Of a DNA stretch of 64,000 nt, positions 1 through 64,000 are shown one piece after another. The notes beneath the pieces were generated by a model, which ran no database searches, had not been told where the DNA came from, and worked only from the letters and a program-made list of their open reading frames with translations. The translations under genes were made by a program, and so were the position numbers. The DNA is from Pyruvatibacter sp. HU-CL02332 (GTDB lineage Bacteria > Pseudomonadota > Alphaproteobacteria > CGMCC-115125). Location of the stretch: contig NZ_BAABWK010000001.1 in NCBI RefSeq assembly GCF_040362765.1, forward strand, positions 186,001 to 250,000, in the 5' to 3' direction. Numbering within the stretch: position 1 is the stretch's first letter; the number at the start of each line of letters is the position of its first letter.

Positions 1-866
<866 letters not shown>

Positions 867-948
867 TTAGCTGCGGATAGGGAGACAGAAGGACACCCGC
901 AGATTCGCGCGGGGCCCCTCACCCTTTATATAGGCCCTTATACAGACA

Positions 949-977
949 AAGGGCGCATGGAAGTACCATGCGCCCTT
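949..977 (-). terminator. Hairpin between recA and alaS
   Basis: A perfect 12-bp inverted repeat, AAGGGCGCATGG and CCATGCGCCCTT, encloses a 5-base loop. On the minus strand it lies about 80 nt after the recA stop and is followed by a short T-rich run (TTTGTCTGT), so it is a candidate Rho-independent terminator for recA. The T-tract is weak, so some read-through into alaS is possible. Confidence 0.6.
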
Positions 978-1058
978 CATGACTGATATCAGCCATATTT
1001 CTATCTGTGACAGCAGGGCCTCGTCATCGCCGAGATAGCCTGCCTGTGGACGAAAAGC

Positions 1059-2141
<1,083 letters not shown>

Positions 2142-2314
2142 TTTGAACCCCTTCTGTCAGCGCCCCTCAAACCTGATATTGGCCGGGGGAAAGGGAGTGC
2201 GGCCACCCGCATTTCCCTGACTCATGGGGTTAATGTACACAGTTTGTTCTCACTCGCAAGCATTTTGGTGCAACGAGTAGAAAACGTTGAATTACTTACG
2301 GTTTTGGAACATTC

Positions 2315-2329
2315 GTTCCCGGCATGTTC
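2315..2329 (-). promoter_or_regulatory. LexA (SOS) box upstream of recA
   Basis: The sequence GTTC-CCGGCAT-GTTC exactly fits the alphaproteobacterial LexA operator, a GTTC direct repeat with a 7-base spacer. It lies in the recA-TetR intergenic region. The other SOS gene in the window, imuA, has the same box form. Confidence 0.7.
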
Positions 2330-2370
2330 TCGCCCGTGGAGCCAAAACTGGCATCCGGCGTGCCGGTGAA

Positions 2371-3087
2371 TCACTCCACCGCGATACGGTCGATAGTAAG
2401 CACAATTTGCGCAGCCTGCTGGCGGATATTCTCCAGCCGAGCCGGATCCACCAAAAGCCCGTGCAGGGCCAGGTCGGCAGCAGCCAATGCCTGCTCATCG
2501 GGCGTCAGGTCCGCCACATTTTCACCGGCCATGATGCTGGTTTCCGTGAGCTGAAATACCTGTTCCGCTGCCAGAGCGGGATGCGCCGTGGCCATCAGAC
2601 CCAACGTGCAGCCTTCGATAATCAGCCAATGAAAATGCGTCACCATGTCGGCGCGCACCTGCTGGGCGGTGGCAAACTCCGGCTGGCGCAGCTCCGGCAG
2701 ATAGAACAGCCCTGCCTGCTCGCGATCAAACGACGCCACCATCCGGGTTTCCTCAAACACACTCTTGTAGAGCGTCACATCCGGCGGCAGGTCGAGCTCG
2801 TTGACCTGGGCATAAAAGGCCAGCGAGGGGGCAGCTGCAAAAGCAATCAGCTCGTTCAGCAATTCCGCCTTCGACTCGAACAGATGGAACAGCGATGCCG
2901 GAGACGCTTTGAGGTCCTTGGCAATCATCCGGATGCTGGTGCCGCCATATCCGTGAATCGCCATCAACCGGGCAGCCGCCGACAGCACCATATCGCGGGT
3001 GAGATGCGGCTTCCCGTCGCCGCGAGGACGTCCGACAGGGCGGCGCTTGGGCGCCGACGTTGCCGCTGAAGTGGCTGTATCGCTCAT
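2371..3087 (-). CDS. TetR-family transcriptional regulator
   Basis: The 238-residue protein has a Ser/Thr- and Arg-rich N-terminal extension (GRPRGDGKPHLTRD). A TetR helix-turn-helix follows at about residues 33-80: VLSAAARLMAIHGYGGTSIR, then IAKDLKASPASLFHLFESKAE. The helical C-terminal ligand-binding half has no recognisable specificity. The gene is divergent from the dehydrogenase/Rieske oxygenase pair across a 119-bp gap, so it probably represses that pair and responds to one of their substrates. This is inferred from position. The AT-rich gap holds a TCAAT-N4-ATTGA element that could be its operator. Confidence 0.88.
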   Translation of the reverse strand: MSDTATSAATSAPKRRPVGRPRGDGKPHLTRDMVLSAAARLMAIHGYGGTSIRMIAKDLKASPASLFHLFESKAELLNELIAFAAAPSLAFYAQVNELDLPPDVTLYKSVFEETRMVASFDREQAGLFYLPELRQPEFATAQQVRADMVTHFHWLIIEGCTLGLMATAHPALAAEQVFQLTETSIMAGENVADLTPDEQALAAADLALHGLLVDPARLENIRQQAAQIVLTIDRIAVE

Positions 3088-3137
3088 GGACCCTGTTTAG
3101 GACTGTTCGCTGCCTTTGTCTATTTTATATCAACCGT

Positions 3138-3151
3138 TCAATATTAATTGA
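3138..3151. promoter_or_regulatory. Possible TetR operator
   Basis: The sequence TCAAT-ATTA-ATTGA has perfect 5-bp arms and lies in the AT-rich gap between the divergent TetR and dehydrogenase genes. The location suits an autoregulatory operator. The arms are short, so chance is not excluded. Confidence 0.3.
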
Positions 3152-3206
3152 CTCTAGCTAATCTCCAGTGCTACTCACAGCGAAACACAGGCTGGGGAGA
3201 CACATC

Positions 3207-4067
3207 ATGCCAACCGCACTCATCACCGGATGCTCTCGCGAAACGGGCTTCGGCCAGATCACCGCCAAAACACTCGCCAAGGCTGGTTTTGACGTGGTCG
3301 CCACCATGCGCAACGCGGAACGCGGCGCCCCGCTGACCCAGTGGGCCCGCGATCACAATGTCCGTCTCGACGTGATGGAGCATGACGTTCTGGACCCGGC
3401 TCAAAATCGCCGCGTCGTCGAGCAGACACTCACAAACACCGGGTCCCTCGATGTGCTGGTCAACAATGTGGGCATGAGCAGCTTCGGGGCGCTGGAAACG
3501 CTCCACGACGACCACATTCGCCAGACCATGGAGACCAACTTCTTCTCAGCCGTGGACATGACCCGCGCCGCCCTGCCCGCCATGCGCAAGCAGGGTGCAG
3601 GTCGCGTTTTCTTCGTCACCTCCATGGCAGGCGTCACCGGCATACCGGGCGAGAGCATCTACTGCGCCAGCAAGTTCGCATTGGAAGGCATGGCAGAGTC
3701 ACTCGCCATGGAAGTGGCCCGCTTCGGCATTCACGTCAGCACCATCCGCCCAGCTTTCTTCAACACCGGCATGAGCATGCACAACACGGACGCTTCCAGC
3801 TTCTTCGAGCGCGGCAACGCATACGACGGCTTCAATGATGCTGTGGTTGCCTCAACGGCGGAAGGGGAAGTCGCTGGTGAAGATCCGCAACTGGTGGCCG
3901 ACATGGTCCTGGAGGCTGCCACAACAACGGAACCAAAACTGCGCTGGAACCCCGGCCAGTCTGCGCCGGAAGTCGCGGCCGCCCGCGCATCCATGTCCGA
4001 TGAAGACTGGCGCACTTACGTCATGGCCGAGCTGGGCATGACCGACTGGCTCACACCAGCCGCTTAG
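3207..4067 (+). CDS. Short-chain dehydrogenase/reductase (SDR)
   Basis: This is an NAD(P)-dependent oxidoreductase of the classical SDR family with 286 residues. The cofactor motif TGCSRETGFG lies at residues 7-16, the NNVG motif near 86-89, and the catalytic Ser139, Tyr152 and Lys156 (YCASK). The start MPTALITG at 3207 is chosen because GGGGAGA lies 6 bases upstream; an upstream in-frame start at 3168 lacks a ribosome site. The gene leads a short operon with the Rieske oxygenase 32 bp downstream. The pair could oxidise and then dehydrogenate a common substrate, perhaps aromatic or steroid-like, but the substrate cannot be read from the sequence. Confidence 0.9.
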   Translation: MPTALITGCSRETGFGQITAKTLAKAGFDVVATMRNAERGAPLTQWARDHNVRLDVMEHDVLDPAQNRRVVEQTLTNTGSLDVLVNNVGMSSFGALETLHDDHIRQTMETNFFSAVDMTRAALPAMRKQGAGRVFFVTSMAGVTGIPGESIYCASKFALEGMAESLAMEVARFGIHVSTIRPAFFNTGMSMHNTDASSFFERGNAYDGFNDAVVASTAEGEVAGEDPQLVADMVLEAATTTEPKLRWNPGQSAPEVAAARASMSDEDWRTYVMAELGMTDWLTPAA

Positions 4068-4099
4068 ACAAACACAGCTTACGAAAAAGGGAGACCGTC

Positions 4100-5290
4100 A
4101 TGACCATTCAGCAAACCAGAATGCCCGCACTCTCCGCCGAGGAAATCGCCCGCGTGCGGCAACCACTGGCGCAGGCCTATACCCTGCCCCCCGCTGCCTA
4201 TACGGACCCGGAGATCTATGAGCGCGAAGTCTCACTCATCATGCGCAAAAGCTGGCTGCCACTGGCACGTGTGGATCAGGTGGCCAAGCCCGGCGACTAC
4301 ATCTCGATTGATCTGTTTGGTCAGCCGGTCATGGTCGTCCACGGCAAGGACGGCACCATCCGCACCATGTCCCGCGTGTGTCTCCACCGCGCTGCACCGC
4401 TAACCGAGGACGGTGCCGGACACCGCAATCTCTTCACCTGCCCCTATCATGCCTGGAGCTATGACACGGCGGGTGAACTCGTCCGGACCCCGTTGATGAA
4501 CGGTGCCGACGGGTTTGACGAGATGAGCGCCACCGAAAAAGGCTGTCGCCTGCCGCAGATCCGCACGGAAATCTGGAACGGTTTCATCATGGCCAATCTG
4601 GATGAGGACGCAGAGCATTTCGCGCCGCAGGTTGCAGGCTTCACGAAGTACTTCGAAAAATTCAACCTCGACGACCTGGTGGTGGTGAAGACCCTCGATT
4701 TCCCCAGCAACTGGAACTGGAAGGTGCTGGTCGAAAACTTCATGGAGGCCTACCACCACATCGCCACCCACGCGACGACCTTCGGCCCTGTCTTCCCGGC
4801 GGCTGAAAGCAACGTGCCTGACAATAACGGCGCCGCAGCGTCAGACCTTGAAGGCGGCCCATGGTCGATCCTCCACATGCCGACCAGTGCCGAACATGAC
4901 CCGGCCGCAGACAATCCTGAGGACGCGTCCGACAGCTCGCTCGGTGGTGATCTCTATGCGAGCGTTATCTTCCCGCATTTCCTGCTGGGCATTCAGGGCA
5001 CCGGCACCGCGTGGTACCAGGTCCTGCCGGACTCCCATGACCAGCTGATGCTGAAGATTCACTTCTGCCTGCCCCGCCACCTTGCCGAACAGGACAAGGA
5101 CGGATCAGGCGCCGACGCCACAGCCGAAATGCTCATGCTCATCCACAACGAAGACATTGAGGCCAACGATCTGGTCTGGCGCGGCCTCAACGCCCCCCTG
5201 ACCAAACAGGGCCGCCTATCGCCGCTGGAAAAAAGCATCTGGCAGATGAACCAGTGGTGGCTCGACAAGATGACAGACGCAGAGGCTTAG
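4100..5290 (+). CDS. Rieske ring-hydroxylating oxygenase, alpha subunit type
   Basis: The 396-residue protein has an N-terminal Rieske [2Fe-2S] domain with Cys94-x-His96 (CLHRA) and Cys114-x2-His117 (CPYHAWSY). A catalytic domain follows, whose mononuclear iron site is visible as ENFMEAYHHIATH (His219 or 220 and His224); an acidic ligand is probably Asp352 in HNEDIEAND. Such enzymes use electrons from a separate reductase and ferredoxin to oxygenate or demethylate organic substrates. No beta subunit or reductase gene is adjacent, so electrons must come from elsewhere, possibly from the ferredoxin reductase near 62 kb. The ribosome site is AAAGGGAGA before 4100. Confidence 0.92.
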   Translation: MTIQQTRMPALSAEEIARVRQPLAQAYTLPPAAYTDPEIYEREVSLIMRKSWLPLARVDQVAKPGDYISIDLFGQPVMVVHGKDGTIRTMSRVCLHRAAPLTEDGAGHRNLFTCPYHAWSYDTAGELVRTPLMNGADGFDEMSATEKGCRLPQIRTEIWNGFIMANLDEDAEHFAPQVAGFTKYFEKFNLDDLVVVKTLDFPSNWNWKVLVENFMEAYHHIATHATTFGPVFPAAESNVPDNNGAAASDLEGGPWSILHMPTSAEHDPAADNPEDASDSSLGGDLYASVIFPHFLLGIQGTGTAWYQVLPDSHDQLMLKIHFCLPRHLAEQDKDGSGADATAEMLMLIHNEDIEANDLVWRGLNAPLTKQGRLSPLEKSIWQMNQWWLDKMTDAEA

Positions 5291-5296
5291 AGGGCC

Positions 5297-5557
5297 ATGC
5301 CGGACCTCGCGCCCGCCGACTGGATCGGTTCCACCGGCGTCGCCCTCTTGCTGCTGGCCTTCGCCCTCAACCTGACGGGTCATCTGCGACACGAGAGCCT
5401 GACCTACCCGGCCATGAACTCCGTCGGCGCCGGGCTCGCGGCCTATGCGTCCTGGCTCATCGACTACATGCCGTTCGTGGTGCTGGAGGGAACGTGGATG
5501 GTGGTGTCGGTACTGACAATAGTGACACGCATGACCCAGCGATACGCAAATGCTTGA
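5297..5557 (+). CDS. Small CBU_0592-like membrane protein
   Basis: The 86-residue protein has three predicted membrane segments (about residues 10-28, 41-57 and 60-78) and the pattern LTYPAMNSVGAGLAAYASWL, which resembles the CBU_0592-like domain found in small membrane proteins. The start is 7 bases after the oxygenase stop, so it is probably the third gene of that operon. Its function is unknown. A longer frame shifted by one (5254-5616) covers the same DNA but has no membrane pattern and looks like a shadow. Confidence 0.7.
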   Translation: MPDLAPADWIGSTGVALLLLAFALNLTGHLRHESLTYPAMNSVGAGLAAYASWLIDYMPFVVLEGTWMVVSVLTIVTRMTQRYANA

Positions 5558-5726
5558 AGCCGGAACGGGTCAACCTGAAACGGTCTTTGGCAGCTTCCAC
5601 GAAATGCGGCTTCTGATGAAACTTGATGTCTAAAAGAGGTATTACTCTCTTCAGCAAGCTCCTAGCGATATTTGTTACACGACCGCCAGTTCAGTCCGTG
5701 CTCAAAATTGAGCGCAGGAAACAGCT

Positions 5727-5999
5727 TCATCCACACACATAGGCAGAAATCTGACTTGCGTAGAAAATGCTGACGCCGGACATGACATGCAGGATCATGA
5801 ACGCTCTAAAGCATGTTCCACGATTCTCGCGAAACAAATGCTGGTAGAGTTTCCCATAGCCGGCCACGTCTGCACGGCTATCTAAGGAGTCGAGCCCAAG
5901 CTCAGCGATTTCTCTTTCGAGTTGTCTTCTTGCCAAGCTGTGAAATAACGCCATCGAAATGAGCGAAATCCACACAAATATGACCGGGTCACAGTTCAC
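5727..5999 (-). CDS. Hypothetical small membrane protein
   Basis: The 90-residue open frame has a hydrophobic N-terminal segment (FVWISLISMALFHSLA), a charged middle and a second hydrophobic segment near the C-terminus (AFMILHVMSGVSIFYAS). I do not recognise the family. Codon use is more AT-rich than in its neighbours, and the flanking DNA (5558-5726 and 6000-6095) shows no other gene, so it may be a recent or weakly expressed gene. It is convergent with the oxygenase operon. Confidence 0.5.
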   Translation of the reverse strand: MNCDPVIFVWISLISMALFHSLARRQLEREIAELGLDSLDSRADVAGYGKLYQHLFRENRGTCFRAFMILHVMSGVSIFYASQISAYVCG

Positions 6000-6095
6000 A
6001 GAATAACATCCGCTTGTTGCTCAACGGCACAACACTCAACAATCGATGGGCGAGGCGAGGCTGCCGGTTCTAGCCGATCCAGACTGACCATCATA

Positions 6096-8861
6096 CTACT
6101 CCCCCTCAATCACCTCTTTCACCTTCGCGGCCAGCTGCTTGAGCGAGAACGGTTTGGGCAGGAACTGGAATTCCACGTCCTTGTCGAGGTTCTTCTTGAA
6201 GGCTTCTTCGGCGTAGCCGGAGATGAAGATGATCTTGAGGCCCGGCTTCACCTTGGCCAGGTGGCTGACCATGGTCGGCCCGTCCATGTTGGGCATCACC
6301 ACGTCTGACACCACCACGTCCAGCTCGCCGTCAAAGTCTTCCATCACTTCAAGGGCGTGTTCGCCCGACGCCGCTTCCAGAACCGTGTAGCCACGGGTCT
6401 CCAGCGCACGGACGGCGAAGCTGCGCACGGCGTCTTCGTCTTCCACCAGCAGCACCGTCCCCTTGCCCGACAGATCAGCCGGCTTCTTCGCTGTTTCAGC
6501 AACAGCTTCCTTCGGCTTCTCGGTTTCAATGTGGCGCGGGATGTAGATGCGGAAGCTCGTGCCCGTGCCCACCGTCGAGAACGGGAAGATATAGCCGCCG
6601 GTCTGCTTGACGATGCCGTAGACCGTCGAGAGACCCAGCCCAGTGCCCTTGCCCACTTCCTTGGTGGAGAAGAACGGCTCAAAAATCTTGCCGAGGTTTT
6701 CCTTGGCGATGCCGCAGCCCGTGTCGCTCACTTCAATCAACACATACTCCGCTGCCGGCATGATGGCATGGTCCAGCGCGGCTGCATCGTCCTTGGTGAC
6801 GTTGGCCGTGCGGATGGTCAGCGAGCCGCCGATATTGCCTTCCGCGTCCGGTTCCAGCATCGCGTCGCGTGCATTGACTGCAAGGTTGATGATCACCTGC
6901 TCGAACTGGTTCTGGTCCGCCTTGACGGTCCACAGATCGCGCCCATGCACCATCTTGAGATCCACCGTTTCGCCCAGCAGCCGCCGTAACAGATTGGACA
7001 GATCGGCCAGCGCGTCCGTCGGCATCAGCACCGTCGGGCGAAGGGTCTGCTGCCGTGAGAACGCCAGCAACTGCCGCACAAGGTTTGCTGCCCGGTTGGC
7101 GTTCTGCTTGATCTGCATGACATCCGCAAAGGAAGGGTCGCCCGGCTGGTGGCGGACCAGCAGAAGGTCGCAGAAGCCGATGATCGCGGTCAGCAGATTG
7201 TTGAAGTCATGCGCGACGCCGCCTGCCAGCTGCCCCACCGCCTGCATCTTCTGGCTCTGGGCGAACTGCACTTCCAGGGTCTTCTGCTCGGTCAGGTCCA
7301 CGAAATAGATCATGACGCGCGCATCGCTGTCCTTACCGTCATCGTCAGCGGCAGACCCGGCGCGGCTGATATAGGCCTGCAGCACCTTATCGTTTTCACC
7401 GCTGTCGTTCTCAGGTGTCTCGACGCCCGTTGGCGGCAGCAGCCGCACATCCACAGGCCCCTTGTCCGGTTCGCCCTTGGCGGCATCCAGAATGGCCGTG
7501 TCAAACGCGGCCCGGTCCTCATGCGCCACAAGGTCAGACAGCAAAACCGTCTTCTTCTTGTCGCCGGTCAGCGACCCTTCCGGCAAGGCCTCACCCACAA
7601 TGTCCCGGAACGTGCGGTTGACGGAGACCACCTGCCCTTCGCCATTCACCGTCGCCATGCCAATGGGCGCATTGTTGAAGAAATGCGCAAACCGCACTTC
7701 GGCTGCATCCAGTAAGTCACCGCCTGCATCCGTGCGGCGGTCATGCAGCACCAGGAACGTAACTTTACGTCCGTCGGGCATGTTGCCATCACGCTGAACA
7801 ATGCGCACCGGCACGACGCCCGCGCCCGAGGCATCGCCACCACGTGGCTTGAGATCAGCGTCGGACACTTTGATGCCGTTCTCACCGGCGTTTTTGCCCA
7901 GCGGCACGCGGGTGCCTGCCAACAGGCTGTCAAATTCAAGCGCACCTGCCGTAAACGTCGCCGCATCAATGCCGACCCAGCCCGCCAGCGTGCCGTTGAG
8001 ATAGAGAACACGTCCCTGCTCATCCAGCGCACAGACGCCGGACACAAGCCCGTTGAGATAGGCCCCAAGGCGCAGGGACTCCCGCTCGCTGGCCTCAAGC
8101 CGCTCCTGAGACGCGGTCTGGTCCGCCACCCGCCATAGCGCATAGGTCTGACCGACACTGCCCGGCGCCAGTTCGGCAGGCAGCGGCGACACGCTGGCAA
8201 CCACTGCCCGTGTATCCCCTTCAGCAGTCTTGAGAGAAATTTCTTCGCTGGCATCGCTGCCCGAGCGCGCCGCCCGCGCAAGCCGGAAGGCCCGCGCACC
8301 AGCAGTCTCGCCCTCGTCGCTTGCGTCATCATGGTCACCCGCCCCGGCAAGCACGGTTTCCGCACTGCGCAGCTTGCGGCCACCCGCCAGCGCCATGAAG
8401 GCCTTGTTGGCGTAAACCATGCGACCGCGATCATTGGTGACCGCCTGCGCCAGGTCAGACGTTTCAGCCAGGCCCGCTGCCAGCCGCTCGCCCAGCATCC
8501 GGCCGCGCAGATCAAGCCGGACAAGGCCCGCAAAAATGCCGGCAACCACGAGCAGCCCAAGCGCACCAAAGCCGCCGAGAATGTAAAACGCGATCTGCCC
8601 CATGGAGCCGGGGTCGAGCAGCGCAAAGCCGACTGCCACCAGACCAACAAAACTCAGCAACAGGCCCAGCCAGCGGCCTGCCGGTTTGGGTGCCTGATCA
8701 AGGTCTTCAGGTGCCGGCTCAAACACAGCCGCCCCGCCTGTCTCTTCTACAAGAGAAAGTGGCGGCGAGGACGCAGCGACAGTTTCAGCCTGCGCGGGAG
8801 CCGGTGCTGGCGTGTCTGCGTCGTCAGAAGGTGAAACGGCGGGGTCTGCCGGGCTTGCCAT
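6096..8861 (-). CDS. cckA: Hybrid histidine kinase CckA
   Basis: CckA is the membrane hybrid kinase that starts the CckA-ChpT-CtrA phosphorelay controlling cell cycle and flagellar genes in alphaproteobacteria. The 921-residue protein has an acidic, Pro/Ala-rich cytoplasmic N-terminus of about 65 residues, two membrane segments (about 66-110) and two or more PAS-like regions (about 130-500). The HisKA box GGVAHDFNNLLTAIIGF puts the phospho-His near residue 550. The HATPase has N-box NLAVNARDAM and G-box TGLGLSTVYG. A C-terminal receiver (LLVEDEDAVR, VSDVVMPNMDG) has its phospho-Asp near residue 850. It is longer than the Caulobacter protein (about 690 residues), mainly in the sensory part. 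It lies downstream of flhB on the same strand, in the flagellar locus that carries putative CtrA boxes. Confidence 0.95.
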   Translation of the reverse strand: MASPADPAVSPSDDADTPAPAPAQAETVAASSPPLSLVEETGGAAVFEPAPEDLDQAPKPAGRWLGLLLSFVGLVAVGFALLDPGSMGQIAFYILGGFGALGLLVVAGIFAGLVRLDLRGRMLGERLAAGLAETSDLAQAVTNDRGRMVYANKAFMALAGGRKLRSAETVLAGAGDHDDASDEGETAGARAFRLARAARSGSDASEEISLKTAEGDTRAVVASVSPLPAELAPGSVGQTYALWRVADQTASQERLEASERESLRLGAYLNGLVSGVCALDEQGRVLYLNGTLAGWVGIDAATFTAGALEFDSLLAGTRVPLGKNAGENGIKVSDADLKPRGGDASGAGVVPVRIVQRDGNMPDGRKVTFLVLHDRRTDAGGDLLDAAEVRFAHFFNNAPIGMATVNGEGQVVSVNRTFRDIVGEALPEGSLTGDKKKTVLLSDLVAHEDRAAFDTAILDAAKGEPDKGPVDVRLLPPTGVETPENDSGENDKVLQAYISRAGSAADDDGKDSDARVMIYFVDLTEQKTLEVQFAQSQKMQAVGQLAGGVAHDFNNLLTAIIGFCDLLLVRHQPGDPSFADVMQIKQNANRAANLVRQLLAFSRQQTLRPTVLMPTDALADLSNLLRRLLGETVDLKMVHGRDLWTVKADQNQFEQVIINLAVNARDAMLEPDAEGNIGGSLTIRTANVTKDDAAALDHAIMPAAEYVLIEVSDTGCGIAKENLGKIFEPFFSTKEVGKGTGLGLSTVYGIVKQTGGYIFPFSTVGTGTSFRIYIPRHIETEKPKEAVAETAKKPADLSGKGTVLLVEDEDAVRSFAVRALETRGYTVLEAASGEHALEVMEDFDGELDVVVSDVVMPNMDGPTMVSHLAKVKPGLKIIFISGYAEEAFKKNLDKDVEFQFLPKPFSLKQLAAKVKEVIEGE

Positions 8862-8888
8862 TTGAGGCCTCCATCAAATGCGCTTTGT

Positions 8889-8903
8889 CCGGGGTTACCC
8901 CGG
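8889..8903 (-). terminator. GC hairpin between flhB and cckA
   Basis: CCGGGG-TTA-CCCCGG is a strong short hairpin between the flhB stop and the cckA start. There is no T-run after it on the minus strand, so it may attenuate rather than terminate transcription, or mark the cckA promoter region. Confidence 0.35.
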
Positions 8904-8957
8904 GGGCAGAGTATCTACCCGACGCATGAGGCCATTTGGCGGCGCATCAGAAAGGAA

Positions 8958-10043
8958 TCAGGTGCGCGCTGAGCCTCGGCGCATTTTACCCTTGAGGCGC
9001 ATCACATAGCCAATGACTTGCGCCACGGCCTTGTAGTGCTCTGGCGGCACCTCATCATCCACCTCAACGGTGGCGTGAAGCGCACGGGCCAGCGGCACAT
9101 TTTCCACCAGCGGAATGTCGTGTTCTTTGGCGATTTCCCGGATCTTGAAGGCCATCCGGTCCACGCCCTTGGCCACGCAGATAGGCGCCGCCATGCCCTC
9201 TTCATATTTGAGCGCAACGGAATAGTGGGTCGGGTTGGTGACAATCACAGATGCTTCAGGCACCTGCGCCATCATCCGCTTGCGGCCACGCTCATGACGA
9301 ATCTGCCGCAGCTTGGCCTTGACCGCAGGGTCACCTTCCATCTGCTTGTATTCGTCCTTGACCTCTTTTTGGGTCATCTTCTGCTTCTTGGCCCATTGCG
9401 CTTTTTGAAACGCAAAGTCGATGCCGGCAATCACCGTCATGATGGCGATGACACCACCGATCAGCTTGAGCACTTTTTCCTGAAGAACCCCCGGCACCAC
9501 GGCCAGATCCACGCGCATCAACATCCCAAGCATGTCACGCTCGGGCCACACGACCCAGAACGCGATCAGCGAGACGATCACCAGCTTCGCCAGACCCTTG
9601 AAGAAGTTCATCATGCCTTGCGGCCCGAAAATGCGCTTCAGGCCCGCCAAAGGAGAAATCTTGGAGAATTTCGGCTTCATGTTCTCTGCAGAGAACACCG
9701 GTTTGTGCTGAACCAGATTGCCCGCAATGGCCATCACCACAAGCACCAGCATCGGCAGACCAAGGGCAGCGACCACCGCAATGCCCAGCTGCTGGATGAT
9801 GCGCAGAATATTGCCGCCATCCATGTCATAGGCGTGCGGCTCAATAATAAATGTCGAAAGAGGTGCGGCAAGCTGCGCCGCCATGGGCCCCGCAAACAAA
9901 GCCACAATGATGCCGATGCCGATCATGCCGAACCAGGCACTGACCTCCTGGCTTTTGGCAACGTCACCCTTCTTGTGCGCCTCCTCGAGCTTTTTCGACG
10001 AGGCGTCTTCGGTTTTTTCACTTTGGTCGGGTTGGTCCGACAT
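8958..10043 (-). CDS. flhB: Flagellar type III export switch protein FlhB
   Basis: FlhB is the inner-membrane export-gate component that switches substrate specificity from rod/hook to filament proteins. The 361-residue protein starts with a charged segment (SEKTEDASSKKLEEAHKKGDV) typical of FlhB. It has four membrane segments between about 35 and 210, and the autocleavage motif NPTH at residues 270-273. A cytoplasmic tail ends in basic residues (LKGKMRRGSART). It is third in the run fliQ-fliR-flhB, starting 21 bases after fliR. Confidence 0.97.
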   Translation of the reverse strand: MSDQPDQSEKTEDASSKKLEEAHKKGDVAKSQEVSAWFGMIGIGIIVALFAGPMAAQLAAPLSTFIIEPHAYDMDGGNILRIIQQLGIAVVAALGLPMLVLVVMAIAGNLVQHKPVFSAENMKPKFSKISPLAGLKRIFGPQGMMNFFKGLAKLVIVSLIAFWVVWPERDMLGMLMRVDLAVVPGVLQEKVLKLIGGVIAIMTVIAGIDFAFQKAQWAKKQKMTQKEVKDEYKQMEGDPAVKAKLRQIRHERGRKRMMAQVPEASVIVTNPTHYSVALKYEEGMAAPICVAKGVDRMAFKIREIAKEHDIPLVENVPLARALHATVEVDDEVPPEHYKAVAQVIGYVMRLKGKMRRGSART

Positions 10044-10064
10044 CGCGTGCGCGGCCTCCCGATC

Positions 10065-10835
10065 CTAGATGATGAAACGCAGCAGCACGGCTTCAAAATG
10101 CTCCAGGAAGTAGAGCATGATGGAACTGAGCATCATGAACATGATGATGAAGCCAACCAGAATGTTGGCAGGCATTGCCACGAAGAAGATCTGCACCTGC
10201 GGGATCAGCTTCGACAGGATGCCGATGCCCGAATAGAAAACCAGCGAGAACACAATGAACGGCGCCGCAAGCTTGACCCCAAGTGTGAAGGCGCTGGCCA
10301 TGGTATCTACCGCCACCGCCAGAAAATCAGCCGTCGGAAACGCACCCAGCGGCGGAAACAGCGTGTAGCTGTCACGCAGGCCGATGAGCATGAGATGATG
10401 CAGGTCAGTCACAAAAATCATCGCCGTGCCAAGGACGGCCAGATAAGTACCGACAATGGCACCCTGAATACCCTGGGTCGGGTCCATGTTCATGGCAAAG
10501 GCAAGACCCGTCTGAAACGCAATAATGGTACCGGCAACCTGCAGCGCACTCATGAACATGCGCGCGGTCAAACCGATGAAAAGACCAATGCCGATTTCAC
10601 CAATCATGCTGGCGGCCATCGACCCAACGCCCAGCGGCATCGCCGGATAGGTTTCTGCAATGACCGGCGCCAGAACCGCTGTGACCGCGATCGCCATCAC
10701 CAGTCGGATACGCGCACTGACGCTCATTTCGCCAAGCCCCGGCAGAACCATCATGGCCGTGCCGATGCGCGCGAAAGCCAGCACATAGACCAGTGCTGTT
10801 TCAGGCAGAATGTCAGTGGGCAGAGAAAAAATCAT
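10065..10835 (-). CDS. fliR: Flagellar export apparatus protein FliR
   Basis: The 256-residue inner-membrane protein has about six hydrophobic segments and begins MIFSLPTDILPETALVYVLAFARIGTAM in the usual FliR way; only short stretches are informative, such as GLGEMSVSARIRL and IGLFIGLTARM. With FliP and FliQ it forms the helical export gate. It is followed at once by flhB and preceded by fliQ with a 15-bp gap, so the three are co-transcribed. fliP and fliO lie on the other strand 2.4 kb away, so the gate genes are split between two divergent operons. Confidence 0.96.
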   Translation of the reverse strand: MIFSLPTDILPETALVYVLAFARIGTAMMVLPGLGEMSVSARIRLVMAIAVTAVLAPVIAETYPAMPLGVGSMAASMIGEIGIGLFIGLTARMFMSALQVAGTIIAFQTGLAFAMNMDPTQGIQGAIVGTYLAVLGTAMIFVTDLHHLMLIGLRDSYTLFPPLGAFPTADFLAVAVDTMASAFTLGVKLAAPFIVFSLVFYSGIGILSKLIPQVQIFFVAMPANILVGFIIMFMMLSSIMLYFLEHFEAVLLRFII

Positions 10836-10850
10836 CAGCGCTGTTGAGCC

Positions 10851-11117
10851 CTAAGCGCCGATGATCAGGCCGCTGATGCGGCTCATATAGGCCGCAAGCA
10901 CCGACGCCATGAATGGCAGAGCAACAATGAGCCCCAGAAAAATGGAGATGATCTTGGGCACAAACACCAGGGTCATTTCCTGCACCTGCGTCAGTGCCTG
11001 AACCAGCGCAATCGCCAGACCGACAACAAGACCTACAAGCATCAGCGGACCCGCCAGCTGCAACAGCAGCCAGATGCCTTCGCGTCCGATATCCAGAACC
11101 TCAGGCCCTGTCAGCAT
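10851..11117 (-). CDS. fliQ: Flagellar export apparatus protein FliQ
   Basis: The 88-residue protein has two membrane segments (about 18-40 and 52-72) and the conserved FliQ core VGLAIALVQALTQVQEMTL followed by FVPK. It is an integral part of the FliPQR export gate. The length is that of the family. It lies between fliE and fliR on the same strand; the 74-bp gap from fliE shows no clear terminator, so fliE-fliQ-fliR-flhB are likely one transcript from the flgB promoter. Confidence 0.95.
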   Translation of the reverse strand: MLTGPEVLDIGREGIWLLLQLAGPLMLVGLVVGLAIALVQALTQVQEMTLVFVPKIISIFLGLIVALPFMASVLAAYMSRISGLIIGA

Positions 11118-11191
11118 TGTCTTCTACTCCCCCAAACGCCCCTATTTTGGTCCCGAGCGTTTGCCTTTTGGATTGCCCCATCAAATGCCGG

Positions 11192-11521
11192 TTAGATCGG
11201 CATCCGCATGATTTCCTGATACGCCGAGATCACGCGGTCACGCACGGTGACGGCTGTCTGCAGCATGACTTCGGCTTCCGCGACCTGCGTCACGAGGTCA
11301 ACAAGGTTGCCCTGACCGGCAGCGGCCTGTGTGGCAGCGGCTTCGCTGGCCCGAGACGTGGACTCGATGCCCTTCATCTGCTGCGACAGCACGTCACCAA
11401 AAGAGGCAACCGGGTTCTTGCCGCCGTCAGCAAGGCCGCCGGCCTCACCGGTGGATGACTGGGCCATGCGTTTGATGGCGTCGGTATAGGCGCCCGCGGC
11501 GTTGGCTACATTAATGCTCAT
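11192..11521 (-). CDS. fliE: Flagellar hook-basal body protein FliE
   Basis: FliE is the adaptor between the MS ring/export gate and the rod. The 109-residue protein has a variable N-terminal half and the conserved C-terminal half: SFGDVLSQQMKGIES, then VDLVTQVAEAEVMLQTAVTV and VRDRVISAYQEIMRMPI. The length is typical. It is third in flgB-flgC-fliE, the usual early rod gene order. Confidence 0.95.
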   Translation of the reverse strand: MSINVANAAGAYTDAIKRMAQSSTGEAGGLADGGKNPVASFGDVLSQQMKGIESTSRASEAAATQAAAGQGNLVDLVTQVAEAEVMLQTAVTVRDRVISAYQEIMRMPI

Positions 11522-11548
11522 GAGCTTTGCTCCTGTTCAGGCAGCGCG

Positions 11549-11959
11549 TTAGCGGCGCAGCAGTTCAATCGTCGCATTCAGCATGCGGCGCGATGTGTTG
11601 ATGACATTGAGGTTGGCTTCATAACCGCGCTGGGCCTGACCCATATCAATGCTCTCGATCATGCTGTTGACGTTGGACGTCTTCACATAACCCTTGTCAT
11701 TGGCCGCCGGATGCCCTGGCTCGTAGCGCTCACCAAACGCGCTGGTGCTGCGCTCGATCTTGCCCATCTTCACCCGCTCAACGCCATTGGCGCGGTCAAG
11801 CTCGGTGGTGAAGGTAGGGATTTTCCGGCGATACGGGTCACCGTCCGGCGTCTTCGCCGTGGACCCTGCATTGGCCATGTTTTCTGCGATCACCCGCATA
11901 CGTCCGCCCTGCGTCTTCAGGCCGGATGCGGCAATCAGCATTGATTTCATGAGATCCAT
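11549..11959 (-). CDS. flgC: Proximal rod protein FlgC
   Basis: The 136-residue protein begins MDLMKSMLIAASGLKTQGGR, the FlgC N-terminal helix, with IAENMANAGSTAKTPDGDPY as the conserved rod/hook motif. It ends with the C-terminal helix region MGQAQRGYEANLNVINTSR. It builds the proximal rod with FlgB and is exported by the flagellar type III system without a cleaved signal. It sits 30 bp after flgB, and GGAGAC lies just before the start. Confidence 0.96.
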   Translation of the reverse strand: MDLMKSMLIAASGLKTQGGRMRVIAENMANAGSTAKTPDGDPYRRKIPTFTTELDRANGVERVKMGKIERSTSAFGERYEPGHPAANDKGYVKTSNVNSMIESIDMGQAQRGYEANLNVINTSRRMLNATIELLRR

Positions 11960-11989
11960 AATCGTGTCTCCTCTATTAAGCGTCAGCGC

Positions 11990-12409
11990 CTAGGACTGGC
12001 GGCCGGTTACGGCCATACGCAACATGCCAAGACCCTTGCTGTAGAGCGTGGTGGCGGTCTGATAGTCCATCTGGTTTTCAGCGACTTTCATCATCTGCTC
12101 TTCAAGCACCACGGAATTGCCGTTGGATGATGTTTCGCTGTCGGGTGCATTGCGGGTCGAAAAATCTCCCCGCGCGCTGGTAGATGTCGTGGAGCCGGAT
12201 AGATGCCCTGCTCGCGTCGATGCCATGTGAAGCGTGCCTGACGTCGTGCTCCTGAGCACGTTTTTAAAGTCAGGTTCCTTGACGTCCTGCGCTGTAAAGC
12301 CAGGCGTGTGAGCATTGGCAACGTTCTGCGACAGCACACTCTGGCGCGCCTGCACCCAGTGCATCCGCTCGCGCAGCATGCCGAAAAGAGGAATATCTGA
12401 GAAAGCCAT
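11990..12409 (-). CDS. flgB: Proximal rod protein FlgB
   Basis: The 139-residue protein has the rod N-terminal helix (IPLFGMLRERMHWVQARQSV), the motif LSQNVANAHTPGFTAQDVKE, and the C-terminal helix pattern MKVAENQMDYQTATTLYSKG. The ATG at 12409-12407 (MAFSDIPLF) is preferred over an in-frame TTG six bases upstream. It is the first gene of flgB-flgC-fliE-fliQ-fliR-flhB. A CtrA-type box and an FlbD-type palindrome lie about 130-165 bp upstream, so this looks like an early (class II) flagellar operon. Confidence 0.95.
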   Translation of the reverse strand: MAFSDIPLFGMLRERMHWVQARQSVLSQNVANAHTPGFTAQDVKEPDFKNVLRSTTSGTLHMASTRAGHLSGSTTSTSARGDFSTRNAPDSETSSNGNSVVLEEQMMKVAENQMDYQTATTLYSKGLGMLRMAVTGRQS

Positions 12410-12538
12410 ACGCAACGAACCCCAGGTATTTGGCCGAGCAACTGCTCAGCAGACGGACGGAAATTCCACGGCATAAATTTCTGATGTGGAAGGCGCGCTG
12501 GTCTGCGCTGCTAAACCCGTCCTGGGTTCGTCTTGAGT

Positions 12539-12553
12539 AGGCAGTATCTGCCG
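12539..12553. promoter_or_regulatory. FlbD-type (ftr-like) palindrome next to the flgB CtrA box
   Basis: AGGCA-GTATC-TGCCG matches 9 of 10 arm positions of the CGGCA-N5-TGCCG palindrome found before four late flagellar operons here. It is 6 bp from the CtrA box on the flgB side. In Caulobacter FlbD represses early promoters from such positions; a similar role here is inferred. Confidence 0.5.
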
Positions 12554-12559
12554 GGCGAA

Positions 12560-12574
12560 TTAAGAAGGCCTTAA
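12560..12574. promoter_or_regulatory. CtrA-type box, flgB promoter
   Basis: TTAA-GAAGGCC-TTAA is a perfect instance of the CtrA recognition form TTAA-N7-TTAA. It lies about 150 bp upstream of flgB. Confidence 0.65.
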
Positions 12575-12646
12575 ACGAACCATCCACAGGCATTTTTCTC
12601 GCAAGACACTGCAGCCACATAGAAAAGTGGAAAGGTCTCGTTAGCC

Positions 12647-12661
12647 TTAATCGGTTGTTAA
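12647..12661. promoter_or_regulatory. CtrA-type box, fliO promoter
   Basis: TTAA-TCGGTTG-TTAA is a second perfect TTAA-N7-TTAA box in the same gap, about 100 bp upstream of fliO on the plus side. Having one box nearer each divergent gene suggests separate control of the two operons. Confidence 0.62.
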
Positions 12662-12762
12662 GCGCGTAGGCGGAAAATCCTGCCTAGTTGATCACCCGTC
12701 TGCGAGAGCCGCGCCTTGATGCGCCCGCCCGCAGGCCAGAGATAAAAGCTGCGAGAGCCGAC

Positions 12763-13269
12763 ATGGAATATGCCGATTACATGCGCTTCTTCTTCGCCCT
12801 CATGTTTGTGGTGGGTTTGATTGGCGGTGTTGCCCTGCTCGCCAAACGCTTTGGCCTGGCGCCGGGAACGGCCACAGGTGGCCGCGCCAGCAAGAAGCGT
12901 CTTGAAATTGTTGAAAGCCTCAACCTCGACACCAAACGCCGCATGGTCATCATCCGCCGGGACGACCGCGAACATCTGGTTCTGCTCGGCGTCGATGGTG
13001 AAACGATTGTCGAAACATCATTTGACCGCCCTGCGCAGCTTCCAGTCGAAGTATCGCAGACGGAAACGCTGCCGACAGAAACAACGCCCGCGACATCGAG
13101 CAAGCCGAGTGAAGATGACGATATCTTCGCCCGTCTGCGCAAAGTCGCCGAATTGATGAATGAGAAGCGCGCTCTTGCGCTGCGCACCGGACGCGCCACC
13201 TCAACCGCTAAACCAACAAGTGCAGCCCGTCACGAGGCCCTTCGCAAAGTTGCAGGAGACCTCGGGTGA
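12763..13269 (+). CDS. fliO: Flagellar biosynthetic protein FliO-like
   Basis: The 168-residue protein has one N-terminal membrane segment (residues 7-27) followed by a FliO-like cytoplasmic domain: KKRLEIVESLNLDTKRRMVIIRRDDREHLVLLG, quoted only to mark residues 47-79. A charged, Thr-rich tail follows. FliO helps assemble the FliP ring of the export gate. The start MEYADYMRFFF is chosen because the hydrophobic segment then lies at the N-terminus; an upstream frame from 12688 adds an Arg-rich stretch unlike the family. The stop overlaps the fliP GTG start by four bases (GTGA), indicating translational coupling. Confidence 0.85.
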   Translation: MEYADYMRFFFALMFVVGLIGGVALLAKRFGLAPGTATGGRASKKRLEIVESLNLDTKRRMVIIRRDDREHLVLLGVDGETIVETSFDRPAQLPVEVSQTETLPTETTPATSSKPSEDDDIFARLRKVAELMNEKRALALRTGRATSTAKPTSAARHEALRKVAGDLG

Positions 13270-14021
13270 CCCTGACGTCTCCTTTCATGAAAGTCGCACC
13301 AGCCCTTGTTGCAGGCCTTGCCGCAGCAGCAATCCTGATGGCGCCCGCCCACGCGCAGGAAATCAGCCTCGCACTGCCTGAAGAAGGCGCGCTGACGTCA
13401 CGCATCGTGCAACTGGTGCTGCTCGTTGCAGTCCTGAGCCTTGCGCCGTCCATTCTCATCATGGTGACGAGCTTCGTGCGCATTGCCGTTGTGCTTTCCT
13501 TGCTGCGTACAGCGATGGGCGTTCAACAGGCGCCGCCGAACTCGGTTCTCATCAGCCTTGCCCTTTTCCTGACGGCATTCGTCATGGCGCCGGTGCTGCA
13601 GGACAGCTACCGCGACGGCGTTGCGCCCTACCTTGCGGATGAAATCAGCACCGAAGAGGCCTGGGACCTGTCTTCGGGACCTTTCCGCGATTTCATGCTG
13701 AGCCAGGTGCGCGAAGAAGACCTCCAACTCTTTATCGATCTGTCCGATACAGCCGTACCTGAAACCCCTCAGGCGACGCCCATTCATGTGCTGATCCCGG
13801 CCTTCATGATCTCAGAGCTGCGGCGCGCCTTTGAAATCGGCTTCCTGCTCTTCATCCCGTTTATCGTGATTGACCTTGTGGTCGCCTCAGTCCTCATGTC
13901 CATGGGCATGATGATGCTGCCACCCATCATGATCTCCCTGCCCTTCAAGCTCATCTTCTTCGTATTGGTAGATGGCTGGCGGCTGGTTGCAGGCTCGCTG
14001 GTGCAGAGTTTCGGCACCTGA
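13266..14021 (+). CDS. fliP: Flagellar export gate protein FliP
   Basis: The 251-residue protein has a cleavable-type signal (VAPALVAGLAAAAILMAPAHA) and the strongly conserved FliP segments TSFVRIAVVLSLLRTAMGVQ, PPNSVLISLALFLTAFVMAP, then FELRRAFEIGF-like SELRRAFEIGFLLFIPF and ASVLMSMGMMMLPP near the C-terminus. FliP forms the core of the FliPQR export channel. The GTG start overlaps the fliO stop; an internal ATG at 13287 is an alternative. No further gene follows on this strand, since the next one (LysR) is convergent. Confidence 0.95.
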   Translation: MTLTSPFMKVAPALVAGLAAAAILMAPAHAQEISLALPEEGALTSRIVQLVLLVAVLSLAPSILIMVTSFVRIAVVLSLLRTAMGVQQAPPNSVLISLALFLTAFVMAPVLQDSYRDGVAPYLADEISTEEAWDLSSGPFRDFMLSQVREEDLQLFIDLSDTAVPETPQATPIHVLIPAFMISELRRAFEIGFLLFIPFIVIDLVVASVLMSMGMMMLPPIMISLPFKLIFFVLVDGWRLVAGSLVQSFGT

Positions 14022-14063
14022 CCCAATCTCCGCGACGCCCAAACGCTTGTCCGGTGTTCCCGG

Positions 14064-14948
14064 TCAGCCCTGTGCGCCGGTCGATGCCTCTTCCTGTAAC
14101 CAGGACATAAACCGTCGCACTTTCCCGACGCCCGCATGGGCCTCGGTCGCAACAGCTGAATAAGTGAGCCCCGGGAGCACGATGTCAGGCCTGTAGGCCA
14201 TCAGCCAGCCGCGGCGCACCATGTCCCCGACCAGTAGCGAGCTCATCAGGATCAGCCCCTGCCCCGCCAGCCCCGCCTGCATGACCTCTTGCTCTTGATC
14301 GAAATGGCGCGGACCGGTTTCAGGCCCCGTCTCGGACGCAGCCTCTGCCCAGTCATCCCAGGTAATGGCGGGCAATGTCGGTGACACCCAGCGGGTGTTG
14401 ATCAGCGCCGCATCTGACAACCGCGTCAGGCCGCGGACATATTCCGGCGCCCCGAACGCCCCCAGCGTCTCTGTTGCGAGCGGTATCGTCTCAACGCCAG
14501 TGTAGTCGCCGTCGCCATAGCGAATGGCCAGATCGATACGACGATCGCGGTTGAGATCGACGATGTCCGTCGACGTTTCCACGCGCACGCTGATGTCCGG
14601 ATGCCGCGCCTCGAATGCACTCAGTCTTGGGGCGAGCCACAGCGCCGCGAATGCCGGCACCGTCGAAATCGTCAGCATACGCTCTGACTGCGTCAGATCC
14701 TCAAGCGCATCCGTGATCTGCTGGAAGGCCACCGACGTGGCTGCCGCCAGCCTTGTGCCCGCCTCCGTCAACTCCACCCTGCGCGTCCTGCGGACGAACA
14801 GCGCGACCGATAACTGCTCTTCAAGCGACCGTATCTGATGGGACACCGCTGTCGGCGAGACGCCCAGTTCCCCAGCCGCGGCCTTGAAGCTGCCCAGCCG
14901 GGCGGCGGCATCGAAAACCCGGAGAGCTAAGGCAGAAGGAAAACGCAT
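14064..14948 (-). CDS. LysR-family transcriptional regulator (GcvA-like)
   Basis: The 294-residue protein has the LysR winged helix-turn-helix at residues 1-60 (LRVFDAAARLGSFKAAAGEL, then GVSPTAVSHQIRSLEEQL). The periplasmic-binding-like effector domain contains ISVRVETSTDIVDLNRDRRI and LAIRYGDGDYTGVE, as in GcvA-type regulators. It is divergent from an azoreductase gene 150 bp away, the classic LysR/target arrangement, so that gene is the likely target. The effector is unknown; a quinone or electrophile would suit an azoreductase. Confidence 0.9.
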   Translation of the reverse strand: MRFPSALALRVFDAAARLGSFKAAAGELGVSPTAVSHQIRSLEEQLSVALFVRRTRRVELTEAGTRLAAATSVAFQQITDALEDLTQSERMLTISTVPAFAALWLAPRLSAFEARHPDISVRVETSTDIVDLNRDRRIDLAIRYGDGDYTGVETIPLATETLGAFGAPEYVRGLTRLSDAALINTRWVSPTLPAITWDDWAEAASETGPETGPRHFDQEQEVMQAGLAGQGLILMSSLLVGDMVRRGWLMAYRPDIVLPGLTYSAVATEAHAGVGKVRRFMSWLQEEASTGAQG

Positions 14949-14956
14949 CAGTCAAT

Positions 14957-14968
14957 CTCATGGATGAG
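14957..14968. promoter_or_regulatory. Short palindrome in the LysR/azoreductase gap
   Basis: CTCAT-GG-ATGAG lies just upstream of the LysR start, and a second ATGAGG half-site follows at about 14983. Position fits a LysR autoregulatory site, but the element is short. Confidence 0.3.
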
Positions 14969-15098
14969 CCATTTAGTTTTATAGATGAGGCCCTTTCTGT
15001 TGTCATGCCCACAATTATTCCCAATCTTTCACTCAGCGAGGCCATTACCACCAAAATCCCTCATCTTAAGATGCGCATCTAGCACCGAGGCGAACCCC

Positions 15099-15764
15099 AT
15101 GACCACAATCCTCCGACTGGACGCCAGCGCCCGAAAGGCCCGCTCCCTCACACGCTCCCTGAGCACATCCTTCATCAACCATTGGCTGGAGGCTGACCCC
15201 ACCGTCCGCATCATTGAGCGCGATGTCGGGACCAACCCGCCATCATTCATCACAGAAGACTGGATCGCAGCGGTCTTCGCTGACCCGGCGGATCTGACCC
15301 CGGACCAACAGGCGCTGGTCGCAGAGTCCGACGAGTTGATCGAGGAGGTCGAGAGGGCTGACATCATCGTCATCGCCTCGCCGATGTACAATTACGGCAT
15401 GCCTGCACACCTCAAGGCGTGGGTCGATCAGGTTGTCCGGATCAACAGGACGTTCACGTTCGACCTTGCGCGCGGCGATCAACCGCTGCGGCCGATCCTG
15501 AGCGGCAAGACGCTCGTCTCACTCACGTCCTGGGGTGAGTTCGGCTTCGGTCGCGGCGAAGCCAATGAACACGCCAACCACCTGACAACACATCTGCAAA
15601 CAGTGTCGAAATATCTGGGTGTCGACGACATCCATCACATCGGAATCGAGTACCAGGAATTCGGCGACGAGCGCTTCGCGGCCTCGAAGGCGAAGGCAAG
15701 CGCAGATCTTCAGATGATTGTATCGAGGCTGGCCTCGCGAGCAGCGGACCAGAGTGCCGCCTAG
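15099..15764 (+). CDS. azoR: FMN-dependent NADH:quinone/azo reductase
   Basis: The 221-residue flavodoxin-like protein of the AzoR/AcpD family reduces quinones and azo compounds with NADH and FMN. Visible landmarks are LRLDASARKARSLTRSLS (FMN phosphate loop) at the N-terminus, SPMYNYGMPAHLKAWVDQV near residue 90 and SWGEFGFG near 145. The start MTTILRLDAS at 15099 follows a CGAGG ribosome site; a longer in-frame extension to 14985 crosses the promoter region. Likely controlled by the divergent LysR protein. It converges on the large TPR gene, ending 3 bases past that gene's stop. Confidence 0.9.
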   Translation: MTTILRLDASARKARSLTRSLSTSFINHWLEADPTVRIIERDVGTNPPSFITEDWIAAVFADPADLTPDQQALVAESDELIEEVERADIIVIASPMYNYGMPAHLKAWVDQVVRINRTFTFDLARGDQPLRPILSGKTLVSLTSWGEFGFGRGEANEHANHLTTHLQTVSKYLGVDDIHHIGIEYQEFGDERFAASKAKASADLQMIVSRLASRAADQSAA

Positions 15765-18700
15765 TTGATCACGCCTTCACCGGCCTGTCCGGCTTCATAG
15801 CGACCGCGATAGCCGTTCATGAAGCGGTCCAGCGTATCGACCTGGGCAATCTCACGGGCCAGGTCGCGGAAGGCAATGCCGCGTCCATCTGATGAACTGG
15901 CGACAATGGAGAAGGCCGCCGCCTGCGGGCCTTGCGCCATCTTCTCAGAATACTTCTGACGAATGCGCTCCACGCCGTCGCTTTCACGCGCCAGCACATA
16001 GGAGATGGCAGACCGCAGAACATCGAACTGTTCGTCACTTGTCAGCGGCACATCTCGCGTCCAGGCAAGACCCAGAAGGTCCTCAAGGGCACGGCCGGAC
16101 TCAGCATACATGCCCGCTTCCCAGTAAACGTCAGCCGTAAGCGCCCGAGCAGGGTCCGAGCGATTGTCTGCAAGCAGCTCAAGCGCATGATCGTGACGTC
16201 CCAGCGCACTGAGCGCCTTGGCTTCAAACAACAACCGTTCGTCCGCAACCTGCTGCGGCAACTGGGCCTGACGCGTCTTGCGCAGAGCTGACAGCGCTTC
16301 ACCGGGTTCACTGTTCAACAGATGCACCGCAGCCAACCGGCCTGCCACCTGAGCGCGTGCCACACCACGAAGGCGGTGCGTAACCTGATGCTCAAGCATT
16401 TCAGCGGCCTGATCGAGCAGATCAACAGCAACCAGTCGGTCAGCAAGTTCACGGATCATCCGGTCACCGTCGCGGCCAACCGGCGTCAGTTCACGGAAGT
16501 CATAGAACAGGCTCAGCGCTTCAAGCGGCTTGAGGCTGTCCACTTCTCCATCAAGGAACAAGCGGCGGAACATCGCGACCATCTGGTCGGCAATCTCGCG
16601 GCCCTTTTCAGCACTGGGGAACTGCGTCGCAACAGTACGCATCACACTCAGTGCGCTGCGATAGTCACCTTGCTGCTCATAAATCTTGGCAAGTTCTGCA
16701 ACCGCATCCAGCTCAACGTCACCACCACGCCATGTGAAGCGCAGACGGTCCAGTGTGTTGATTGCTTCATCCAGACTTGCAACCACGGCGGCGGCTTCCG
16801 CTTCACCTTCCGCAGCTTCTTGATCTTCAGATCCTTCAGCAGGCTCCACAGCAGCAACCGTGACAACCTCACCATTTGCATCAAGCGCGCGCAACAAACC
16901 TGCTTGCAGCAGCGTGGCGCGTGCTGCGATTGGCCGATAGTCCAATGCCACAGCCTGCGCGAAGCGGGACAACGCCTCTTCCGGATTGCCATTGGCCTGC
17001 GCCAACTGGCCCGCCAGAAGGGTCCGTTCTGCAAACAGGGCATGATCCAGACCATCATCCGGCACCTTGCGCAGATCACTTTCCACATTGGCAATGTCAT
17101 TTACCCCAAGCGAAACACTCGCCGCCGCCAGATGGAAGCGCGCCTGAACACTGGGCGCATAGTCTGAAATGACTGTCCGGGCCCGTGTTACGTCAGACCG
17201 TGCATCCGCAAACTGACCAAGGCGAACATTGGCGAGGGTGCGCCAGACGGCAGCATTGGGATCATATTTGAGTGCGGCTGAAGACAGGTCCGCCATCGCA
17301 TCGTCATACCGGCCGATCATATAGCTAGCGATACCGCGCAGCATGATGAACTCAGGGTCAGACGTCTGATCTTTGCGGGCTTCCGCCATCAGACGCATCA
17401 AGCCGAGCGCTTCAGTGCCGTATTCATATCCAAGATAGAACCGCACCAAGGCCAGTCGCGCATCCTTGCGCTCATCCGGCGTCGTTGCATTGGCAACAGC
17501 CGAGTTAAGGGCGGCAAGGCCGGGGAGATAATCATCGGGGTCACCGCTGGCGAGCCTGAAGCCAACCACGCCCGGCGCAAAGATATTGTTCTGCCTGCTC
17601 AGTTCAGCAGCAGCCGGGCGGCGCGGATTGGCTGTCAGTACAAGGCCAGCACGGCGAGACGCAGCCACCTGCCCCTGATTGTTGAGTGAAATCACAACAT
17701 CATCTGCAATCGGGCGGAAGATCAGACCATGTGCAGACGCTAGAACCTCAAGATCAACCGTTTCGCGTGGGGATACCACGCCGCGAACCGGACCAGGCAA
17801 GGGAACAATCGCCAGGGTATCGCCTACCTGCGGATCGGTAATGCGTCGCGTCGCAGCCGCATCCGGAGCAATGGCGAACAGCTTGCCGCCGCCGTCAGCT
17901 TGCACGCCACGACGAATGGCCAGAGGTCCAGGCGGGCGCAGCACGGTCTCGCCGATGGCGACCGACCACGTCTCACCTTCAAGCTGCGCCGTCACCAGCG
18001 CATCGCTTGCAAGCCGCAGGCGCACGCCATGCAGGCCATCAGCTTCAACAATTTCGGCAGCATCGACAAACCGCACATGCTCTTCGGTCAGAACCGGCTT
18101 ATCGATGGCAACATCGGTTTCAAACAGCGCCCACACATGGCCAGCACGCTCGAAAATAGCCGCAGGCGCATCAACAAGACCTGCGAATGAAAATGTCACC
18201 GTGTCACCGCGGCGACGGACCTTCACGCTCCCGGCCGGCTCACTTGGCACAGTGGAAACAGCCTCTTCCGCCACCGCAACGTCTGTAGACGCCACGTCGG
18301 TTGGCTCGGCAGCAGGGTTTGATGAGTCAGCAATGTTCTCGCCGTTTGGCTTCACGATACGCGGAGTTTCAACGGAAAGAGTGTCACCGCCTGTATCAGG
18401 CGTCGCAACATTGACCTTGTCTGTCGTGCCATTTAGCGCCACGTCTTCGGCAGCACCCTGCGCGGCATCAGCCGTTGCGGCGGAGCTGGATGGATTGCTC
18501 GCATCACTCGCCTGCCCTTCCGCATACCCACTGTCTTTGACAATGCGCGCCGTATCAGGCCGCCCGATACGACGCGGGTCAATCATCGTCACAGCCTCTT
18601 TGGAGGCTTCTTCATTTGCAGGCGTATTGGCAGATGGTGCGGGCTCGACAGGAACCGGTGTTGCAGCATTGCGGCTGCCGGCATCTGCGGCGTCGCTTGG

Positions 18701-19552
18701 CAGCACGCCTGCAAACTGGTCCTGATTGAGCTCAAGCGCAGCGAGGGCGCCCGCGTCTTCTGAGGCTGCCGTAAGATCAAGCACAATGCCGGTCGGCTCG
18801 CGGAACATGCGGAATTCGGCTTCCGGCGAAATCGTCAGGCGCAGCTTCGCGTTGGTGGAATCTGTATCCGTTTCCGCATCCGTCACGAAGGGCGGCGGGT
18901 CTACACGCAGACGTCCGATTTTCAAATGACCCGGCGCGCTGAACTCAAGATCCAGCCGCGAACCATCGCGCGAGACCTTGTAGTCAATATCATCGGGCCA
19001 ATCGAAGACGATCCGGCTGTAAGAGTTATGCACCCCGACGCGCACCGGCACATCCGGCAGCTCGACAAGGGCAAGTGCCTTTTTGGCGGCAGCAGCTTTT
19101 TCAGCAGCAGCCCGAGCCGCCTGTTCACGCTGCAGCACTTCAGGCGGAAGCCCGGGAAATGCGCGTTGCGAGTTTTCCGGAATGAGATTGACGTAAACCT
19201 CATTGGCCGCTGTCAGCGCTTCAACCCTGAACGGGAACTTGAGCGCCAGACGCAGCGTTGATCCATCCGCATCCTGTCGGGCAAGCGCAACATAATTTGG
19301 AAGCTGGATCGGCAGATCGTTCAGGGCCGCATCAAAGGCACGCCCGAACTTCAGAACAACAACACCGTTAGATTCCTGTGCGTCCACCGTGACCGCATCC
19401 GGCCACTGGAACCGCAACCGCGCAAAGCCCTGAAGCTCTTCCGCCTTCACCGACACAGCGTCCGCTGCATGGGCGGGCAATGCCGCCAGAATGGACATCA
19501 CGGAAAGAGCCGCTGCAAGAAGTCCGGCCATCACAATGCGTGTAACGGTCAT
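15761..19552 (-). CDS. Large exported beta-domain/TPR protein of the flagellar motor locus
   Basis: The 1263-residue protein has a signal peptide (residues 1-29, ending LPAHA). Two similar beta-rich domains follow, at about 33-130 (FARLRFQWPD) and 167-265 (YSRIVFDWPD), that resemble AMIN-type cell-wall-binding folds. Next are a long Ala/Thr/acidic low-complexity linker (about 275-440), a third related beta segment (about 442-545, VKVRRRGDTVTFSFAG) and a C-terminal half of tetratricopeptide-like helical repeats (about 657-1240). The start overlaps the stop of the MotB-like gene upstream (ATGA). A periplasmic scaffold around the motor or stator is a reasonable inference; the Rhizobium MotC/MotE logic (a periplasmic motor protein with its own chaperone) is a precedent. 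I do not recognise a characterised orthologue. Confidence 0.8.
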   Translation of the reverse strand: MTVTRIVMAGLLAAALSVMSILAALPAHAADAVSVKAEELQGFARLRFQWPDAVTVDAQESNGVVVLKFGRAFDAALNDLPIQLPNYVALARQDADGSTLRLALKFPFRVEALTAANEVYVNLIPENSQRAFPGLPPEVLQREQAARAAAEKAAAAKKALALVELPDVPVRVGVHNSYSRIVFDWPDDIDYKVSRDGSRLDLEFSAPGHLKIGRLRVDPPPFVTDAETDTDSTNAKLRLTISPEAEFRMFREPTGIVLDLTAASEDAGALAALELNQDQFAGVLPSDAADAGSRNAATPVPVEPAPSANTPANEEASKEAVTMIDPRRIGRPDTARIVKDSGYAEGQASDASNPSSSAATADAAQGAAEDVALNGTTDKVNVATPDTGGDTLSVETPRIVKPNGENIADSSNPAAEPTDVASTDVAVAEEAVSTVPSEPAGSVKVRRRGDTVTFSFAGLVDAPAAIFERAGHVWALFETDVAIDKPVLTEEHVRFVDAAEIVEADGLHGVRLRLASDALVTAQLEGETWSVAIGETVLRPPGPLAIRRGVQADGGGKLFAIAPDAAATRRITDPQVGDTLAIVPLPGPVRGVVSPRETVDLEVLASAHGLIFRPIADDVVISLNNQGQVAASRRAGLVLTANPRRPAAAELSRQNNIFAPGVVGFRLASGDPDDYLPGLAALNSAVANATTPDERKDARLALVRFYLGYEYGTEALGLMRLMAEARKDQTSDPEFIMLRGIASYMIGRYDDAMADLSSAALKYDPNAAVWRTLANVRLGQFADARSDVTRARTVISDYAPSVQARFHLAAASVSLGVNDIANVESDLRKVPDDGLDHALFAERTLLAGQLAQANGNPEEALSRFAQAVALDYRPIAARATLLQAGLLRALDANGEVVTVAAVEPAEGSEDQEAAEGEAEAAAVVASLDEAINTLDRLRFTWRGGDVELDAVAELAKIYEQQGDYRSALSVMRTVATQFPSAEKGREIADQMVAMFRRLFLDGEVDSLKPLEALSLFYDFRELTPVGRDGDRMIRELADRLVAVDLLDQAAEMLEHQVTHRLRGVARAQVAGRLAAVHLLNSEPGEALSALRKTRQAQLPQQVADERLLFEAKALSALGRHDHALELLADNRSDPARALTADVYWEAGMYAESGRALEDLLGLAWTRDVPLTSDEQFDVLRSAISYVLARESDGVERIRQKYSEKMAQGPQAAAFSIVASSSDGRGIAFRDLAREIAQVDTLDRFMNGYRGRYEAGQAGEGVIN

Positions 19553-20262
19553 GATGCGCCTCCAACTTGCGAGGACGTGCGCGGATCACGAATGGAAATG
19601 GCGACTTCGCCTGGCGCAAGCCAACCTGCAAACCCTGTCTCAACACCCGTTGGCGCAAGGCGCAGGGCAGACACAGATTCCATAAGACTGCGGCTGTCAC
19701 CAAGCGCCGACGCAGCAAAGACAGTCACGCGCCCGGGGGCGGCTGCGGAGATACGTTGCAACGTCGTGTAAATATCTGAGCCCTCGCGAGCCCCTGCAAT
19801 CAACGCAGCGGGCACAACCAGCACCACGCCACCAGCGCGCGCATCCATGCGCCCCTGTTGTGACCCGGCAACCGCGCTTACCTGCTGCATCAGCACACTG
19901 CCCAGATACCGGGCTCCTGCGCCCGCTTCAGCTGACACAGTCGTCGCGAGCGCAACACCTGTGCCGCGTTCTGCAGCCGGGTCTGACATGGCACCAGCAG
20001 CACCGGCCGGCTCGCCATTCAGCCGCGCAATGGCATCTGGCTCAAACGCTGACATGGACAGGATCAAAACAAAGAACGCAATCAACAGCGCCACGAGATC
20101 TGCAAAGATCACCAGCCACCGCGGCGCGCCATCAAACCGCACCGCTGCAAATGGCAGTACTGTCCGCCGCCGCGGCAGGGATGTGACAGGAGCAGGCGCG
20201 TCCGTAACGGGCGCACCGTCCATTTCAATTGGGGCATCGGCAGCAAGAGCCAGATCACTCAT
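19549..20262 (-). CDS. MotB-like protein with conserved motor aspartate
   Basis: The 237-residue protein has a cytoplasmic N-terminus of about 47 residues and a single membrane helix reading PRWLVIFADLVALLIAFFV. This matches the MotB pattern W-x-V-x-(F/Y)-A-D, with the presumptive proton-binding Asp at residue 55 and the SMS plug sequence after it. The C-terminal half looks like a degenerate OmpA-type domain (GGVVLVVPAALIAG), lacking the usual peptidoglycan-binding NxxLSxxRA signature. It overlaps the next MotB-like gene upstream and the TPR gene downstream. No motA is in the window. It may be a stator subunit, or an accessory subunit working with the paired protein. Confidence 0.78.
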   Translation of the reverse strand: MSDLALAADAPIEMDGAPVTDAPAPVTSLPRRRTVLPFAAVRFDGAPRWLVIFADLVALLIAFFVLILSMSAFEPDAIARLNGEPAGAAGAMSDPAAERGTGVALATTVSAEAGAGARYLGSVLMQQVSAVAGSQQGRMDARAGGVVLVVPAALIAGAREGSDIYTTLQRISAAAPGRVTVFAASALGDSRSLMESVSALRLAPTGVETGFAGWLAPGEVAISIRDPRTSSQVGGAS

Positions 20263-20936
20263 GACCGCCCTCCCCGCACTGTGTCGCCAGCAACCGCGTA
20301 AAAAACCATCTCGGCGGTGTTGGTCGCATCAATTGTTCGCAGGCTGACAGCTTCAGGGCCATTGACCCCGGTAAAAATAGACGCCAGCGCCACAGCCCGG
20401 CGAAGGGCCACGGCACTCTCACCGCCCACGGCAATGTCCACACGACGATTGGCAGAGCCAGCGCCCGCGTCCTGAACCGCCATGGCCGAGGCCGCAGCTT
20501 CAAGCGCCTGACGTCCTGTGGCACTCAGCGCCGCTGTATCGCGAACAAAAAGTGCGGATGCATCAAGACGCACCCCGTGCCAGGCAACGCCATCGGTCAC
20601 CGCCAAATCTTCGCGGCGGCCTGCAAGGTCCTCAAAGGCTGTGGCAACGCGGCTGGTGAAAGCAGCATCCGCGACAATGTGCTGACCGGCGGGTCCCGCG
20701 AAATGGGGTGTTACCCGCTCCGGTCCGGCCTGAGCCTCTACGGCCCTGGCAAACTGCGCTTCGACTGAATCAATAACCGAGACAGCCCGTGCGGGATCAA
20801 ATGTTGAAATGGAGGTCAGGAACAGGAAAAAGGCCAGAAGCGCCAGAAACAGCGCGAGATACAACGTCGCCGCCTGCGGACGTGCCGCGGCGGAATGCGA
20901 TGTTCCCTCAATATGTGCCTGCGCACCTGTCGTCAC
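20259..20936 (-). CDS. MotB-like protein lacking the motor aspartate
   Basis: The 225-residue protein has one membrane helix (TLYLALFLALLAFFLFLTSI) that aligns with the adjacent MotB-like protein through AFF and S-x-S, but has Ala28 where that protein has Asp55. The C-terminal half resembles an OmpA-like domain (ASALFVRDTAALSATGRQAL, then RRVDIAVGG). The start is a GTG at 20936 because a perfect AGGAGG lies 7 bases upstream; an in-frame ATG 24 bases earlier and a TTG lack such a site. It is the first gene of a three-gene operon with a perfect CtrA box about 120 bp upstream. It probably forms a heteromer with its neighbour. Confidence 0.72.
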   Translation of the reverse strand: MTTGAQAHIEGTSHSAAARPQAATLYLALFLALLAFFLFLTSISTFDPARAVSVIDSVEAQFARAVEAQAGPERVTPHFAGPAGQHIVADAAFTSRVATAFEDLAGRREDLAVTDGVAWHGVRLDASALFVRDTAALSATGRQALEAAASAMAVQDAGAGSANRRVDIAVGGESAVALRRAVALASIFTGVNGPEAVSLRTIDATNTAEMVFYAVAGDTVRGGRS

Positions 20937-21055
20937 CGGAGAGCCTCCTGCCCACCACATGCCGGAGCAACCCGGCAAAGGACCAACAAATCACCCGCGA
21001 ATCGCACGCGCGTCTGCTGTCCCTCTCATGAGGACAAAATCTAGCTCTGAAGCAG

Positions 21056-21070
21056 TTAAACAGCCGTTAA
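21056..21070. promoter_or_regulatory. CtrA-type box before the MotB-like operon
   Basis: TTAA-ACAGCCG-TTAA is a perfect TTAA-N7-TTAA box in the 176-bp gap between the MotE-like gene and the first MotB-like gene. It implies an own promoter for the MotB-like/TPR operon. Confidence 0.62.
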
Positions 21071-21112
21071 GGATTATCGACCGAGAGGGGTTCTGCGGCC
21101 AAAATCAGCCAC

Positions 21113-21835
21113 TTACCCGGCATTTCCTGGGAGGATGGGCTCTAGTTCTTCAAGTCCCAGAGGGGCTGGCGCAGCAGGGATTGGCACGGCAGACAGGCGA
21201 TCTTCGTTTTCCGTCGCCAGTGCCACAGTCACAGCCTGGGCCCGGGCAGGGTCCATGGCGGCCAGAACAGCTGCCAATTTGCGTTCATTCATGCGGTCCA
21301 GAAGCTCCAGCAGAACCGTCATGTCCAGCTGTTCAAACACAGCTGCCGCGTCCTTGGGCTTCATGTTCTCATAGACCTTCACAAGGCTCTTGAACTTGGC
21401 ATCGCCCTTGGACTCTTCAGTCTTGAAGACTTCATCGATCTTGGCCTTGAGCTCCTTGAGCTCAACAATCTTGTCGTCGATCCGCGCTTCTGCAGCCGCC
21501 AGCAGCTTTTCGCGCATAGCAACTTCGTTCTGCCGTGCATCAAGTGCCTTACGGCGCTGAGCCAATGCTTCAAGCACGTCATCGCTCTGGCGGCTCACAG
21601 GCCCCGGGCGCGCAGCGAGATTTACCGCCGGACGTGCATTCTCATCTTCTTCCGCCGCTGCTTCCTCAACAGCTTCGGTGGTTTCTTCTTCAGGTTCTGA
21701 GGACGCCGCTTCCACGGCAGGCACAAGTGGCGATGATCCTGTCACCAGCGCTGTCACCTTGAGGGTCAACAGCAATGCCGCGCCAATCATGACGGCGGGG
21801 AGAAGGCGCATACGGTCAGCAGACTGAGTGCTCAT
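21113..21835 (-). CDS. MotE/MgtE-N-like flagellar protein
   Basis: The 240-residue protein has an N-terminal membrane segment (residues 12-32), an acidic Glu-rich stretch (about 45-66) and a coiled coil (about 85-135, ALAQRRKALDARQNEVAMRE). Its MgtE N-terminal-like helical domain contains YENMKPKDAAAVFEQLDM and LLDRMNERKLAAVLAAMDP. This is the architecture of MotE-family proteins, periplasmic partners or chaperones of motor proteins in rhizobia. It follows the DUF6468 gene by 32 bp in the fliL-fliM operon. Confidence 0.82.
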   Translation of the reverse strand: MSTQSADRMRLLPAVMIGAALLLTLKVTALVTGSSPLVPAVEAASSEPEEETTEAVEEAAAEEDENARPAVNLAARPGPVSRQSDDVLEALAQRRKALDARQNEVAMREKLLAAAEARIDDKIVELKELKAKIDEVFKTEESKGDAKFKSLVKVYENMKPKDAAAVFEQLDMTVLLELLDRMNERKLAAVLAAMDPARAQAVTVALATENEDRLSAVPIPAAPAPLGLEELEPILPGNAG

Positions 21836-21867
21836 ATCCTTGAACTCTTTCTTGATACCAAATGTCT

Positions 21868-22335
21868 CTAGCGAACCTGACGCAGCGCTGCAGCCAGCCC
21901 TGTTTCAGCCAGCGGGTCATCCTGAACCGGCGGTTCTGCGTATGTGTCGTTTGAAACGTTGCGTGATGTGGCCTTGGGCGCATCACCCGCCTCGTCAGCC
22001 TTTGGACCGCCGGTGCCTGAGAGCGCCCCAAGACGATCCGCAATGTGGTCACCAGCTTCCACCATCAAGGCCAGTTCGTCGGCCAGGCCACGTGCCTTTT
22101 TGAGGTCACGCTGCATATCTCTTGTCAGCCCGTCACAGCTCACGCGCAAATCCGTAATGGCGCTCTGCGCCCGTGTCGTCGCGCGATCAAGCGCAACCAC
22201 AACCTGCTTGAGGTCGCCTTCCCCGTCGCGCAAGGCGCGCAGGCGGCGGTCCAGCAAGAAGCAATACGCGATCGTCGCAACCAGCAATCCGCCGACAACC
22301 AGTTCAATCAACAGTCCAACCAGAAAAGAACTCAT
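21868..22335 (-). CDS. DUF6468 flagellar-cluster membrane protein
   Basis: The 155-residue protein has an N-terminal membrane helix (SFLVGLLIELVVGGLLVATI) and a coiled-coil region (about 25-95, RRLRALRDGEGDLKQVVVAL). It matches the DUF6468 proteins commonly seen after fliM in alphaproteobacteria; the function is not known. The start ATG at 22335 overlaps the fliM stop (ATGA), with AGGGGAGG shortly upstream, so it is translationally coupled to fliM. A longer frame reaching 22497 only reads through fliM in another frame. Confidence 0.8.
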   Translation of the reverse strand: MSSFLVGLLIELVVGGLLVATIAYCFLLDRRLRALRDGEGDLKQVVVALDRATTRAQSAITDLRVSCDGLTRDMQRDLKKARGLADELALMVEAGDHIADRLGALSGTGGPKADEAGDAPKATSRNVSNDTYAEPPVQDDPLAETGLAAALRQVR

Positions 22336-23510
22336 TCGCTCGCCTCCCCTCGCAACCCAAGAGCGGCAGCGCGATGTGTCGTGTGTTTCAGAGCCTTGTC
22401 CACCAGCACGCCCACATGGTTGCCGACACGGCCCATGCTGCCTGTGGTGATGGGAATACCGCCCGAGCGCAAATGTACCGGGCTTTCGCCTGTGCAATTA
22501 AGCATCAGCGTCTGCCCGACTTCGAAATTCATGACGTCGCGAAGCGACATCACCTGTTCGTCCAGCAGGGCATCAAGTTCGACTTCCGTGGACCACAGCT
22601 CGGTTGCCAGATGGCTTTCCCAGATTGAGTCACGGCCGAATTTTTCACCCATGAACATCTGCAGAAGCAGCTCACGAATGGGCTCGAGGGTGGCGTAAGG
22701 CAGCATCAACTCAATGCGCCCGCCACGGTCTTCCATGTCGATACGCAGCTTCACCAGAATGGCCGCATTGGCCGGACGGGCAATCGCTGCAAAACGGGGA
22801 TTGGTTTCAAGACGGTCCAGCTCGAATTGAACCGGCGACAGGGGTTCAAAAGCCGCGCACGCATCCTGCAGCACGACTTCAACCATGCGCTGGACGAGAT
22901 TGAGCTCAATCGTTGTGTAGGGCCGGCCTTCAATGCGCATGGCCGCTGTGCCACGACGTCCACCCAGCAACACATCCACAATTGAGTAGATGAGATTTGA
23001 GTCGACCGTAAACAGACCAAAATTGTCCCATTCACGCGCCCGGAACACCGCAAGGATGGCAGGCAGTGGAATGGAGTTGAGATAGTCGCCAAACCGGATC
23101 GACGTGATGTTGTCCAGGCTGACTTCCACATTGTCAGACGTAAAGTTACGCAGGCTTGTCGTCATCAACCGAACGAGACGGTCAAAGACGATTTCAAGCA
23201 TCGGCAGGCGTTCGTAGGACACCAGCGCGGAGTTGATGATCGCGCGGATACCTGTGCGGTCTCCACCACCTTCTTCATCAAGCTCAAAGCCAAGCAGACT
23301 ATCGATTTCATCCTGATTGAGAACGCGTTCACCAGCACCTGAAACACCAGGCGTGGCTTCTTCTTCCTCATCATCAGAAAGGCTGGCTTCCCACTCGGCT
23401 GCCATCGCATCTGCATCACCATCCTCACCGTCGTCGGAAGGGTCAGCTTCTGCTTCAGCGGCCCAGGCGGCTGCCATGTCGTCCTGGTCTGTCTCGTCTT
23501 CCATAGCCAT
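22332..23510 (-). CDS. fliM: Flagellar motor switch protein FliM
   Basis: FliM is the C-ring protein that binds phospho-CheY and sets rotation sense. The 392-residue protein carries a 62-residue acidic N-terminal extension before the conserved CheY-binding peptide VLNQDEIDSLLGF (about 63-75). The FliM middle domain (YERLPMLEIVFDRLVRLMTT) and the C-terminal SpoA domain (MNFEVGQTLMLNCTG) follow. Long acidic extensions occur in other alphaproteobacterial FliM proteins. It is second in the fliL-fliM operon; fliN and fliG are not nearby. Confidence 0.96.
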   Translation of the reverse strand: MAMEDETDQDDMAAAWAAEAEADPSDDGEDGDADAMAAEWEASLSDDEEEEATPGVSGAGERVLNQDEIDSLLGFELDEEGGGDRTGIRAIINSALVSYERLPMLEIVFDRLVRLMTTSLRNFTSDNVEVSLDNITSIRFGDYLNSIPLPAILAVFRAREWDNFGLFTVDSNLIYSIVDVLLGGRRGTAAMRIEGRPYTTIELNLVQRMVEVVLQDACAAFEPLSPVQFELDRLETNPRFAAIARPANAAILVKLRIDMEDRGGRIELMLPYATLEPIRELLLQMFMGEKFGRDSIWESHLATELWSTEVELDALLDEQVMSLRDVMNFEVGQTLMLNCTGESPVHLRSGGIPITTGSMGRVGNHVGVLVDKALKHTTHRAAALGLRGEASE

Positions 23511-23547
23511 TGTGTATGCCTGTCTTGTCCGCGCGATATCGCTGCGG

Positions 23548-24081
23548 CTACTGGATAATCATTTCGGTGAACAGCACGTCCGCCACTTCATAAGGGCGAA
23601 CATCCATGTTGATGCGACGGAGGATTTCCTCCTTGAGGCGAAACAGCCCGGCTGACCCTTCAAGGTCGGACGCACGCAGTTCACGCAGATAAATCTGGAA
23701 ATTGTCGATGATGCGCGGCATCAGCGGTTCAATCTTCGGCAGGGCAGCAGCGTCATGCAGCTCAAGGGTCACCTTGAACTTCACAAAAGACCCGCGCGGA
23801 TCGTCTGTCTGAAGATTGATGATGAGTTCTGGAAGCTCGTAAAAAACAATCTGGGAAGGGTCGACGACCTTCTTGCCGTCTACGCCGACTTCAACATGCT
23901 CTTCTTCGCCACCGCCAAAGACGCCCATCATAAAGGCGCCGCCGAGGCCACCAATAATCAGCAGCAATGGCAAAGCAATAAAGAGGACAAGCTTTTTGCC
24001 CGACATCTTGCCGGACGCTGCCTCGCCTTCTTCATCATCAATGTCAGCAATGTCGTCGGCTGATGCCGTGGCGTCACTCAT
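23548..24081 (-). CDS. fliL: Flagellar basal body-associated protein FliL
   Basis: FliL is an inner-membrane protein that rings the stator and increases motor torque. The 177-residue protein has an acidic N-terminus, a Gly-rich membrane segment (about 30-53, LVLFIALPLLLIIGGLGGAF) and a periplasmic FliL domain with FVKFKVTLELHDAAALPKIE and the conserved end LRRINMDVRPYEVADVLFTE. It is the first gene of fliL-fliM-DUF6468-MotE-like. The upstream region is shared with the divergent flgF operon. Confidence 0.94.
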   Translation of the reverse strand: MSDATASADDIADIDDEEGEAASGKMSGKKLVLFIALPLLLIIGGLGGAFMMGVFGGGEEEHVEVGVDGKKVVDPSQIVFYELPELIINLQTDDPRGSFVKFKVTLELHDAAALPKIEPLMPRIIDNFQIYLRELRASDLEGSAGLFRLKEEILRRINMDVRPYEVADVLFTEMIIQ

Positions 24082-24276
24082 GTTGCAAACCCTGCGCGTG
24101 ATGGAGCGTCTTTAAGACCAAGCTCCGCGAACTATCCCGGTGCATCCCACCCGTCCTTGGGGGTTTGCGTTTGATATGTCCGCCGCCGCGCGTTCTGCCG
24201 GTGGCACCAGTTGGAGTGAGACGCTGAATTTAAGCCCGTCCCCCAACTTCGATGCTCGCAGTGTGAGGGTCGGCGG

Positions 24277-24291
24277 TTAACGAAGCGTTTT
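24277..24291 (-). promoter_or_regulatory. Degenerate CtrA-type box, fliL side
   Basis: Plus-strand TTAA-CGAAGCG-TTTT (minus strand AAAA-N7-TTAAC) keeps one full half-site and the 7-bp spacer. It lies about 195 bp upstream of fliL. It is weaker than the four perfect boxes. Confidence 0.35.
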
Positions 24292-24317
24292 ACAAACCGC
24301 CCACCGAGGCAAAAAAC

Positions 24318-24332
24318 CGGCAAAAAGTGCCG
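24318..24332. promoter_or_regulatory. FlbD-type (ftr-like) palindrome before flgF
   Basis: CGGCA-AAAAG-TGCCG is a perfect palindrome with a 5-bp spacer, centred about 92 bp upstream of the flgF sigma-54-like -24 element. A related copy with a 6-bp spacer, CGGCAGCCTTTTGCCG, lies at 24346-24361. Confidence 0.6.
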
Positions 24333-24416
24333 GGTGCCCGGCAATCGGCAGCCTTTTGCCGCCCCTGCCAACCGGCACTACATCGCTAAACTATTGATTT
24401 GATTCATATTTCAGTT

Positions 24417-24432
24417 TGGCACGGCCAATGCA
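24417..24432 (+). promoter_or_regulatory. Sigma-54-like promoter of flgF-flgG-flgA-flgH
   Basis: TGGCAC-GGCCA-ATGCA fits the sigma-54 form TGGCAC-N5-TTGCA with one mismatch and the invariant GG and GC at correct spacing. The predicted start of transcription is about 100 bp before flgF. Confidence 0.65.
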
Positions 24433-24542
24433 CAGCTAGGTCCGTGGTAGCGACCCGAAGCCGCCACATCGACGACACATAAATCCGTCCACAGAGCTTT
24501 TTCCCGAGAGCCGCGTGGACATTGACCAGCCTGAGGTCCGTT

Positions 24543-25292
24543 ATGGAACAAGCAATTTCAATTGCACTGTCGCGTCAGATGACGCTGCGCCGCGCGATGG
24601 ACATCGTTGCCAACAACGTTGCCAACGCGAACACATCGGCCTTCAAGGCAGAGTCCCCTATCTTTTCTGAGTTCCTGATGCCCGGTGCCAAAGCCGATGA
24701 TCGCTCAGGCCTCAACAATGCAGGCGCACTCTCCTTCGTCCTCGACAGCGGCACAAAGCGCGATCTGTCCGAAGGCGATATTGAAGTCACCGGCAATACG
24801 TTTGACGTTGCCATCAGCGGTGAAGGTTTCTTCGCTGTCCAGACGCCAGATGGCGAGCGCTACACACGCAGCGGCCATTTTGGTGTCGATCAGAACAACC
24901 AGCTGGTCACCCAGCAGGGCGACCCGGTGCTGTCTGCAGCAGGTGCACCCATCACAATCAACCCGGATGACGGCGTGATTGAAATCGGCCGCGACGGCAC
25001 CATCGCTGCGGGCGAAACCACCATTGGCCGCATCGGCGTCGTCAATGTGGACAATCCCGCTGCCATGAAGAAGACCGGCGACAACTACCTGGAAACCGAT
25101 CAGGCCGCTGTCGCAATCGAGAACCCCACCGTGATGCAGGGCTTCATTGAAAGCTCGAACGTCAAGCCAGTGGTGGAAATGACACGGATGATCGAAGTCA
25201 TGCGTGCCTACACCTCGACCCAGAAGACCATCAACAAGATGGGCGAACTCCAGCAGTCCGCCATCCGCCAGCTCGGCCGGGAGCCGCGCTAG
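24543..25292 (+). CDS. flgF: Proximal rod protein FlgF
   Basis: The 249-residue protein begins MEQAISIALSRQMTLRRAMD, with the rod/hook motif DIVANNVANANTSAFKAE, the central VAISGEGFFAVQTPDGERYT segment and the C-terminal helix RMIEVMRAYTSTQKTINKM. It adds to the rod after FlgB/FlgC. The start at 24543 follows GAGG; a frame extended to 24522 adds seven residues without support. First gene of flgF-flgG-flgA-flgH. Confidence 0.95.
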   Translation: MEQAISIALSRQMTLRRAMDIVANNVANANTSAFKAESPIFSEFLMPGAKADDRSGLNNAGALSFVLDSGTKRDLSEGDIEVTGNTFDVAISGEGFFAVQTPDGERYTRSGHFGVDQNNQLVTQQGDPVLSAAGAPITINPDDGVIEIGRDGTIAAGETTIGRIGVVNVDNPAAMKKTGDNYLETDQAAVAIENPTVMQGFIESSNVKPVVEMTRMIEVMRAYTSTQKTINKMGELQQSAIRQLGREPR

Positions 25293-25373
25293 CACCTGAA
25301 TTTTGAACAGGGCCAACCTGAGGCCCTTAAGACCTGAACCCGGATACCCGTCCGGCAAGAGGAGACCGAAGAG

Positions 25374-26159
25374 ATGAAGTCACTCAGTATCGCAGCCACC
25401 GGCATGCTCGCTCAGCAGCTCAATGTCGAAGTGATCTCGAACAACATCGCGAACATGAACACGACCGGCTACAAGCGCCAGCGTGCGGAGTTCCAGGACT
25501 TGATCTATCAGAACCTCCGCCGCGTGGGGTCCACCTCATCAGACGCAGGCACCGTGGTGCCGACAGGCATTCAGCTTGGTGTCGGCGTCAAAGCCGGGTC
25601 TGTTTACCGCATCTCGACCCAGGGCAACCTTACGCCGACCGACAACACCTATGATCTTGCCATTCAGGGCGAAGGCTATTTCCGCGTCACCCTGCCCTCA
25701 GGCGAAGATGCCTATACCCGCGCCGGTGCCTTCCAGCTCAATGCCTCAGGCCAGATCGTCACAACGGACGGCTATGAACTGTCCCCATCCATCACCGTGC
25801 CGCAGGACGTGCGCGACGTCTCAATCAACAGCCAGGGCCAGATTGAAGCCTTCCTCGATGGCCAGACCAACTCGACGGTTCTGGGTCAGCTGGAAGTGGT
25901 TCGCTTCTTCAACAAGGCCGGTCTTGAAGCACGCGGTGGCAGCCTGTTCACCGAAACTGCCGCCTCAGGTGCCCCTGCTGCGGCAACGCCGGGCTCTGTT
26001 GGCTACGGCACATTGCTGCAGGGATACCTTGAAACATCGAACGTGGACTCGGTGGGTGAAATCACCAACCTCATCAGCGCCCAGCGTGCTTACGAGATGA
26101 ACGCCAAGGTCATCACCTCCACAGACGAGATGCTCTCCGTCGCATCCAACCTCCGCTAG
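25374..26159 (+). CDS. flgG: Distal rod protein FlgG
   Basis: The 261-residue protein is highly typical FlgG: MKSLSIAATGMLAQQLNVEV, NIANMNTTGYKRQRAEFQDL, the FlgG-specific segment after residue 45 that straightens the rod (IYQNLRRVGSTSSDAGTVVP), and C-terminal ITNLISAQRAYEMNAKVI. A strong ribosome site (AAGAGGAGA) precedes the start. It lies 81 bp after flgF and 24 bp before flgA. Confidence 0.97.
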   Translation: MKSLSIAATGMLAQQLNVEVISNNIANMNTTGYKRQRAEFQDLIYQNLRRVGSTSSDAGTVVPTGIQLGVGVKAGSVYRISTQGNLTPTDNTYDLAIQGEGYFRVTLPSGEDAYTRAGAFQLNASGQIVTTDGYELSPSITVPQDVRDVSINSQGQIEAFLDGQTNSTVLGQLEVVRFFNKAGLEARGGSLFTETAASGAPAAATPGSVGYGTLLQGYLETSNVDSVGEITNLISAQRAYEMNAKVITSTDEMLSVASNLR

Positions 26160-26183
26160 CCCGGTCAGGAACAGGACAGTCTC

Positions 26184-27188
26184 ATGAGTATTCTTCGTAC
26201 TTTCTCACTGCGCGCGATCCTCGCCACCGCCGTGCTGGCAACCGCCGGCATTGCAGGTCACGCGGAGGCCGCCGCCCCCACCGAAGCCGTGCTGCGCGAC
26301 AAAGCCATTGTGTCAGGCGACGCAGTCACCCTCGGCGACCTGTTCATCAATGCCGGCAACCAGGCCTCAGCGCTTGTCTCCCGCGCACCGGCGCCAGGCG
26401 AGCGTGCCGCCATCAATGCGGTGCACGTCACCAATGCTGCCCGCGCTGCTGGCATGCTGTGGCCAAACAACGAGCGCTACACGCACATCATCGTCAATCG
26501 CGATGGCACGCCCGTGCCCGCTGACATGGTCCTTGATACGCTCGCCAACACCATTGCTACAGCACAGGCCGCCAACACACCGTTTGACGTGTCCTACACT
26601 GTGACCCTGGACGCAGACCCCCGCACGCTTTTCGTTGCCAAGGGCAACGCGCCTGAAGTGATCGTCAAGGACATGTCCTTTGATGCACGCTCTGGCCTCT
26701 TTTCAGCACGCATCACCACACCAACCCGTGGCGCATCCATTCAGCGGATCGCCGGTCGTGCAAAGCAGACCCGTGAAATCCCGGTTGCTGCAACCGGCAT
26801 TGCCCGCGGCGAAGTCTTGCGTGAAGACATGCTGACCCTTGTCGACATGGAAGTAAGCCGCATCGCGCCAGGCACCGCATTGAGCATGGAAGAACTGGTG
26901 GGCATGACACCGCGCACAGCACTGCGTGTCGGCCAGCCGGTACGTGCCAAGGACATGCGCCTTCCCATTGCCGTCAACAAGGATGCGCGTGTCACCATCA
27001 CCTATGAGATGCCCGGCATGGTGCTGACCGCCACAGGCCGCGCCCTTGAGAATGCGCCCATGGGTGGCATCGTCCGGGTCATCAACACCCGCTCTCACCG
27101 CACCGTCCATGCTCGCGTAACCGGCCCTGGTCGCGTGGTGATCGAAAGCGGCCAGCCCATGCAGGTCGCCGGACGCCCCATCAACTAA
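26184..27188 (+). CDS. flgA: P-ring assembly chaperone FlgA
   Basis: FlgA is the periplasmic chaperone for FlgI (P-ring) assembly. The 334-residue protein has a signal peptide (about residues 1-29, ending GHAEA). A SAF-like C-terminal domain contains VAATGIARGEVLREDMLTLV, MEELVGMTPRTALRVGQPVR and VTITYEMPGMVLTATGRALE. It is longer than enteric FlgA (about 220) through an N-terminal extension, as in many alphaproteobacteria. Encoded between flgG and flgH. Confidence 0.92.
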   Translation: MSILRTFSLRAILATAVLATAGIAGHAEAAAPTEAVLRDKAIVSGDAVTLGDLFINAGNQASALVSRAPAPGERAAINAVHVTNAARAAGMLWPNNERYTHIIVNRDGTPVPADMVLDTLANTIATAQAANTPFDVSYTVTLDADPRTLFVAKGNAPEVIVKDMSFDARSGLFSARITTPTRGASIQRIAGRAKQTREIPVAATGIARGEVLREDMLTLVDMEVSRIAPGTALSMEELVGMTPRTALRVGQPVRAKDMRLPIAVNKDARVTITYEMPGMVLTATGRALENAPMGGIVRVINTRSHRTVHARVTGPGRVVIESGQPMQVAGRPIN

Positions 27189-27264
27189 GCACCTCTCGTC
27201 ATCACTCCATTGCTCCGGCACCCGAACCGGACATTGACTCCCTACAGCCTGAAGGACCAAGACC

Positions 27265-28023
27265 ATGACGACCACATCAAAATCAGTTCTGCGGATCGCA
27301 GCCCTCAGCAGCCTCGCAATGGCGCTCACCGCCTGCAACGCAGCAGACCGCCTCAAGAACATTGGCAAGGCGCCGGACCTGACGCCGATCGAGAACCCAG
27401 CCCATCGCGCGGAGGCGCAGACCGTATCTCTGCCCATGCCGCAGGCAGAAAACATTTCCTACCAGCCCAACTCACTTTGGCGCGCAGGGGCACGCGGCTT
27501 CTTCAAGGACCAGCGCGCCTCCGCCCTTGGCGACATCCTGACGGTCACAATCGAAATCACTGACAAAGCCGAGATCGAAAACACAACAGAACGCTCTCGC
27601 GCAAACTCTGAAGATGCAGGCCTCGACAATCTGTTCGGCTACGCGGCCAACCTGGACCGTTTGTTCCCCGACGAGGTGGACAACGCCAATCTGGTGGGCG
27701 CTGACTCAACGAGTTCCAGCCGGGGCGCAGGGTCAGTTGACCGCGAAGAAACTGTCAACCTGACTGTTGCCGCCATCGTCACCCAGATCCTGCCCAACGG
27801 AAACATGGTCATCCAGGGCAAGCAGGAAGTCCGCGTGAACTTTGAAGTCCGCGAACTGCTGGTCGCCGGCGTCATTCGCCCGGAAGACATTTCCAACCAG
27901 AACACCATCAACCACACCCAGATTGCTGAAGCCCGCATCTCTTACGGCGGCCGCGGTCAAATCACGGATGTGCAGCAGCCGCGCTACGGCCAGCAGGTGT
28001 TCGACATCATCATGCCGTTCTAG
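27265..28023 (+). CDS. flgH: Flagellar L-ring lipoprotein FlgH
   Basis: FlgH is the outer-membrane lipoprotein that forms the L-ring bushing. The 252-residue precursor has a lipobox LTAC with the lipidated Cys at residue 24. The conserved segments are SLWRAGARGFFKDQRASALG, DILTVTIEITDKAEIENTT and NGNMVIQGKQEVRVNFEVRE, with the end RYGQQVFDIIMPF. Last gene of flgF-flgG-flgA-flgH; a strong terminator follows at 28140-28171. Confidence 0.96.
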   Translation: MTTTSKSVLRIAALSSLAMALTACNAADRLKNIGKAPDLTPIENPAHRAEAQTVSLPMPQAENISYQPNSLWRAGARGFFKDQRASALGDILTVTIEITDKAEIENTTERSRANSEDAGLDNLFGYAANLDRLFPDEVDNANLVGADSTSSSRGAGSVDREETVNLTVAAIVTQILPNGNMVIQGKQEVRVNFEVRELLVAGVIRPEDISNQNTINHTQIAEARISYGGRGQITDVQQPRYGQQVFDIIMPF

Positions 28024-28139
28024 TGAGGCCTCCTCTGGCACACACTTAACGAGCTGACGGAGCGGGCGATTCAGGCCGCCCTCTCCAGCAGCGCTGCCAT
28101 CGGGACCTTCTTGAAAAAGAAGGAGGCAGCGCAAACCAA

Positions 28140-28171
28140 AACGGCGCATGAGCAAAAGCTCATGCGCCGTT
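28140..28171. terminator. Terminator between flgH and dksA
   Basis: Perfect 13-bp arms AACGGCGCATGAG and CTCATGCGCCGTT enclose a 6-base loop; TCTTGTTTTT follows on the plus strand. It ends the flgF-H operon and may also serve the convergent dksA gene. Confidence 0.85.
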
Positions 28172-28196
28172 CTTGTTTTTGATCCTGCAAAGCAGC

Positions 28197-28613
28197 CTAT
28201 TCGTCGCGATAGACTTTCTCGCGCCGCTCATGCGCTTCTTGCGCCTCGATGGACAGCGTCGCGATGGGACGTGCTTCCAGACGCTTGAGCCCGATCGGCT
28301 CTCCGGTCTCTTCGCAATACCCGTAGGTGCCCTCTTCAATGCGCTTGATCGCGGCATTGATCTTGTTCACCAGCTTGCGCTGCCGGTCACGCGCCCGCAG
28401 TTCAAGCGACCGCTCCGTCTCTGACGACGCTCGGTCGGTCAGGTCTGGATGATGGCTCGTATCTTCCTGAAGGTTTGTGATCGTTTCTCGCGTCTCGCGG
28501 AGGATATCTTCCTTCCAATCGATCAGCTTTCGGCGGAAGTATTCCTTCTGCCGGTCATTCATAAAGGGCTCGTCGTCAGACGGCGTGTAATCCTTGGTCA
28601 ACTCAGCGGTCAC
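28197..28613 (-). CDS. dksA: RNA polymerase-binding factor DksA (one-cysteine type)
   Basis: DksA binds the RNA polymerase secondary channel and works with ppGpp in the stringent response. The 138-residue protein has the coiled-coil region with DLTDRASSETERSLELRARD (acidic tip) and the C-terminal globule YGYCEETGEPIGLKRLEARP. Only one of the four zinc cysteines of the E. coli protein remains (CEET and SIEA instead of CxxC pairs), as in some alphaproteobacterial DksA proteins thought to fold without zinc. The GTG at 28613 is chosen because AAGGGAGAG lies about 8 bases upstream; a GTG six codons earlier is the alternative. In many alphaproteobacteria dksA is near flagellar genes. Confidence 0.93.
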   Translation of the reverse strand: MTAELTKDYTPSDDEPFMNDRQKEYFRRKLIDWKEDILRETRETITNLQEDTSHHPDLTDRASSETERSLELRARDRQRKLVNKINAAIKRIEEGTYGYCEETGEPIGLKRLEARPIATLSIEAQEAHERREKVYRDE

Positions 28614-28776
28614 CGGTGTCTCTCCCTTCACTGGCGCCAGCTACCTCCGTACAGATGAAGGTGGCTTGATGGCGCGGGAATATATCGGCGGGTTCGACGA
28701 TGCACAACATCGCCCGATAGGCTTAGTCCATGAATTATTTGTATAATTTCGCCTCTTGCGGTCTCAGATGTGCAGG

Positions 28777-29214
28777 TTACTGCGCAAAAAGCTGTTCATA
28801 CTTGGCCAGTTCAACTCTTGCGCGCAGCTCAATTTCGTCAAGCACATGGGCCAGGCGCGGGTCCTGAAAGGTCGTCTTCGAATCACGTCGCTGCTCCACC
28901 AGCTTCAGCAGCTGATCCAGCTTCTGTTTGGAAACACCACCCGCCAGGAGGGATAGTTTGATGTCGTCGAGAATATCCAGCATGGCTTCCGCACGGACCA
29001 CCGCCTTCCGGCTTCCGTCGGTGGCAGTGTCCACTTCCTGAAGACCAATCAGCGCATCAACCGGCGCGACTGACGCCACAGAACCTGTTGCATGTGCAGC
29101 TTCCGCCTGCCCCATTCCGTCCACACGGAATCGTTCGCCGCCCGCTGACCGGGATTTCCCGGCGCGGCCTGCGGTAGCTGGTCCTTGCGCACGTCCCGCG
29201 CCGCCAACCTTCAT
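28777..29214 (-). CDS. fliX: Flagellar assembly regulator FliX
   Basis: In Caulobacter FliX is the trans-acting factor that couples early flagellar assembly to activity of the sigma-54 activator FlbD. The 145-residue protein has a Gly/Ala/Arg-rich N-terminus and the conserved C-terminal half APVDALIGLQEVDTATDGSR, ILDDIKLSLLAGGVSKQKLD, then DPRLAHVLDEIELRARVELA. The start MKVGGAGRAQG at 29214 follows AGGAG; a frame starting at 29274 has no ribosome site. It is divergent from flgI, the same arrangement as in Caulobacter. Its presence implies an FlbD partner elsewhere in the genome. Confidence 0.92.
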   Translation of the reverse strand: MKVGGAGRAQGPATAGRAGKSRSAGGERFRVDGMGQAEAAHATGSVASVAPVDALIGLQEVDTATDGSRKAVVRAEAMLDILDDIKLSLLAGGVSKQKLDQLLKLVEQRRDSKTTFQDPRLAHVLDEIELRARVELAKYEQLFAQ

Positions 29215-29289
29215 GGGCCAAGGCTCCTGCCAAACTGGGCGCGCAAATCGCACCCGTGTCTCTACAGGGTGCACGCTGCGCCAAACTGC

Positions 29290-29304
29290 TTAATGCCGTC
29301 TTAA
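29290..29304. promoter_or_regulatory. CtrA-type box, fliX side of the fliX/flgI gap
   Basis: TTAA-TGCCGTC-TTAA followed by C is a perfect TTAA-N7-TTAAC box, about 75 bp upstream of the fliX start. Confidence 0.65.
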
Positions 29305-29320
29305 CGGTGTCTCACCGGCT

Positions 29321-29335
29321 GGGCAGAAGCTGCCG
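29321..29335. promoter_or_regulatory. FlbD-type palindrome beside the fliX CtrA box
   Basis: GGGCA-GAAGC-TGCCG matches 9 of 10 arm positions of the CGGCA-N5-TGCCG motif and lies 17 bp from the CtrA box. Confidence 0.5.
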
Positions 29336-29350
29336 GGTTGCCGCGCCAAA

Positions 29351-29365
29351 CGGCAGTCCATGCCG
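29351..29365. promoter_or_regulatory. FlbD-type (ftr-like) palindrome before flgI
   Basis: CGGCA-GTCCA-TGCCG is a perfect palindrome with a 5-bp spacer, centred about 71 bp upstream of the flgI sigma-54-like -24 element. Confidence 0.6.
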
Positions 29366-29428
29366 GGTTTGCCAAAATCGGTACTCGAAATAGTCCAGCA
29401 AAATCAATGAGTTGGAAAACACGGCGCG

Positions 29429-29444
29429 TGGCACGGGTTTCGCA
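29429..29444 (+). promoter_or_regulatory. Sigma-54-like promoter of flgI-flgJ-flgN
   Basis: TGGCAC-GGGTT-TCGCA fits TGGCAC-N5-TTGCA with one mismatch and correct GG/GC spacing, 80 bp upstream of the flgI start. Confidence 0.65.
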
Positions 29445-29523
29445 AAACCAAGCGCAAAGCATATCCACCGGTGCGCCAGCCTGAACCTGACATCGCACCC
29501 AAGAGAACGGAACACCGACCCGA

Positions 29524-30663
29524 ATGTTGTTCTTTGCACGCAAATCACTTTCACGCGCACGCACTCTCCTGGCGCTCACCATCGCAGCTTCCCTGCTGTG
29601 GCCGGTCGCAGCCCAGGCGTCGTCGCGCATCAAGGATCTCGCCTCCGTTGAAGGCATCCGAGACAACCATCTGGTCGGCTATGGCCTTGTGGTTGGTCTT
29701 GATGGCTCCGGCGACAGCCTGCGGAATGCCCCGTTCACCCGCCAAAGCCTGCAGTCCATGCTGGAACGTCTGGGCGTGAACACCCGCGATGCAACGCTCA
29801 ACACCAACAACGTGGCCGCTGTCATGGTCACCGGCAATCTGCCTGCCTTCGGTTCCCAGGGCAGCCGTATGGACATTACGGTCTCAACCTTGGGCGACGC
29901 GTCCAGCCTTCTGGGCGGCACGCTTCTGGTTACACCGCTCATGGGCGCCGACGGCGAAGTCTACGCGGTAGCACAGGGCCCCGTTGCCATTTCAGGCTTC
30001 AGTGCTGAGGGCGATGGCGCCAGCGTAAAGCGCGGTGTTGCCACATCCGGACGCATTCCCAACGGTGCCATCATCGAACGTGAAATTGCCTTTGCGCTCG
30101 AAGACATGAGCACGGTGCGTCTTTCCCTGCACAACCCGGATCTCACCACCGCCCAGCGCATGGCCAACGTCATCAACACATTTGTTGGTGGCAGCACAGC
30201 CCAGGCGACGGACCCCTCAACGGTATCACTTACCGTGCCACAAAAGGGCAAGGGCAGCGTCGTCAGCATGCTGACGGAAATCGAGCAGCTGCGTGTTGCA
30301 CCAGACAGCCCTGCCAAGGTCGTGATTGATGAAGCCTCCGGCGTCATTGTCATGGGCAAGGATGTGCGCGTCTCTACTGTTGCCATTGCACAGGGCAACC
30401 TGACAATCCGCGTCACCGAAACACCGCAGGTCAGCCAGCCCAACCCCTTTGCGGAACAGGGTGACACTGTTGTTGTGCCCCGCACGGACATTCAGGTGGA
30501 TGACGATGCAGAAAACCGCCTGGGCCTCCTGCGTGAAGGCGTAACCCTTGAAAGCCTCGTGGACGGTCTCAACTCTCTGGGTGTTGGTCCTCGCGACATG
30601 ATCTCAATTCTGCAGACCATCCGCGCTGCCGGTGCCCTGCAGGCCGAGCTGGAGGTTCTTTAA
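29524..30663 (+). CDS. flgI: Flagellar P-ring protein FlgI
   Basis: FlgI forms the periplasmic P-ring around the rod. The 379-residue precursor has a signal peptide (about residues 1-36, ending AAQA) and conserved FlgI blocks SSRIKDLASVEGIRDNHLVG, YGLVVGLDGSGDSLRNAPFT, NTNNVAAVMVTGNLPAFGSQ, VIDEASGVIVMGKDVRVSTV and the C-terminal LNSLGVGPRDMISILQTIRA. The flgJ start follows the stop directly. First gene of flgI-flgJ-flgN-like. Confidence 0.97.
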   Translation: MLFFARKSLSRARTLLALTIAASLLWPVAAQASSRIKDLASVEGIRDNHLVGYGLVVGLDGSGDSLRNAPFTRQSLQSMLERLGVNTRDATLNTNNVAAVMVTGNLPAFGSQGSRMDITVSTLGDASSLLGGTLLVTPLMGADGEVYAVAQGPVAISGFSAEGDGASVKRGVATSGRIPNGAIIEREIAFALEDMSTVRLSLHNPDLTTAQRMANVINTFVGGSTAQATDPSTVSLTVPQKGKGSVVSMLTEIEQLRVAPDSPAKVVIDEASGVIVMGKDVRVSTVAIAQGNLTIRVTETPQVSQPNPFAEQGDTVVVPRTDIQVDDDAENRLGLLREGVTLESLVDGLNSLGVGPRDMISILQTIRAAGALQAELEVL

Positions 30664-31065
30664 ATGGATATCTCCCTCCCCGCGCCTGTCGCTGCAAATC
30701 CGTTCGGTCAGGTTCTGCCAAAGGCTCTGGCCCATGCCCCCAAGGCATCCACGCCCATGTCCGCGTCCAAGGAACAGGCCATGCGCGAAACGGCGCAGGA
30801 ATTCGAAGCGGTCTTTATCGGTCAGATGACAGAAGCCATGTTCGCCGGTCTTGAAACCGAGGAACCATTTGGTGGCGGCCACGCTGAAAAGATGTGGCGC
30901 TCTCAGCTGTCTCAGGAAATGGGTCGCTCCATCAGCGCGTCCGGCGGCATCGGCATCGCAGAGTCCGTTTACCGCTCCATGATCGCGCAGCAGGAAGCAG
31001 CCCTTAATCCGCTGCCGCAACCTACACCGCCACCACAAGCTGCTGCAGCGGCATACGCCAACTAG
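30664..31065 (+). CDS. flgJ: FlgJ-like rod-binding protein (no muramidase domain)
   Basis: The 133-residue protein has only the N-terminal rod-cap domain of FlgJ: MRETAQEFEAVFIGQMTEAM, then GGHAEKMWRSQLSQEMGRSI and GIAESVYRSMIAQQE. The peptidoglycan hydrolase half found in enteric FlgJ is absent, the usual state in alphaproteobacteria, where a separate lytic enzyme is used. It starts immediately after the flgI stop, so it is translationally linked. Confidence 0.92.
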   Translation: MDISLPAPVAANPFGQVLPKALAHAPKASTPMSASKEQAMRETAQEFEAVFIGQMTEAMFAGLETEEPFGGGHAEKMWRSQLSQEMGRSISASGGIGIAESVYRSMIAQQEAALNPLPQPTPPPQAAAAAYAN

Positions 31066-31093
31066 AAATCTCGAAAATCACAGGTCCAATCCA

Positions 31094-31573
31094 ATGAGCA
31101 ACTTCCAGATGCAGCAGCCCCCCGCTCCCAAGCAGTGGCAGCCGCCGGTTACCTTTCTTGAGGACATGGCGTCGCTCGCAACCGCCCTGGACACCATCAT
31201 CACCAAGGAAAATGCGCTCGCCCAGGACAACAAGCTGGCCGACATTGCCGGCATGGCTGGTGAAAAAACACAGCTGGCTGTTGACTACGACCGGCATGTC
31301 CGCGCCTTGAAGGCGGACCCGTCCCGGCTTCACGCTGCACCTGAAAAGGTGCGCGCCAACCTCAAAACCGCCATCACATCGCTTGAAAGCAAGCTTGCGG
31401 ACAATGAACGCTATCTGGGTGCCGCCAAATCCGTGTCGGAAGGCATCGTGAAGGCAGCCGCCCGCGCGGCGAGCGAAGCACGCGCGCCGACCATCGGCTA
31501 CGTGCCCAAATCGACCGCAAAAATTCGCCCCATGGCAGCAGCAGCAACCATTGCGCTGGACAAACGCGTGTAA
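31094..31573 (+). CDS. FlgN-like flagellar chaperone
   Basis: The 159-residue helical protein has a Pro/Gln-rich N-terminus, a coiled-coil middle (about 25-120, SLATALDTIITKENALAQDN) and a basic C-terminus, in the position where alphaproteobacteria encode a FlgN-family protein. FlgN is the export chaperone for FlgK and FlgL. It follows flgJ by 28 bp, ending the flgI operon. The family match is by pattern and context, not by strong motifs. Confidence 0.72.
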   Translation: MSNFQMQQPPAPKQWQPPVTFLEDMASLATALDTIITKENALAQDNKLADIAGMAGEKTQLAVDYDRHVRALKADPSRLHAAPEKVRANLKTAITSLESKLADNERYLGAAKSVSEGIVKAAARAASEARAPTIGYVPKSTAKIRPMAAAATIALDKRV

Positions 31574-31599
31574 AAGCGCCGTTTTTACGGCCAAAGTGC

Positions 31600-31690
31600 A
31601 TTCAATTTGAATCAATGTGTGCGGTGACGTTTAACGTCACTTTCACGCGCCTTAGGCAAAATTTGCCTAGGTCTGCATGTGCAGATCTGC
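31600..31690. repeat. Cluster of five palindromes before the FlaG-like gene
   Basis: In 91 bp there are ATTCAA-T-TTGAAT (31600-31612), GTGACGTT-T-AACGTCAC (31624-31640), a 21-bp near-perfect palindrome around TAGGCAAA-A-TTTGCCTA (31651-31671), CTGCA-TG-TGCAG (31673-31684) and GCAGATCTGC (31681-31690). No T-tract follows any of them, so they are more likely operators or a structured leader than terminators. Confidence 0.6.
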
Positions 31691-31732
31691 AAGCAGTGGG
31701 ATGTTTGCTAACCGGGGGGCGCGACCCAAGAA

Positions 31733-32116
31733 ATGGGTGCCGCCATGGAAAGTATTTCTGGGCCCCGGCCCATAGTTGATCCAATCACAGCACCGCGTGC
31801 AGCCACGCCGTCCGGCCTGGTTACGGCCGGCGCAAAGTCTGTTCCACCGGTTGAACGCACAAACGGATCACAAAACCAGACCACGCAGCAGCAAGACCCT
31901 GCCCTCTTGCGCAAGGCAGTTGAGACGCTTGAAAAGCGTTTGCCAGTCAATGTCAGTCTCGACATCACCTATGACGAGACCATCAAGCGCGAAGTCGTGC
32001 GTGGAACCAGCAATGTCACTGGCGAAACCGTCATGGAATTTCCCACGGAGCAGATGCAAAAGCTGATCCGTGGCCTGCGCGAAGAACTCGGCCTCACAGT
32101 GGATCAGCAAGTCTAG
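31733..32116 (+). CDS. FlaG-like protein
   Basis: The 127-residue protein has a Pro/Thr-rich variable N-terminal half and a C-terminal domain (about 65-120) reading VNVSLDITYDETIKREVVRG, then SNVTGETVMEFPTEQMQKLI. This matches the FlaG pattern of a beta hairpin (SLDFxYDExxxxxVVxVxD), a TGE turn and an IPxExM helix. FlaG proteins affect filament length or flagellin export by an unclear mechanism. The start could also be the ATG at 31745. It stands alone between the flgI operon and the flagellin glycosyltransferase. Confidence 0.68.
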   Translation: MGAAMESISGPRPIVDPITAPRAATPSGLVTAGAKSVPPVERTNGSQNQTTQQQDPALLRKAVETLEKRLPVNVSLDITYDETIKREVVRGTSNVTGETVMEFPTEQMQKLIRGLREELGLTVDQQV

Positions 32117-32147
32117 CGCATCCACCATTGCCGATCTGGAGCAGTCA

Positions 32148-32162
32148 TTAAGACGCCGGTAA
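32148..32162. promoter_or_regulatory. Degenerate CtrA-type box before the FlmG-like gene
   Basis: TTAA-GACGCCG-GTAA followed by C has one mismatch from TTAA-N7-TTAAC and lies about 65 bp upstream of the glycosyltransferase start. Confidence 0.4.
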
Positions 32163-32225
32163 CCACGATCTGCGACTTAGGAAGCTGGTATTATTGCCAG
32201 GTCCAGATTCGTCAAAGGCTGCTCC

Positions 32226-34370
32226 ATGTCCGCATCCCTTCCAAAGACAACGGCCAAGGTCGTCGCTGAAGAGTTCAATCGCGCCATCGACAGCCACCAA
32301 AAAGGCAAGCTGGACCGCGCAAAACGCGGCTACAAGCGCGTCCTTCAGACAGCACCCAATCATGCAGAAGCACTACACCTACTAGGGGTGATTGATCTTC
32401 AACGCGACAATTTCAGCCAAGCTGCCGACCTCATTGCAAAGGCCGTAGAGCTGGCACCTGATCTTGCGCCGGCGCACTACAATCTGGCCCGCGCGCTCAA
32501 ATCACTGAACAAACTCCCCGAAGCATTGGAGTCCGTCAGAAAAGCAGTTCACCTATCACCAACAGATCCAGACTGCTGGCTTCTGTGCTGCAACATCCTG
32601 ATAGACCTCGACTTGAAAAAAGAGGCCGCCTCAGCGCTGGGCACCTTGCTCCAGCTGTCACCGGAACTGGACGATGTGCGGCGGGCGCGCGCCAACCTTC
32701 TGATGGATATTGAGGATACCGAGGGCGCGCTAAAGGAGTATGAGTTTCTCGCCAGCAATGCCCGCGTCCCTCATGAGGCCCTGCGGGATATGGCAATCTT
32801 GCGCGTGCAGCAAGACGACAAGCTGAGCGCCCTCCCCCTGCTTGAAAAGGCTTTGGAGATCAAACCTGACGACTGGCAATCACGCAGTCTGGCGGCGGGT
32901 CTTCTAATTGACCTTGATCGCAACCGGGATGCGCTGCCCCTCGTTCGCGCCATGCTCGACGAGAAGCCGGATGACATTGAGGCAAAACTCAAGATGGGCA
33001 TTATCCTGTCGAACATGCGGCGCAACAAAGATGCTCTGCCGATACTTGAGTACGTGCACGAGATGGAGCCCGAAAATTCCACCGCTCTGCTGAAACTCGC
33101 ATTCACGTATCAGTCCCTCGAGATGTTCGACAAAGCCATCGAGCATTACGAGAAAATGAAAGTCCTGATGCCAGACGAAGCGCGAAGCTGGTCCAATCTC
33201 GCTGGCCTGTATTTCGAGACCGAGGACTATGACAAGGCGCTGACTGAGGGCATGGAAGCGCTCCGGATTAACCCAAATGTCGAGCAGACCTATCTCAACA
33301 TCGGGGTCATGCTGCAAAAAATTGGTGACTATGACCGCGCGATCGACCTCTACCAGCGCGCTTTGACAGTCAATCCTGAATACTCAACGGCAGGCTCCAA
33401 CCTCTCCCATCTTTTGCTGGCAAGAGGCGATATCGAGAATGGTTGGGATCTTTATGCCCATGGTTTCAATGCTGGTCTGCGTCGTCCGATGCGTCACTTC
33501 TCAGTGGACCTTTGGGACAACAAAGACTGTTCCGATGACCGAGTACTTGTTTGGAAAGAACAGGGCGTGGGCGATGACATACGCTTTGCCTCCTGCCTCC
33601 CGGATGTGATCAACCGCGTGGAACACGTGATTATCGAAACGGACCCACGTCTGGTAACGCTTTTCCAGCGGTCATTTCCCACGACAACAGTGCGGGACGA
33701 ACGTCCAAAGCTGGAGCACACATTCGTTGGACCGCCCGACTACAACAAGCACATACCCGCTGGACAGCTGCCTGTTCATTTCCGCCGAACCCTGGATGCA
33801 TTCCCGGCAGAAGACGGATACCTCGTCCCAGATCCCAAACGCATCGCCTACTGGCGCGAAAGGGTAGAAGCATGTGGCGAAGGTATCCGCATCGGACTTT
33901 CCTGGCGCAGCATGCACCAAAGCGCCACCCGTAACCTCGTCTACACCCAACTGGACGATTGGGCGGAGCTGATGAAAACGCCCGGCATTACGTGCATCAA
34001 CCTCCAATACGACAATGCGGATGCTGAAATAGAAGAGTTCACAGAGAAAACAGGCCTCAAGCTACATGTCATGGATGGCCTGGACCTCAAGGACGACCTG
34101 GACGAAGCCGCTGCGCTGACAAAAGCATGTGACCTTGTCGTAAGTGCAGGTACCTCCGTGTCCGACATGGCCGCGGCTGTCGGCACGCCTGTCATCTTCT
34201 ACGGTGATGCCCGGCACCCCATGCAGCTGGGCACAGACCGGTTCCCCTGGTACCCGTCTTCCAGATTTGTGAGCCGGGAAGCCCGGCAACCCATTTCAGA
34301 CATCGCTAAAAGCATCACAAAGGATGTCCAAGCCTTCGCCAAGCAGTGGCACAACGGCGAAATAAGCTAG
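32226..34370 (+). CDS. TPR-glycosyltransferase, FlmG-like flagellin modification enzyme
   Basis: The 714-residue cytoplasmic protein has about ten tetratricopeptide repeats (residues 15-430, for example AEALHLLGVIDLQRDNFSQA and AIDLYQRALTVNPEYSTAGS). A glycosyltransferase-like C-terminal domain follows (about 435-714) with LVWKEQGVGDDIRFASCLPD and the donor-site-like CDLVVSAGTSVSDMAAAVGT then PVIFYGDARHP. This TPR-plus-GT build matches Caulobacter FlmG, whose TPR part binds flagellin and whose GT part attaches a nonulosonic acid before secretion. The gene lies just upstream of both flagellin genes. The sugar donor and its biosynthesis genes are not in the window. Confidence 0.82.
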   Translation: MSASLPKTTAKVVAEEFNRAIDSHQKGKLDRAKRGYKRVLQTAPNHAEALHLLGVIDLQRDNFSQAADLIAKAVELAPDLAPAHYNLARALKSLNKLPEALESVRKAVHLSPTDPDCWLLCCNILIDLDLKKEAASALGTLLQLSPELDDVRRARANLLMDIEDTEGALKEYEFLASNARVPHEALRDMAILRVQQDDKLSALPLLEKALEIKPDDWQSRSLAAGLLIDLDRNRDALPLVRAMLDEKPDDIEAKLKMGIILSNMRRNKDALPILEYVHEMEPENSTALLKLAFTYQSLEMFDKAIEHYEKMKVLMPDEARSWSNLAGLYFETEDYDKALTEGMEALRINPNVEQTYLNIGVMLQKIGDYDRAIDLYQRALTVNPEYSTAGSNLSHLLLARGDIENGWDLYAHGFNAGLRRPMRHFSVDLWDNKDCSDDRVLVWKEQGVGDDIRFASCLPDVINRVEHVIIETDPRLVTLFQRSFPTTTVRDERPKLEHTFVGPPDYNKHIPAGQLPVHFRRTLDAFPAEDGYLVPDPKRIAYWRERVEACGEGIRIGLSWRSMHQSATRNLVYTQLDDWAELMKTPGITCINLQYDNADAEIEEFTEKTGLKLHVMDGLDLKDDLDEAAALTKACDLVVSAGTSVSDMAAAVGTPVIFYGDARHPMQLGTDRFPWYPSSRFVSREARQPISDIAKSITKDVQAFAKQWHNGEIS

Positions 34371-34456
34371 AAATTTCACAAGATATCCACAGAGCACACG
34401 ACCAAGACTGAGCGGAACTGCATGAAGGCAGTTTCGCTCTTTTTGCTTTTGATGCC

Positions 34457-34471
34457 CGGCAAAAACTGCCC
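34457..34471. promoter_or_regulatory. FlbD-type palindrome, distal copy before flagellin 1
   Basis: CGGCA-AAAAC-TGCCC matches 9 of 10 arm positions of the CGGCA-N5-TGCCG motif. Confidence 0.5.
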
Positions 34472-34476
34472 AAGCA

Positions 34477-34491
34477 CGGCAATCAATGCCG
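34477..34491. promoter_or_regulatory. FlbD-type (ftr-like) palindrome before flagellin 1
   Basis: CGGCA-ATCAA-TGCCG is a perfect palindrome, centred 20 bp from the distal copy (two helical turns) and 60 bp upstream of the sigma-54-like -24 element. Confidence 0.6.
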
Positions 34492-34543
34492 CGCCGCTCA
34501 CTTCCAAATCGAAAAAATCCCCAGTTTTCTGCCATTTTTTTGT

Positions 34544-34559
34544 TGGCACAGAGCATGCT
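34544..34559 (+). promoter_or_regulatory. Sigma-54-like promoter of flagellin 1
   Basis: TGGCAC-AGAGC-ATGCT fits TGGCAC-N5-TTGCT with one mismatch and correct GG/GC spacing. The distance to the start codon implies a leader of about 190 nt. Confidence 0.62.
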
Positions 34560-34690
34560 CCTACAGGGCCAAGCGTTGGTCACCGTAGATCAGCTCCCTC
34601 GCCCTAGAGGACCAGGCAAAAATCCCTGTGTCCCAAATTGATGGACCGAGGCGGCAAAGTTTACCGGCGATTAAGCATTAACGATCAGTA

Positions 34691-34752
34691 TCCAGCGTAA
34701 CGAACTGGGACACATCCCTCATTGTGAGGGCGCTGGAAACGGTCCTAGGAGG
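34691..34752 (+). promoter_or_regulatory. Structured leader and ribosome site of flagellin 1
   Basis: Outer arms TCCAGCG (34691-34697) and CGCTGGA (34731-34737) enclose an inner hairpin CCCTCA-TTG-TGAGGG (34716-34730). Then TCCTAGGA (34743-34750) overlaps the AGGAGG ribosome site (34747-34752). A similar order occurs before flagellin 2. Confidence 0.5.
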
Positions 34753-34761
34753 ACATGAGAT

Positions 34762-35901
34762 ATGGGTGACATTGTACTTTCAGCGGGTATCCGCTCCAAC
34801 CTTCTGAGCATTCAGAACACCGCGAAGCTTCTTGATCAGACGCAGACGCGTCTGGCAACCGGACTAAAGGTCAACGGTGCCATTGACGATCCCACGGCCT
34901 TCTTTACGGCTCAGGGCTTGAACAATCGGGCACGTGATCTGGAGTCTTTGCTGTCATCGATGGATCAGGCCGTTCAGACACTGGACGCAGCAGATCAGGG
35001 CATCAAGTCGGTCATCAAGCTGATTGAAAACGCCAAAGCAACCGCCAACCAGGCACTTGTGACAAAGATCAAAGCCTCAACGGCAACGAGCACCAACTCA
35101 ACCGCCTTTACCGGAACACAAACCATCAGCACCATTGCTGGCGTGGACAATGGCGACAGCTTCACCATTCAGGTCGGCACAGCAGCGGCAGTAACTGTCA
35201 ATATTGCAGCGACCAACCAGGCTGTTTCGGTCATTCTTGCCAGCCTTTCAGGCATCACAGACGTAACGGCCTATCTGACCACCGACGGCAAGATCAAGAT
35301 TGAAGCCACAAATGGCGAAGATCTGGCAATTACCGACGTATCTGGCTCAGCAGCAAACAGCCTCGGGGTTTCAGGCACATCAACCAACGGTGTGAACCGC
35401 CGCTCCTTCGAGTCTGACTTCAATGCACTGCGGACCCAGATGGACCAGTTGATCTCTGACGCATCCTACAAAGGGGTAAACCTGCTGCAGGCCACCAATG
35501 ACCTGACGGTTTTCTTCAACGAAGGTCAAACATCCAGCCTGACGATCAACTCTCGTCTGCTTGATACATCCTCCGCTGGCATGAACATTTCAGAGATTGT
35601 CTCCAAGGCTTGGGCGACGGATGGCAACATCTCCGGTGCCATTGATCAGCTCGATCAGGCCGTCATTACACTGCGGCAACAGGCGTCCACTTTCGGTGGC
35701 AACCTGTCAGTCGTGGAAACAAGGTCTGACTTTACTGAGAACATGATCAATACGCTGGTCGGCGGCGCGTCTAATCTGACAATCGCTGATACAAACGAAG
35801 AAGGCGCAAACCTTCTGGCCTTGCAGACCCGTCAGTCCCTGGGTACCACCGCCCTTTCACTGGCATCGCAGGCAGATCAGAACGTGCTGCAGCTCTTCTA
35901 G
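34762..35901 (+). CDS. Flagellin 1
   Basis: The 379-residue filament subunit is exported by the flagellar type III system. The N-terminal helix (about 1-100) contains SGIRSNLLSIQNTAKLLDQT-like text, here SAGIRSNLLSIQNTAKLLDQ, with ATGLKVNGAIDDPTAFFTAQ. A surface insertion of about 100 residues (about 115-215) resembles the flagellin hook IN motif (NGDSFTIQVGTAAAVTVNIA). The C-terminal helix ends LLALQTRQSLGTTALSLASQ then ADQNVLQLF. It is 30-40% longer than Caulobacter flagellins because of the insertion. It is paralogous to the next gene, with the same length. Controlled by a sigma-54-like promoter and followed by its own terminator. Confidence 0.96.
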   Translation: MGDIVLSAGIRSNLLSIQNTAKLLDQTQTRLATGLKVNGAIDDPTAFFTAQGLNNRARDLESLLSSMDQAVQTLDAADQGIKSVIKLIENAKATANQALVTKIKASTATSTNSTAFTGTQTISTIAGVDNGDSFTIQVGTAAAVTVNIAATNQAVSVILASLSGITDVTAYLTTDGKIKIEATNGEDLAITDVSGSAANSLGVSGTSTNGVNRRSFESDFNALRTQMDQLISDASYKGVNLLQATNDLTVFFNEGQTSSLTINSRLLDTSSAGMNISEIVSKAWATDGNISGAIDQLDQAVITLRQQASTFGGNLSVVETRSDFTENMINTLVGGASNLTIADTNEEGANLLALQTRQSLGTTALSLASQADQNVLQLF

Positions 35902-35924
35902 TAGCGCTTTCAGCAAAAAATCAG

Positions 35925-35956
35925 GGCGGCTGCACTTTTTTGCAGCCGCCTTTTTT
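35925..35956 (+). terminator. Terminator after flagellin 1
   Basis: GGCGGCTGCA and TGCAGCCGCC (10-bp perfect arms) enclose a CTTTTT loop, followed by TTTTTT. It separates transcription of the two flagellin genes. Confidence 0.9.
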
Positions 35957-36071
35957 GTTTGTTTTCTGCGGATCTGCGCAATACCAGGCAACAAAGACAA
36001 CGGGACTTACCAAGCCTGTTGGATTGCAGTAACTCCCCCTTAAGACCTTTCCGCCACTGTGATCCTCGACA

Positions 36072-36122
36072 CCTCAGAAAGAGGGTCAGTTACATAGTCT
36101 TCCTAGGAAAGGAACTCAGTTC
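36072..36122 (+). promoter_or_regulatory. Structured leader and ribosome site of flagellin 2
   Basis: A hairpin CCTC-AGAAA-GAGG (36072-36084) is followed by the perfect palindrome TTCCTAGGAA (36100-36109) covering the ribosome site AGGAAAGG, and then GAACT-C-AGTTC (36112-36122) abutting the ATG. Confidence 0.5.
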
Positions 36123-37262
36123 ATGAGTGAAATTGCTCTCTCCAGCGCCCTGCGCTCGAACCTTAACTCTCTCCAGAACACGGCGTCTTTGCTTTCTCAG
36201 ACTCAGGAACGTCTTTCGACGGGCCTGCGTGTGAACAGCGCTATTGATAACCCGACGTCATTCTTCACTGCTGCCGGCCTGAACAACCGTGCACAGGATC
36301 TGTCTGCTCTTTCTGATGACATCGGCCTTGCTGTTGACACACTGAAAGCTGCCGACGACGGCATCAAGGCGATCACGACACTCGTTGAGAACCTTAAGTC
36401 CACTGCCAACGAAGCTCTGACAACAAAGATTGCTTCTTCTTCTGCAACCAGCACGAACTCAACTGCGTTCACTGGTGCACAGACGATTTCAACAATCTCT
36501 GGTGTCGACAACGGCGACAGCTTCACCATTCAGGTGGGCACTGCTGCTGCTGTCACGATCAACGTTGCTGCAACCAACCAGTCTGTTACTGCTCTTATCA
36601 CCAGCATCTCCGGCATCTCTGGCGTAACTGCCTCGCTGACGTCTGACGGTAAGATCAAGATTGAAGGCACAAGCGGCGAAGATCTTGTGATTGCTGACGT
36701 TTCTGGTTCAGCTGCCAACTCACTGGGCGTTTCAGGTACGAAGACAAACGGCACAAACCGTAACTCTTTCGTGACTGACTTCAACAGCCTGCGTACGCAG
36801 ATTGACCAGTTGGCTGGTGACGCATCCTTCAAGGGTGTGAACCTTCTTCAGGCCAACAATGACCTGACAGTGGCCTTTAACGAAGACCAGTCTTCCAGCC
36901 TGACGATTTCGTCCAAGCTGCTTGACACATCTTCCGGCGGCCTGAACGTCTCTGCTGCTACGAACAGCGCTTTCGCAACTGACAGCAACATCGACGCTGC
37001 TGTTGCTGAGCTGGACGCCGCGGTGAGCACGCTTCGTGCACAGTCTTCTTCGTTCGGTAACAACCTGTCGATCGTGGAAAACCGTCAGGACTTCACGTCC
37101 AACCTGATCAAGACACTCGAAACAGGTGCTGGCAAGCTCACCCTCGCCGACACCAACCTTGAAGGTGCAAACCTGCTTGCCCTTCAGACACGTCAGTCAC
37201 TGGGTACCACGGCTCTGTCCCTGGCTTCTCAGTCCGACCAGAACGTCCTGCGTCTGTTCTAA
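36123..37262 (+). CDS. Flagellin 2
   Basis: The 379-residue flagellin has the same architecture as flagellin 1: N-terminal helix SSALRSNLNSLQNTASLLSQ, RLSTGLRVNSAIDNPTSFFT, a central insertion (about 115-215) almost identical in sequence to that of flagellin 1, and C-terminal LLALQTRQSLGTTALSLASQ then SDQNVLRLF. Its codons differ from the paralogue: GCT, TCT and CGT are frequent where flagellin 1 uses GCA/GCG and TCA, the pattern of a very highly expressed gene. I see no sigma-54 element or FlbD-type palindrome upstream. It may be the major filament subunit, with flagellin 1 a minor or hook-proximal one; this is inferred. Confidence 0.96.
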   Translation: MSEIALSSALRSNLNSLQNTASLLSQTQERLSTGLRVNSAIDNPTSFFTAAGLNNRAQDLSALSDDIGLAVDTLKAADDGIKAITTLVENLKSTANEALTTKIASSSATSTNSTAFTGAQTISTISGVDNGDSFTIQVGTAAAVTINVAATNQSVTALITSISGISGVTASLTSDGKIKIEGTSGEDLVIADVSGSAANSLGVSGTKTNGTNRNSFVTDFNSLRTQIDQLAGDASFKGVNLLQANNDLTVAFNEDQSSSLTISSKLLDTSSGGLNVSAATNSAFATDSNIDAAVAELDAAVSTLRAQSSSFGNNLSIVENRQDFTSNLIKTLETGAGKLTLADTNLEGANLLALQTRQSLGTTALSLASQSDQNVLRLF

Positions 37263-37319
37263 TCAGACCAACAGGCGGCCTAGCCACGAAGGCGAAGCCA
37301 TCTGGTTATCGAATACGGG

Positions 37320-37349
37320 AAACGGCGGTGCAGAAGCACCGCCGTTTTT
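37320..37349 (+). terminator. Terminator after flagellin 2
   Basis: AAACGGCGGTGC and GCACCGCCGTTT (12-bp arms) enclose the loop AGAA, with a TTTTT run. It is a strong Rho-independent terminator. Confidence 0.9.
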
Positions 37350-37457
37350 CTTTGTCGATCTGCGGGTTTCATTGAAGCAAAGCCTGTCAGTGCGCTTGCC
37401 CTATACTGTGGAGGTCCGAATCAATGCGTGACCTGCCCCACAACCCGGAGAGACACC

Positions 37458-37871
37458 ATGGCCCTCAAAATCGAGCTCAAGCCCGGCGAACGCTTCATTC
37501 TGGGCAACGCAGTCATTACCAATGACGACCAGCGGACCCGCCTGTTCGTTGAAGGCTCTGCACCCATTCTGCGCGAGAAGGACATCATGCGCGCTGAAGA
37601 CGCAGACAGCCCCTGCAAACGGCTCTATTTGGCTGTTCAGCTTATGTATCTGAGCAACGACCCGTCAGATCAGCACAGCGTCTATTTCAAGCTCACCAAT
37701 GACATCATCAAGGCAGCACCTAGCACCCTTGAGTACATTGAGCGCATGAACAATCAAATCTTAACCGGCGCATTCTATAAAGCTCTTAAGGAAGCAAAGA
37801 AGCTCATCAAGTATGAGCAGGAGCTCATGTCGAATGCACAATCCGGCGCAGGCCTACGGGAAGACAGCTAA
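37458..37871 (+). CDS. flbT: Flagellin mRNA regulator FlbT
   Basis: FlbT in Caulobacter binds the 5' leader of flagellin mRNA and promotes its decay when the hook is incomplete. The 137-residue protein has the family pattern LKPGERFILGNAVITNDDQR, FVEGSAPILREKDIMR and KRLYLAVQLMYLSND. The start MALKIELKP at 37458 follows GGAGAG; a TTG/ATG frame ten codons longer is not supported. The end overlaps flaF by 38 bases. Confidence 0.93.
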   Translation: MALKIELKPGERFILGNAVITNDDQRTRLFVEGSAPILREKDIMRAEDADSPCKRLYLAVQLMYLSNDPSDQHSVYFKLTNDIIKAAPSTLEYIERMNNQILTGAFYKALKEAKKLIKYEQELMSNAQSGAGLREDS

Positions 37872-38202
37872 AGTTGTTGCCAACCCGCGTGAACACGAAG
37901 CCAATCTGCTCACCAAGGCTGCGCAGCAGCTCATGGCTGTCAAAGATCCGTTTGAGCCGCGCAGCGACGCATTCCGCAACGCATTGATTTACAATCGCAA
38001 GCTATGGAGCATCTTTGCAGGCTCTGTGACCGGCGACGACAACCCCCTTCCCGATCCGATCAAGCAGAACATTGCCAATCTCGGTATTTTTATTCTCAAG
38101 CACACAGTGTCTGTCCAGGCGAGCCCTTCACCTGAGAAGCTTGATGTGCTGATCAATATCAATCGCGAAATTGCAGCCGGCCTCTATCAGCGCCCGGCGT
38201 AG
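37834..38202 (+). CDS. flaF: Flagellar biosynthesis regulator FlaF
   Basis: FlaF is a small cytoplasmic factor needed for flagellin synthesis and secretion, acting opposite to FlbT in Caulobacter. The 122-residue protein begins MHNPAQAYGKTAKVVANPRE and contains RNALIYNRKLWSIFAGSVTG and LPDPIKQNIANLGIFILKHT, conserved in FlaF. The ATG at 37834 lies inside the flbT 3' end, so translation is probably coupled. A bidirectional terminator follows. Confidence 0.93.
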   Translation: MHNPAQAYGKTAKVVANPREHEANLLTKAAQQLMAVKDPFEPRSDAFRNALIYNRKLWSIFAGSVTGDDNPLPDPIKQNIANLGIFILKHTVSVQASPSPEKLDVLININREIAAGLYQRPA

Positions 38203-38223
38203 CAACGTCACACACCACACACA

Positions 38224-38259
38224 AAAAGAGGCGCTGCTCATCAAAGCAGCGCCTCTTTT
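38224..38259. terminator. Bidirectional terminator between flaF and flgL
   Basis: AAAAGAGGCGCTGC and GCAGCGCCTCTTTT (14-bp arms) enclose an 8-base loop. With A-runs on one side and T-runs on the other, it can stop both the flbT-flaF and the flgE-flgK-flgL transcripts. Confidence 0.88.
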
Positions 38260-38287
38260 GTTTGGGCCGGCTGAAAGTCTGCCGCCG

Positions 38288-39781
38288 CTAGATGTAACTG
38301 GTCAGCGTCAGCCGTGAGACAATGGACGTCGCCTGGAAGCTGGCCGTAAGCTGATTGTTCAGCTGCAGGATCATCGTCCCAACCTCATTCGTGTCCGCAT
38401 TCTCGGACTTTGCTAGCAGCACTTGCGTGGCATTGATGGTCCGCTCATGACGGTCCTTGGTGGCCGCCAGGCTGCTTTCCTTCAGACCAAGCTGCGTGCG
38501 CACATCTGCCAGGGACGTCGTATCCTTGAAGGCAAATTTCGAACCTGTACGCTGCGTTGTCTCGTTGTAGGCACGCTGCGAGAGCGCGTCTGTGTTATCA
38601 AACTCAAGCGCAGACAGAACAGCAAGCGCCTTGACCGTATCGCGCGTTGGGCCCTCATCGGCACGGGTTGCATACCCAATAGTACGACCATCATCGATCT
38701 TCGCCAGTGCGCTATTGCGGATCGGTGTTGTTGCCGTATCGCCCTTATACCAGAACACTGTGTCCGTCGTTGTTGCATCCACAACGCCTGTCGCAGTCGC
38801 AAAGGGAGGACCGTCAACACGCTTTGGTGGGTTGCCAGCGTCATACTCAAAAAACTCGGTCGCCGCCCTCTGTGCGCTGGCTGCCTTCAATGATGTCTGC
38901 GCCAGCACTTCAACGTCTCGCGCAAGTGCAGTCTGGAAATTGGCCGCTGTCGCATTGGCATCGGCACCGACAAGAAACTCGCCTTCTTTTGGCGTGCCAC
39001 TCTCAATAGCCACAAGAGACAGGGTCTCCGTAGTGCCGTCCGGCAGCGTGAAGGATACATCCAGCTTCTGACCTGCGGTGGGAAGCGGCGCGCCAAACGC
39101 AACCGTCAGAGCCTGCGGAGCACCGGCAATGCCAGCCGTAACATTGTTCAGGTCCGTGGATACGGCGCTGAACTTGAGACCAAATGGCGGTGCGTTGTCC
39201 TCAGTGACAGTCACCGTATTGGCACCAGGAACCGGAATGGACAGGCGACCACGATTGTCTGCCCCCAGGTCAGCCTGGGCACGCTCGGAAACAATCTGCT
39301 TGAAACCGGCGAGACCGACATCGCCGTTGATGACCTTTTCATAAACCTCAACGGGCTGCGTCTGCGTAGCTGCCCCACCAAACAGGTGACGACCACCAAT
39401 GTCTGTGTTGAGCACGGCCAGCGTCTCTTCCAGACGCTCCTTCGCTGTAAACTGAAGCTGCGTCTGCTTGCCATCCAGCGTTTCATAACCGGATGTCAGC
39501 GACGCCGTGCGCATCTCTGCTGCAATATCATCAATGCGCGACAGACCCTGCTGCATTGTGGTGAGACGAAGCTGTGTCTGATCAATCGTGCGCACATACC
39601 CATTCATCTCACTGAGTTCTGCGCGCAGGTTCAACACCAGCGACGCATCTACGCCCAGGCCGGAATGGGTCTGTGATTTCTTGCCCGTCGCCAGCTGCGT
39701 CTGCAGATCCGTAAGCTGGAGCTGCATGGTCTTGATCTGATCGCGCGCTGTAAGCGACTGAAGAAGTGAGGGAACCTGCAT
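38288..39781 (-). CDS. flgL: Hook-filament junction protein FlgL (HAP3)
   Basis: The 497-residue protein has the flagellin-like N-terminal helix (TARDQIKTMQLQLTDLQTQL, then ATGKKSQTHSGLGVDASLVL), the GGRHLFGGA motif near residue 130 and a C-terminal helix ending LTASFQATSIVSRLTLTSYI. It is much longer than enteric FlgL (317) because of a variable central domain (about 170-390). It forms the second layer of the hook-filament junction. Third gene of the flgE-flgK-flgL run. Confidence 0.92.
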   Translation of the reverse strand: MQVPSLLQSLTARDQIKTMQLQLTDLQTQLATGKKSQTHSGLGVDASLVLNLRAELSEMNGYVRTIDQTQLRLTTMQQGLSRIDDIAAEMRTASLTSGYETLDGKQTQLQFTAKERLEETLAVLNTDIGGRHLFGGAATQTQPVEVYEKVINGDVGLAGFKQIVSERAQADLGADNRGRLSIPVPGANTVTVTEDNAPPFGLKFSAVSTDLNNVTAGIAGAPQALTVAFGAPLPTAGQKLDVSFTLPDGTTETLSLVAIESGTPKEGEFLVGADANATAANFQTALARDVEVLAQTSLKAASAQRAATEFFEYDAGNPPKRVDGPPFATATGVVDATTTDTVFWYKGDTATTPIRNSALAKIDDGRTIGYATRADEGPTRDTVKALAVLSALEFDNTDALSQRAYNETTQRTGSKFAFKDTTSLADVRTQLGLKESSLAATKDRHERTINATQVLLAKSENADTNEVGTMILQLNNQLTASFQATSIVSRLTLTSYI

Positions 39782-39802
39782 GGGTCTCTTCCTACCTGTC
39801 CG

Positions 39803-41683
39803 CTATCGCAGGATGTTGCCGAGCAGGGACATCATTTCCTGCACTGCTGACATCACCCGCGCATTTGCGGCATACGCATTTTGCAGCAAAAGAAGCTGCG
39901 CCATTTCATCATCTATCGATACGCCCGTGGTGCCCTGGACCTTTTCTTCAAGTCCAAGCTGAACAACCTTCTGACTATCAAGTGCCCGATTGGCGAGCAC
40001 CACTTCATTGGCCTGAAAAGACACTACGCGACGGGCAAACTCATCCACGCCACCCGCGAACGGCTGGCCGGTACCGCCAATGCCGGTTGCCGGGTCAAAC
40101 TCGCGTGCCGTACCAGTGAGACGATTGAGCAACTCGGTAGGACGGGCCGGATCACCAGCATCCGTTGCCGGAGAGGTTGAATAAACAACCAGAGAGGAAG
40201 GATCAGCGCGTACATTCGCATTCAATGAAATGCGGCTGGCAAACCCAACCTTCTGACGTGCGCCATCCTGGAAGTTCGTGTAAGCCGCCTGTGCATTTGC
40301 ACCATCAACAAAGAGTGGCAATGCGGTGCCACCATCAATCAATCCGGTGGCCGTAACGGTCGCAGTGACAGCATCAACATCCGTTGTCGCCCCAACGCCG
40401 TCGTCAACGATGCGAAGCGTTGTGCCGGCCGGGTTGGATGTATCAATATTGATGCTGGCGGCGGCAAGCGCCGCATCAAGGTTTGTCGCAAATGTCGCGG
40501 CACTCCCACCCCACGCAACACCGACAACGGTATCATTTGCATTGGGAGTAACAGTGTTTGCCAGCGGCAGCGCGGTTGCATCATCAACACGGATGATGGT
40601 GACCTGACGCTGCGTGCCGCCCGGTGTCTCAGTATATGTGAGGTTGATGCTGTCGCCATTCTGAAGCGCCGCAATATCAACATCAAAGCCGGCAGGCGGA
40701 CCAGCAACCGCAGCCGATGTCACTGTCGTCTCCGACATGGACTTGGCCAGGTTATGGGCAATTTCATCAAGCTGGGACTGCGCCTCGACAAGGGTCTTGT
40801 CGCGCATGTCCACCAGACCGGCAATCTTGCCTTCGCGGATCGTTCCATCGCGCAGAAGGTCAATCGGGGCTGACCCACCAACCTGCAAGGTGACAGTGCC
40901 AACCCCACGCAGCGTAGGGTCAGAATTATAGAAAGACGACGCATTGAGCGTCGGATGTTCATCGAAGGATAGCGAAGCAGGCTGCGTATCCAACAGCAGG
41001 TTGCCGCCATTGGTGAACACGGAAATTCGTCCACCTTCGCGCTCCACCGTGCGGATATCCATCAGGGAAGCCAGCTCACGAACCGCCATGTCCCGCTCGT
41101 CCTGAAGGTCGGCTACGGAGCCTGCCTGATTTGCTGAAATCTTCAGATTGAGATCATGGATCTTGGCCAGCGCACCATTCGCCTGTGAGACCGCATCCTC
41201 AAGCCGACGCTCCGTTTCGCGGCGCATCTGCTGAATTTCGTCCGACAGACGATTGAGCTCAACGGTCAGCTCTTCAGCTGCGGCAAGAGTCGCTTCACGG
41301 GTAACAGTGGATTCTGGTGTCGTTGCCAGATCCTGAAAAGCTGTCCCCAGCCGTGTCACATAGGACGCGATGGAAGTTTCGCTATCGGGCGTGCCGAACA
41401 TCTGGTCCACCCGAGTCAGAAATTCAGACCGCACTTCCAGTTTGGCATTAACGCCGGAAGACCGCTGCAGCTGACCGAACAGATAGTTGTCCACCTCGCG
41501 CACGGCCGCCCGCACGGACACACCAATACCCTCGCCGCCCGCCAGCGCATTGCTCTGGCCGACAGTCTTCCGCGTATAGCCTTCCGTCGTCGCGTTGGCG
41601 ATGTTGCGCGCAGCAAGATCGACAGCGGACTGATTGGCCTTGAGCCCGGAAACGGCGGCATTGAGGGCGGTTGAAAGGGACAT
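39803..41683 (-). CDS. flgK: Hook-filament junction protein FlgK (HAP1)
   Basis: The 626-residue protein begins MSLSTALNAAVSGLKANQSA, with ARNIANATTEGYTRKTVGQS as the hook-family motif and the FlgK-type coiled coil (about 140-190). A central variable part (about 340-480) has a flagellin-IN-like repeat (NGDSINLTYTETPGGTQRQV). The C-terminal helix is GVSIDDEMAQLLLLQNAYAA then NARVMSAVQEMMSLLGNI. It joins the hook to FlgL and the filament. It lies 71 bp after flgE and 21 bp before flgL. Confidence 0.95.
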   Translation of the reverse strand: MSLSTALNAAVSGLKANQSAVDLAARNIANATTEGYTRKTVGQSNALAGGEGIGVSVRAAVREVDNYLFGQLQRSSGVNAKLEVRSEFLTRVDQMFGTPDSETSIASYVTRLGTAFQDLATTPESTVTREATLAAAEELTVELNRLSDEIQQMRRETERRLEDAVSQANGALAKIHDLNLKISANQAGSVADLQDERDMAVRELASLMDIRTVEREGGRISVFTNGGNLLLDTQPASLSFDEHPTLNASSFYNSDPTLRGVGTVTLQVGGSAPIDLLRDGTIREGKIAGLVDMRDKTLVEAQSQLDEIAHNLAKSMSETTVTSAAVAGPPAGFDVDIAALQNGDSINLTYTETPGGTQRQVTIIRVDDATALPLANTVTPNANDTVVGVAWGGSAATFATNLDAALAAASINIDTSNPAGTTLRIVDDGVGATTDVDAVTATVTATGLIDGGTALPLFVDGANAQAAYTNFQDGARQKVGFASRISLNANVRADPSSLVVYSTSPATDAGDPARPTELLNRLTGTAREFDPATGIGGTGQPFAGGVDEFARRVVSFQANEVVLANRALDSQKVVQLGLEEKVQGTTGVSIDDEMAQLLLLQNAYAANARVMSAVQEMMSLLGNILR

Positions 41684-41754
41684 GGACGTATCTGTGCCTG
41701 GTTGAAGGAGTGTAATCGGCAGGCGGCATCAGCCGCCTGCCGTAGAGGAGCGAA

Positions 41755-43146
41755 TTACCGCTTCATATTGAGTGTCTGCTGCACCAGTTCATCAGCCGTC
41801 GTCACGATACGTGTCGTTGCTGAGTATGCCTGCTGCGTGACGATGAGCTTGGAGAACTCGTCAGCGATATCCACGTTGGAAGACTCGCGTGCTTCTGCAA
41901 CGATTTCGCCGGATGCGCCCTGAATGGCTTCACCGGAGTCCTGCGTTGCTGCCCATGCACCACCATCAAGCTTACGCAGCTTGTTGTCGGCGTTGAACTT
42001 CACGAGCGTCACTTCAGCCAGATCAAGCTGCTTGCCGTTGGTGTATGTGCCCACCACACGGCCTGCATCAGATACGGCGATGGACGCAAGCGCACCGGAT
42101 GCAAAACCATCCTGCTCAATCTCTGTCACGGATACAGCACCATTGGTGTCCGCGAACTGCGTCACCTGGTTCGAGCCATGGTTCATGGTGATGTTGCCAA
42201 GGTTGATGCCATCAACCGTCAAACCCGTAATCGTGGCAGATGTCACAGCAGGTGTGGCAACGCCGGCTGTATTGAACACATAGGCCTGGCCCACATTGTT
42301 CCATTTGGCAGCCGTACCTGTGGCCGTTGTGCTGGTTTGATAGAACAGGTTCCACGTATCCGCGCCACCTGCCTGACCGGCACCGTTGCCAGCATTGTTC
42401 ACTTTGGCCCACCGAAGCTCGACGTTCACCGGGTTACCGATTGAATCGTAGGTCGTAATGGCACCACCAGCGAGGGAGCGGTCGAGGAACAGCTGCTCGT
42501 CCTGCGCCTGCACAAAGCCGTCGCCACCGAATGTGGAGGGGTTGTTGGTGAAGGTCGCATCCAGCATCAGTTCCGAGTTGGCAGTGTTGGCATCAGCCAC
42601 AACTGTCTTGGGGAAGGATGCAAGGTTGGCGGTGTAGTCAATCGTGGTGGACTGCTTGGCCGAGATGAAATCGCTTTCAATCTGAATGCGGCTCGGCACA
42701 TCACCGACCTTGTTACCCGTCAGTGGATTGATCTCAACACCCTGCAGGTAATAGCCGGCACCATTCTGGAGATAGCCGAACCGATCCACTTCAAAGTCAC
42801 CACGACGGGTGTAGTAGTCGATCTGGTTGAACACTGGCTTGTTGTCCAATGTGGCAACCCGCTCAGACACCATGAAGTACCCATCGCCATTGATGGCCAT
42901 GTGCGTTGGCACCTGGGCCGCTTCCAGAGCGCCCTGCACCGTATTGGTGAAACGGGCCTCTGCCAGCACCGTGCCCGGTGCATTGTTGCGCGAGGACGCA
43001 AAGGTCACGAGGTCGCGAAAATTGGTTTCCGTACGCTTGAACCCGATGGTCTGCGAGTTGGCGATATTGTCCGAGATATGGCCCAGAGCCTTGGAATTGG
43101 CTTTGAGGCCGGTCACGGCGGTGGTCATTGCACCGAAGATTGTCAT
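41755..43146 (-). CDS. flgE: Flagellar hook protein FlgE
   Basis: The 463-residue protein is the universal-joint subunit. It begins MTIFGAMTTAVTGLKANSKA, with DNIANSQTIGFKRTETNFRD as the hook motif, MAINGDGYFMVSERVATLDN and GDFEVDRFGYLQNGAGYYLQ as conserved D1 segments, and the C-terminal helix EFSKLIVTQQAYSATTRIVT. The start at 43146 follows a GGAGGG site; a frame reaching 43326 runs through the promoter and is rejected. First gene of flgE-flgK-flgL. Confidence 0.95.
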   Translation of the reverse strand: MTIFGAMTTAVTGLKANSKALGHISDNIANSQTIGFKRTETNFRDLVTFASSRNNAPGTVLAEARFTNTVQGALEAAQVPTHMAINGDGYFMVSERVATLDNKPVFNQIDYYTRRGDFEVDRFGYLQNGAGYYLQGVEINPLTGNKVGDVPSRIQIESDFISAKQSTTIDYTANLASFPKTVVADANTANSELMLDATFTNNPSTFGGDGFVQAQDEQLFLDRSLAGGAITTYDSIGNPVNVELRWAKVNNAGNGAGQAGGADTWNLFYQTSTTATGTAAKWNNVGQAYVFNTAGVATPAVTSATITGLTVDGINLGNITMNHGSNQVTQFADTNGAVSVTEIEQDGFASGALASIAVSDAGRVVGTYTNGKQLDLAEVTLVKFNADNKLRKLDGGAWAATQDSGEAIQGASGEIVAEARESSNVDIADEFSKLIVTQQAYSATTRIVTTADELVQQTLNMKR

Positions 43147-43217
43147 CGGATCCCTCCAGAGGACTGACACATGGCATGCACGCCAAAGCGGCATGCGGAT
43201 TAATTCAGACACACTGG

Positions 43218-43233
43218 AGCAAGCACCGGGCCA
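43218..43233 (-). promoter_or_regulatory. Sigma-54-like promoter of flgE-flgK-flgL
   Basis: The minus strand reads TGGCCC-GGTGC-TTGCT, one mismatch from TGGCAC-N5-TTGCT with correct GG/GC spacing, 72 bp upstream of the flgE start. Confidence 0.65.
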
Positions 43234-43306
43234 GACTGTTTTATGTTTATTTTCAATGACTTGGGAAGGAGCATGGCAGTGCAGGCGCAGCACTTTCTGC
43301 CCCTTG

Positions 43307-43321
43307 CGGCAGCTTTTGCCG
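43307..43321. promoter_or_regulatory. FlbD-type (ftr-like) palindrome before flgE
   Basis: CGGCA-GCTTT-TGCCG is a perfect palindrome with a 5-bp spacer, centred about 81 bp upstream of the sigma-54-like -24 element on the minus strand. Confidence 0.6.
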
Positions 43322-43442
43322 GGCAATTTCGCGCAAATGACACGGCGTCATGCCGCTTGCCCCGCAGCGCTTGCCCCCTTAGGTTTGCGCCCGTTCGAAA
43401 ATCTTACTGACTTATTACCAACACAACTGGCAGGACTTGTTG

Positions 43443-44288
43443 ATGCGCTTTGAAGGCACCAAAGACTATGTGGCGACCGAGGACCTCCGTGTCGCCGTGA
43501 ATGCAGCCATTACCCTCGAGCGCCCACTGCTCGTGAAGGGTGAACCAGGCACCGGTAAAACCGTGCTGGCCGAACAGATCGCCACATCCCTTGGCGTTCC
43601 CATGATCACGTGGAACATCAAATCCACAACCAAAGCTCATCAGGGTCTGTATGAGTATGACGCGATCACCCGTCTGCGCGACAGCCAGCTGGGCGACGAG
43701 CGCGTCAAGGACATCAAGAACTACATCAACAAGGGCAAGCTCTGGGAAGCGTTTGACGCCAACGAGAAAGTCGTGCTCCTGATTGATGAAATCGACAAGG
43801 CCGACATCGAATTCCCGAACGACCTCCTCCAGGAGCTCGATCGCATGGAGTTCTACGTCTACGAGACCGATGAGGTCATCAAGGCGAAAGAACGCCCCAT
43901 CGTGATCATCACGTCCAACAACGAAAAAGAACTGCCGGATGCATTCCTGCGCCGTTGCTTCTTCCACTACATCAAGTTCCCCGATGCGGACACGATGGGT
44001 CAGATCGTTGACGTACACTTCGACAATCTGAAAGAGCGTCTGGTCAAGGAAGCCCTCGACGTCTTCTACGAAATGCGCGATGTGCCCGGCCTCAAGAAGA
44101 AGCCATCAACGTCGGAGCTTCTCGATTGGCTCAAGCTGCTGATGAACGAAGACATCTCGCCGGAAACCCTGCGCGAACGCGATGCGTCCAAGCTCATTCC
44201 GCCGCTGCATGGTGCCCTGCTCAAGAACGAGCAGGACGTGCACCTGTTTGAGCGCCTGGCCTTCCTCGCCCGCCGCGAGCGCAACTAG
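43443..44288 (+). CDS. MoxR-family AAA+ ATPase
   Basis: MoxR ATPases act as chaperones that insert cofactors or mature partner complexes, usually together with a VWA-domain protein. The 281-residue protein has Walker A GEPGTGKT (about 33-40), Walker B VVLLIDEIDKAD (about 109-120), sensor 1 IITSNNEKELPDAFLRR and a helical lid domain to the C-terminus. The ATG at 43443 follows AGGA; two TTG codons just upstream could also start. Its probable partner, the VWA protein, is encoded 3.3 kb downstream on the same strand. Confidence 0.92.
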   Translation: MRFEGTKDYVATEDLRVAVNAAITLERPLLVKGEPGTGKTVLAEQIATSLGVPMITWNIKSTTKAHQGLYEYDAITRLRDSQLGDERVKDIKNYINKGKLWEAFDANEKVVLLIDEIDKADIEFPNDLLQELDRMEFYVYETDEVIKAKERPIVIITSNNEKELPDAFLRRCFFHYIKFPDADTMGQIVDVHFDNLKERLVKEALDVFYEMRDVPGLKKKPSTSELLDWLKLLMNEDISPETLRERDASKLIPPLHGALLKNEQDVHLFERLAFLARRERN

Positions 44289-44313
44289 CAGCGGCATCGA
44301 GATTTAAAACGAC

Positions 44314-44345
44314 AAAGGCCGGAGCAACTGCTCCGGCCTTTTTCT
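44314..44345 (+). terminator. Terminator after the MoxR gene
   Basis: AAAGGCCGGAGC and GCTCCGGCCTTT (12-bp arms) enclose the loop AACT and run into TTTTTC then TTTT. It ends the MoxR transcript, so the VWA gene has its own promoter. Confidence 0.9.
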
Positions 44346-44367
44346 TTTGCAGCAGCAAAGATGTCCG

Positions 44368-44604
44368 CTACGAGCGGATCATCCGGTAGCCATAGATAAG
44401 AGCACAGGCACCTGCCACAGCGACGGCGAATTGCCCAATGAGACTGGGAATCAGCACGCCCACAAGACCAAGCACGAAATTGAGCGCCACGGCCCCACCA
44501 ATGCCCAACGCGATGTTGGTCAGCAGACCATGATCCGCCTTCATGATTTTTTCGGCGATCCACCCGGCCAGACCGCCCACGATGATCCACATGATGAAGC
44601 CCAT
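44368..44604 (-). CDS. GlsB/YeaQ/YmgE-family stress membrane protein
   Basis: The 78-residue protein has three hydrophobic segments and the Gly-rich pattern MGFIMWIIVGGLAGWIAEKI, then LLTNIALGIGGAVALNFVLG, typical of the transglycosylase-associated (YeaQ/YmgE) family of small stress-induced inner-membrane proteins. The biochemical role is unknown. It converges on the MoxR terminator. Confidence 0.9.
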   Translation of the reverse strand: MGFIMWIIVGGLAGWIAEKIMKADHGLLTNIALGIGGAVALNFVLGLVGVLIPSLIGQFAVAVAGACALIYGYRMIRS

Positions 44605-44673
44605 ACCCGTTCTCCTATTCGTTGCTGATTCTTATTCCACAAACCTAGGACACGAACGCCCGCCGCGGCTAGG

Positions 44674-45312
44674 ATGCAGCGCAACACGAAGTTAGTCATG
44701 AACATGAACAACAAAAGCGACCCACAGACCTTGAGTTTTTATGATGCGGAGGCCGAAACCTACGCGTCTAAGCAGCGTCCTGACGAGATGCCCGCATCTT
44801 TCCATCGCTTCGCCGCCGCCCTGCCACCGTCAGCCTGTGTTCTCGACCTTGGATCAGGCGATGGACACTATGCGGCAGCATTTGAGGCGATGGGTCACGA
44901 CATTACAGCGATGGATGGGTCGGCTGGGCTTGCCGCAATCGCCAGCAAACGTCTTGCAAAGCCGGTCAGGGTTGCGCGCTTTGATGAGCTTGAGGACATC
45001 GATGCATTTGATGGCGTGTGGGCGCATGCCTCCCTGCTGCATGCGCCGCTCGAGAGCCTGGCGGACCTGATGGCCCGTATTCACAAAAGTCTGCGCCTCA
45101 ACGGTATCTTTCACGCAAGTTTCAAAACCGGCCAACCTGAAGGACGAGACAAACTGGGGCGGTATTACAATTTTCCCACCCACGCGGAACTGCAAAGCGC
45201 AATGGCCCGGTCAGGAAACTGGGTGGATGTAACCTACGACACCGGCCAGGGATTCGGGTATGACGGCACGACCACCGGATGGATTATCCTCTTTGCACGG
45301 AAGACTGCATGA
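44674..45312 (+). CDS. Class I SAM-dependent methyltransferase
   Basis: The 212-residue protein has the class I motif I VLDLGSGDGHYAAAFEAMGH (about 60-79), the acidic loop MDGSAGLAAIASK and the post-motif VWAHASLLHAPLESLADLMA. Substrate unknown; similar proteins are annotated as tellurite- or small-molecule methyltransferases. In-frame ATGs at 44698 and 44704 are alternative starts. Its stop overlaps the start of the next gene (ATGA), so the two are coupled. Confidence 0.85.
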   Translation: MQRNTKLVMNMNNKSDPQTLSFYDAEAETYASKQRPDEMPASFHRFAAALPPSACVLDLGSGDGHYAAAFEAMGHDITAMDGSAGLAAIASKRLAKPVRVARFDELEDIDAFDGVWAHASLLHAPLESLADLMARIHKSLRLNGIFHASFKTGQPEGRDKLGRYYNFPTHAELQSAMARSGNWVDVTYDTGQGFGYDGTTTGWIILFARKTA

Positions 45313-45758
45313 CCACGATCTATATTGACGGTGACGCCTGCCCGGTGAAGACCGAAACCATCAACATCGCCGAGCGGCACAATCTGCAGGTGTTTCTGGT
45401 CTCCAACTCCGGGATGCGCACCGGCAACCATCCTCTGGTCAAAAATATTCTCGTTTCGGACGGCGCCGATGCTGCCGACGACTGGATTGCGGATGAAATC
45501 GGCGGAGGCGACATAGCCATCACGGCAGACATCCCCTTGGCGGCCCGCTGTCTGGAAAAAGGCGCGCAGGTTCTGGGATCAGACGGACGTGCCTTCACGC
45601 CGCAGAATATCGGCTCCGCCCTCGCGTCGCGCGAGCTGAACCGGCATTTGCGCGAAACCGGGGTCATGACCGGCGGCAACGCACAATTCTCAAAAGGCGA
45701 CCGGTCCCGCTTTATGAACCAACTGGATCAGATGATCCGAAAAAGCACGCCACGCTGA
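45309..45758 (+). CDS. YaiI/YqxD family (DUF188) protein
   Basis: The 149-residue protein has the DUF188 pattern TIYIDGDACPVK at the N-terminus, VSDGADAADDWIADEIGGGD and IAITADIPLAARCLEKGAQV in the middle and GRAFTPQNIG further on. The fold resembles PIN-like nucleases and carries clustered acidic residues, but the function is not established. The start overlaps the methyltransferase stop. Confidence 0.92.
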   Translation: MTTIYIDGDACPVKTETINIAERHNLQVFLVSNSGMRTGNHPLVKNILVSDGADAADDWIADEIGGGDIAITADIPLAARCLEKGAQVLGSDGRAFTPQNIGSALASRELNRHLRETGVMTGGNAQFSKGDRSRFMNQLDQMIRKSTPR

Positions 45759-45768
45759 CCCCGACCGA

Positions 45769-46545
45769 CTATAGCCCCGAAAAATCCGCCTCGCGTTTTT
45801 CGCGGAACGCCGCAAGCGCCTCACGATTGGCGGGGCCTTTTCCGATTTCCTCAAAGGCAATCTGCTCACGATAGTGAGCCGCCCGCACATGATCGTTGCG
45901 CGCCTCCAGCATCAATCGCTTGGTCGCAACCAGTGAGGCCACCGGCATGCCTGCAATGGGTGCAGCGAATGCCCGTGCAGCAGCAAGCACTGTGCCCTTG
46001 TCGGCGATCTCCTGCACCAGACCTATCTCCAGCGCACGCTCCGCTGACAGCCACTCAGCCGTGAACAGCAACCGCGCCGCATTGGCCCAGCCAACGCGTG
46101 CGGGAAGCAGGTAGGAGTTGCCCGCTTCCACTGTCACGCCCAGCGTGGTGAATGGTGCCCGCACACGGGCCGCCTCATCCATGACCACCCAATCGCAATA
46201 GGGCAGCATGGTGAGGCCAATGCCCACACCAAGTCCGTTGACGGCAGCAACCAGCGGCTTGTCGAACTCCTCCAGCGCCTGTCGGAACCGGCGGAAGCCA
46301 TGCTGACCGCCATCCGTATGAACCGGAGGATTATCCATCTCATCAAGGTCATGCCCGGCAGTGAAGGCCCTACCTTCGCCTGTGAGGATCACCACGGCGA
46401 CTTCCTTGTCCGCAGACGCTGCACGCAGGGCATCGCCGACATCCTCGTACAATGCACCGTTCATGGCATTGAGGTGGTCAGGCCGGTTGAAGGTAAGCAC
46501 CCTCACCCGCCCTTCGGTTTCTATGCGCAGAATGTCCGAGCTCAT
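45769..46545 (-). CDS. Enoyl-CoA hydratase/isomerase family protein
   Basis: The 258-residue crotonase-fold protein has the signature FNRPDHLNAMNGALYEDVGD, the oxyanion-hole region GRAFTAGHDLDEM (about 57-69) and VAAVNGLGVGIGLTMLPYCD, then WVVMDEAARVRAPF. Such enzymes hydrate or isomerise acyl-CoA esters. One of the usual catalytic Glu residues is not evident, so isomerase or hydrolase chemistry cannot be excluded. It overlaps the upstream VOC gene by four bases (ATGA). Confidence 0.88.
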   Translation of the reverse strand: MSSDILRIETEGRVRVLTFNRPDHLNAMNGALYEDVGDALRAASADKEVAVVILTGEGRAFTAGHDLDEMDNPPVHTDGGQHGFRRFRQALEEFDKPLVAAVNGLGVGIGLTMLPYCDWVVMDEAARVRAPFTTLGVTVEAGNSYLLPARVGWANAARLLFTAEWLSAERALEIGLVQEIADKGTVLAAARAFAAPIAGMPVASLVATKRLMLEARNDHVRAAHYREQIAFEEIGKGPANREALAAFREKREADFSGL

Positions 46546-47408
46546 GCCACGTCCTCCACCCGGTCAGGATGACCGGACCAGTGCCACGCCATGCTCGGAC
46601 GAGAAATGCCCAGCATCATGCCGCCCAGAGACGGAGGGTGAAGCCACATCTGGTCCGGCGTCTTGTCGGCGCTGCGCCCATCGGGCCGTTCGATAGTAAT
46701 ACCTGCGTCCTGCGCAGTGGCACGTGCTTCAATGTCCAGCATGCGCGCGCTTTCACAAAACGCCATGTAGTAGCAAACACCCTCGCGGGCGAAGTAACGC
46801 CCCATGGTCTTCTCAGCGCTTGCGGGGCTGATGACCTCAAAACGATGCAAACGCTGTGCATCAAAAAGCGTCAGCGTGCCCGTATACCCGAAATTCTCAG
46901 ATGAAATATGCTCAAACCCGGCGTCATTGAGGCCGAACGTATCCACAAACAGCTTCACAGCCGCCGCTTCGTTCTGCACCAGCAAGGTCGCTTCATACAA
47001 AAACGATGCGTCACCAACCTGGCTGCGCTCTTCATGGGGCGAGACAACAAACCGAACCAGTGTGTCTTCGACTGGCAAACAGATGTGAAGCTGCTCGCCT
47101 TCCGCCACAACCTCCGCTGCACTGGCGGCAAGATGCTTTTTCAAGCCAGCCATGTCCGTGGTGGAGATGCCCGCAGCAAACAGATGCGCTCGCCCCCGTG
47201 CCTTGAGCGCGGCATCCGCAATTCCGCTTCCATCCGGCTCAAGCAGCTCTACACATGACGTGCCTATGCGAAGCGTCGTGCGCTTTGCCGACAGCGTCTT
47301 GACGGCGTCCTTACCGACCTCTTGCGCCCCCAGCAGGCTCGTCCACTTGGCAGCAGCTGCGCCGGTGTCGGGCACCAGAAGCTGTACCCGGTCAATATCC
47401 CTGAGCAT
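46542..47408 (-). CDS. VOC-superfamily protein with two glyoxalase-like modules
   Basis: The 288-residue protein has two vicinal-oxygen-chelate modules, about residues 1-115 (IDRVQLLVPDTGAAAAKWTS) and 135-280 (EATLLVQNEAAAVKLFVDTF). The protein resembles dioxygenase- or epimerase-like VOC proteins, but the metal ligands are not clear. Co-transcribed and coupled with the crotonase downstream, which suggests a shared acyl-CoA or small-acid pathway. Confidence 0.78.
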   Translation of the reverse strand: MLRDIDRVQLLVPDTGAAAAKWTSLLGAQEVGKDAVKTLSAKRTTLRIGTSCVELLEPDGSGIADAALKARGRAHLFAAGISTTDMAGLKKHLAASAAEVVAEGEQLHICLPVEDTLVRFVVSPHEERSQVGDASFLYEATLLVQNEAAAVKLFVDTFGLNDAGFEHISSENFGYTGTLTLFDAQRLHRFEVISPASAEKTMGRYFAREGVCYYMAFCESARMLDIEARATAQDAGITIERPDGRSADKTPDQMWLHPPSLGGMMLGISRPSMAWHWSGHPDRVEDVA

Positions 47409-47596
47409 GTCTATACGTCTCCCTCAATTGCCTAGCCCTTTTGGGTGCAGCATAGGTCTCAGGTGGACAAGGGCCAACTGCGAGCAAAACCGCCAGTTTT
47501 TGCGTCCTCTTGCATCCAAATGCGCACCATGAGAGTTTCCTTTCCGAACCCTATATCCAGTTACAGCCGTGACCACCAAAGCCGAGGCTACGCACC

Positions 47597-48772
47597 ATGT
47601 TCGTCAACTTCTTCCATGAGCTGAAAAATGCCGGCATGCCGGTTTCCCTGCGCGAATATTTGACGCTGCTGGAAGCCATGGATGCCGAAGTGATCGACCG
47701 CGAGGTTGAGGATTTCTATTACCTCTCCCGCTCCGCTCTGGTGAAAGACGAAAAGAACCTCGACAAGTTCGACCAGGTGTTCGGCACCGTCTTCAAGGGC
47801 CTTGAAAGCCTCGGCGAAGGCGATGTCTCCGAGATTCCGGAAGACTGGCTGAAAGCCCTCACTGAAAAATTCCTCACCGACGAAGAGAAGGCTGAGATCG
47901 AAGCTCTCGGTGGCTGGGAAAAGATCATGGAGGAGCTGAAGAAGCGCCTCGAGGAACAGGAAAAGCGCCACGAGGGTGGCAACAAGATGATCGGCACCGC
48001 CGGCACGTCCCCCTTCGGCGCTGAGGGCTACAATCCAGAAGGCGTGCGCATCGGCCAGAAGGAAGGCCGCCACGGCAAGGCCGTGAAGGTGTGGGACAAG
48101 CGCGAATACAAGAACCTCGATGACTCAATCGAGCTTGGCACCCGCAACATCAAGGTCGCCCTGCGCCGCCTGCGCAAATGGGCACGCGAAGGGGCTGCCG
48201 AAGAGCTGGACCTGGATCACACCATCAAGTCTACGGCCGACCGTGGCTATCTTGATATCAAGCTGATCCCCGAGCGCCGCAACACCATCAAGACATTGCT
48301 GTTCTTTGACGTCGGTGGGTCCATGGACCCGCACATCAAGGTGTGTGAGGAGCTGTTCTCGGCCGCCCGCACCGAGTTCAAGAACATGGAATATTTCTAC
48401 TTCCACAATTGCCTCTATGAAGATCTGTGGAAGGACAACCGCCGCCGCCACAACGAAAAGATGGCGACGTGGGATGTGCTCCACAAATATCCGTCCGACT
48501 ACAAGGTCATCATCGTTGGCGACGCCTCCATGAGCCCTTACGAAATCACCTATGCAGGTGGCTCCGTGGAGCACTGGAACGAAGAGCCCGGCGGCGTATG
48601 GCTGGAACGTCTGCAGCAGGTCTATGAAAACGTTGTGTGGCTGAACCCGGTCGCCGAGCGTCACTGGGAATACACGCCCTCCATCGAGATCATGCGTCAG
48701 ATCGTTGGTGACCGGATGTTCCCGCTGACCCTGGACGGCCTCGACCGCGCCATGCGCGAGCTGTCCCGGTGA
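47597..48772 (+). CDS. CoxE-like VWA-domain protein (MoxR partner)
   Basis: The 391-residue protein has a helical N-terminal part (FHELKNAGMPVSLREYLTLL), a charged middle (about 85-130) and a C-terminal von Willebrand A domain with the MIDAS-type motif FFDVGGSMD (D-x-G-x-S) near residue 236. IVGDASMSPYEITYAGGSVE follows later. It belongs to the CoxE-like VWA family that works with MoxR ATPases. The partner is probably the ATPase at 43443-44288. The next gene starts at an overlapping GTG. Confidence 0.9.
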   Translation: MFVNFFHELKNAGMPVSLREYLTLLEAMDAEVIDREVEDFYYLSRSALVKDEKNLDKFDQVFGTVFKGLESLGEGDVSEIPEDWLKALTEKFLTDEEKAEIEALGGWEKIMEELKKRLEEQEKRHEGGNKMIGTAGTSPFGAEGYNPEGVRIGQKEGRHGKAVKVWDKREYKNLDDSIELGTRNIKVALRRLRKWAREGAAEELDLDHTIKSTADRGYLDIKLIPERRNTIKTLLFFDVGGSMDPHIKVCEELFSAARTEFKNMEYFYFHNCLYEDLWKDNRRRHNEKMATWDVLHKYPSDYKVIIVGDASMSPYEITYAGGSVEHWNEEPGGVWLERLQQVYENVVWLNPVAERHWEYTPSIEIMRQIVGDRMFPLTLDGLDRAMRELSR

Positions 48773-49194
48773 ACGACGACGCACGTTCTGCGTCCGAACC
48801 CGGAAGACCCTATATTTTCCTGCAAGGTCGCCGTGTCGCGTGGCTGGACCTTTGGCTGTTTACGCCATTGGCCCTGCCCTACTTTTCAGAGATCTACATC
48901 ACGATCCTGAAGTTCGCCCATTTTCAGCTAGGGCTGGCTGGTGGCTTTCCCGGCTTTGCGCCGCTGCACTGGGTGTTCATCAACACCACGGGCATTCTTG
49001 CGGTGCTGTGGGCGTGTATTCGCCTGCGCTACCCGGTACGTGACTTTGCGCTGGCCGATGCCTATGCCCGTATCGTGGTGGCCGCCATTCTGGTGTTCTG
49101 GATCTGGCAGGGCGCCACGCCCCTGCTGACGTTGTTTGTGGCAACGGAAATCGGCGGGGCGCTGTATGTCGTCTGGCCGCGCAAGGCGGTTTAG
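48769..49194 (+). CDS. Hypothetical membrane protein
   Basis: The 141-residue protein has about four hydrophobic segments (near 28-45, 62-80, 95-112 and 117-133). The GTG start overlaps the VWA gene stop (GTGA). I do not recognise the family. Coupling to the VWA gene hints at a membrane partner, but this may only be shared transcription. Confidence 0.65.
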   Translation: MNDDARSASEPGRPYIFLQGRRVAWLDLWLFTPLALPYFSEIYITILKFAHFQLGLAGGFPGFAPLHWVFINTTGILAVLWACIRLRYPVRDFALADAYARIVVAAILVFWIWQGATPLLTLFVATEIGGALYVVWPRKAV

Positions 49195-49793
49195 AGCACG
49201 CCCATTTCGCGCGCGTCATCCACCATCATGCCAATGCGGTCCTGCCCCCAATAGCGATGCGTCTTGCCAGCCGCGTCAAAGGCAAAAAACGGAACGCCAA
49301 ACACCTGGTCTTTTTCGATGAGCGGCCTGTAGGCCGTGACCATGTCGGCGCGTATCTGCGCGTCGGTCATGGCAACTCTTGCCTCATCGGCATCAAGGCC
49401 AACCTCCCCGGCCACGTCTGCAATGACCTGCGGGTCCTCCAGGGACAGGCTGCGCGTCCATCTGGCCCGCCCGGCCATCTGGGCAAATGCCAGCCCCTTG
49501 CCTTTGCGTTTGGCAAGCTCTGCAACATTGTGCACCGGCATCCAGTCCTCAACATCCACCGGAGGTGCGAGGGTCAGGTTCATGCGCTCGGCCAGCCGGG
49601 CAATATCCTCAATCAGATAAGCCATGCGCGGTGGATTGGCCGCAGGATCAGCAAACACCGTGCCTTCGGCAAAGCCGACCATAGGTATCGGTTCGACCTC
49701 GATGCCATCACGTGTGAGCTGCTCCGCCGCCAGCCACACATAGGGGCTGCGCAGAAAGAAATAGAAGCGAAGGGGGTTTTGGGGAGATGTCAT
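49191..49793 (-). CDS. DsbA-like 2-hydroxychromene-2-carboxylate isomerase family protein
   Basis: The 200-residue protein has a thioredoxin-like start FYFFLRSPYVWLAAEQL with Ser in place of the DsbA cysteines. FGVPFFAFDAAGKTHRYWGQ then DRIGMM at the C-terminus is typical of the kappa-GST/HCCA isomerase family. These enzymes use glutathione for isomerisation of aromatic degradation intermediates, though many have no known substrate. The ATG at 49793 is used; a TTG two codons earlier is unlikely. Confidence 0.85.
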   Translation of the reverse strand: MTSPQNPLRFYFFLRSPYVWLAAEQLTRDGIEVEPIPMVGFAEGTVFADPAANPPRMAYLIEDIARLAERMNLTLAPPVDVEDWMPVHNVAELAKRKGKGLAFAQMAGRARWTRSLSLEDPQVIADVAGEVGLDADEARVAMTDAQIRADMVTAYRPLIEKDQVFGVPFFAFDAAGKTHRYWGQDRIGMMVDDAREMGVL

Positions 49794-49831
49794 GAACAAG
49801 TGTACGGCACCCCCAGCCGTTTGGATGACCG

Positions 49832-52800
49832 CTAATGAAAGTCACGGCTCTTGGGCAGCATCCGCCGCACCGCGCGGGGCATCTGTTTGGGCCGTTGACG
49901 GAAATGCTGCTCAATGGCCTCCGCCCGTGCCACCCGTCCTTCTTCCCGGAGCGCTGTAATCTGGCGGGGGTCTTCGCCGGGCCTGCGCACTTCATCCGCA
50001 TTGGCCATTGCCGCATCCCCAAAACCGCTGACGGCATCACGTTGCTCTGACAACGTGCCCAGAAGGTGCGTCAGGTCTTCAAGATGATCCGCAACAATGT
50101 GAATGACCTGCCCCTGTTTTTGTACCCGCCCCCGCACCCCAAGAATACGGGCACCCAGAATGATTTTGCGATGGGTTTCAAATACCGGCGGCCAGACAAT
50201 GATGTTGGCCACACCAAACTCATCCTCCAGCGTGGCAAAGATCACACCCTTGGCACTACCAGGCCGTTGGCGCACCAGCACCAGCCCCGCCAGATTGATC
50301 TTTGAATTGTTGCGAATGGTCTCAAGCGCCTTGGACGGCGTGTAACGCGCCGCCGCCAGACCATCGCGCAGGAAAGACAGGGGGTGCGCCTTCAGGGACA
50401 GGCGCATATGGGTGTAATCCTCGATCACATGCTCGCCCAGAGGCATGGAGGGCAGAGCCACCTCTTCCTCATGCTGAAAGCCTGTTCCTTCCGCATGGGC
50501 GAACAGGGGAAGTGAGGCAGGCATGGTGCGCTGCGTGCCACCAAGTCCGCGCACGGCCCACAGCGCGTCCCGACGATCAAGGCCGATGGAGCGGAACGCA
50601 TCCGCCTTCGCCAGCCGTTCAAGCTCTGCCGGGGTCAGCCGCGTTCTCAGCCAGACGTCCCGCACACTGTCAAACCCCTGCGGTGGCCGCGCCGCCATGA
50701 GTCTTTCCGCAGCATCAATACGGAACCCCTTGATCTGCCGCATGCCCAGACGCACAGCCATGCGACCACCACCCTCATCACTGATAGGCGTCGCGTGCTC
50801 TCGCATTTCAAGGGTGGCATCCCAGTCACTGGCATTGATATCCGGCGCCCGCACGTCAACGCCATGTTCCCGCGCATCACGCACAAGCTGGGCCGGCGCA
50901 TAAAAGCCCATGGGCTGCGCGTTCAAAATGGCGGCACAGAAAACATCCGGGTAATGACATTTGAGCCAGGACGACACATAGACGAGGAGCGCAAAACTGG
51001 CCGCATGGCTTTCCGGAAAGCCATATTCTCCAAAGCCTTCAATCTGTTTGAAGCAGCGCTCCGCAAAATCGCGCTCATAACCATTGCCGATCATCCCATT
51101 CACCAGCTTGTCCTGAAAGCTGTGGATGGTCCCCATCTTGCGGAAGGTCGCCATGGCGCGGCGGAGCCCGTCTGACTCAGCGGGCGTAAACCCGCCGGCC
51201 ACAATGGCGATGCGCATGGCCTGCTCCTGAAACAGCGGCACGCCCAGCGTCTTGCCCAATACGGCTTTGAGTTCTTCAGACGGATAAACTTCCGGCTCAA
51301 TGCCGTCGCGTCGACGCAGATAGGGATGCACCATGTCGCCCTGAATGGGCCCGGGCCGCACGATCGCAACTTCAATCACAAGGTCATAAAATTTGCGCGG
51401 CTTGAGGCGCGGCAGCATGGACATCTGCGCCCGGCTTTCCACCTGAAACACGCCGACAGAATCCGCCTTGCACAGCATGTCATACACGCGCGGGTCTTCA
51501 TGGGGCAGCGCGTGCAATGCCAGCGGCCGGTCATAATGGGTTTCAATAAACTCAAACGCCCGACGGATGCAGGACAGCATGCCCAGCGCCAGCACATCGA
51601 TCTTCAACATGCCAAGCTCGGACAGATCGTCCTTGTCCCACTCAACGAAAGTGCGGTCATCCATCGCTGCATTGCAGATGGGCATGACTTCTTCCAGCGG
51701 CCCTGCCGTGATGACAAACCCGCCCACATGCTGGGACAGATGCCGGGGAAACCCGATGATCTGCCGCGTTAGATCAAGTGTGAGCGCCAGCGCCCGGTCG
51801 CGGGGATCAAGACCAAGATCAACAATGTGTTCCTCCTGAACCCCCGCGCTGGACCAGCCCCACGTGGTGCCGGACAAGGCCGCCGTTACATCTTCCGACA
51901 GTCCCATTACCTTGCCCACCTCCCGCACGGCAGAGCGTGACCGGTAGGAAATGACGGTGGCAGCAATGCCCGCGCGATGCAGGCCGTACTTCTTGTAAAT
52001 GTACTGGATCACCTCCTCGCGGCGCTCATGCTCGAAGTCCACATCAATGTCCGGCGGCTCATTGCGCTCTGCCGAGATAAACCGCTCAAACAGAAGGTTG
52101 ATCTCAATGGGATTGATGGAGGTGATGCCGAGGCAGAAACACACACAGGAATTGGCCGCACTGCCCCGCCCCTGACACAGAATGTCCTGCGAGCGGGCAT
52201 AGCGGACAATGTCGTGAACCGTCAGGAAGTACGGCGCGTAGTTCAGCTCGGCGATGAGCTTGAGTTCATACGCAATGGTCTTTTCCAGTTCCGGGTCCAG
52301 CCCATCGGGAAACTTTTCATGCGCATGCTCCCAGGTAAGTCGGGTCAGCGTTTCCTGCGGGGTTTCTTCCGTTCCAAAAACTTCGTCCGGATACTGATAG
52401 GACAACTCATCCAGCGAAAAGAAAATGCTCTCCGCCACATCAAGTCCTGCCTGCACTGCATCGGGGTAATCAGCAAACAGTCGTGCCATTTCATGAGGCG
52501 GTTTGACGTGCCGCTCCGCATTGGCTGCCAGCAAGGCTCCCGCCTCCGCCACGGTGACATGTTCACGGATGGCCGTAACCACATCCTGCAAGGCCCGCCG
52601 TTCGGGCTCATGGTAGTGCACGTCATTGCTTGCCAGCAGCCGCATATCCAGATCGCGCGCCAGCTCTGCAATACGCACCAGCCGGGCCTTATCATCCGAG
52701 CCATACAGAAAACTCATCCCCATATAGGGGATCGCCAGCAGCGCACGCGCTTCCCGCACTCTGTCTTCAAAGTTCTGGTCAATCACGGCGGGCGGCATCA

Positions 52801-53170
52801 GCACCAGCACCTGATCTTTGGCTGCAGCGGCAATATCCTCAAGAATGAGATGGCATTCGCCCTTGGGGGCCCGGCGATTGCCCAGGGTCAGCAGTTTGGA
52901 CAACCGTCCGTATGCGGCCCGGTCTTTGGGGAAGCACAAAATCTCCAGCCCGTCCCGCGTCACCAGCCGCGCGCCGACAAGGAGTTGAATACCTGCCTCC
53001 TTGGCTGCCACATGCGCCCGCACCACGCCGGACAATGTATTGCGGTCCGCAATCCCCACAGCTGCCAGCCCTAATGCCGCCGCCTGCCGTACCAGTTCGT
53101 CCGGATGGCTACCGCTGCGCAGAAAGCTGAAATTGCTGGTGACCGCCAGTTCGGCATAGCCCTGCCCCAT
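49832..53170 (-). CDS. dnaE2: Error-prone DNA polymerase III alpha subunit DnaE2 (ImuC)
   Basis: DnaE2 is the catalytic translesion polymerase of the ImuA-ImuB-DnaE2 mutasome, used in damage-induced mutagenesis. The 1112-residue protein has an N-terminal PHP domain (YAELAVTSNFSFLRSGSHPD), the family C catalytic motif PDIDVDF at about 370-376 with the third Asp in LKIDVLALG near 520, a helix-hairpin-helix region and an OB fold (about 950-1050). It lacks the C-terminal tau-binding domain of DnaE1, as expected. It is separated from imuB by a MerR gene on the other strand, and I see no LexA box in its own 143-bp upstream gap. Confidence 0.95.
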   Translation of the reverse strand: MGQGYAELAVTSNFSFLRSGSHPDELVRQAAALGLAAVGIADRNTLSGVVRAHVAAKEAGIQLLVGARLVTRDGLEILCFPKDRAAYGRLSKLLTLGNRRAPKGECHLILEDIAAAAKDQVLVLMPPAVIDQNFEDRVREARALLAIPYMGMSFLYGSDDKARLVRIAELARDLDMRLLASNDVHYHEPERRALQDVVTAIREHVTVAEAGALLAANAERHVKPPHEMARLFADYPDAVQAGLDVAESIFFSLDELSYQYPDEVFGTEETPQETLTRLTWEHAHEKFPDGLDPELEKTIAYELKLIAELNYAPYFLTVHDIVRYARSQDILCQGRGSAANSCVCFCLGITSINPIEINLLFERFISAERNEPPDIDVDFEHERREEVIQYIYKKYGLHRAGIAATVISYRSRSAVREVGKVMGLSEDVTAALSGTTWGWSSAGVQEEHIVDLGLDPRDRALALTLDLTRQIIGFPRHLSQHVGGFVITAGPLEEVMPICNAAMDDRTFVEWDKDDLSELGMLKIDVLALGMLSCIRRAFEFIETHYDRPLALHALPHEDPRVYDMLCKADSVGVFQVESRAQMSMLPRLKPRKFYDLVIEVAIVRPGPIQGDMVHPYLRRRDGIEPEVYPSEELKAVLGKTLGVPLFQEQAMRIAIVAGGFTPAESDGLRRAMATFRKMGTIHSFQDKLVNGMIGNGYERDFAERCFKQIEGFGEYGFPESHAASFALLVYVSSWLKCHYPDVFCAAILNAQPMGFYAPAQLVRDAREHGVDVRAPDINASDWDATLEMREHATPISDEGGGRMAVRLGMRQIKGFRIDAAERLMAARPPQGFDSVRDVWLRTRLTPAELERLAKADAFRSIGLDRRDALWAVRGLGGTQRTMPASLPLFAHAEGTGFQHEEEVALPSMPLGEHVIEDYTHMRLSLKAHPLSFLRDGLAAARYTPSKALETIRNNSKINLAGLVLVRQRPGSAKGVIFATLEDEFGVANIIVWPPVFETHRKIILGARILGVRGRVQKQGQVIHIVADHLEDLTHLLGTLSEQRDAVSGFGDAAMANADEVRRPGEDPRQITALREEGRVARAEAIEQHFRQRPKQMPRAVRRMLPKSRDFH

Positions 53171-53212
53171 CAGCTCTGACTTGACGTTTCAGGCAGTAAG
53201 CGCGATGAATGC

Positions 53213-53227
53213 GGAGCATGGCTCCGT
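53213..53227. promoter_or_regulatory. Palindrome in the dnaE2/MerR gap
   Basis: CGGAGC-ATG-GCTCCG has perfect 6-bp arms between the divergent dnaE2 and MerR genes. It could be a MerR-family operator acting on both; this is inferred from position. Confidence 0.35.
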
Positions 53228-53313
53228 AAAAAAGAACGAGTCTCCATGCCCCACGAAGACACCGCACGCCACGCGCAGACAAAAGACGCGGAAAAACTGA
53301 AGGGCCTGTGACC

Positions 53314-54054
53314 ATGAAAATGAAGGAACTTGAGGAAAAGAGTGGCATTGGGCGCGAAACCATCCGCTATTACATCCGCGAAGGCCTGCTGCCGGAGCCG
53401 GACCGGCCCAAAACCAATGTGGCGATCTACAGCGAAGACCATCTGCGGCGCCTCGACCTGATCCGCACCCTTCAGCGCGAACGCTTTTTGCCCTTGGGCG
53501 TCATCCGCAAACTCATTGAAGAAGCCGGCGACCGCGAGCCCGACATGGTGCCGGGTCTCTTCGGCTTTGAAATCATGCTGGCGGACCAGCTGGGGGCTGA
53601 AAGCACCCGCTCGCCGGTGGAGGTTGAAAAGCTTGCCGAGGACAGCGGCATGCCGATGGAGGAAATTCGCGCCATTGCGGATGAAGGCATCATCACCCTG
53701 AGCCAGTCTCCCGGCGGCAAAGTGGTTGTCAGTGCACAGGATGCCGGCATCATTTCCAACTGGGCCAAGGTTCAGGCATTGGGCTTTTCGTCGGACAAGG
53801 GCTACGGCGTTGACTACCTCAGAAAGTACAACGTGCTTGCCGAAGCTCTGGGCGATCTGGATGTAACAGCGTTCTATGAGCGCCTGGCGGATAATGTTGA
53901 TACGGACAAGGCGTCCGCCATGTCGGCCGCCGCCATCCCCCAGTCTCTCGAGGTCTTTGGCCACCTGCGCATCAAGGCCATTCTGCGCAAGATTGCCGAG
54001 CGCAACGCAGAAGCGCTGGAAGACGACGCAGCCAAGCCCCGCAAGAGCGCCTGA
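53314..54054 (+). CDS. MerR-family transcriptional regulator
   Basis: The 246-residue protein has a MerR winged helix at residues 1-70 (MKMKELEEKSGIGRETIRYY then IREGLLPEPDRPK) and a second region (about 105-150) that repeats the helix-turn-helix style (VEKLAEDSGMPMEEIRAIAD). A helical C-terminal domain lacks the metal cysteines of classical MerR. The effector is unknown. A GTG at 53308 is the alternative start. It lies between imuB and dnaE2, on the opposite strand to both. Confidence 0.85.
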   Translation: MKMKELEEKSGIGRETIRYYIREGLLPEPDRPKTNVAIYSEDHLRRLDLIRTLQRERFLPLGVIRKLIEEAGDREPDMVPGLFGFEIMLADQLGAESTRSPVEVEKLAEDSGMPMEEIRAIADEGIITLSQSPGGKVVVSAQDAGIISNWAKVQALGFSSDKGYGVDYLRKYNVLAEALGDLDVTAFYERLADNVDTDKASAMSAAAIPQSLEVFGHLRIKAILRKIAERNAEALEDDAAKPRKSA

Positions 54055-54083
54055 GAACTGTCCCGCCCAAATCATGCCACCCA

Positions 54084-55733
54084 TCATGCAAACACACCAT
54101 GCATGAACCAGCGCGGCGCATCGGTCTCCCGCTCATATAGCCCGTCGCGATAAAGCCAGAAGCGCCGTCCCTCGCCGTCCTCGACGCGGAAATAATCCCG
54201 TGTGGCTGCTTCCTTGTCAGCGGGCAGCCACCACTCAGGCGCCAGCCGCTCCGGCCCGTCTGCCCGCGTCACCGCGTGCAGCATCCGCCGCCAGCGAAAC
54301 TGCCGCGGCGGACCTTCAGGCACTTCGGCCACCACTTCCACAGGCTCCGGGGGTGTCAGCATGCGGATCGGCCGCAAGGGCGCATCCCCATACATCACCA
54401 ATGGCGGCACATCGCTCTCCTTGAAGTCATTGGCGGCAAGCGCTGGAACAGCCACCTGCGCCCGCTCAGGAATATGGCTGGCCTGCCCTTTGAGCTGCAT
54501 CACCCGGTTGGCCCCCAGCCGGTTCGACAGCCGGTCAATCAGCTCTTCAAGGCTGGATCCGTCCTCAGGCCCGCTGGTGAGGTCCTTCTGGCGGGCCCCC
54601 ATGGCATCCACCGCACAGGCTTCAAGCACCACTCCTTCAATCCCGTAGCCGATATCAATGTCAGACCCTGATACACCGCCCGACGGCACCAGCTTTTCGG
54701 CAAACAGGGCGGCAATCCGGTCCGCATCCCGCAAGGCCTGCGATGTGCCTGCCTCAAACGTGAAAAGCTCCGCATCCACCCGGTAGAGCCGCAGCCGCAG
54801 CTGCCGTGCTCCCTGCTGGCGGTTATCAAGCTCACCAGCCAGATCCCGCGCTGCCAGCGCAATGGCGGCAATAATGCCATCAAGCGCAATCAACGGATCT
54901 GCAAACAGCAGCCGCGCCCGCGCCGGCACCCGCACCGCTTCAGGCGCCACAGGCTCTGCGCGCGCGCCGATGATGGCATCAAGTTGCCGTCCCAGCACCG
55001 CACCAAAGCGCGCTACAAGCGGCGCTCGCGGACGCCCGAGCAGGTCGCCGATGGTCATAAGCCCCAGCCGGGTCAGGTCGTCTGCCATGCCCTGGGAAAT
55101 GCGCAACGCCGTCGTCGGCAGGGAGGAGATAGCCTCACGCTCGGCCCCCGGTTTGACGATGCTGATCTTCTGCTGGCCATGGCGCGCCACAGCCCATGCG
55201 GCCCCCAGCGTATCCGCCACACCCGCCCGTGCGTCATGCCCCAGCCGATTCATTCGGGTAAGCAAGTCCTGCAAGAGCGCTGTTTCTCCACCAAAAAGAT
55301 GTGCACAGCCGGAGATATCCAGAAACAGACCTGCCCCCTCATGGGCCAAAGGAGAAAGCTCTTCTGCCCGCGTCCATGGGGTAAACCGCGTGGCCCAGGC
55401 AGCCAGTTTCACAAGCCGGGCTTCATCGCCTGCCATGTCGCGCTCCACCACATCCAACCCCGGGATGAGAGTGCGGGCGTCGGCCAGCCGCTGGCCGGGA
55501 CGGATGCCAGCCTGCGTGCCGGCACTGTTCACAGCCACAATGCGCAAGCCCCCCTGCTGCGCTTCAATGAGCGCAAAGGGCGCCGCCTGATTATGCGAAG
55601 GCCGCAAGCCGTGAGACGGACGCGGGCTCTTGCGGCCGCGCAGGCGGGCAATCTCGCTTTGCTGCATCTCGGCCCGCAGCCCCATCCTCTCGACGGGAAA
55701 ATGGGGAAGCCACAGAGAAACAATGCGCCGCAT
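54084..55733 (-). CDS. imuB: ImuB, Y-family polymerase-like mutasome scaffold
   Basis: ImuB is a catalytically inactive Y-family relative that bridges DnaE2, ImuA and the beta clamp. The 549-residue protein begins MRRIVSLWLPHFPVERMG, the usual ImuB start, with no catalytic Asp at the position where active Y-family enzymes have it. It continues with Y-family palm and finger sequence (FLDISGCAHLFGGETALLQD, RAGVADTLGAAWAVARH) and a C-terminal part with PLRPIRMLTPPEPVEVVAEV and WWLPADKEAATRDYFRVEDG. The 5' end overlaps imuA by 143 bases. Confidence 0.93.
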   Translation of the reverse strand: MRRIVSLWLPHFPVERMGLRAEMQQSEIARLRGRKSPRPSHGLRPSHNQAAPFALIEAQQGGLRIVAVNSAGTQAGIRPGQRLADARTLIPGLDVVERDMAGDEARLVKLAAWATRFTPWTRAEELSPLAHEGAGLFLDISGCAHLFGGETALLQDLLTRMNRLGHDARAGVADTLGAAWAVARHGQQKISIVKPGAEREAISSLPTTALRISQGMADDLTRLGLMTIGDLLGRPRAPLVARFGAVLGRQLDAIIGARAEPVAPEAVRVPARARLLFADPLIALDGIIAAIALAARDLAGELDNRQQGARQLRLRLYRVDAELFTFEAGTSQALRDADRIAALFAEKLVPSGGVSGSDIDIGYGIEGVVLEACAVDAMGARQKDLTSGPEDGSSLEELIDRLSNRLGANRVMQLKGQASHIPERAQVAVPALAANDFKESDVPPLVMYGDAPLRPIRMLTPPEPVEVVAEVPEGPPRQFRWRRMLHAVTRADGPERLAPEWWLPADKEAATRDYFRVEDGEGRRFWLYRDGLYERETDAPRWFMHGVFA

Positions 55734-56439
55734 GGTTCCACTCCAAAATGAACTGTGAAGATGAGCCGCCCCGCACCCGGTCCAGCGTCACGGCAAAGCG
55801 CGCACGTCCGGGGGCAGATACAGCTGATGAATTTGAAGAACTGGCCGCCGAGGCGATCCGAAACCGGGTCAGCGCCGCTGAAGGTGCCGACGCTGCACTG
55901 CCCGCATGACCTGCCAGCAACAAGGCCGGGCGCTCAAACCGCTCCGCTGCCAGCTGCAACCGGCGCGAGGCCTTGAGGTCATAGGCACGGGCACCCTCAA
56001 GCTCGCTGACAACACCGCACAGATCTGGCGTCCGCAAAGCTTCTTCGGTCACCCACAGCGCCTCACGGTCATCCTTTGCCGAGACGATGAGCATCCGTGC
56101 CGGATCAAGCCCCATCATGGCCAGCCCCGGCCCATAAAGCGGCCCCAGATCATGAGCGCCGGAGCGCTGGGTAACCCACACCAGGGACCGCGCCTCACGC
56201 GCCACAAGCCGACTGCCAAGCGCCATGGCAAAACCTGTTGCTGCGGCCATATCCGGGTAGGCCGCGCCCACTACCTCATGCAGTCCGGCCAGAGACAGAC
56301 CGGCCCCGCCGCTTAAACGCCGGTCGACTTCAGACGCCCCAAGCGAGAGAGACGGTGCCTGCGCCCGCTGCGACTCAAAGCATGAGAGATCCCGCCTAAG
56401 GGACTCCAGAAGCTCTCTTTTTTCAGCCGGACGCGACAT
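55591..56439 (-). CDS. imuA: ImuA, RecA-like mutasome protein
   Basis: ImuA is a RecA-fold protein of the damage-induced mutasome. The 282-residue product has GLSLAGLHEVVGAAYPDMAA (the family's replacement of Walker A), VWVTQRSGAHDLGPLYGPGL and CGVVSELEGARAYDLKASRR, then LQLAAERFERPALLL. The ATG at 56439 follows GGAG; a GTG six codons upstream is less likely. The last 47 codons overlap imuB in another frame, so the C-terminal tail (RPQEPASVSRLAAFA) may be unimportant. A perfect LexA box lies about 50 bp upstream. Confidence 0.88.
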   Translation of the reverse strand: MSRPAEKRELLESLRRDLSCFESQRAQAPSLSLGASEVDRRLSGGAGLSLAGLHEVVGAAYPDMAAATGFAMALGSRLVAREARSLVWVTQRSGAHDLGPLYGPGLAMMGLDPARMLIVSAKDDREALWVTEEALRTPDLCGVVSELEGARAYDLKASRRLQLAAERFERPALLLAGHAGSAASAPSAALTRFRIASAASSSNSSAVSAPGRARFAVTLDRVRGGSSSQFILEWNHAAHCFSVASPFSRREDGAAGRDAAKRDCPPARPQEPASVSRLAAFA

Positions 56440-56487
56440 CAAAGCTCCACTGCACACACGCTATGGATGTGCTTATATTCCTAATGT

Positions 56488-56502
56488 GTTCTTATTTTGT
56501 TC
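56488..56502 (-). promoter_or_regulatory. LexA (SOS) box of imuA-imuB
   Basis: GTTC-TTATTTT-GTTC exactly fits the alphaproteobacterial LexA site and lies in a short AT-rich promoter region 49 bp before imuA. Confidence 0.82.
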
Positions 56503-56622
56503 TATTTCTAATTGCCCCAGAGAGTCAACATGGGAGTCAACAAATGAGTCATCACAAGAGTCAGAATGAAGACTGGATGGATTTGCGCTGGCACGCTTCC
56601 TGGCCGTGCCTGAAGATGCGGA

Positions 56623-57306
56623 ATGCTGGAAATCATCCTCATTCACAGCCCACTTGTCGGCCCGTCTTCCCTCCTGCCAACAGCGGACATATTGAAGGCT
56701 CAGGGCATCAAATGCGCCACGCCCTCCCCCCTGCGTCCGCACGCACCGCCACCCAGCTGGCAGGATTGGCCTGTCCGTCTGAAGGGCGCGATCCCCGACA
56801 TGGCCTCACCGGTCATTGTCGGGCACTCCATGGGCGGCCTTCTGGCAGCCCGCATGGCAGCTGACCTGCACGCCGCCGGCATGATCTGCCTTGATGCCCG
56901 TATGCCGCCCAAAAGCGGCCCGACCCCGCCCGTTGAGCCGGAGTTTCATGACTTTCTCAGAACCCTCCCCCTCACGGACGGCCATCTGCCGCCCTGGCAG
57001 GACTGGTGGGAGGTCGATGTCTTTGAGGGCACGGACATCTCCGATGATCGCCGCAAGGCTGTGCTCAGCGATATCCCGTCCCTGCCTCTGGACTGGTTCG
57101 ACGATGCCTTCGACATGCCCGACTGGTCAGGCGTCAGAAAAGGCTTTGTCAGAACCTCCCACACCTTCATTGATGAAGCCCGCCGCGCTGAAGCCGATGG
57201 ATGGCCGGTGGTCCGCCTCAAGGGCACCCATATGCATCCGGCAACCCATCCCGAAGAGACCGCGCAAGCCATCATCAAGTGCTGTGCAGATATGCAAATT
57301 TCTTAG
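56623..57306 (+). CDS. Alpha/beta hydrolase
   Basis: The 227-residue protein has an alpha/beta-hydrolase core: N-terminal strand MLEIILIHSPL, nucleophile elbow VIVGHSMGGLLAARMA (GHSMG, Ser near residue 69) and a C-terminal His in LKGTHMHPATHPEETAQAII. Substrate unknown. It is a stand-alone gene; the upstream 180 bp separate it from the divergent imuA. Confidence 0.85.
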   Translation: MLEIILIHSPLVGPSSLLPTADILKAQGIKCATPSPLRPHAPPPSWQDWPVRLKGAIPDMASPVIVGHSMGGLLAARMAADLHAAGMICLDARMPPKSGPTPPVEPEFHDFLRTLPLTDGHLPPWQDWWEVDVFEGTDISDDRRKAVLSDIPSLPLDWFDDAFDMPDWSGVRKGFVRTSHTFIDEARRAEADGWPVVRLKGTHMHPATHPEETAQAIIKCCADMQIS

Positions 57307-57381
57307 CGCGCATGGCTGCCCCCATGCGCCCGCATTTGGGAAACACTGTTCCCGGCTGATAGATCAAGGGTCATCAAAAGG

Positions 57382-57855
57382 ATGACACATATGAAAGAGA
57401 CATTTCAGGTAACCGCCATCGGCCATGTAGAAGCAGGCCGCACAGACCCCATCGACGATGACTGGGACGCCGTTCCCGCCTCCATCGTGCTTGATGAGCG
57501 CTTTGACGCAGAAGCCCTCATAGGCCTCGACGCTTTCAGCCATGTAGAAGTGATCTACCTCTTCCATCAGGTCCCGGACGAGGAAGTCGAGGGCAAGGCT
57601 CGCCATCCACGCGGCAACAAAGACTGGCCCCGTGTCGGCATTTTTGCCCAGCGCGGCAAAGGCCGTCCCAATCGCCTCGGCGCCACCATCGCCCGCGTTG
57701 ATCGCGTGGAAGGCCGCACGCTCCACATCACCGGACTGGACGCCATCGACGGCACGCCTGTGCTGGACCTCAAGCCGGTGATGACAGGCTTTCTGCCGCG
57801 TACAGATGTCACCGAACCCGCATGGGCAGCTGAGATCATGGCAAGCTACTGGTAG
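57382..57855 (+). CDS. trmO: tRNA (adenine(37)-N6)-methyltransferase TrmO
   Basis: TrmO methylates the t6A base at position 37 of some tRNAs, using SAM in an unusual beta-barrel fold. The 157-residue protein has the family motifs FSHVEVIYLFHQV, FAQRGKGRPNRLGATIARVD and ITGLDAIDGTPVLDLKPVMT. An ATG three codons further in is an alternative start. It probably shares a transcript with the VOC gene 7 bases downstream. Confidence 0.9.
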   Translation: MTHMKETFQVTAIGHVEAGRTDPIDDDWDAVPASIVLDERFDAEALIGLDAFSHVEVIYLFHQVPDEEVEGKARHPRGNKDWPRVGIFAQRGKGRPNRLGATIARVDRVEGRTLHITGLDAIDGTPVLDLKPVMTGFLPRTDVTEPAWAAEIMASYW

Positions 57856-57862
57856 GCACCAA

Positions 57863-58243
57863 ATGAAACTCAATCAGGTCACCGTCAGCGTCACCGACAT
57901 CCCCCGCGCAATTGCATTCTATGAGCAGCTGGGCATGTACCTCATCGTCAAGGACGACCACTACGCCCGCTTTGAACTGCCCGACGGAGACACGTTCTCC
58001 ATCCATGTGGCGGACGATGTGCCAGCTTCAGGCACCATGGTTTATTTCGAGTTTGACGACGTCGACAAAGCCGTGCGCGACGCAGAAGCCCGCGGCATCA
58101 CCTTCACCATGCAGCCGACCGATCAGTCATGGCTGTGGCGCGAAGCCTATCTCTCAGACCCGGACGGCAACCAGTTGTGTTTTCTGCAGGCCAGCCGGAA
58201 CCGTCGCTTCCCACCCTGGCGTGTGGACGGGCGCACCAGCTGA
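57863..58243 (+). CDS. VOC-family protein (single glyoxalase-like domain)
   Basis: The 126-residue protein has one VOC module: MKLNQVTVSVTDIPRAIAFY, YARFELPDGDTFSIHVADDV, TMVYFEFDDVDKAVRDAEAR and the end YLSDPDGNQLCFLQA. Members include lyases, isomerases, dioxygenases and resistance proteins, so the activity cannot be assigned. It follows trmO closely. Confidence 0.87.
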   Translation: MKLNQVTVSVTDIPRAIAFYEQLGMYLIVKDDHYARFELPDGDTFSIHVADDVPASGTMVYFEFDDVDKAVRDAEARGITFTMQPTDQSWLWREAYLSDPDGNQLCFLQASRNRRFPPWRVDGRTS

Positions 58244-58311
58244 AGCCGCCTCCCTCGCATTCACAGCCGGACCTTGTGCCACTGACAATTTATGAGGCAT
58301 AGATTCACAAA

Positions 58312-58342
58312 GGCCGACAGTCCTTATGGACCTGTGTCGGCC
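58312..58342 (+). repeat. Inverted repeat in the leader of the 132-residue membrane protein
   Basis: GGCCGACA and TGTCGGCC enclose a second stem GTCC-TTAT-GGAC, giving an almost continuous 12-bp hairpin. No T-run follows, and the ATG is 18 bases downstream, so a regulatory leader or operator is more likely than a terminator. Confidence 0.4.
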
Positions 58343-58359
58343 CAACACGGGGTGAACAC

Positions 58360-58758
58360 ATGGTTCTGACAGGTCGCATTCTGGTTATTCTATCAATCTC
58401 ATTGATATTTCTGGCGTACTCGAACTTTCTGCCATCAGCATTGCGGACCGATGCCATTGCTGACTACGTCAAAAACCACTTCATCCGGGAAGTCATTTTC
58501 GGTCTGGCATTGGCAGTCTGCACCATCATTCTGACGCTTGGCACAATGACCTTTGACCAGTGGATCATGATTGCAATTCTGGGGTCAATTGTTGTGCTGC
58601 CCTTCTGGATCGCAACAGCCCTCGGCTGGTCCACCGGCGGCATGGAAAAGGTCTGGGGCGACCAGATAAACGCATCAGGCGCGTACATGCTGCACGGCCC
58701 CCAGGTCGCCCTCTTCTACCTCGGCATCACGATTTTATACTTCAACCTTCAGGACTGA
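58360..58758 (+). CDS. Hypothetical membrane protein
   Basis: The 132-residue protein has four hydrophobic stretches (about 4-21, 45-65, 70-88 and 112-130) and a short Gly-rich loop (ALGWSTGGMEKVWGD). I do not recognise the family. It follows a hairpin-rich leader. No functional inference is justified. Confidence 0.6.
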   Translation: MVLTGRILVILSISLIFLAYSNFLPSALRTDAIADYVKNHFIREVIFGLALAVCTIILTLGTMTFDQWIMIAILGSIVVLPFWIATALGWSTGGMEKVWGDQINASGAYMLHGPQVALFYLGITILYFNLQD

Positions 58759-58886
58759 CCCGGCCGACGGGCATCGCGAACTTAGCCTTCGGGCTGCGTC
58801 AAAATACCCTGTGACAGTCCCCATATGTGGTGCGAGCATGGCGTAGCGACCTCACTGACGCGTATGCAAAAGAGGGACCGACGGGC

Positions 58887-59351
58887 ATGACACCATTTGG
58901 GTCCGCACCGCCCTATTCCTACCGTAACGATGGTGATGTTCCCACCTTCGACGACAGTGGTCCTGTTGCCGTCATGGACGGGGAATGCACCCTGTGTTCC
59001 ACAGGTGCCCGCGTGATTGCACGGTTCGACACAAAGTGTGAATTCAGGATCTGCAGTACACAAACCAATCTTGGTCACGCCCTCCTCACCCACTACGGCC
59101 TTGATCCCGGTGATCCTGAAAGCTGGCTCTACATAGAAGACGGCAACGCCTACACCTCTCTTGAAGGCATAGTCCGCGCCGGGCGCAGGCTTGGGGGTGT
59201 TGGCCTGGTATTACAGCCTCTGCGACTTCTTCCCCGGCCCATTCAGGACTGGCTCTATCGACGCATTGCCAGAAACCGCTATCGGCTTTTTGGCCGAACA
59301 GACATGTGCGCCCTGCCTGATCCAGCCCTGCGGAAAAGACTCATTGGATGA
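58887..59351 (+). CDS. DCC-family thiol-disulfide oxidoreductase-like protein (DUF393)
   Basis: The 154-residue protein has the DCC motif VAVMDGECTLCSTGARVIAR (D-G-x-C-x-x-C), a following RICSTQTN and a C-terminal helix-rich part PIQDWLYRRIARNRYRLFGR. These proteins have a thioredoxin-like fold and probably redox activity; the physiological role is unknown. The ATG at 58887 follows GAGGG; a GTG at 58827 is an alternative. Its stop overlaps the DUF4166 start (ATGA). Confidence 0.85.
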   Translation: MTPFGSAPPYSYRNDGDVPTFDDSGPVAVMDGECTLCSTGARVIARFDTKCEFRICSTQTNLGHALLTHYGLDPGDPESWLYIEDGNAYTSLEGIVRAGRRLGGVGLVLQPLRLLPRPIQDWLYRRIARNRYRLFGRTDMCALPDPALRKRLIG

Positions 59352-59887
59352 CGCAAACTCTTTTCCAAAGGGCGCTTGCCGACCGGTGGTCCCTGTTGCC
59401 CCCTGAAGTGCAAGCCCTTCACAGCGCGCAGGATGTCGGGAGCTTTTCGGGAAAGGCAGACATCACCCGCGGCACATCCCTGATCGCACGCTTCGCAGCG
59501 TGGTTCTTTGGCTTTCCCAGAGCCGGACGCGATGTCCCGGTCACCATCACCAAGACACGCACGGACAAAGGCGAAATCTGGGAGCGCAACTTCAACGGTA
59601 GCACTTTCAGGTCGTTCTGCTCACAAGCCGACAAGCCATACCATTACAGGGAACGCTTCTGGCTCTTCACCTATGAGCAGGAACTGCCCGTGCAGAACAG
59701 CACCATGCACTTGCCCGTCAGGCGAGGCTGGCTCTTGGGGCTCCCGATACCCAGACCATTATTGCCCGGGAGCGAGAGCCGCGAATATGCGGAAGACGGC
59801 ACCTTCCGTTTCGATGTTGTATTGAATGCCCCACTCTGGGGAGGCCTGATCGTCAGATACACCGGGCACCTGACACCAGATCAATAG
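59348..59887 (+). CDS. DUF4166-domain protein
   Basis: The 179-residue protein contains the DUF4166 pattern: LFQRALADRWSLLPPEVQAL, the Arg-Thr-rich TITKTRTDKGEIWERNFNGS, and LGLPIPRPLLPGSESREYAE. DUF4166 domains often accompany DCC, sugar-epimerase or saccharopine-like domains; the function is not known. It is translationally coupled to the DCC protein. Confidence 0.83.
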   Translation: MTQTLFQRALADRWSLLPPEVQALHSAQDVGSFSGKADITRGTSLIARFAAWFFGFPRAGRDVPVTITKTRTDKGEIWERNFNGSTFRSFCSQADKPYHYRERFWLFTYEQELPVQNSTMHLPVRRGWLLGLPIPRPLLPGSESREYAEDGTFRFDVVLNAPLWGGLIVRYTGHLTPDQ

Positions 59888-59895
59888 CAATCCAG

Positions 59896-60516
59896 CTACC
59901 CCTGAACTGCCTGCCCCCAATAGTTGAAGCCTGCAAACTTCGGCGTTGAAGGCAGGTACATGGTTTCCATGCCTTCAATCTTGAAGCCGCCTTCAGCCAG
60001 CATTTCAGGGATCGGCCGGTTGACGTTGCAGCCGCCGGCGATCTTCTTCCAGATCGGGTTGATGCGGTTCTGCCATTTGGCAACGTTGGCGTCCGGCGCC
60101 TTGCCGTGCTCGCAGAAAATCATCTTGCCACCAGGCTTCAGCACCCGCGCCATGCCTTTGAGCGCCTTGATGCCGTCAGGAATGGTGCACAGCGTGTAGG
60201 TCAGCAGCACCGTATCGACCGAGTTGTCATCAAGGGGAATTTCCTCGCCCGGCAGATCAAGAAATTCAACAGGGATGCCATACTGGGCAACCTTGGGTTC
60301 CGCGCGCTTGCGCATTTCTTCCGCCGGTTCCAGACCAAAGATCATGTCCACCTTGGACTTGTCGTAATACGGCAGGTTCAGTCCCGTCCCCATGCCGATT
60401 TCCAGCACCCGGCCTTCCGCCTGCGGCACAACCTTCTTGCGCTGATAGGTAATAGGCTTGGCACCACAGGCGGTGTCCAAAAAGCGCGGCAGAATGTGTT
60501 TTTCATAAAGGCCCAT
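59896..60516 (-). CDS. Class I SAM-dependent methyltransferase (UbiE/PmtA-like)
   Basis: The 206-residue protein has motif I RVLEIGMGTGLNLPYYDKSK (about 36-55), IFGLEPAEEMRKRAEPKVAQ, and DDNSVDTVLLTYTLCTIPDG then ALKGMARVLKPGGKMIFCEH, as in UbiE- and phospholipid-N-methyltransferase-like proteins. Lipid or quinone substrates are plausible but not proven. It is convergent with the DUF4166 gene. Confidence 0.87.
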   Translation of the reverse strand: MGLYEKHILPRFLDTACGAKPITYQRKKVVPQAEGRVLEIGMGTGLNLPYYDKSKVDMIFGLEPAEEMRKRAEPKVAQYGIPVEFLDLPGEEIPLDDNSVDTVLLTYTLCTIPDGIKALKGMARVLKPGGKMIFCEHGKAPDANVAKWQNRINPIWKKIAGGCNVNRPIPEMLAEGGFKIEGMETMYLPSTPKFAGFNYWGQAVQG

Positions 60517-60718
60517 GAGGCATGCTCCCGGAAGATCTCAAATGCTGACGTCAAAATGTGTTCGGGGACACCTTGCGATGAAAATCAATCATTCGCAAAT
60601 TGCGTACTTTCGCAACGCAGATGTCATCGAAGTAAGTCGCGCAAGAAAAGCCACGCGGAGACAGCATGTCTCAATGACGCGTGAGGTAAGCGGACAAAAT
60701 CTGAAAATCAGACAGACG

Positions 60719-61462
60719 CTAGCGCCAGCTTGAAACGCCAAAGCGCAGTAGGCGGTCACCGTCAATCGGTCCGATCGCACGCCCGCGTCCGCGGAATGTC
60801 AGCACGGCTGATTTCAGATACCCGGCAGACCGCAAGGCGGACGCCGCCCTGGCTCCGTCGCCAAGGGCATCCCATACCACTTCCGGCGACAACTCACCGT
60901 CCGGCCGCGACACCGTCTTTTCAATGGCGCTCGCACACAACTGAGCCAGACTGGAAGACCGCGCCACTACGCCAACCGCTTCTGCAGAGGCAGACCAGTT
61001 GGGCGCCGTAACGACAGCAACCCCGCCCCTCTCGCCCTTGAGGGCAATGGGGGCATCCAGACTACGCAACAGCTCAAACGTCATGCCGTCGGGCATGTCC
61101 GGGATATCAGGAAACAGCGCGCCTTGGGTCAGCACATAGGCAATGCCCTTGTCATGGGCGATGCCAAAGCGATCCGGAGAGGCCACTTCAAGCGTTTCTG
61201 AAAGCGCTTTATCCATCAAGGCCGCATCAAGGGCCGGGGCAAGCAGCGGCGTTGAACCGGATGCGCCGGCCACAGCGTGGGCCGCCGTCACCACATCGCG
61301 TGCCAGTGGCGTTTGAGCGAGAACATCCGTGCCCGCCTCATCGCTTTGCGCCAACAATGTGCGGTCGGCCGCATGTTTGGCCCGCAGCACCGTCAGCCGC
61401 TGGCGCAGCCGGGTGCCTTCTCCGTCCGGCAATTCACCAGCACACAGCAGGGTGACAGCCAT
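60719..61462 (-). CDS. Hypothetical protein
   Basis: The 247-residue frame has GC-rich third positions like its neighbours and an Ala/Gly-rich composition, and no membrane segment or clear motif. It begins MAVTLLCAGELPDGEGTRLR and ends with RAIGPIDGDRLLRFGVSSWR. I do not recognise the family. It lies just downstream of fpr on the same strand (44-bp gap), so the two may be co-transcribed. Confidence 0.65.
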   Translation of the reverse strand: MAVTLLCAGELPDGEGTRLRQRLTVLRAKHAADRTLLAQSDEAGTDVLAQTPLARDVVTAAHAVAGASGSTPLLAPALDAALMDKALSETLEVASPDRFGIAHDKGIAYVLTQGALFPDIPDMPDGMTFELLRSLDAPIALKGERGGVAVVTAPNWSASAEAVGVVARSSSLAQLCASAIEKTVSRPDGELSPEVVWDALGDGARAASALRSAGYLKSAVLTFRGRGRAIGPIDGDRLLRFGVSSWR

Positions 61463-61505
61463 CAGCAGAAAACCTCAGCAACTAGATGAAACAGGAGTGC
61501 TGTCT

Positions 61506-62306
61506 TTAGCCAACAAACGCGCGTTCAACAACAAAGGTTGAAGGCGATGCGTTTGAGCCTTCTTCAAGCCCGGCCTTTTCGCACAGTTCCTTGGTGTCCT
61601 TGATCATGTCCATGGAACCGCAGATCATCACCCGGTCATTCTCCGGATCAAGCGGTGGCACGCCCAGATCATCAAAAATCTTGCCGCTGGTGATGAGATC
61701 TGTGATGCGTCCGGTGAACGGATAATCTTCGCGGGTACACGTGGCGTAGCGCACGAACTTTGCAGGCGCTACATCGCCGACCAGCGGATCATCCTTGAGG
61801 CCCTCTTCCAGTTCCTTGCCGTATTCCAGCTCGGAGACTTCGCGACAGGTATGCGTAAGAATGACCTGGTCAAACCGCTCATAGGTTTCAGGGTCGCGCA
61901 TCACAGATGCAAAAGGCGCAACGCCCGTACCGGTGGAGAACATGTACAGCCGCTTGCCCGGCAGCAACGCATCATGCACCAGCGTGCCTGTAGGCTTCTT
62001 GCCAAGCAGAACCTTGTCGCCCGGCTTGATGTCGCACAGCATGGATGTCAGCGGACCGTCGGGCACCTTGATGGAGAAGAACTCCAGCGTGTCGTCCCAG
62101 GACGGGCTGGCAATGGAGTAAGCGCGCAGGATTGGTTTGCCCTTGGGTCCGGGCAGCCCGATCATCACAAACTCGCCGGACCGGAACCGGAATGCCGGTG
62201 GGCGGGTGATGCGGAACTTGAACAGCCGATCGGTGTAGTGCTGGACCGAAAGAACTTCTTCTTCGGTGGGCGCGTTCGGATTCACTTTTACGGCTGCCTC
62301 GGACAT
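61506..62306 (-). CDS. fpr: Ferredoxin--NADP+ reductase
   Basis: The 266-residue flavoenzyme transfers electrons between NADPH and ferredoxin or flavodoxin. Landmarks are the FAD-binding RAYSIASPSWDDTLEFFSIK, the NADP-binding MFSTGTGVAPFASVMRDPET, ILTHTCREVSELEYGKELEE and VMICGSMDMIKDTKELCEKA; the end FVVERAFVG is typical of bacterial Fpr. Starts at 62306 or 62312 are both possible (AAGGA upstream). It may supply electrons to systems such as the Rieske oxygenase. Its leader contains a long inverted repeat. Confidence 0.93.
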   Translation of the reverse strand: MSEAAVKVNPNAPTEEEVLSVQHYTDRLFKFRITRPPAFRFRSGEFVMIGLPGPKGKPILRAYSIASPSWDDTLEFFSIKVPDGPLTSMLCDIKPGDKVLLGKKPTGTLVHDALLPGKRLYMFSTGTGVAPFASVMRDPETYERFDQVILTHTCREVSELEYGKELEEGLKDDPLVGDVAPAKFVRYATCTREDYPFTGRITDLITSGKIFDDLGVPPLDPENDRVMICGSMDMIKDTKELCEKAGLEEGSNASPSTFVVERAFVG

Positions 62307-62331
62307 CGGCATGTCTTCCTTCGTAAAATAT

Positions 62332-62377
62332 TGCAGCGCGATATATATCGATATCCCGCAATATATGTGGCGCTGCA
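62332..62377. repeat. Long imperfect palindrome in the fpr leader
   Basis: Outer arms TGCAGCGC (62332-62339) and GCGCTGCA (62370-62377) enclose AT-alternating sequence that includes the palindrome CGATATATATCG (62339-62350) and ATATATG. It ends 26 bp before the fpr start, so it is a candidate operator or leader structure. Confidence 0.5.
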
Positions 62378-62440
62378 CATAGCCTATTGAGTACAGCGCG
62401 GTCAAAGTGCCCGGACGCCGCATCCGTCGTGTTTCGCGAC

Positions 62441-62469
62441 ATTATTCACAATAAAATAGAGTGAATAAT
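62441..62469. repeat. Operator-like inverted repeat in the fpr/chorismate mutase gap
   Basis: ATTATTCAC and GTGAATAAT are perfect 9-bp arms separated by 11 bp, so the half-sites are two helical turns apart centre to centre. This geometry suits a dimeric regulator. I do not recognise the motif. Confidence 0.5.
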
Positions 62470-62699
62470 TTTATTTACCAAGCACGCAGTGTCATATAGG
62501 GAGCTCGAGCAGGATTCAACACCCTAAGTTCTTTTTTAGCACTGACCGGGATTTTGCCCTGATATTTCGCGCCCCGCCCGGGACAGTCAAAGTGTCGCGT
62601 GCGAAACCCTTTAGACCTTTGCACCTAGACGCCATATAAGTCCTGAGCCTTTGTTGAGGCCTGTTTTCCTAGCGTCTTCCTAATGACCGGCACACAGAC

Positions 62700-63026
62700 A
62701 TGACCAGCACTCCAGCCCGCCCAACCGCCAAAAAATGCGAGACAATGGCCGACGTCCGCCGCGAAATTGACCGGCTGGACCGCGAACTGGTGCTGCTGAT
62801 GGCAGAACGCCTGCGCTACATCGAAGAAGCCGCAAAAGTGAAGCAGGACCGCAACCGCGTCCGCGATGAAGACCGCATCGAGGATGTGGTCGCCAAGGTC
62901 CTGGCAGAATCAGACAAGGTCGGCCTCGCCCGCGAAGTCGCAGAGCCCGTCTGGCGGCTCCTCATCGAGCGCTCAATTGCGCATGAGTATGTAAGGTTCG
63001 ACGCTGAAAAGTCCGCCGCCGAATAA
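62700..63026 (+). CDS. Chorismate mutase (AroQ class)
   Basis: The 108-residue all-helical enzyme converts chorismate to prephenate for Phe/Tyr synthesis. It has the AroQ pattern VRREIDRLDRELVLLMAERL, AAKVKQDRNRVRDEDRIEDV and PVWRLLIERSIAHEYVRFD. A monofunctional chorismate mutase or a related chorismate/isochorismate pyruvate-lyase-like protein (PchB type) are the options; the Arg and Lys positions fit a mutase. Confidence 0.87.
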   Translation: MTSTPARPTAKKCETMADVRREIDRLDRELVLLMAERLRYIEEAAKVKQDRNRVRDEDRIEDVVAKVLAESDKVGLAREVAEPVWRLLIERSIAHEYVRFDAEKSAAE

Positions 63027-63028
63027 TC

Positions 63029-64000
63029 CTACTCGCCCGCCGCGCGATGGTGTCGCGGCAAGGCACCGGCTTTGACCGCATCCCCAATATGCACATTGGT
63101 GAAATGGAACCAGAAGTCTGAGTTGTAGACGTCCGGTGACCGATCCACACGGCACTGGAAGCCGATGGACAGATCCTCCCATGGCAGACCGTTGGCGATC
63201 ACGTGCCACAGGCTATCCTTCCGAACACGGATGAGAAGCCGACGCGGCCCCGCCTTTCCACGCCCCATCTCGAAAGCATGCGCCACCGCATCCGCTGCCA
63301 TGATACTGGCCTGGGGCGAGTGGCCGGTGAAATCCACAATGGCGCCGGCGACATCCACGCCACCGAAGTTACGCGCCGTGGGCACCACATAGACAATCAG
63401 ATCATCCTGAAACACAGAAGCTTCAAAGTACGCCTTGAGCGCGGCGGCATCATACGCCTCGCCTTCATGGCTCATGGCCGAGATGTAGCCCTGACAATAG
63501 GCCGGCGTCACATCATAGAGCCGTCCCCCCTCATAGGATGACGCTGTCACCTCGTCCCCATCGAACACCACAATGTCCGTTTCCAGCGGATCAAAGAACA
63601 GCACATCCTCCATCCGTCCTTCGAGATAGCGGCAGATGTCAGCACTCGTGTTCTTGGCATTCAACGCTTTGGTCGGCGCGTCCTCGGGTGCTGCCTCGGT
63701 GAAGTACCCGGCATAAGGCATCACTGCAGTTGGTCCGGCCGCGTCCACATAGCGTTCTGCCATGTCGCGAACAGCCACCCGGTTTCGGGCAGCGATCCGC
63801 ACCTTCTCATCGTCGCTGACAGTATCAAACGTCACCGGGTACCCGCTGGCGCCACCGGCAAAAGCCGTCAGCAGAATGTCCGGGCTTTCAGGCAGCACAA
63901 AATTGTTCAGCTTGTTGCTGTCCACACTGAGCAAAGCGGAGTGGCCGCCACCTTCAACCCAGATACCGCTGTCGTCGCGAAAATCACCGGCCTGCAGAAC
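63029..64000 (-). CDS. Metallo-beta-lactamase-fold hydrolase, CMAH/UlaG-like, C-terminal part
   Basis: The open frame runs from the window edge for 324 codons without a start, so the N-terminus lies beyond base 64000. The visible part begins VLQAGDFRDDSGIWVEGGGH, then SALLSVDSNKLNN and DILLTAFAGGASGYPVTFD, and ends with a distinct C-terminal domain (about the last 130 residues; GFQCRVDRSPDVYNSDFWFH). The sequence resembles MBL-fold proteins related to UlaG and CMP-N-acetylneuraminate hydroxylase, but the HxHxDH metal motif would be outside the window. It converges with chorismate mutase, with 2 bases between the stops. Confidence 0.75.
   Translation of the reverse strand, partial: VLQAGDFRDDSGIWVEGGGHSALLSVDSNKLNNFVLPESPDILLTAFAGGASGYPVTFDTVSDDEKVRIAARNRVAVRDMAERYVDAAGPTAVMPYAGYFTEAAPEDAPTKALNAKNTSADICRYLEGRMEDVLFFDPLETDIVVFDGDEVTASSYEGGRLYDVTPAYCQGYISAMSHEGEAYDAAALKAYFEASVFQDDLIVYVVPTARNFGGVDVAGAIVDFTGHSPQASIMAADAVAHAFEMGRGKAGPRRLLIRVRKDSLWHVIANGLPWEDLSIGFQCRVDRSPDVYNSDFWFHFTNVHIGDAVKAGALPRHHRAAGE

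Follow-up and report, generated by a model that had tools for sequence, protein, structure and literature searches.

Between the divergent flagellar operons that begin with flgB and fliO in Pyruvatibacter sp. HU-CL02332 lie two back-to-back modules, each consisting of a CtrA box followed by an FlbD-type palindrome, and we consider it quite likely that through them FlbD represses the CtrA-driven flgB and fliO promoters, as it is known to do at Caulobacter fliF. The resulting three-operon operator is probably an extension of the FlbD switch known at the Caulobacter fliF promoter. We infer FlbD binding, the start sites, the repression and its timing at flgB and fliO from sequence; positions without a prefix are those of the 64,000-nucleotide stretch of DNA analyzed, here called the window (Table 1).

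In a motif scan of the window, the palindrome on the flgB side matched CGGCA-N5-TGCCG at 9 of 10 positions, and the neighboring CtrA box was a perfect TTAA-N7-TTAA. Read on the flgB strand, the box (TTAAGGCCTTCTTAA) comes first and the palindrome (CGGCAGATACTGCCT) second, 6 bp apart. A preliminary description had claimed this 9-of-10 palindrome and its 6-bp distance from a perfect box, and both were borne out, with correct coordinates, by the scan and by reading the sequence. It had also proposed an early-to-late switch on the flgB operon; the flgB site is present, but a mirrored copy of the module on the fliO side (12647-12685) had been overlooked, and the switch, if it does operate, would act on both divergent promoters. 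Toward fliO the order is TTAATCGGTTGTTAA, 9 bp, and CGGAAAATCCTGCCT, so that the two spacings differ by 3 bp (6 at flgB, 9 at fliO), which is a point against the proposed explanation. The two genes are separated by 353 bp of intergenic DNA. Beyond the other end of the flgB operon, 97 bp past the end of flhB and in the same direction, lies a gene for a CckA-like hybrid kinase (6096-8861, minus strand), for which the best NCBIfam match is CckA, at 860 bits under a cut-off of 1000. If this gene is cotranscribed with the flgB operon, control of that operon's promoter by FlbD would also act back on the CtrA pathway.

TABLE 1 Genes, sites and predicted start sites of the flgB-fliO region, and fliX, in window coordinates
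Feature	Position	Strand	Detail
Candidate FlbD (ftr-type) palindrome, flgB promoter	12539..12553	-	AGGCAGTATCTGCCG; on flgB strand CGGCAGATACTGCCT
CtrA box, flgB promoter	12560..12574	-	TTAAGAAGGCCTTAA; on flgB strand TTAAGGCCTTCTTAA
CtrA box, divergent fliO promoter	12647..12661	+	TTAATCGGTTGTTAA; perfect TTAA-N7-TTAA
Candidate FlbD-type palindrome, fliO promoter	12671..12685	+	CGGAAAATCCTGCCT; 8/10
Predicted flgB start site	12536..12537	-	23-24 nt past CtrA box end; spacing by analogy (PMC6180460)
Predicted fliO start site	12684..12685	+	23-24 nt past CtrA box end; spacing by analogy (PMC6180460)
flgB	11990..12409	-	First gene of flgB-flgC-fliE-fliQ-fliR-flhB
flgC	11549-11959	-	flgB operon
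fliE	11192-11521	-	flgB operon
fliQ	10851-11117	-	flgB operon
fliR	10065-10835	-	flgB operon
flhB	8958-10043	-	flgB operon, last gene
fliO	12763..13269	+	ATG start at 12763 preferred over TTG at 12688
fliP	13266..14021	+	Unit fliO-fliP
fliX	28798-29214	-	Encodes FliX

Four perfect CtrA boxes occur in the window, along with 22 palindromes that have a single mismatch or none, and when the boxes were relocated at random, at least one pair at a gap of 4 to 10 bp arose in 1.9% of 20,000 trials. With a chance probability of about 2%, the flgB pair is only mildly unlikely and would be unconvincing by itself; since this window-only test is weak, the case rests on conservation.

A relaxed composite pattern, TTWAN7TTWAN{5,11}GGNAN5TGCC, was searched in the organism's own genome and in three further genomes of the genus. 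The own genome, at 3.4 Mb, holds exactly three matches, at flgB, at fliO and before fliF (L045:11014-12753, identified by Pfam), the last about 5 kb upstream of flbD. The other complete genus members, G001 and G003, have the same three matches and no others; the fourth genome (81% complete, 740 contigs) gave no composite-pattern match and no flgB hit either. The backward control pattern matched once over the four genomes. A check of conservation in relatives, as the preliminary description had proposed, thus found the pair kept, with identical spacing, in every genus genome that gave a flgB hit, three in all. When these three (G000, G001 and G003) are aligned, none of the 15 columns of either palindrome varies, the one mismatched position at flgB (T in place of G) included, and each CtrA box has 14 invariant columns out of 15. 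Invariant columns make up 58 of 60 within the sites versus 149 of 270 outside them (Fisher p 3e-11).

The closest known parallel is Caulobacter fliF, a class II promoter activated by CtrA and repressed by FlbD. According to PMC3930126, FlbD represses it through ftr4, and in PMC3096577 loss of fliX raises fliF-lacZ and lowers fliK-lacZ. As in the window, the CtrA box at Caulobacter fliF precedes an FlbD site, with about 9 bp between the two: the element reads TAAACGGCTCGTTTA-9-GGGTAAATCCTGCCT in Caulobacter RHG1, which lies outside the mismatch limit of the fliF count given below, and taaacctcccgttta-9-cggtaattcctgcct in Caulobacter NGEE, and these palindromes are presumably ftr4. The fit to the palindrome is 9 and 8 of 10 at flgB and fliO here versus 7 to 8 of 10 at Caulobacter fliF; the difference lies in the module standing here on flgB and fliO, in two mirrored copies. 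Because the geometry is the same and repression of fliF is documented, the flgB and fliO promoters share their anatomy with a promoter that FlbD represses. Among 80 named FlbD loci, 70 had a flank that reached 150 bp or more beyond the start of fliF on its upstream side, and 66 of these 70 carried the module at four or fewer mismatches, mostly at gap 9. At fliF of the organism itself, the palindrome after the CtrA box is degenerate (7 of 10) and lies at gap 8. A perfect palindrome also stands 15 bp upstream of that box (L045:10801-10845), so this promoter may carry two FlbD sites, one on each side of the CtrA box. Between flgD and fliF lies sciP, encoding a CtrA inhibitor (L045:10295-10573; C1 588294-588572; NF051866 146 bits versus a cut-off of 100), with two CtrA-like boxes of one mismatch each just upstream of it (L045:10186 and L045:10210).

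Beyond the genus, we scanned 163 flgB-upstream regions. FlbD-bearing genomes supplied 118 unnamed and 26 named regions, plus 4 second flgB copies in the named genomes; 14 regions belong to genomes in which no FlbD ortholog was identified, and 1 is unclear in this respect. The 133 unnamed regions came from 132 of 169 genomes with an FlgB hit (G065 supplied two), and the 26 named genomes were chosen for name spread, before their flgB regions were seen, from 80 loci that are the best FlbD matches and hence biased toward near relatives. At two or fewer mismatches in all, gap 9 was prominent, with the module in 12 of the 26 named and 4 of the 118 unnamed FlbD-bearing regions; at gap 6 there were 1 named and 3 unnamed regions. 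The flgB module was found in many Hyphomicrobiales, as in Stappia indica (ttaactcctcgttaa-CCATCTACC-cggcaggatctgcct) and Methylobacterium (ttaacggtgcgttaa-CCACGCAGG-cggcagattttgccg), and in Brevundimonas, as in B. lenta (ataacgcctcattaa-CCATGCAGG-cggcattttctgccc). In Tepidicaulis, Rhodobiaceae FE80, G012 and G134 it is clear on the divergent side only; the flgB-directed module is weak in Caulobacter NGEE, and none was found in the flgB-upstream region of Caulobacter RHG1. Counting against the repression reading, besides these two Caulobacter genomes, only 32 of the 118 unnamed FlbD-bearing regions have a flgB-directed module even at four mismatches, many of them at odd gaps; among the second flgB copies, one of four has a module, at four mismatches. 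Regions from genomes without FlbD had no module at two or fewer mismatches at any gap (0 of 14), which is the expected direction, in a comparison of little power where only 2 of the 14 have a perfect CtrA box. At four mismatches 3 of the 14 had one, where the shuffled-region mean of 0.01 per gap predicts about 0.1, so the shuffled regions understate the background.

A box-anchored control took perfect boxes regardless of their neighbors and counted palindromes with at most three mismatches. Of the flgB-directed boxes, 24 of 74 had a palindrome at gap 4 to 10 and 4 of 72 at gap 25 to 31 (Fisher p 4e-5, computed with 74 in place of 72); for boxes facing the opposite way the counts were 17 of 75 and 6 of 75 (Fisher p 0.02). 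As the sequences are related to one another, the rows are less independent than either p-value implies. Across 289 genomes of the class, the composite pattern gave 72 matches in 50 genomes, with positions relative to flgB and flbD typed solely in genomes with pattern hits. Fourteen lie upstream of flgB; 13 lie within 8 kb of flbD in the same direction, 12 of them upstream, in the fliF position, and 1 downstream (G169); 5 more fall inside that distance of flbD but face the other way, and 40 are elsewhere. The class-wide backward control gave 63 matches by hand count, 16 of them in G274, and in view of that total the 40 off-target matches look like background. What sets the composite pattern apart is where it occurs rather than how often.

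The proteins that such a switch would use (CtrA, FlbD, FliX and RpoN) are all encoded in the genome. FlbD (L045:15833-17206) scores 805 bits with NF050807 against a cut-off of 750, and its DNA-binding helix, GNRTHAANILGISIRTLRNKL, recurs unchanged in FlbD of a Caulobacter genome; its nearest named relatives include those of Parvibaculum and Tepidicaulis, which would put the organism close to Parvibaculales. CtrA is above the NCBIfam CtrA cut-off and shares 84% identity with the CtrA query used. The genome also encodes five strong sigma-54 activator domains, which could mean that these sites serve a different enhancer-binding protein, one resembling NtrC, NtrX or TacA and likewise carrying a Fis-type helix. 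That is very improbable, given a helix identical to that of Caulobacter FlbD, whose targets are flagellar, and a module restricted to early flagellar promoters. With the conserved pair in the genus, the matching geometry at fliF and at flgB of other families, and this helix, the switch proposed for the flgB operon gains support, its repressive arm being the conditional part.

FlbD is also an activator, and the palindromes at flgB and fliO might instead be enhancers serving sigma-54 promoters of these two operons. Elsewhere in the window the same palindrome does look like an enhancer, at four promoters where the window's four perfect copies stand 67 to 99 bp from sigma-54-like sites ahead of genes read from their translations as flgF, flgI, a flagellin gene and flgE, an arrangement that fits FlbD enhancers. 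The flgB-fliO palindromes, by contrast, keep a fixed 6 to 9 bp to a CtrA box, and 12410-12762 is without a sigma-54-like site at two or fewer mismatches, the best three having three, which makes the enhancer reading very unlikely. A sigma-54 promoter in this intergenic region was accordingly ruled out at the two-mismatch limit; a looser GG-N10-GC scan of the locus (L023) was uninformative, with 45 hits versus 52 expected. The region 28798-29524 holds a CtrA box (29290-29304), two palindromes (29321 and 29351) and a sigma-54-like site (29429), around which fliX (minus strand) and flgI (plus strand) diverge; here an early gene under CtrA may adjoin, head to head, a late gene under FlbD. Over 34457-34558, tandem palindromes 20 bp apart, at 34457 (9 of 10) and 34477 (perfect), stand upstream of a sigma-54-like site (34544) and the flagellin gene (34762).

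Repression at flgB and fliO is the likely mechanism because, by published start-site spacing, each palindrome covers the -10 region. In Rhodobacter sphaeroides, in agreement with Caulobacter, transcription starts 23 to 24 nt past the CtrA site, according to PMC6180460, and we carried this spacing over. By this analogy the palindrome at flgB would extend from about -18 to about -3 and that at fliO from about -15 to about -1, so that at each promoter the CtrA box would presumably act at the -35 position, with the palindrome 6 to 9 bp farther on, over the -10 element and start site. The same placement raises the alternative that TGCC(T)A, the right half, is conserved for its part in the sigma-70 -10 element and that the palindromic look is a by-product; TGCCTA does lie 16 to 19 bp past the box at flgB, fliO and fliF, TGCC is strongly conserved across modules and, lying within the likely -10 region, could be conserved for another reason. 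This alternative is likewise very unlikely. The left half is equally conserved in 20 gap-9 flgB modules (C85 G100 G100 C95 A90, with the spacer at 45 to 75%), and GG and A stand at 100% in 52 fliF modules, figures that lean toward the motif because the rows were picked by motif matching; in the genus, moreover, both 15-bp palindromes are invariant throughout.

Under FlbD repression, phosphorylated CtrA would turn on the early operons flgBC-fliEQR-flhB and fliOP. Once the MS ring and export gate are completed, FliX is thought to release FlbD, which would then activate the sigma-54 late promoters and simultaneously bind the flgB, fliO and fliF palindromes, blocking RNA polymerase. At the predicted sites FlbD would exclude RNA polymerase with no need to displace CtrA; direct mutual exclusion of CtrA and FlbD, as the preliminary description had it, is possible and not required. 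Since flbD follows fliF and is transcribed the same way, repression there would probably also amount to negative autoregulation of flbD.

Known flgB promoters resemble this one in part. As described in PMC6180460, which cites Boyd and Gober (2001), Caulobacter has the same divergent flgB-fliO pair under CtrA but with one shared CtrA site, through which CtrA represses flgBp and activates fliOp in C. crescentus, whereas here each promoter has its own box, each with an FlbD-type palindrome. Given that reported repression of flgBp, CtrA may not be an activator at flgB here. The same source describes two CtrA sites between two divergent flagellar promoters in R. sphaeroides flgB2-fliI2, as here; unlike here, FlbD is absent from the Rhodobacteraceae compared and RpoN is unused for fla2. 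Within a full-text search we recognized no report of FlbD binding at flgB or fliO; for FlbD binding sites, PMC12421884 cites Fumeaux 2014, and Caulobacter binding-site data lay beyond the reach of that search.

In the literature examined, FlbD repression of early genes is documented so far for one promoter, Caulobacter fliF. A distant alphaproteobacterium now shows this composite operator at exactly three early operons, and it recurs in other orders. That turns the proposed early-to-late switch into a general design open to testing and suggests that it is the model organism, Caulobacter, that is unusual at flgB. A broader reading, to which we give somewhat less than an even chance, is that FlbD shuts the core early tier of the flagellum in one step, acting only at fliF, flgB and fliO, through an old operator of FlbD-bearing Alphaproteobacteria of which Caulobacter has largely lost the flgB copy. 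If that reading is true, the loss would explain why Boyd and Gober reportedly placed flgB outside the Caulobacter flagellar hierarchy.

Follow-up and report, generated by a model that had tools for sequence, protein, structure and literature searches.

Flagellin leaders have been recognized as a site of FlbT action since 2000, and a flagellin locus of Pyruvatibacter sp. HU-CL02332 raises the question of what the protein would recognize there. In Caulobacter, the 5′ UTR of the flagellin transcript is bound by FlbT (PMC3930126), and the recognition element and mechanism are given as unresolved in the open literature (PMC4347634). The window, the whole 64,000-nucleotide stretch of DNA analysed here, encodes two flagellins directly followed by flbT and flaF; the initial annotation had named the last two genes correctly, as Pfam matches confirmed:

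34762–35901, + strand, flagellin 1, paralogue from a clade without the element described below (tree, support 99/92)
36123–37262, + strand, flagellin 2, with Flagellin_N/C Pfam matches
37458–37871, + strand, flbT (PF07378, E 1.6e-43)
37813–38202, + strand, flaF (PF07309, E 8.6e-33)

flbT is encoded together with the flagellin genes, as in an FlbT-dependent flagellin operon. The initial annotation had further described a CCTC...GAGG hairpin followed by a palindrome in both flagellin leaders, and the two motifs are indeed there: leader 1 has CCTCATTGTGAGG at 34717–34729 and, after a gap of 13 nt, TCCTAGGA at 34743–34750, and leader 2 has CCTCAGAAAGAGG at 36072–36084 and, 15–16 nt further on, TTCCTAGGAA at 36100–36109. 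A search of the 3.4 Mb genome for the combined pattern CCTC(N3-6)GAGG-N8-38-TCCTAGGA gave two sites, one at each flagellin leader, with 0 sites on the reverse strand and 0 occurrences of a reversed control pattern. By itself, the CCTC/GAGG hairpin is nothing out of the ordinary (6 in the window versus 4.4 expected), and TCCTAGGA is found twice in the 64 kb (expected 0.29), both times at a flagellin leader. The co-occurrence of the two motifs at both leaders is not chance.

The predicted fold of the leader 2 RNA alone consists of exactly two hairpins:

36068–36087, + strand, hairpin 1 of leader 2, GAC(A)CCUC-AGAAA-GAGGGUC (predicted fold, covariation, held-out model match)
36100–36114, + strand, SD hairpin of leader 2, UUCCU-AGGAA-AGGAA (sequence, predicted fold, CCY-AGRA-GG conservation)
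36069–36116, + strand, whole two-hairpin element, candidate FlbT operator (covariance model matches)

The AGAAA pentaloop of hairpin 1 (36076–36080) is closed by the pair C36075-G36081, and the ribosome site AGGAA (36110–36114) forms the 3′ arm of the SD hairpin, 9 nt before the ATG. The first description needs correcting for leader 2, where the hairpin is not formed by the palindrome as such: TTCCT (36100–36104), the 5′ half of the palindrome, pairs with the second AGGAA (36110–36114). Leader 2 as a whole does not stand out in predicted folding energy (z −0.4) and its SD hairpin is weak on its own (−3.7 kcal/mol), from which we infer a protein clamp, FlbT. An Rfam search of the window and of relatives returned nothing relevant and no family for this element; a weak, sub-threshold match to L20_leader at 35789–35963 overlaps the stop codon and terminator of flagellin 1 and was discarded.

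Flagellin leaders were taken from close relatives and from 80 alphaproteobacterial regions that surround FlbT, with 60 flagellin loci from genomes without FlbT as the comparison set and flagellin starts placed by profile search. A recurrent design, leader 2 included, was seen across Alphaproteobacteria: hairpin 1 with a C[ARRAN]G pentaloop is followed after about 20–30 nt by a CCY-AGRA-N-GG mini-hairpin just 5′ of the start codon, the 3′ arm of which is the ribosome site. The loops of hairpin 1 in relatives are AGAAA, AGGAA, AAAAN and similar ones, closed by C-G. The pair CCUC-AGAAA-GAGG and UUCCU-AGGAA-AGGAA of our leader 2 has its counterparts in GUCUC-AGGAA-GAGGC and UCUCCU-AGA-AGAGGA of Devosia, and in GACCC-AGGAA-GGGUC and UUCC-UAGAAA-GGAA of Roseibium. 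Relatives keep the CCY-AGRA-GG hairpin and not the palindrome that had been taken as conserved, in place of which they have CCTAGAAAGG or CCAGAANGG. Three loops in series (UCCAGGAAAGGA, CCAAGAACGG and CCAGAAAGG), possibly a multi-copy element, were seen in a Xanthobacteraceae flagellin leader (L017:1748-1848).

Sites for the covariation analysis were picked by the seven-base loop alone and not by the stem, and the stem of hairpin 1 is therefore an independent test. Among 27 sequences, five of its six pairs are altered on both sides, with a covariation of 0.444 versus 0.238 for shuffled and at most 0.193 for slid alignments; the same result was obtained without this genus (22 sequences). Across both sets, 86–93% of cells are paired, and covariation reaches 0.44–0.47 versus 0.24–0.25 after shuffling. 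The SD hairpin is less regular in relatives (variable loop length, 74–78% of cells paired), as expected because its 3′ arm must remain a ribosome site.

A covariance model that contained the genus gave leader 2 a score of 48.9 bits (genome-wide E 7.6e-9); the runner-up in the genome, C1:2167670 with 20.8 bits, is overlapped by a long ORF of the other strand and was taken as chance. With model R2, from which the genus was excluded, leader 2 was recovered in its own genome at 39.4 bits (E 2.3e-7) and was the only significant match in each of three genus genomes (39.4, 35.2 and 41.1 bits; next best 20.3). Searching 290 genomes with model R1 gave 10 matches of at least 26.7 bits, all of them flagellin leaders of FlbT genomes and mostly training sequences or their close kin, and the held-out test therefore bears the weight. 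Four genomes without FlbT gave matches of about 25 bits, which are consistent with chance at that E-value.

Leader 1 offers a different picture. Its predicted features are:

34691–34737, + strand, outer stem UCCAGCG (34691–34697)/CGCUGGA (34731–34737), one compensatory change in the genus (CCGGCG/CGCCGG)
34716–34730, + strand, hairpin CCCUCA-UUG-UGAGGG, stem kept in the genus, loop not kept and not ARRAN
34742–34754, + strand, SD hairpin GUCCU-AGG-AGGAC, fold z-score −2.7, kept in three genus species

The CCCTC/GAGGG stem is fixed in the genus and its loop is free (AUUGU, AAUCUU, GUGGAU); support for the outer stem is weak because only three sequences are available. Leader 1 (34691–34761) gave no match to the covariance model, even with filters off. 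The clade that holds flagellin 1 (support 99/92) comprises seven proteins and spans two families; hairpin 1 occurs in 0 of its 7 leaders, while nearly all of the sister paralogues have it. Checked for covariation and conservation in related leaders, as had been suggested, the proposal of an FlbT recognition element in both leaders is partly supported. It is supported for leader 2, as a candidate, by compensatory changes, conserved loops, association with FlbT and membership in the Caulobacter fljK-type class; it fails for leader 1, which has no C[ARRAN]G loop, no model match and a clade without the element. The two leaders therefore probably represent an FlbT target and an FlbT-exempt gene rather than two copies of one element, and by comparison with Caulobacter, flagellin 1 is probably an FlbT-exempt, FljJ-like paralogue. 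A pseudoknot between CTGGGAC (34705–34711) and GTCCTAG (34742–34748) of leader 1 was considered but is not supported: it could form in the genus and, as a variant, in loci L009 and L088, and could not in L078 and L086.

For the comparison with Caulobacter, genomes with a flagellin 97% identical to a FljK sequence were assumed to be Caulobacter, and a diverged third paralogue was presumed to be fljJ from its N terminus and from forming its own clade (100/100). The set comprised Caulobacteraceae and one neighbouring family, with 24 ordinary and 9 fljJ-type leaders. At least one C[ARRAN]G hairpin is present in 22 of the 24 ordinary leaders and at least two in 18; those of Caulobacter and its near relatives have the form C[AAAAN]G and mostly stand in tandem. 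None of the 9 fljJ-type leaders has a C[ARRAN]G hairpin. Our locus resembles the FlbT-regulated leaders of Caulobacter (fljK and others) in having FlbT and FlaF, C[ARRAN]G hairpins in tandem close to the ribosome site and one exempt flagellin paralogue, but the loops there are mostly AAAAN in two or three tandem copies, whereas leader 2 has one AGAAA loop and the AGGAA loop of the SD hairpin. C[AAAAN]G of the fljK type and C[AGAAA]G of leader 2 belong to the same loop class and are not matches to the same model. An orthology of FljJ and flagellin 1 was rejected, as they stem from separate duplications in two lineages; the FljJ role of flagellin 1 is thus assigned by analogy, and this sharing of tasks between paralogues would have more than one origin. 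Diverged flagellin paralogues without the element occur in some further lineages too, for example those of the Roseibium type (MPDIVLSSAVRDNLLSL; L012:6591-6690, L021:6425-6524 and L031:6674-6773).

The element goes with FlbT. CAGAANG was found 46 times in 93 leaders from FlbT-containing genomes (0.49 per leader) versus 2 times in 66 leaders from genomes without FlbT (0.03), the background being 0.034 per 100 nt, and half of the sites in the former lie in stems, versus 11% of background sites. Counted by genome, A-type hairpins occur in 27 of 59 with FlbT, 1 of 32 with CsrA and 2 of 16 with neither (p 3e-6), although FlbT presence tracks lineage and the association is therefore not fully independent of phylogeny. 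Since only about half of the FlbT genomes have the strict A-type hairpin, either the motif is not yet fully defined or some of these genomes lack the element.

CsrA, which requires GGA, shows the reverse distribution: CsrA-like AAGUAGGAG ribosome sites were found in 0 of 59 genomes with FlbT, 13 of 32 with CsrA and 0 of 16 with neither, and CsrA-bearing relatives have GGA hairpins in place of the A-type. The two proteins themselves are nearly mutually exclusive among 178 flagellin genomes (FlbT only 106, CsrA only 46, both 4, neither 22; p 4e-21 with kinship ignored), and likewise by family (FlbT only 48, CsrA only 29, mixed 3, neither 11). The four genomes with both are those of L102 (G066), L108 (G134), L122 (G222) and L128 (G157). 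CsrA as the ligand of the leader element was ruled out, as our genome (100% complete) has no PF02599 match and hence no csrA gene.

From these results we consider it likely that leader 2 is an FlbT-dependent translational operator held by an FlbT clamp and that flagellin 1 is an FlbT-exempt paralogue of the co-repressor type. Leader 2 RNA would form hairpin 1, with its AGAAA loop, and the SD hairpin, with the ribosome site in the 3′ arm; FlbT, probably together with a flagellin co-repressor, would grip both A/G-rich loops and keep the ribosome site shut until the hook-basal body can export the co-repressor. Flagellin 1, having lost the loop signal, would be produced independently of FlbT, which fits a co-repressor such as FljJ in Caulobacter. 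There, the other flagellins are co-repressed by FlbT and FljJ, and secretion of FljJ lifts the repression (PMC7591256; PMC9812332). Repression as the direction is taken from Caulobacter; FlbT of Brucella has been reported as an activator of flagellin production (PMC4347634). FlbT is probably the protein that binds leader 2, which we regard as a strong candidate for an FlbT translational operator.

The element might instead be the target of some other factor that binds RNA, or of a nuclease governing mRNA stability, its link with FlbT reflecting shared ancestry only. Both FlbT and the leader 2 element do follow lineage, and a role in stability is compatible with the reported promotion of mRNA target degradation by FlbT in Caulobacter (PMC4347634). 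We nevertheless regard this as unlikely, given that the loops are kept across very diverged families while the stems covary, a pattern that points to a specific protein ligand, that CsrA is absent from the genome, and that the split between the paralogues coincides with the FlbT co-repressor of Caulobacter. A functional though diverged copy of the same FlbT element in leader 1 is quite improbable: the combination of CCTC/GAGG with TCCTAGGA, which in this genome is unique to the two leaders, both of them kept in the genus, speaks for it, but the leader 1 loops vary freely without ever becoming ARRAN, the model does not match and the entire clade is without the element. Control of the ribosome site by RNA structure alone, as an RNA switch or thermometer, would agree with the pairing of the SD in both leaders and with a leader 1 that folds better than its shuffles (z −2.7); it is hardly credible in view of the weak SD hairpin of leader 2, the conservation of the loop of this hairpin and not just of its stem, and the lack of an Rfam match.

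The FlbT operator proposed for leader 2 resembles the CsrA/FliW system, an analogy with FlaF/FlbT that has been suggested earlier (PMC4894983). Both have an A/G-loop hairpin upstream, a second site at the SD and flagellar feedback; the differences are that our genome is without CsrA, that FlbT-type loops are often GAA or AAA versus the GGA of CsrA, and that CsrA-containing relatives carry the GGA hairpins and AAGUAGGAG ribosome sites. Aligned by hhalign, the N-terminal 40 residues of FlbT and CsrA scored 26.8 (P 1.7e-4, probability 49%), while 200 column shuffles had a mean of 10.9 and a maximum of 22.6, and 20 other families reached at most 19.2. The most conserved residues of the N-terminal part of FlbT include L38 and R39 (R in 51 of 54), which in the profile alignment fall at the CsrA strand holding R44, an RNA contact. 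An AlphaFold2 model of FlbT (pLDDT 90) has five short strands and then a helix, an order that agrees with CsrA; Foldseek with this model against the PDB gave no useful match and no CsrA among the matches listed, whereas a CsrA model retrieved CsrA. It is a tentative and rather doubtful idea that FlbT is a diverged CsrA-like protein which replaced CsrA as flagellin regulator in flagellated Alphaproteobacteria while the sites drifted from GGA to ARRA loops. The FlbT strand SILREKDI would then correspond to the RNA-binding strand of CsrA (SVLRREL), and such a replacement would explain why both the proteins and the two types of site now nearly exclude each other.

Regulation of this type has precedents; neither the consensus nor its spread nor the difference between the paralogues seems to have been described in the open literature or in Rfam. 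We found no published FlbT consensus in open-access papers, though Anderson and Gober 2000 and Ardissone 2020 (Dev Cell) may describe part of it for fljK. A loop-and-stem consensus that extends from Caulobacter to Roseibium and is absent from the exempt paralogue provides a putative FlbT landing site that can be probed directly by binding assays, allows a prediction for each species of the flagellin that escapes FlbT, and makes FlbT-type sites a natural comparison with CsrA sites.

Several features lie upstream of flagellin 1. Directly upstream is a gene for a TPR protein of 714 residues (32226–34370), a layout like that of the flagellin glycosyltransferase FlmG. A sigma-54-like −24/−12 site, TTGGCAC-N5-ATGCT, is present at 34543–34559 and is clearer in L084 (TGGCACGGCTTGTGC); no such site was seen before flagellin 2. 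A CtrA-like box, GTTTAC...ATTAAGCATTAAC, at 34659–34683 is kept before the flagellin 1 paralogues of L009, L078, L081, L084, L086 and L088, and the fljJ-type genes of Caulobacteraceae have a GTTAACCAT box in place of sigma-54-like sites.
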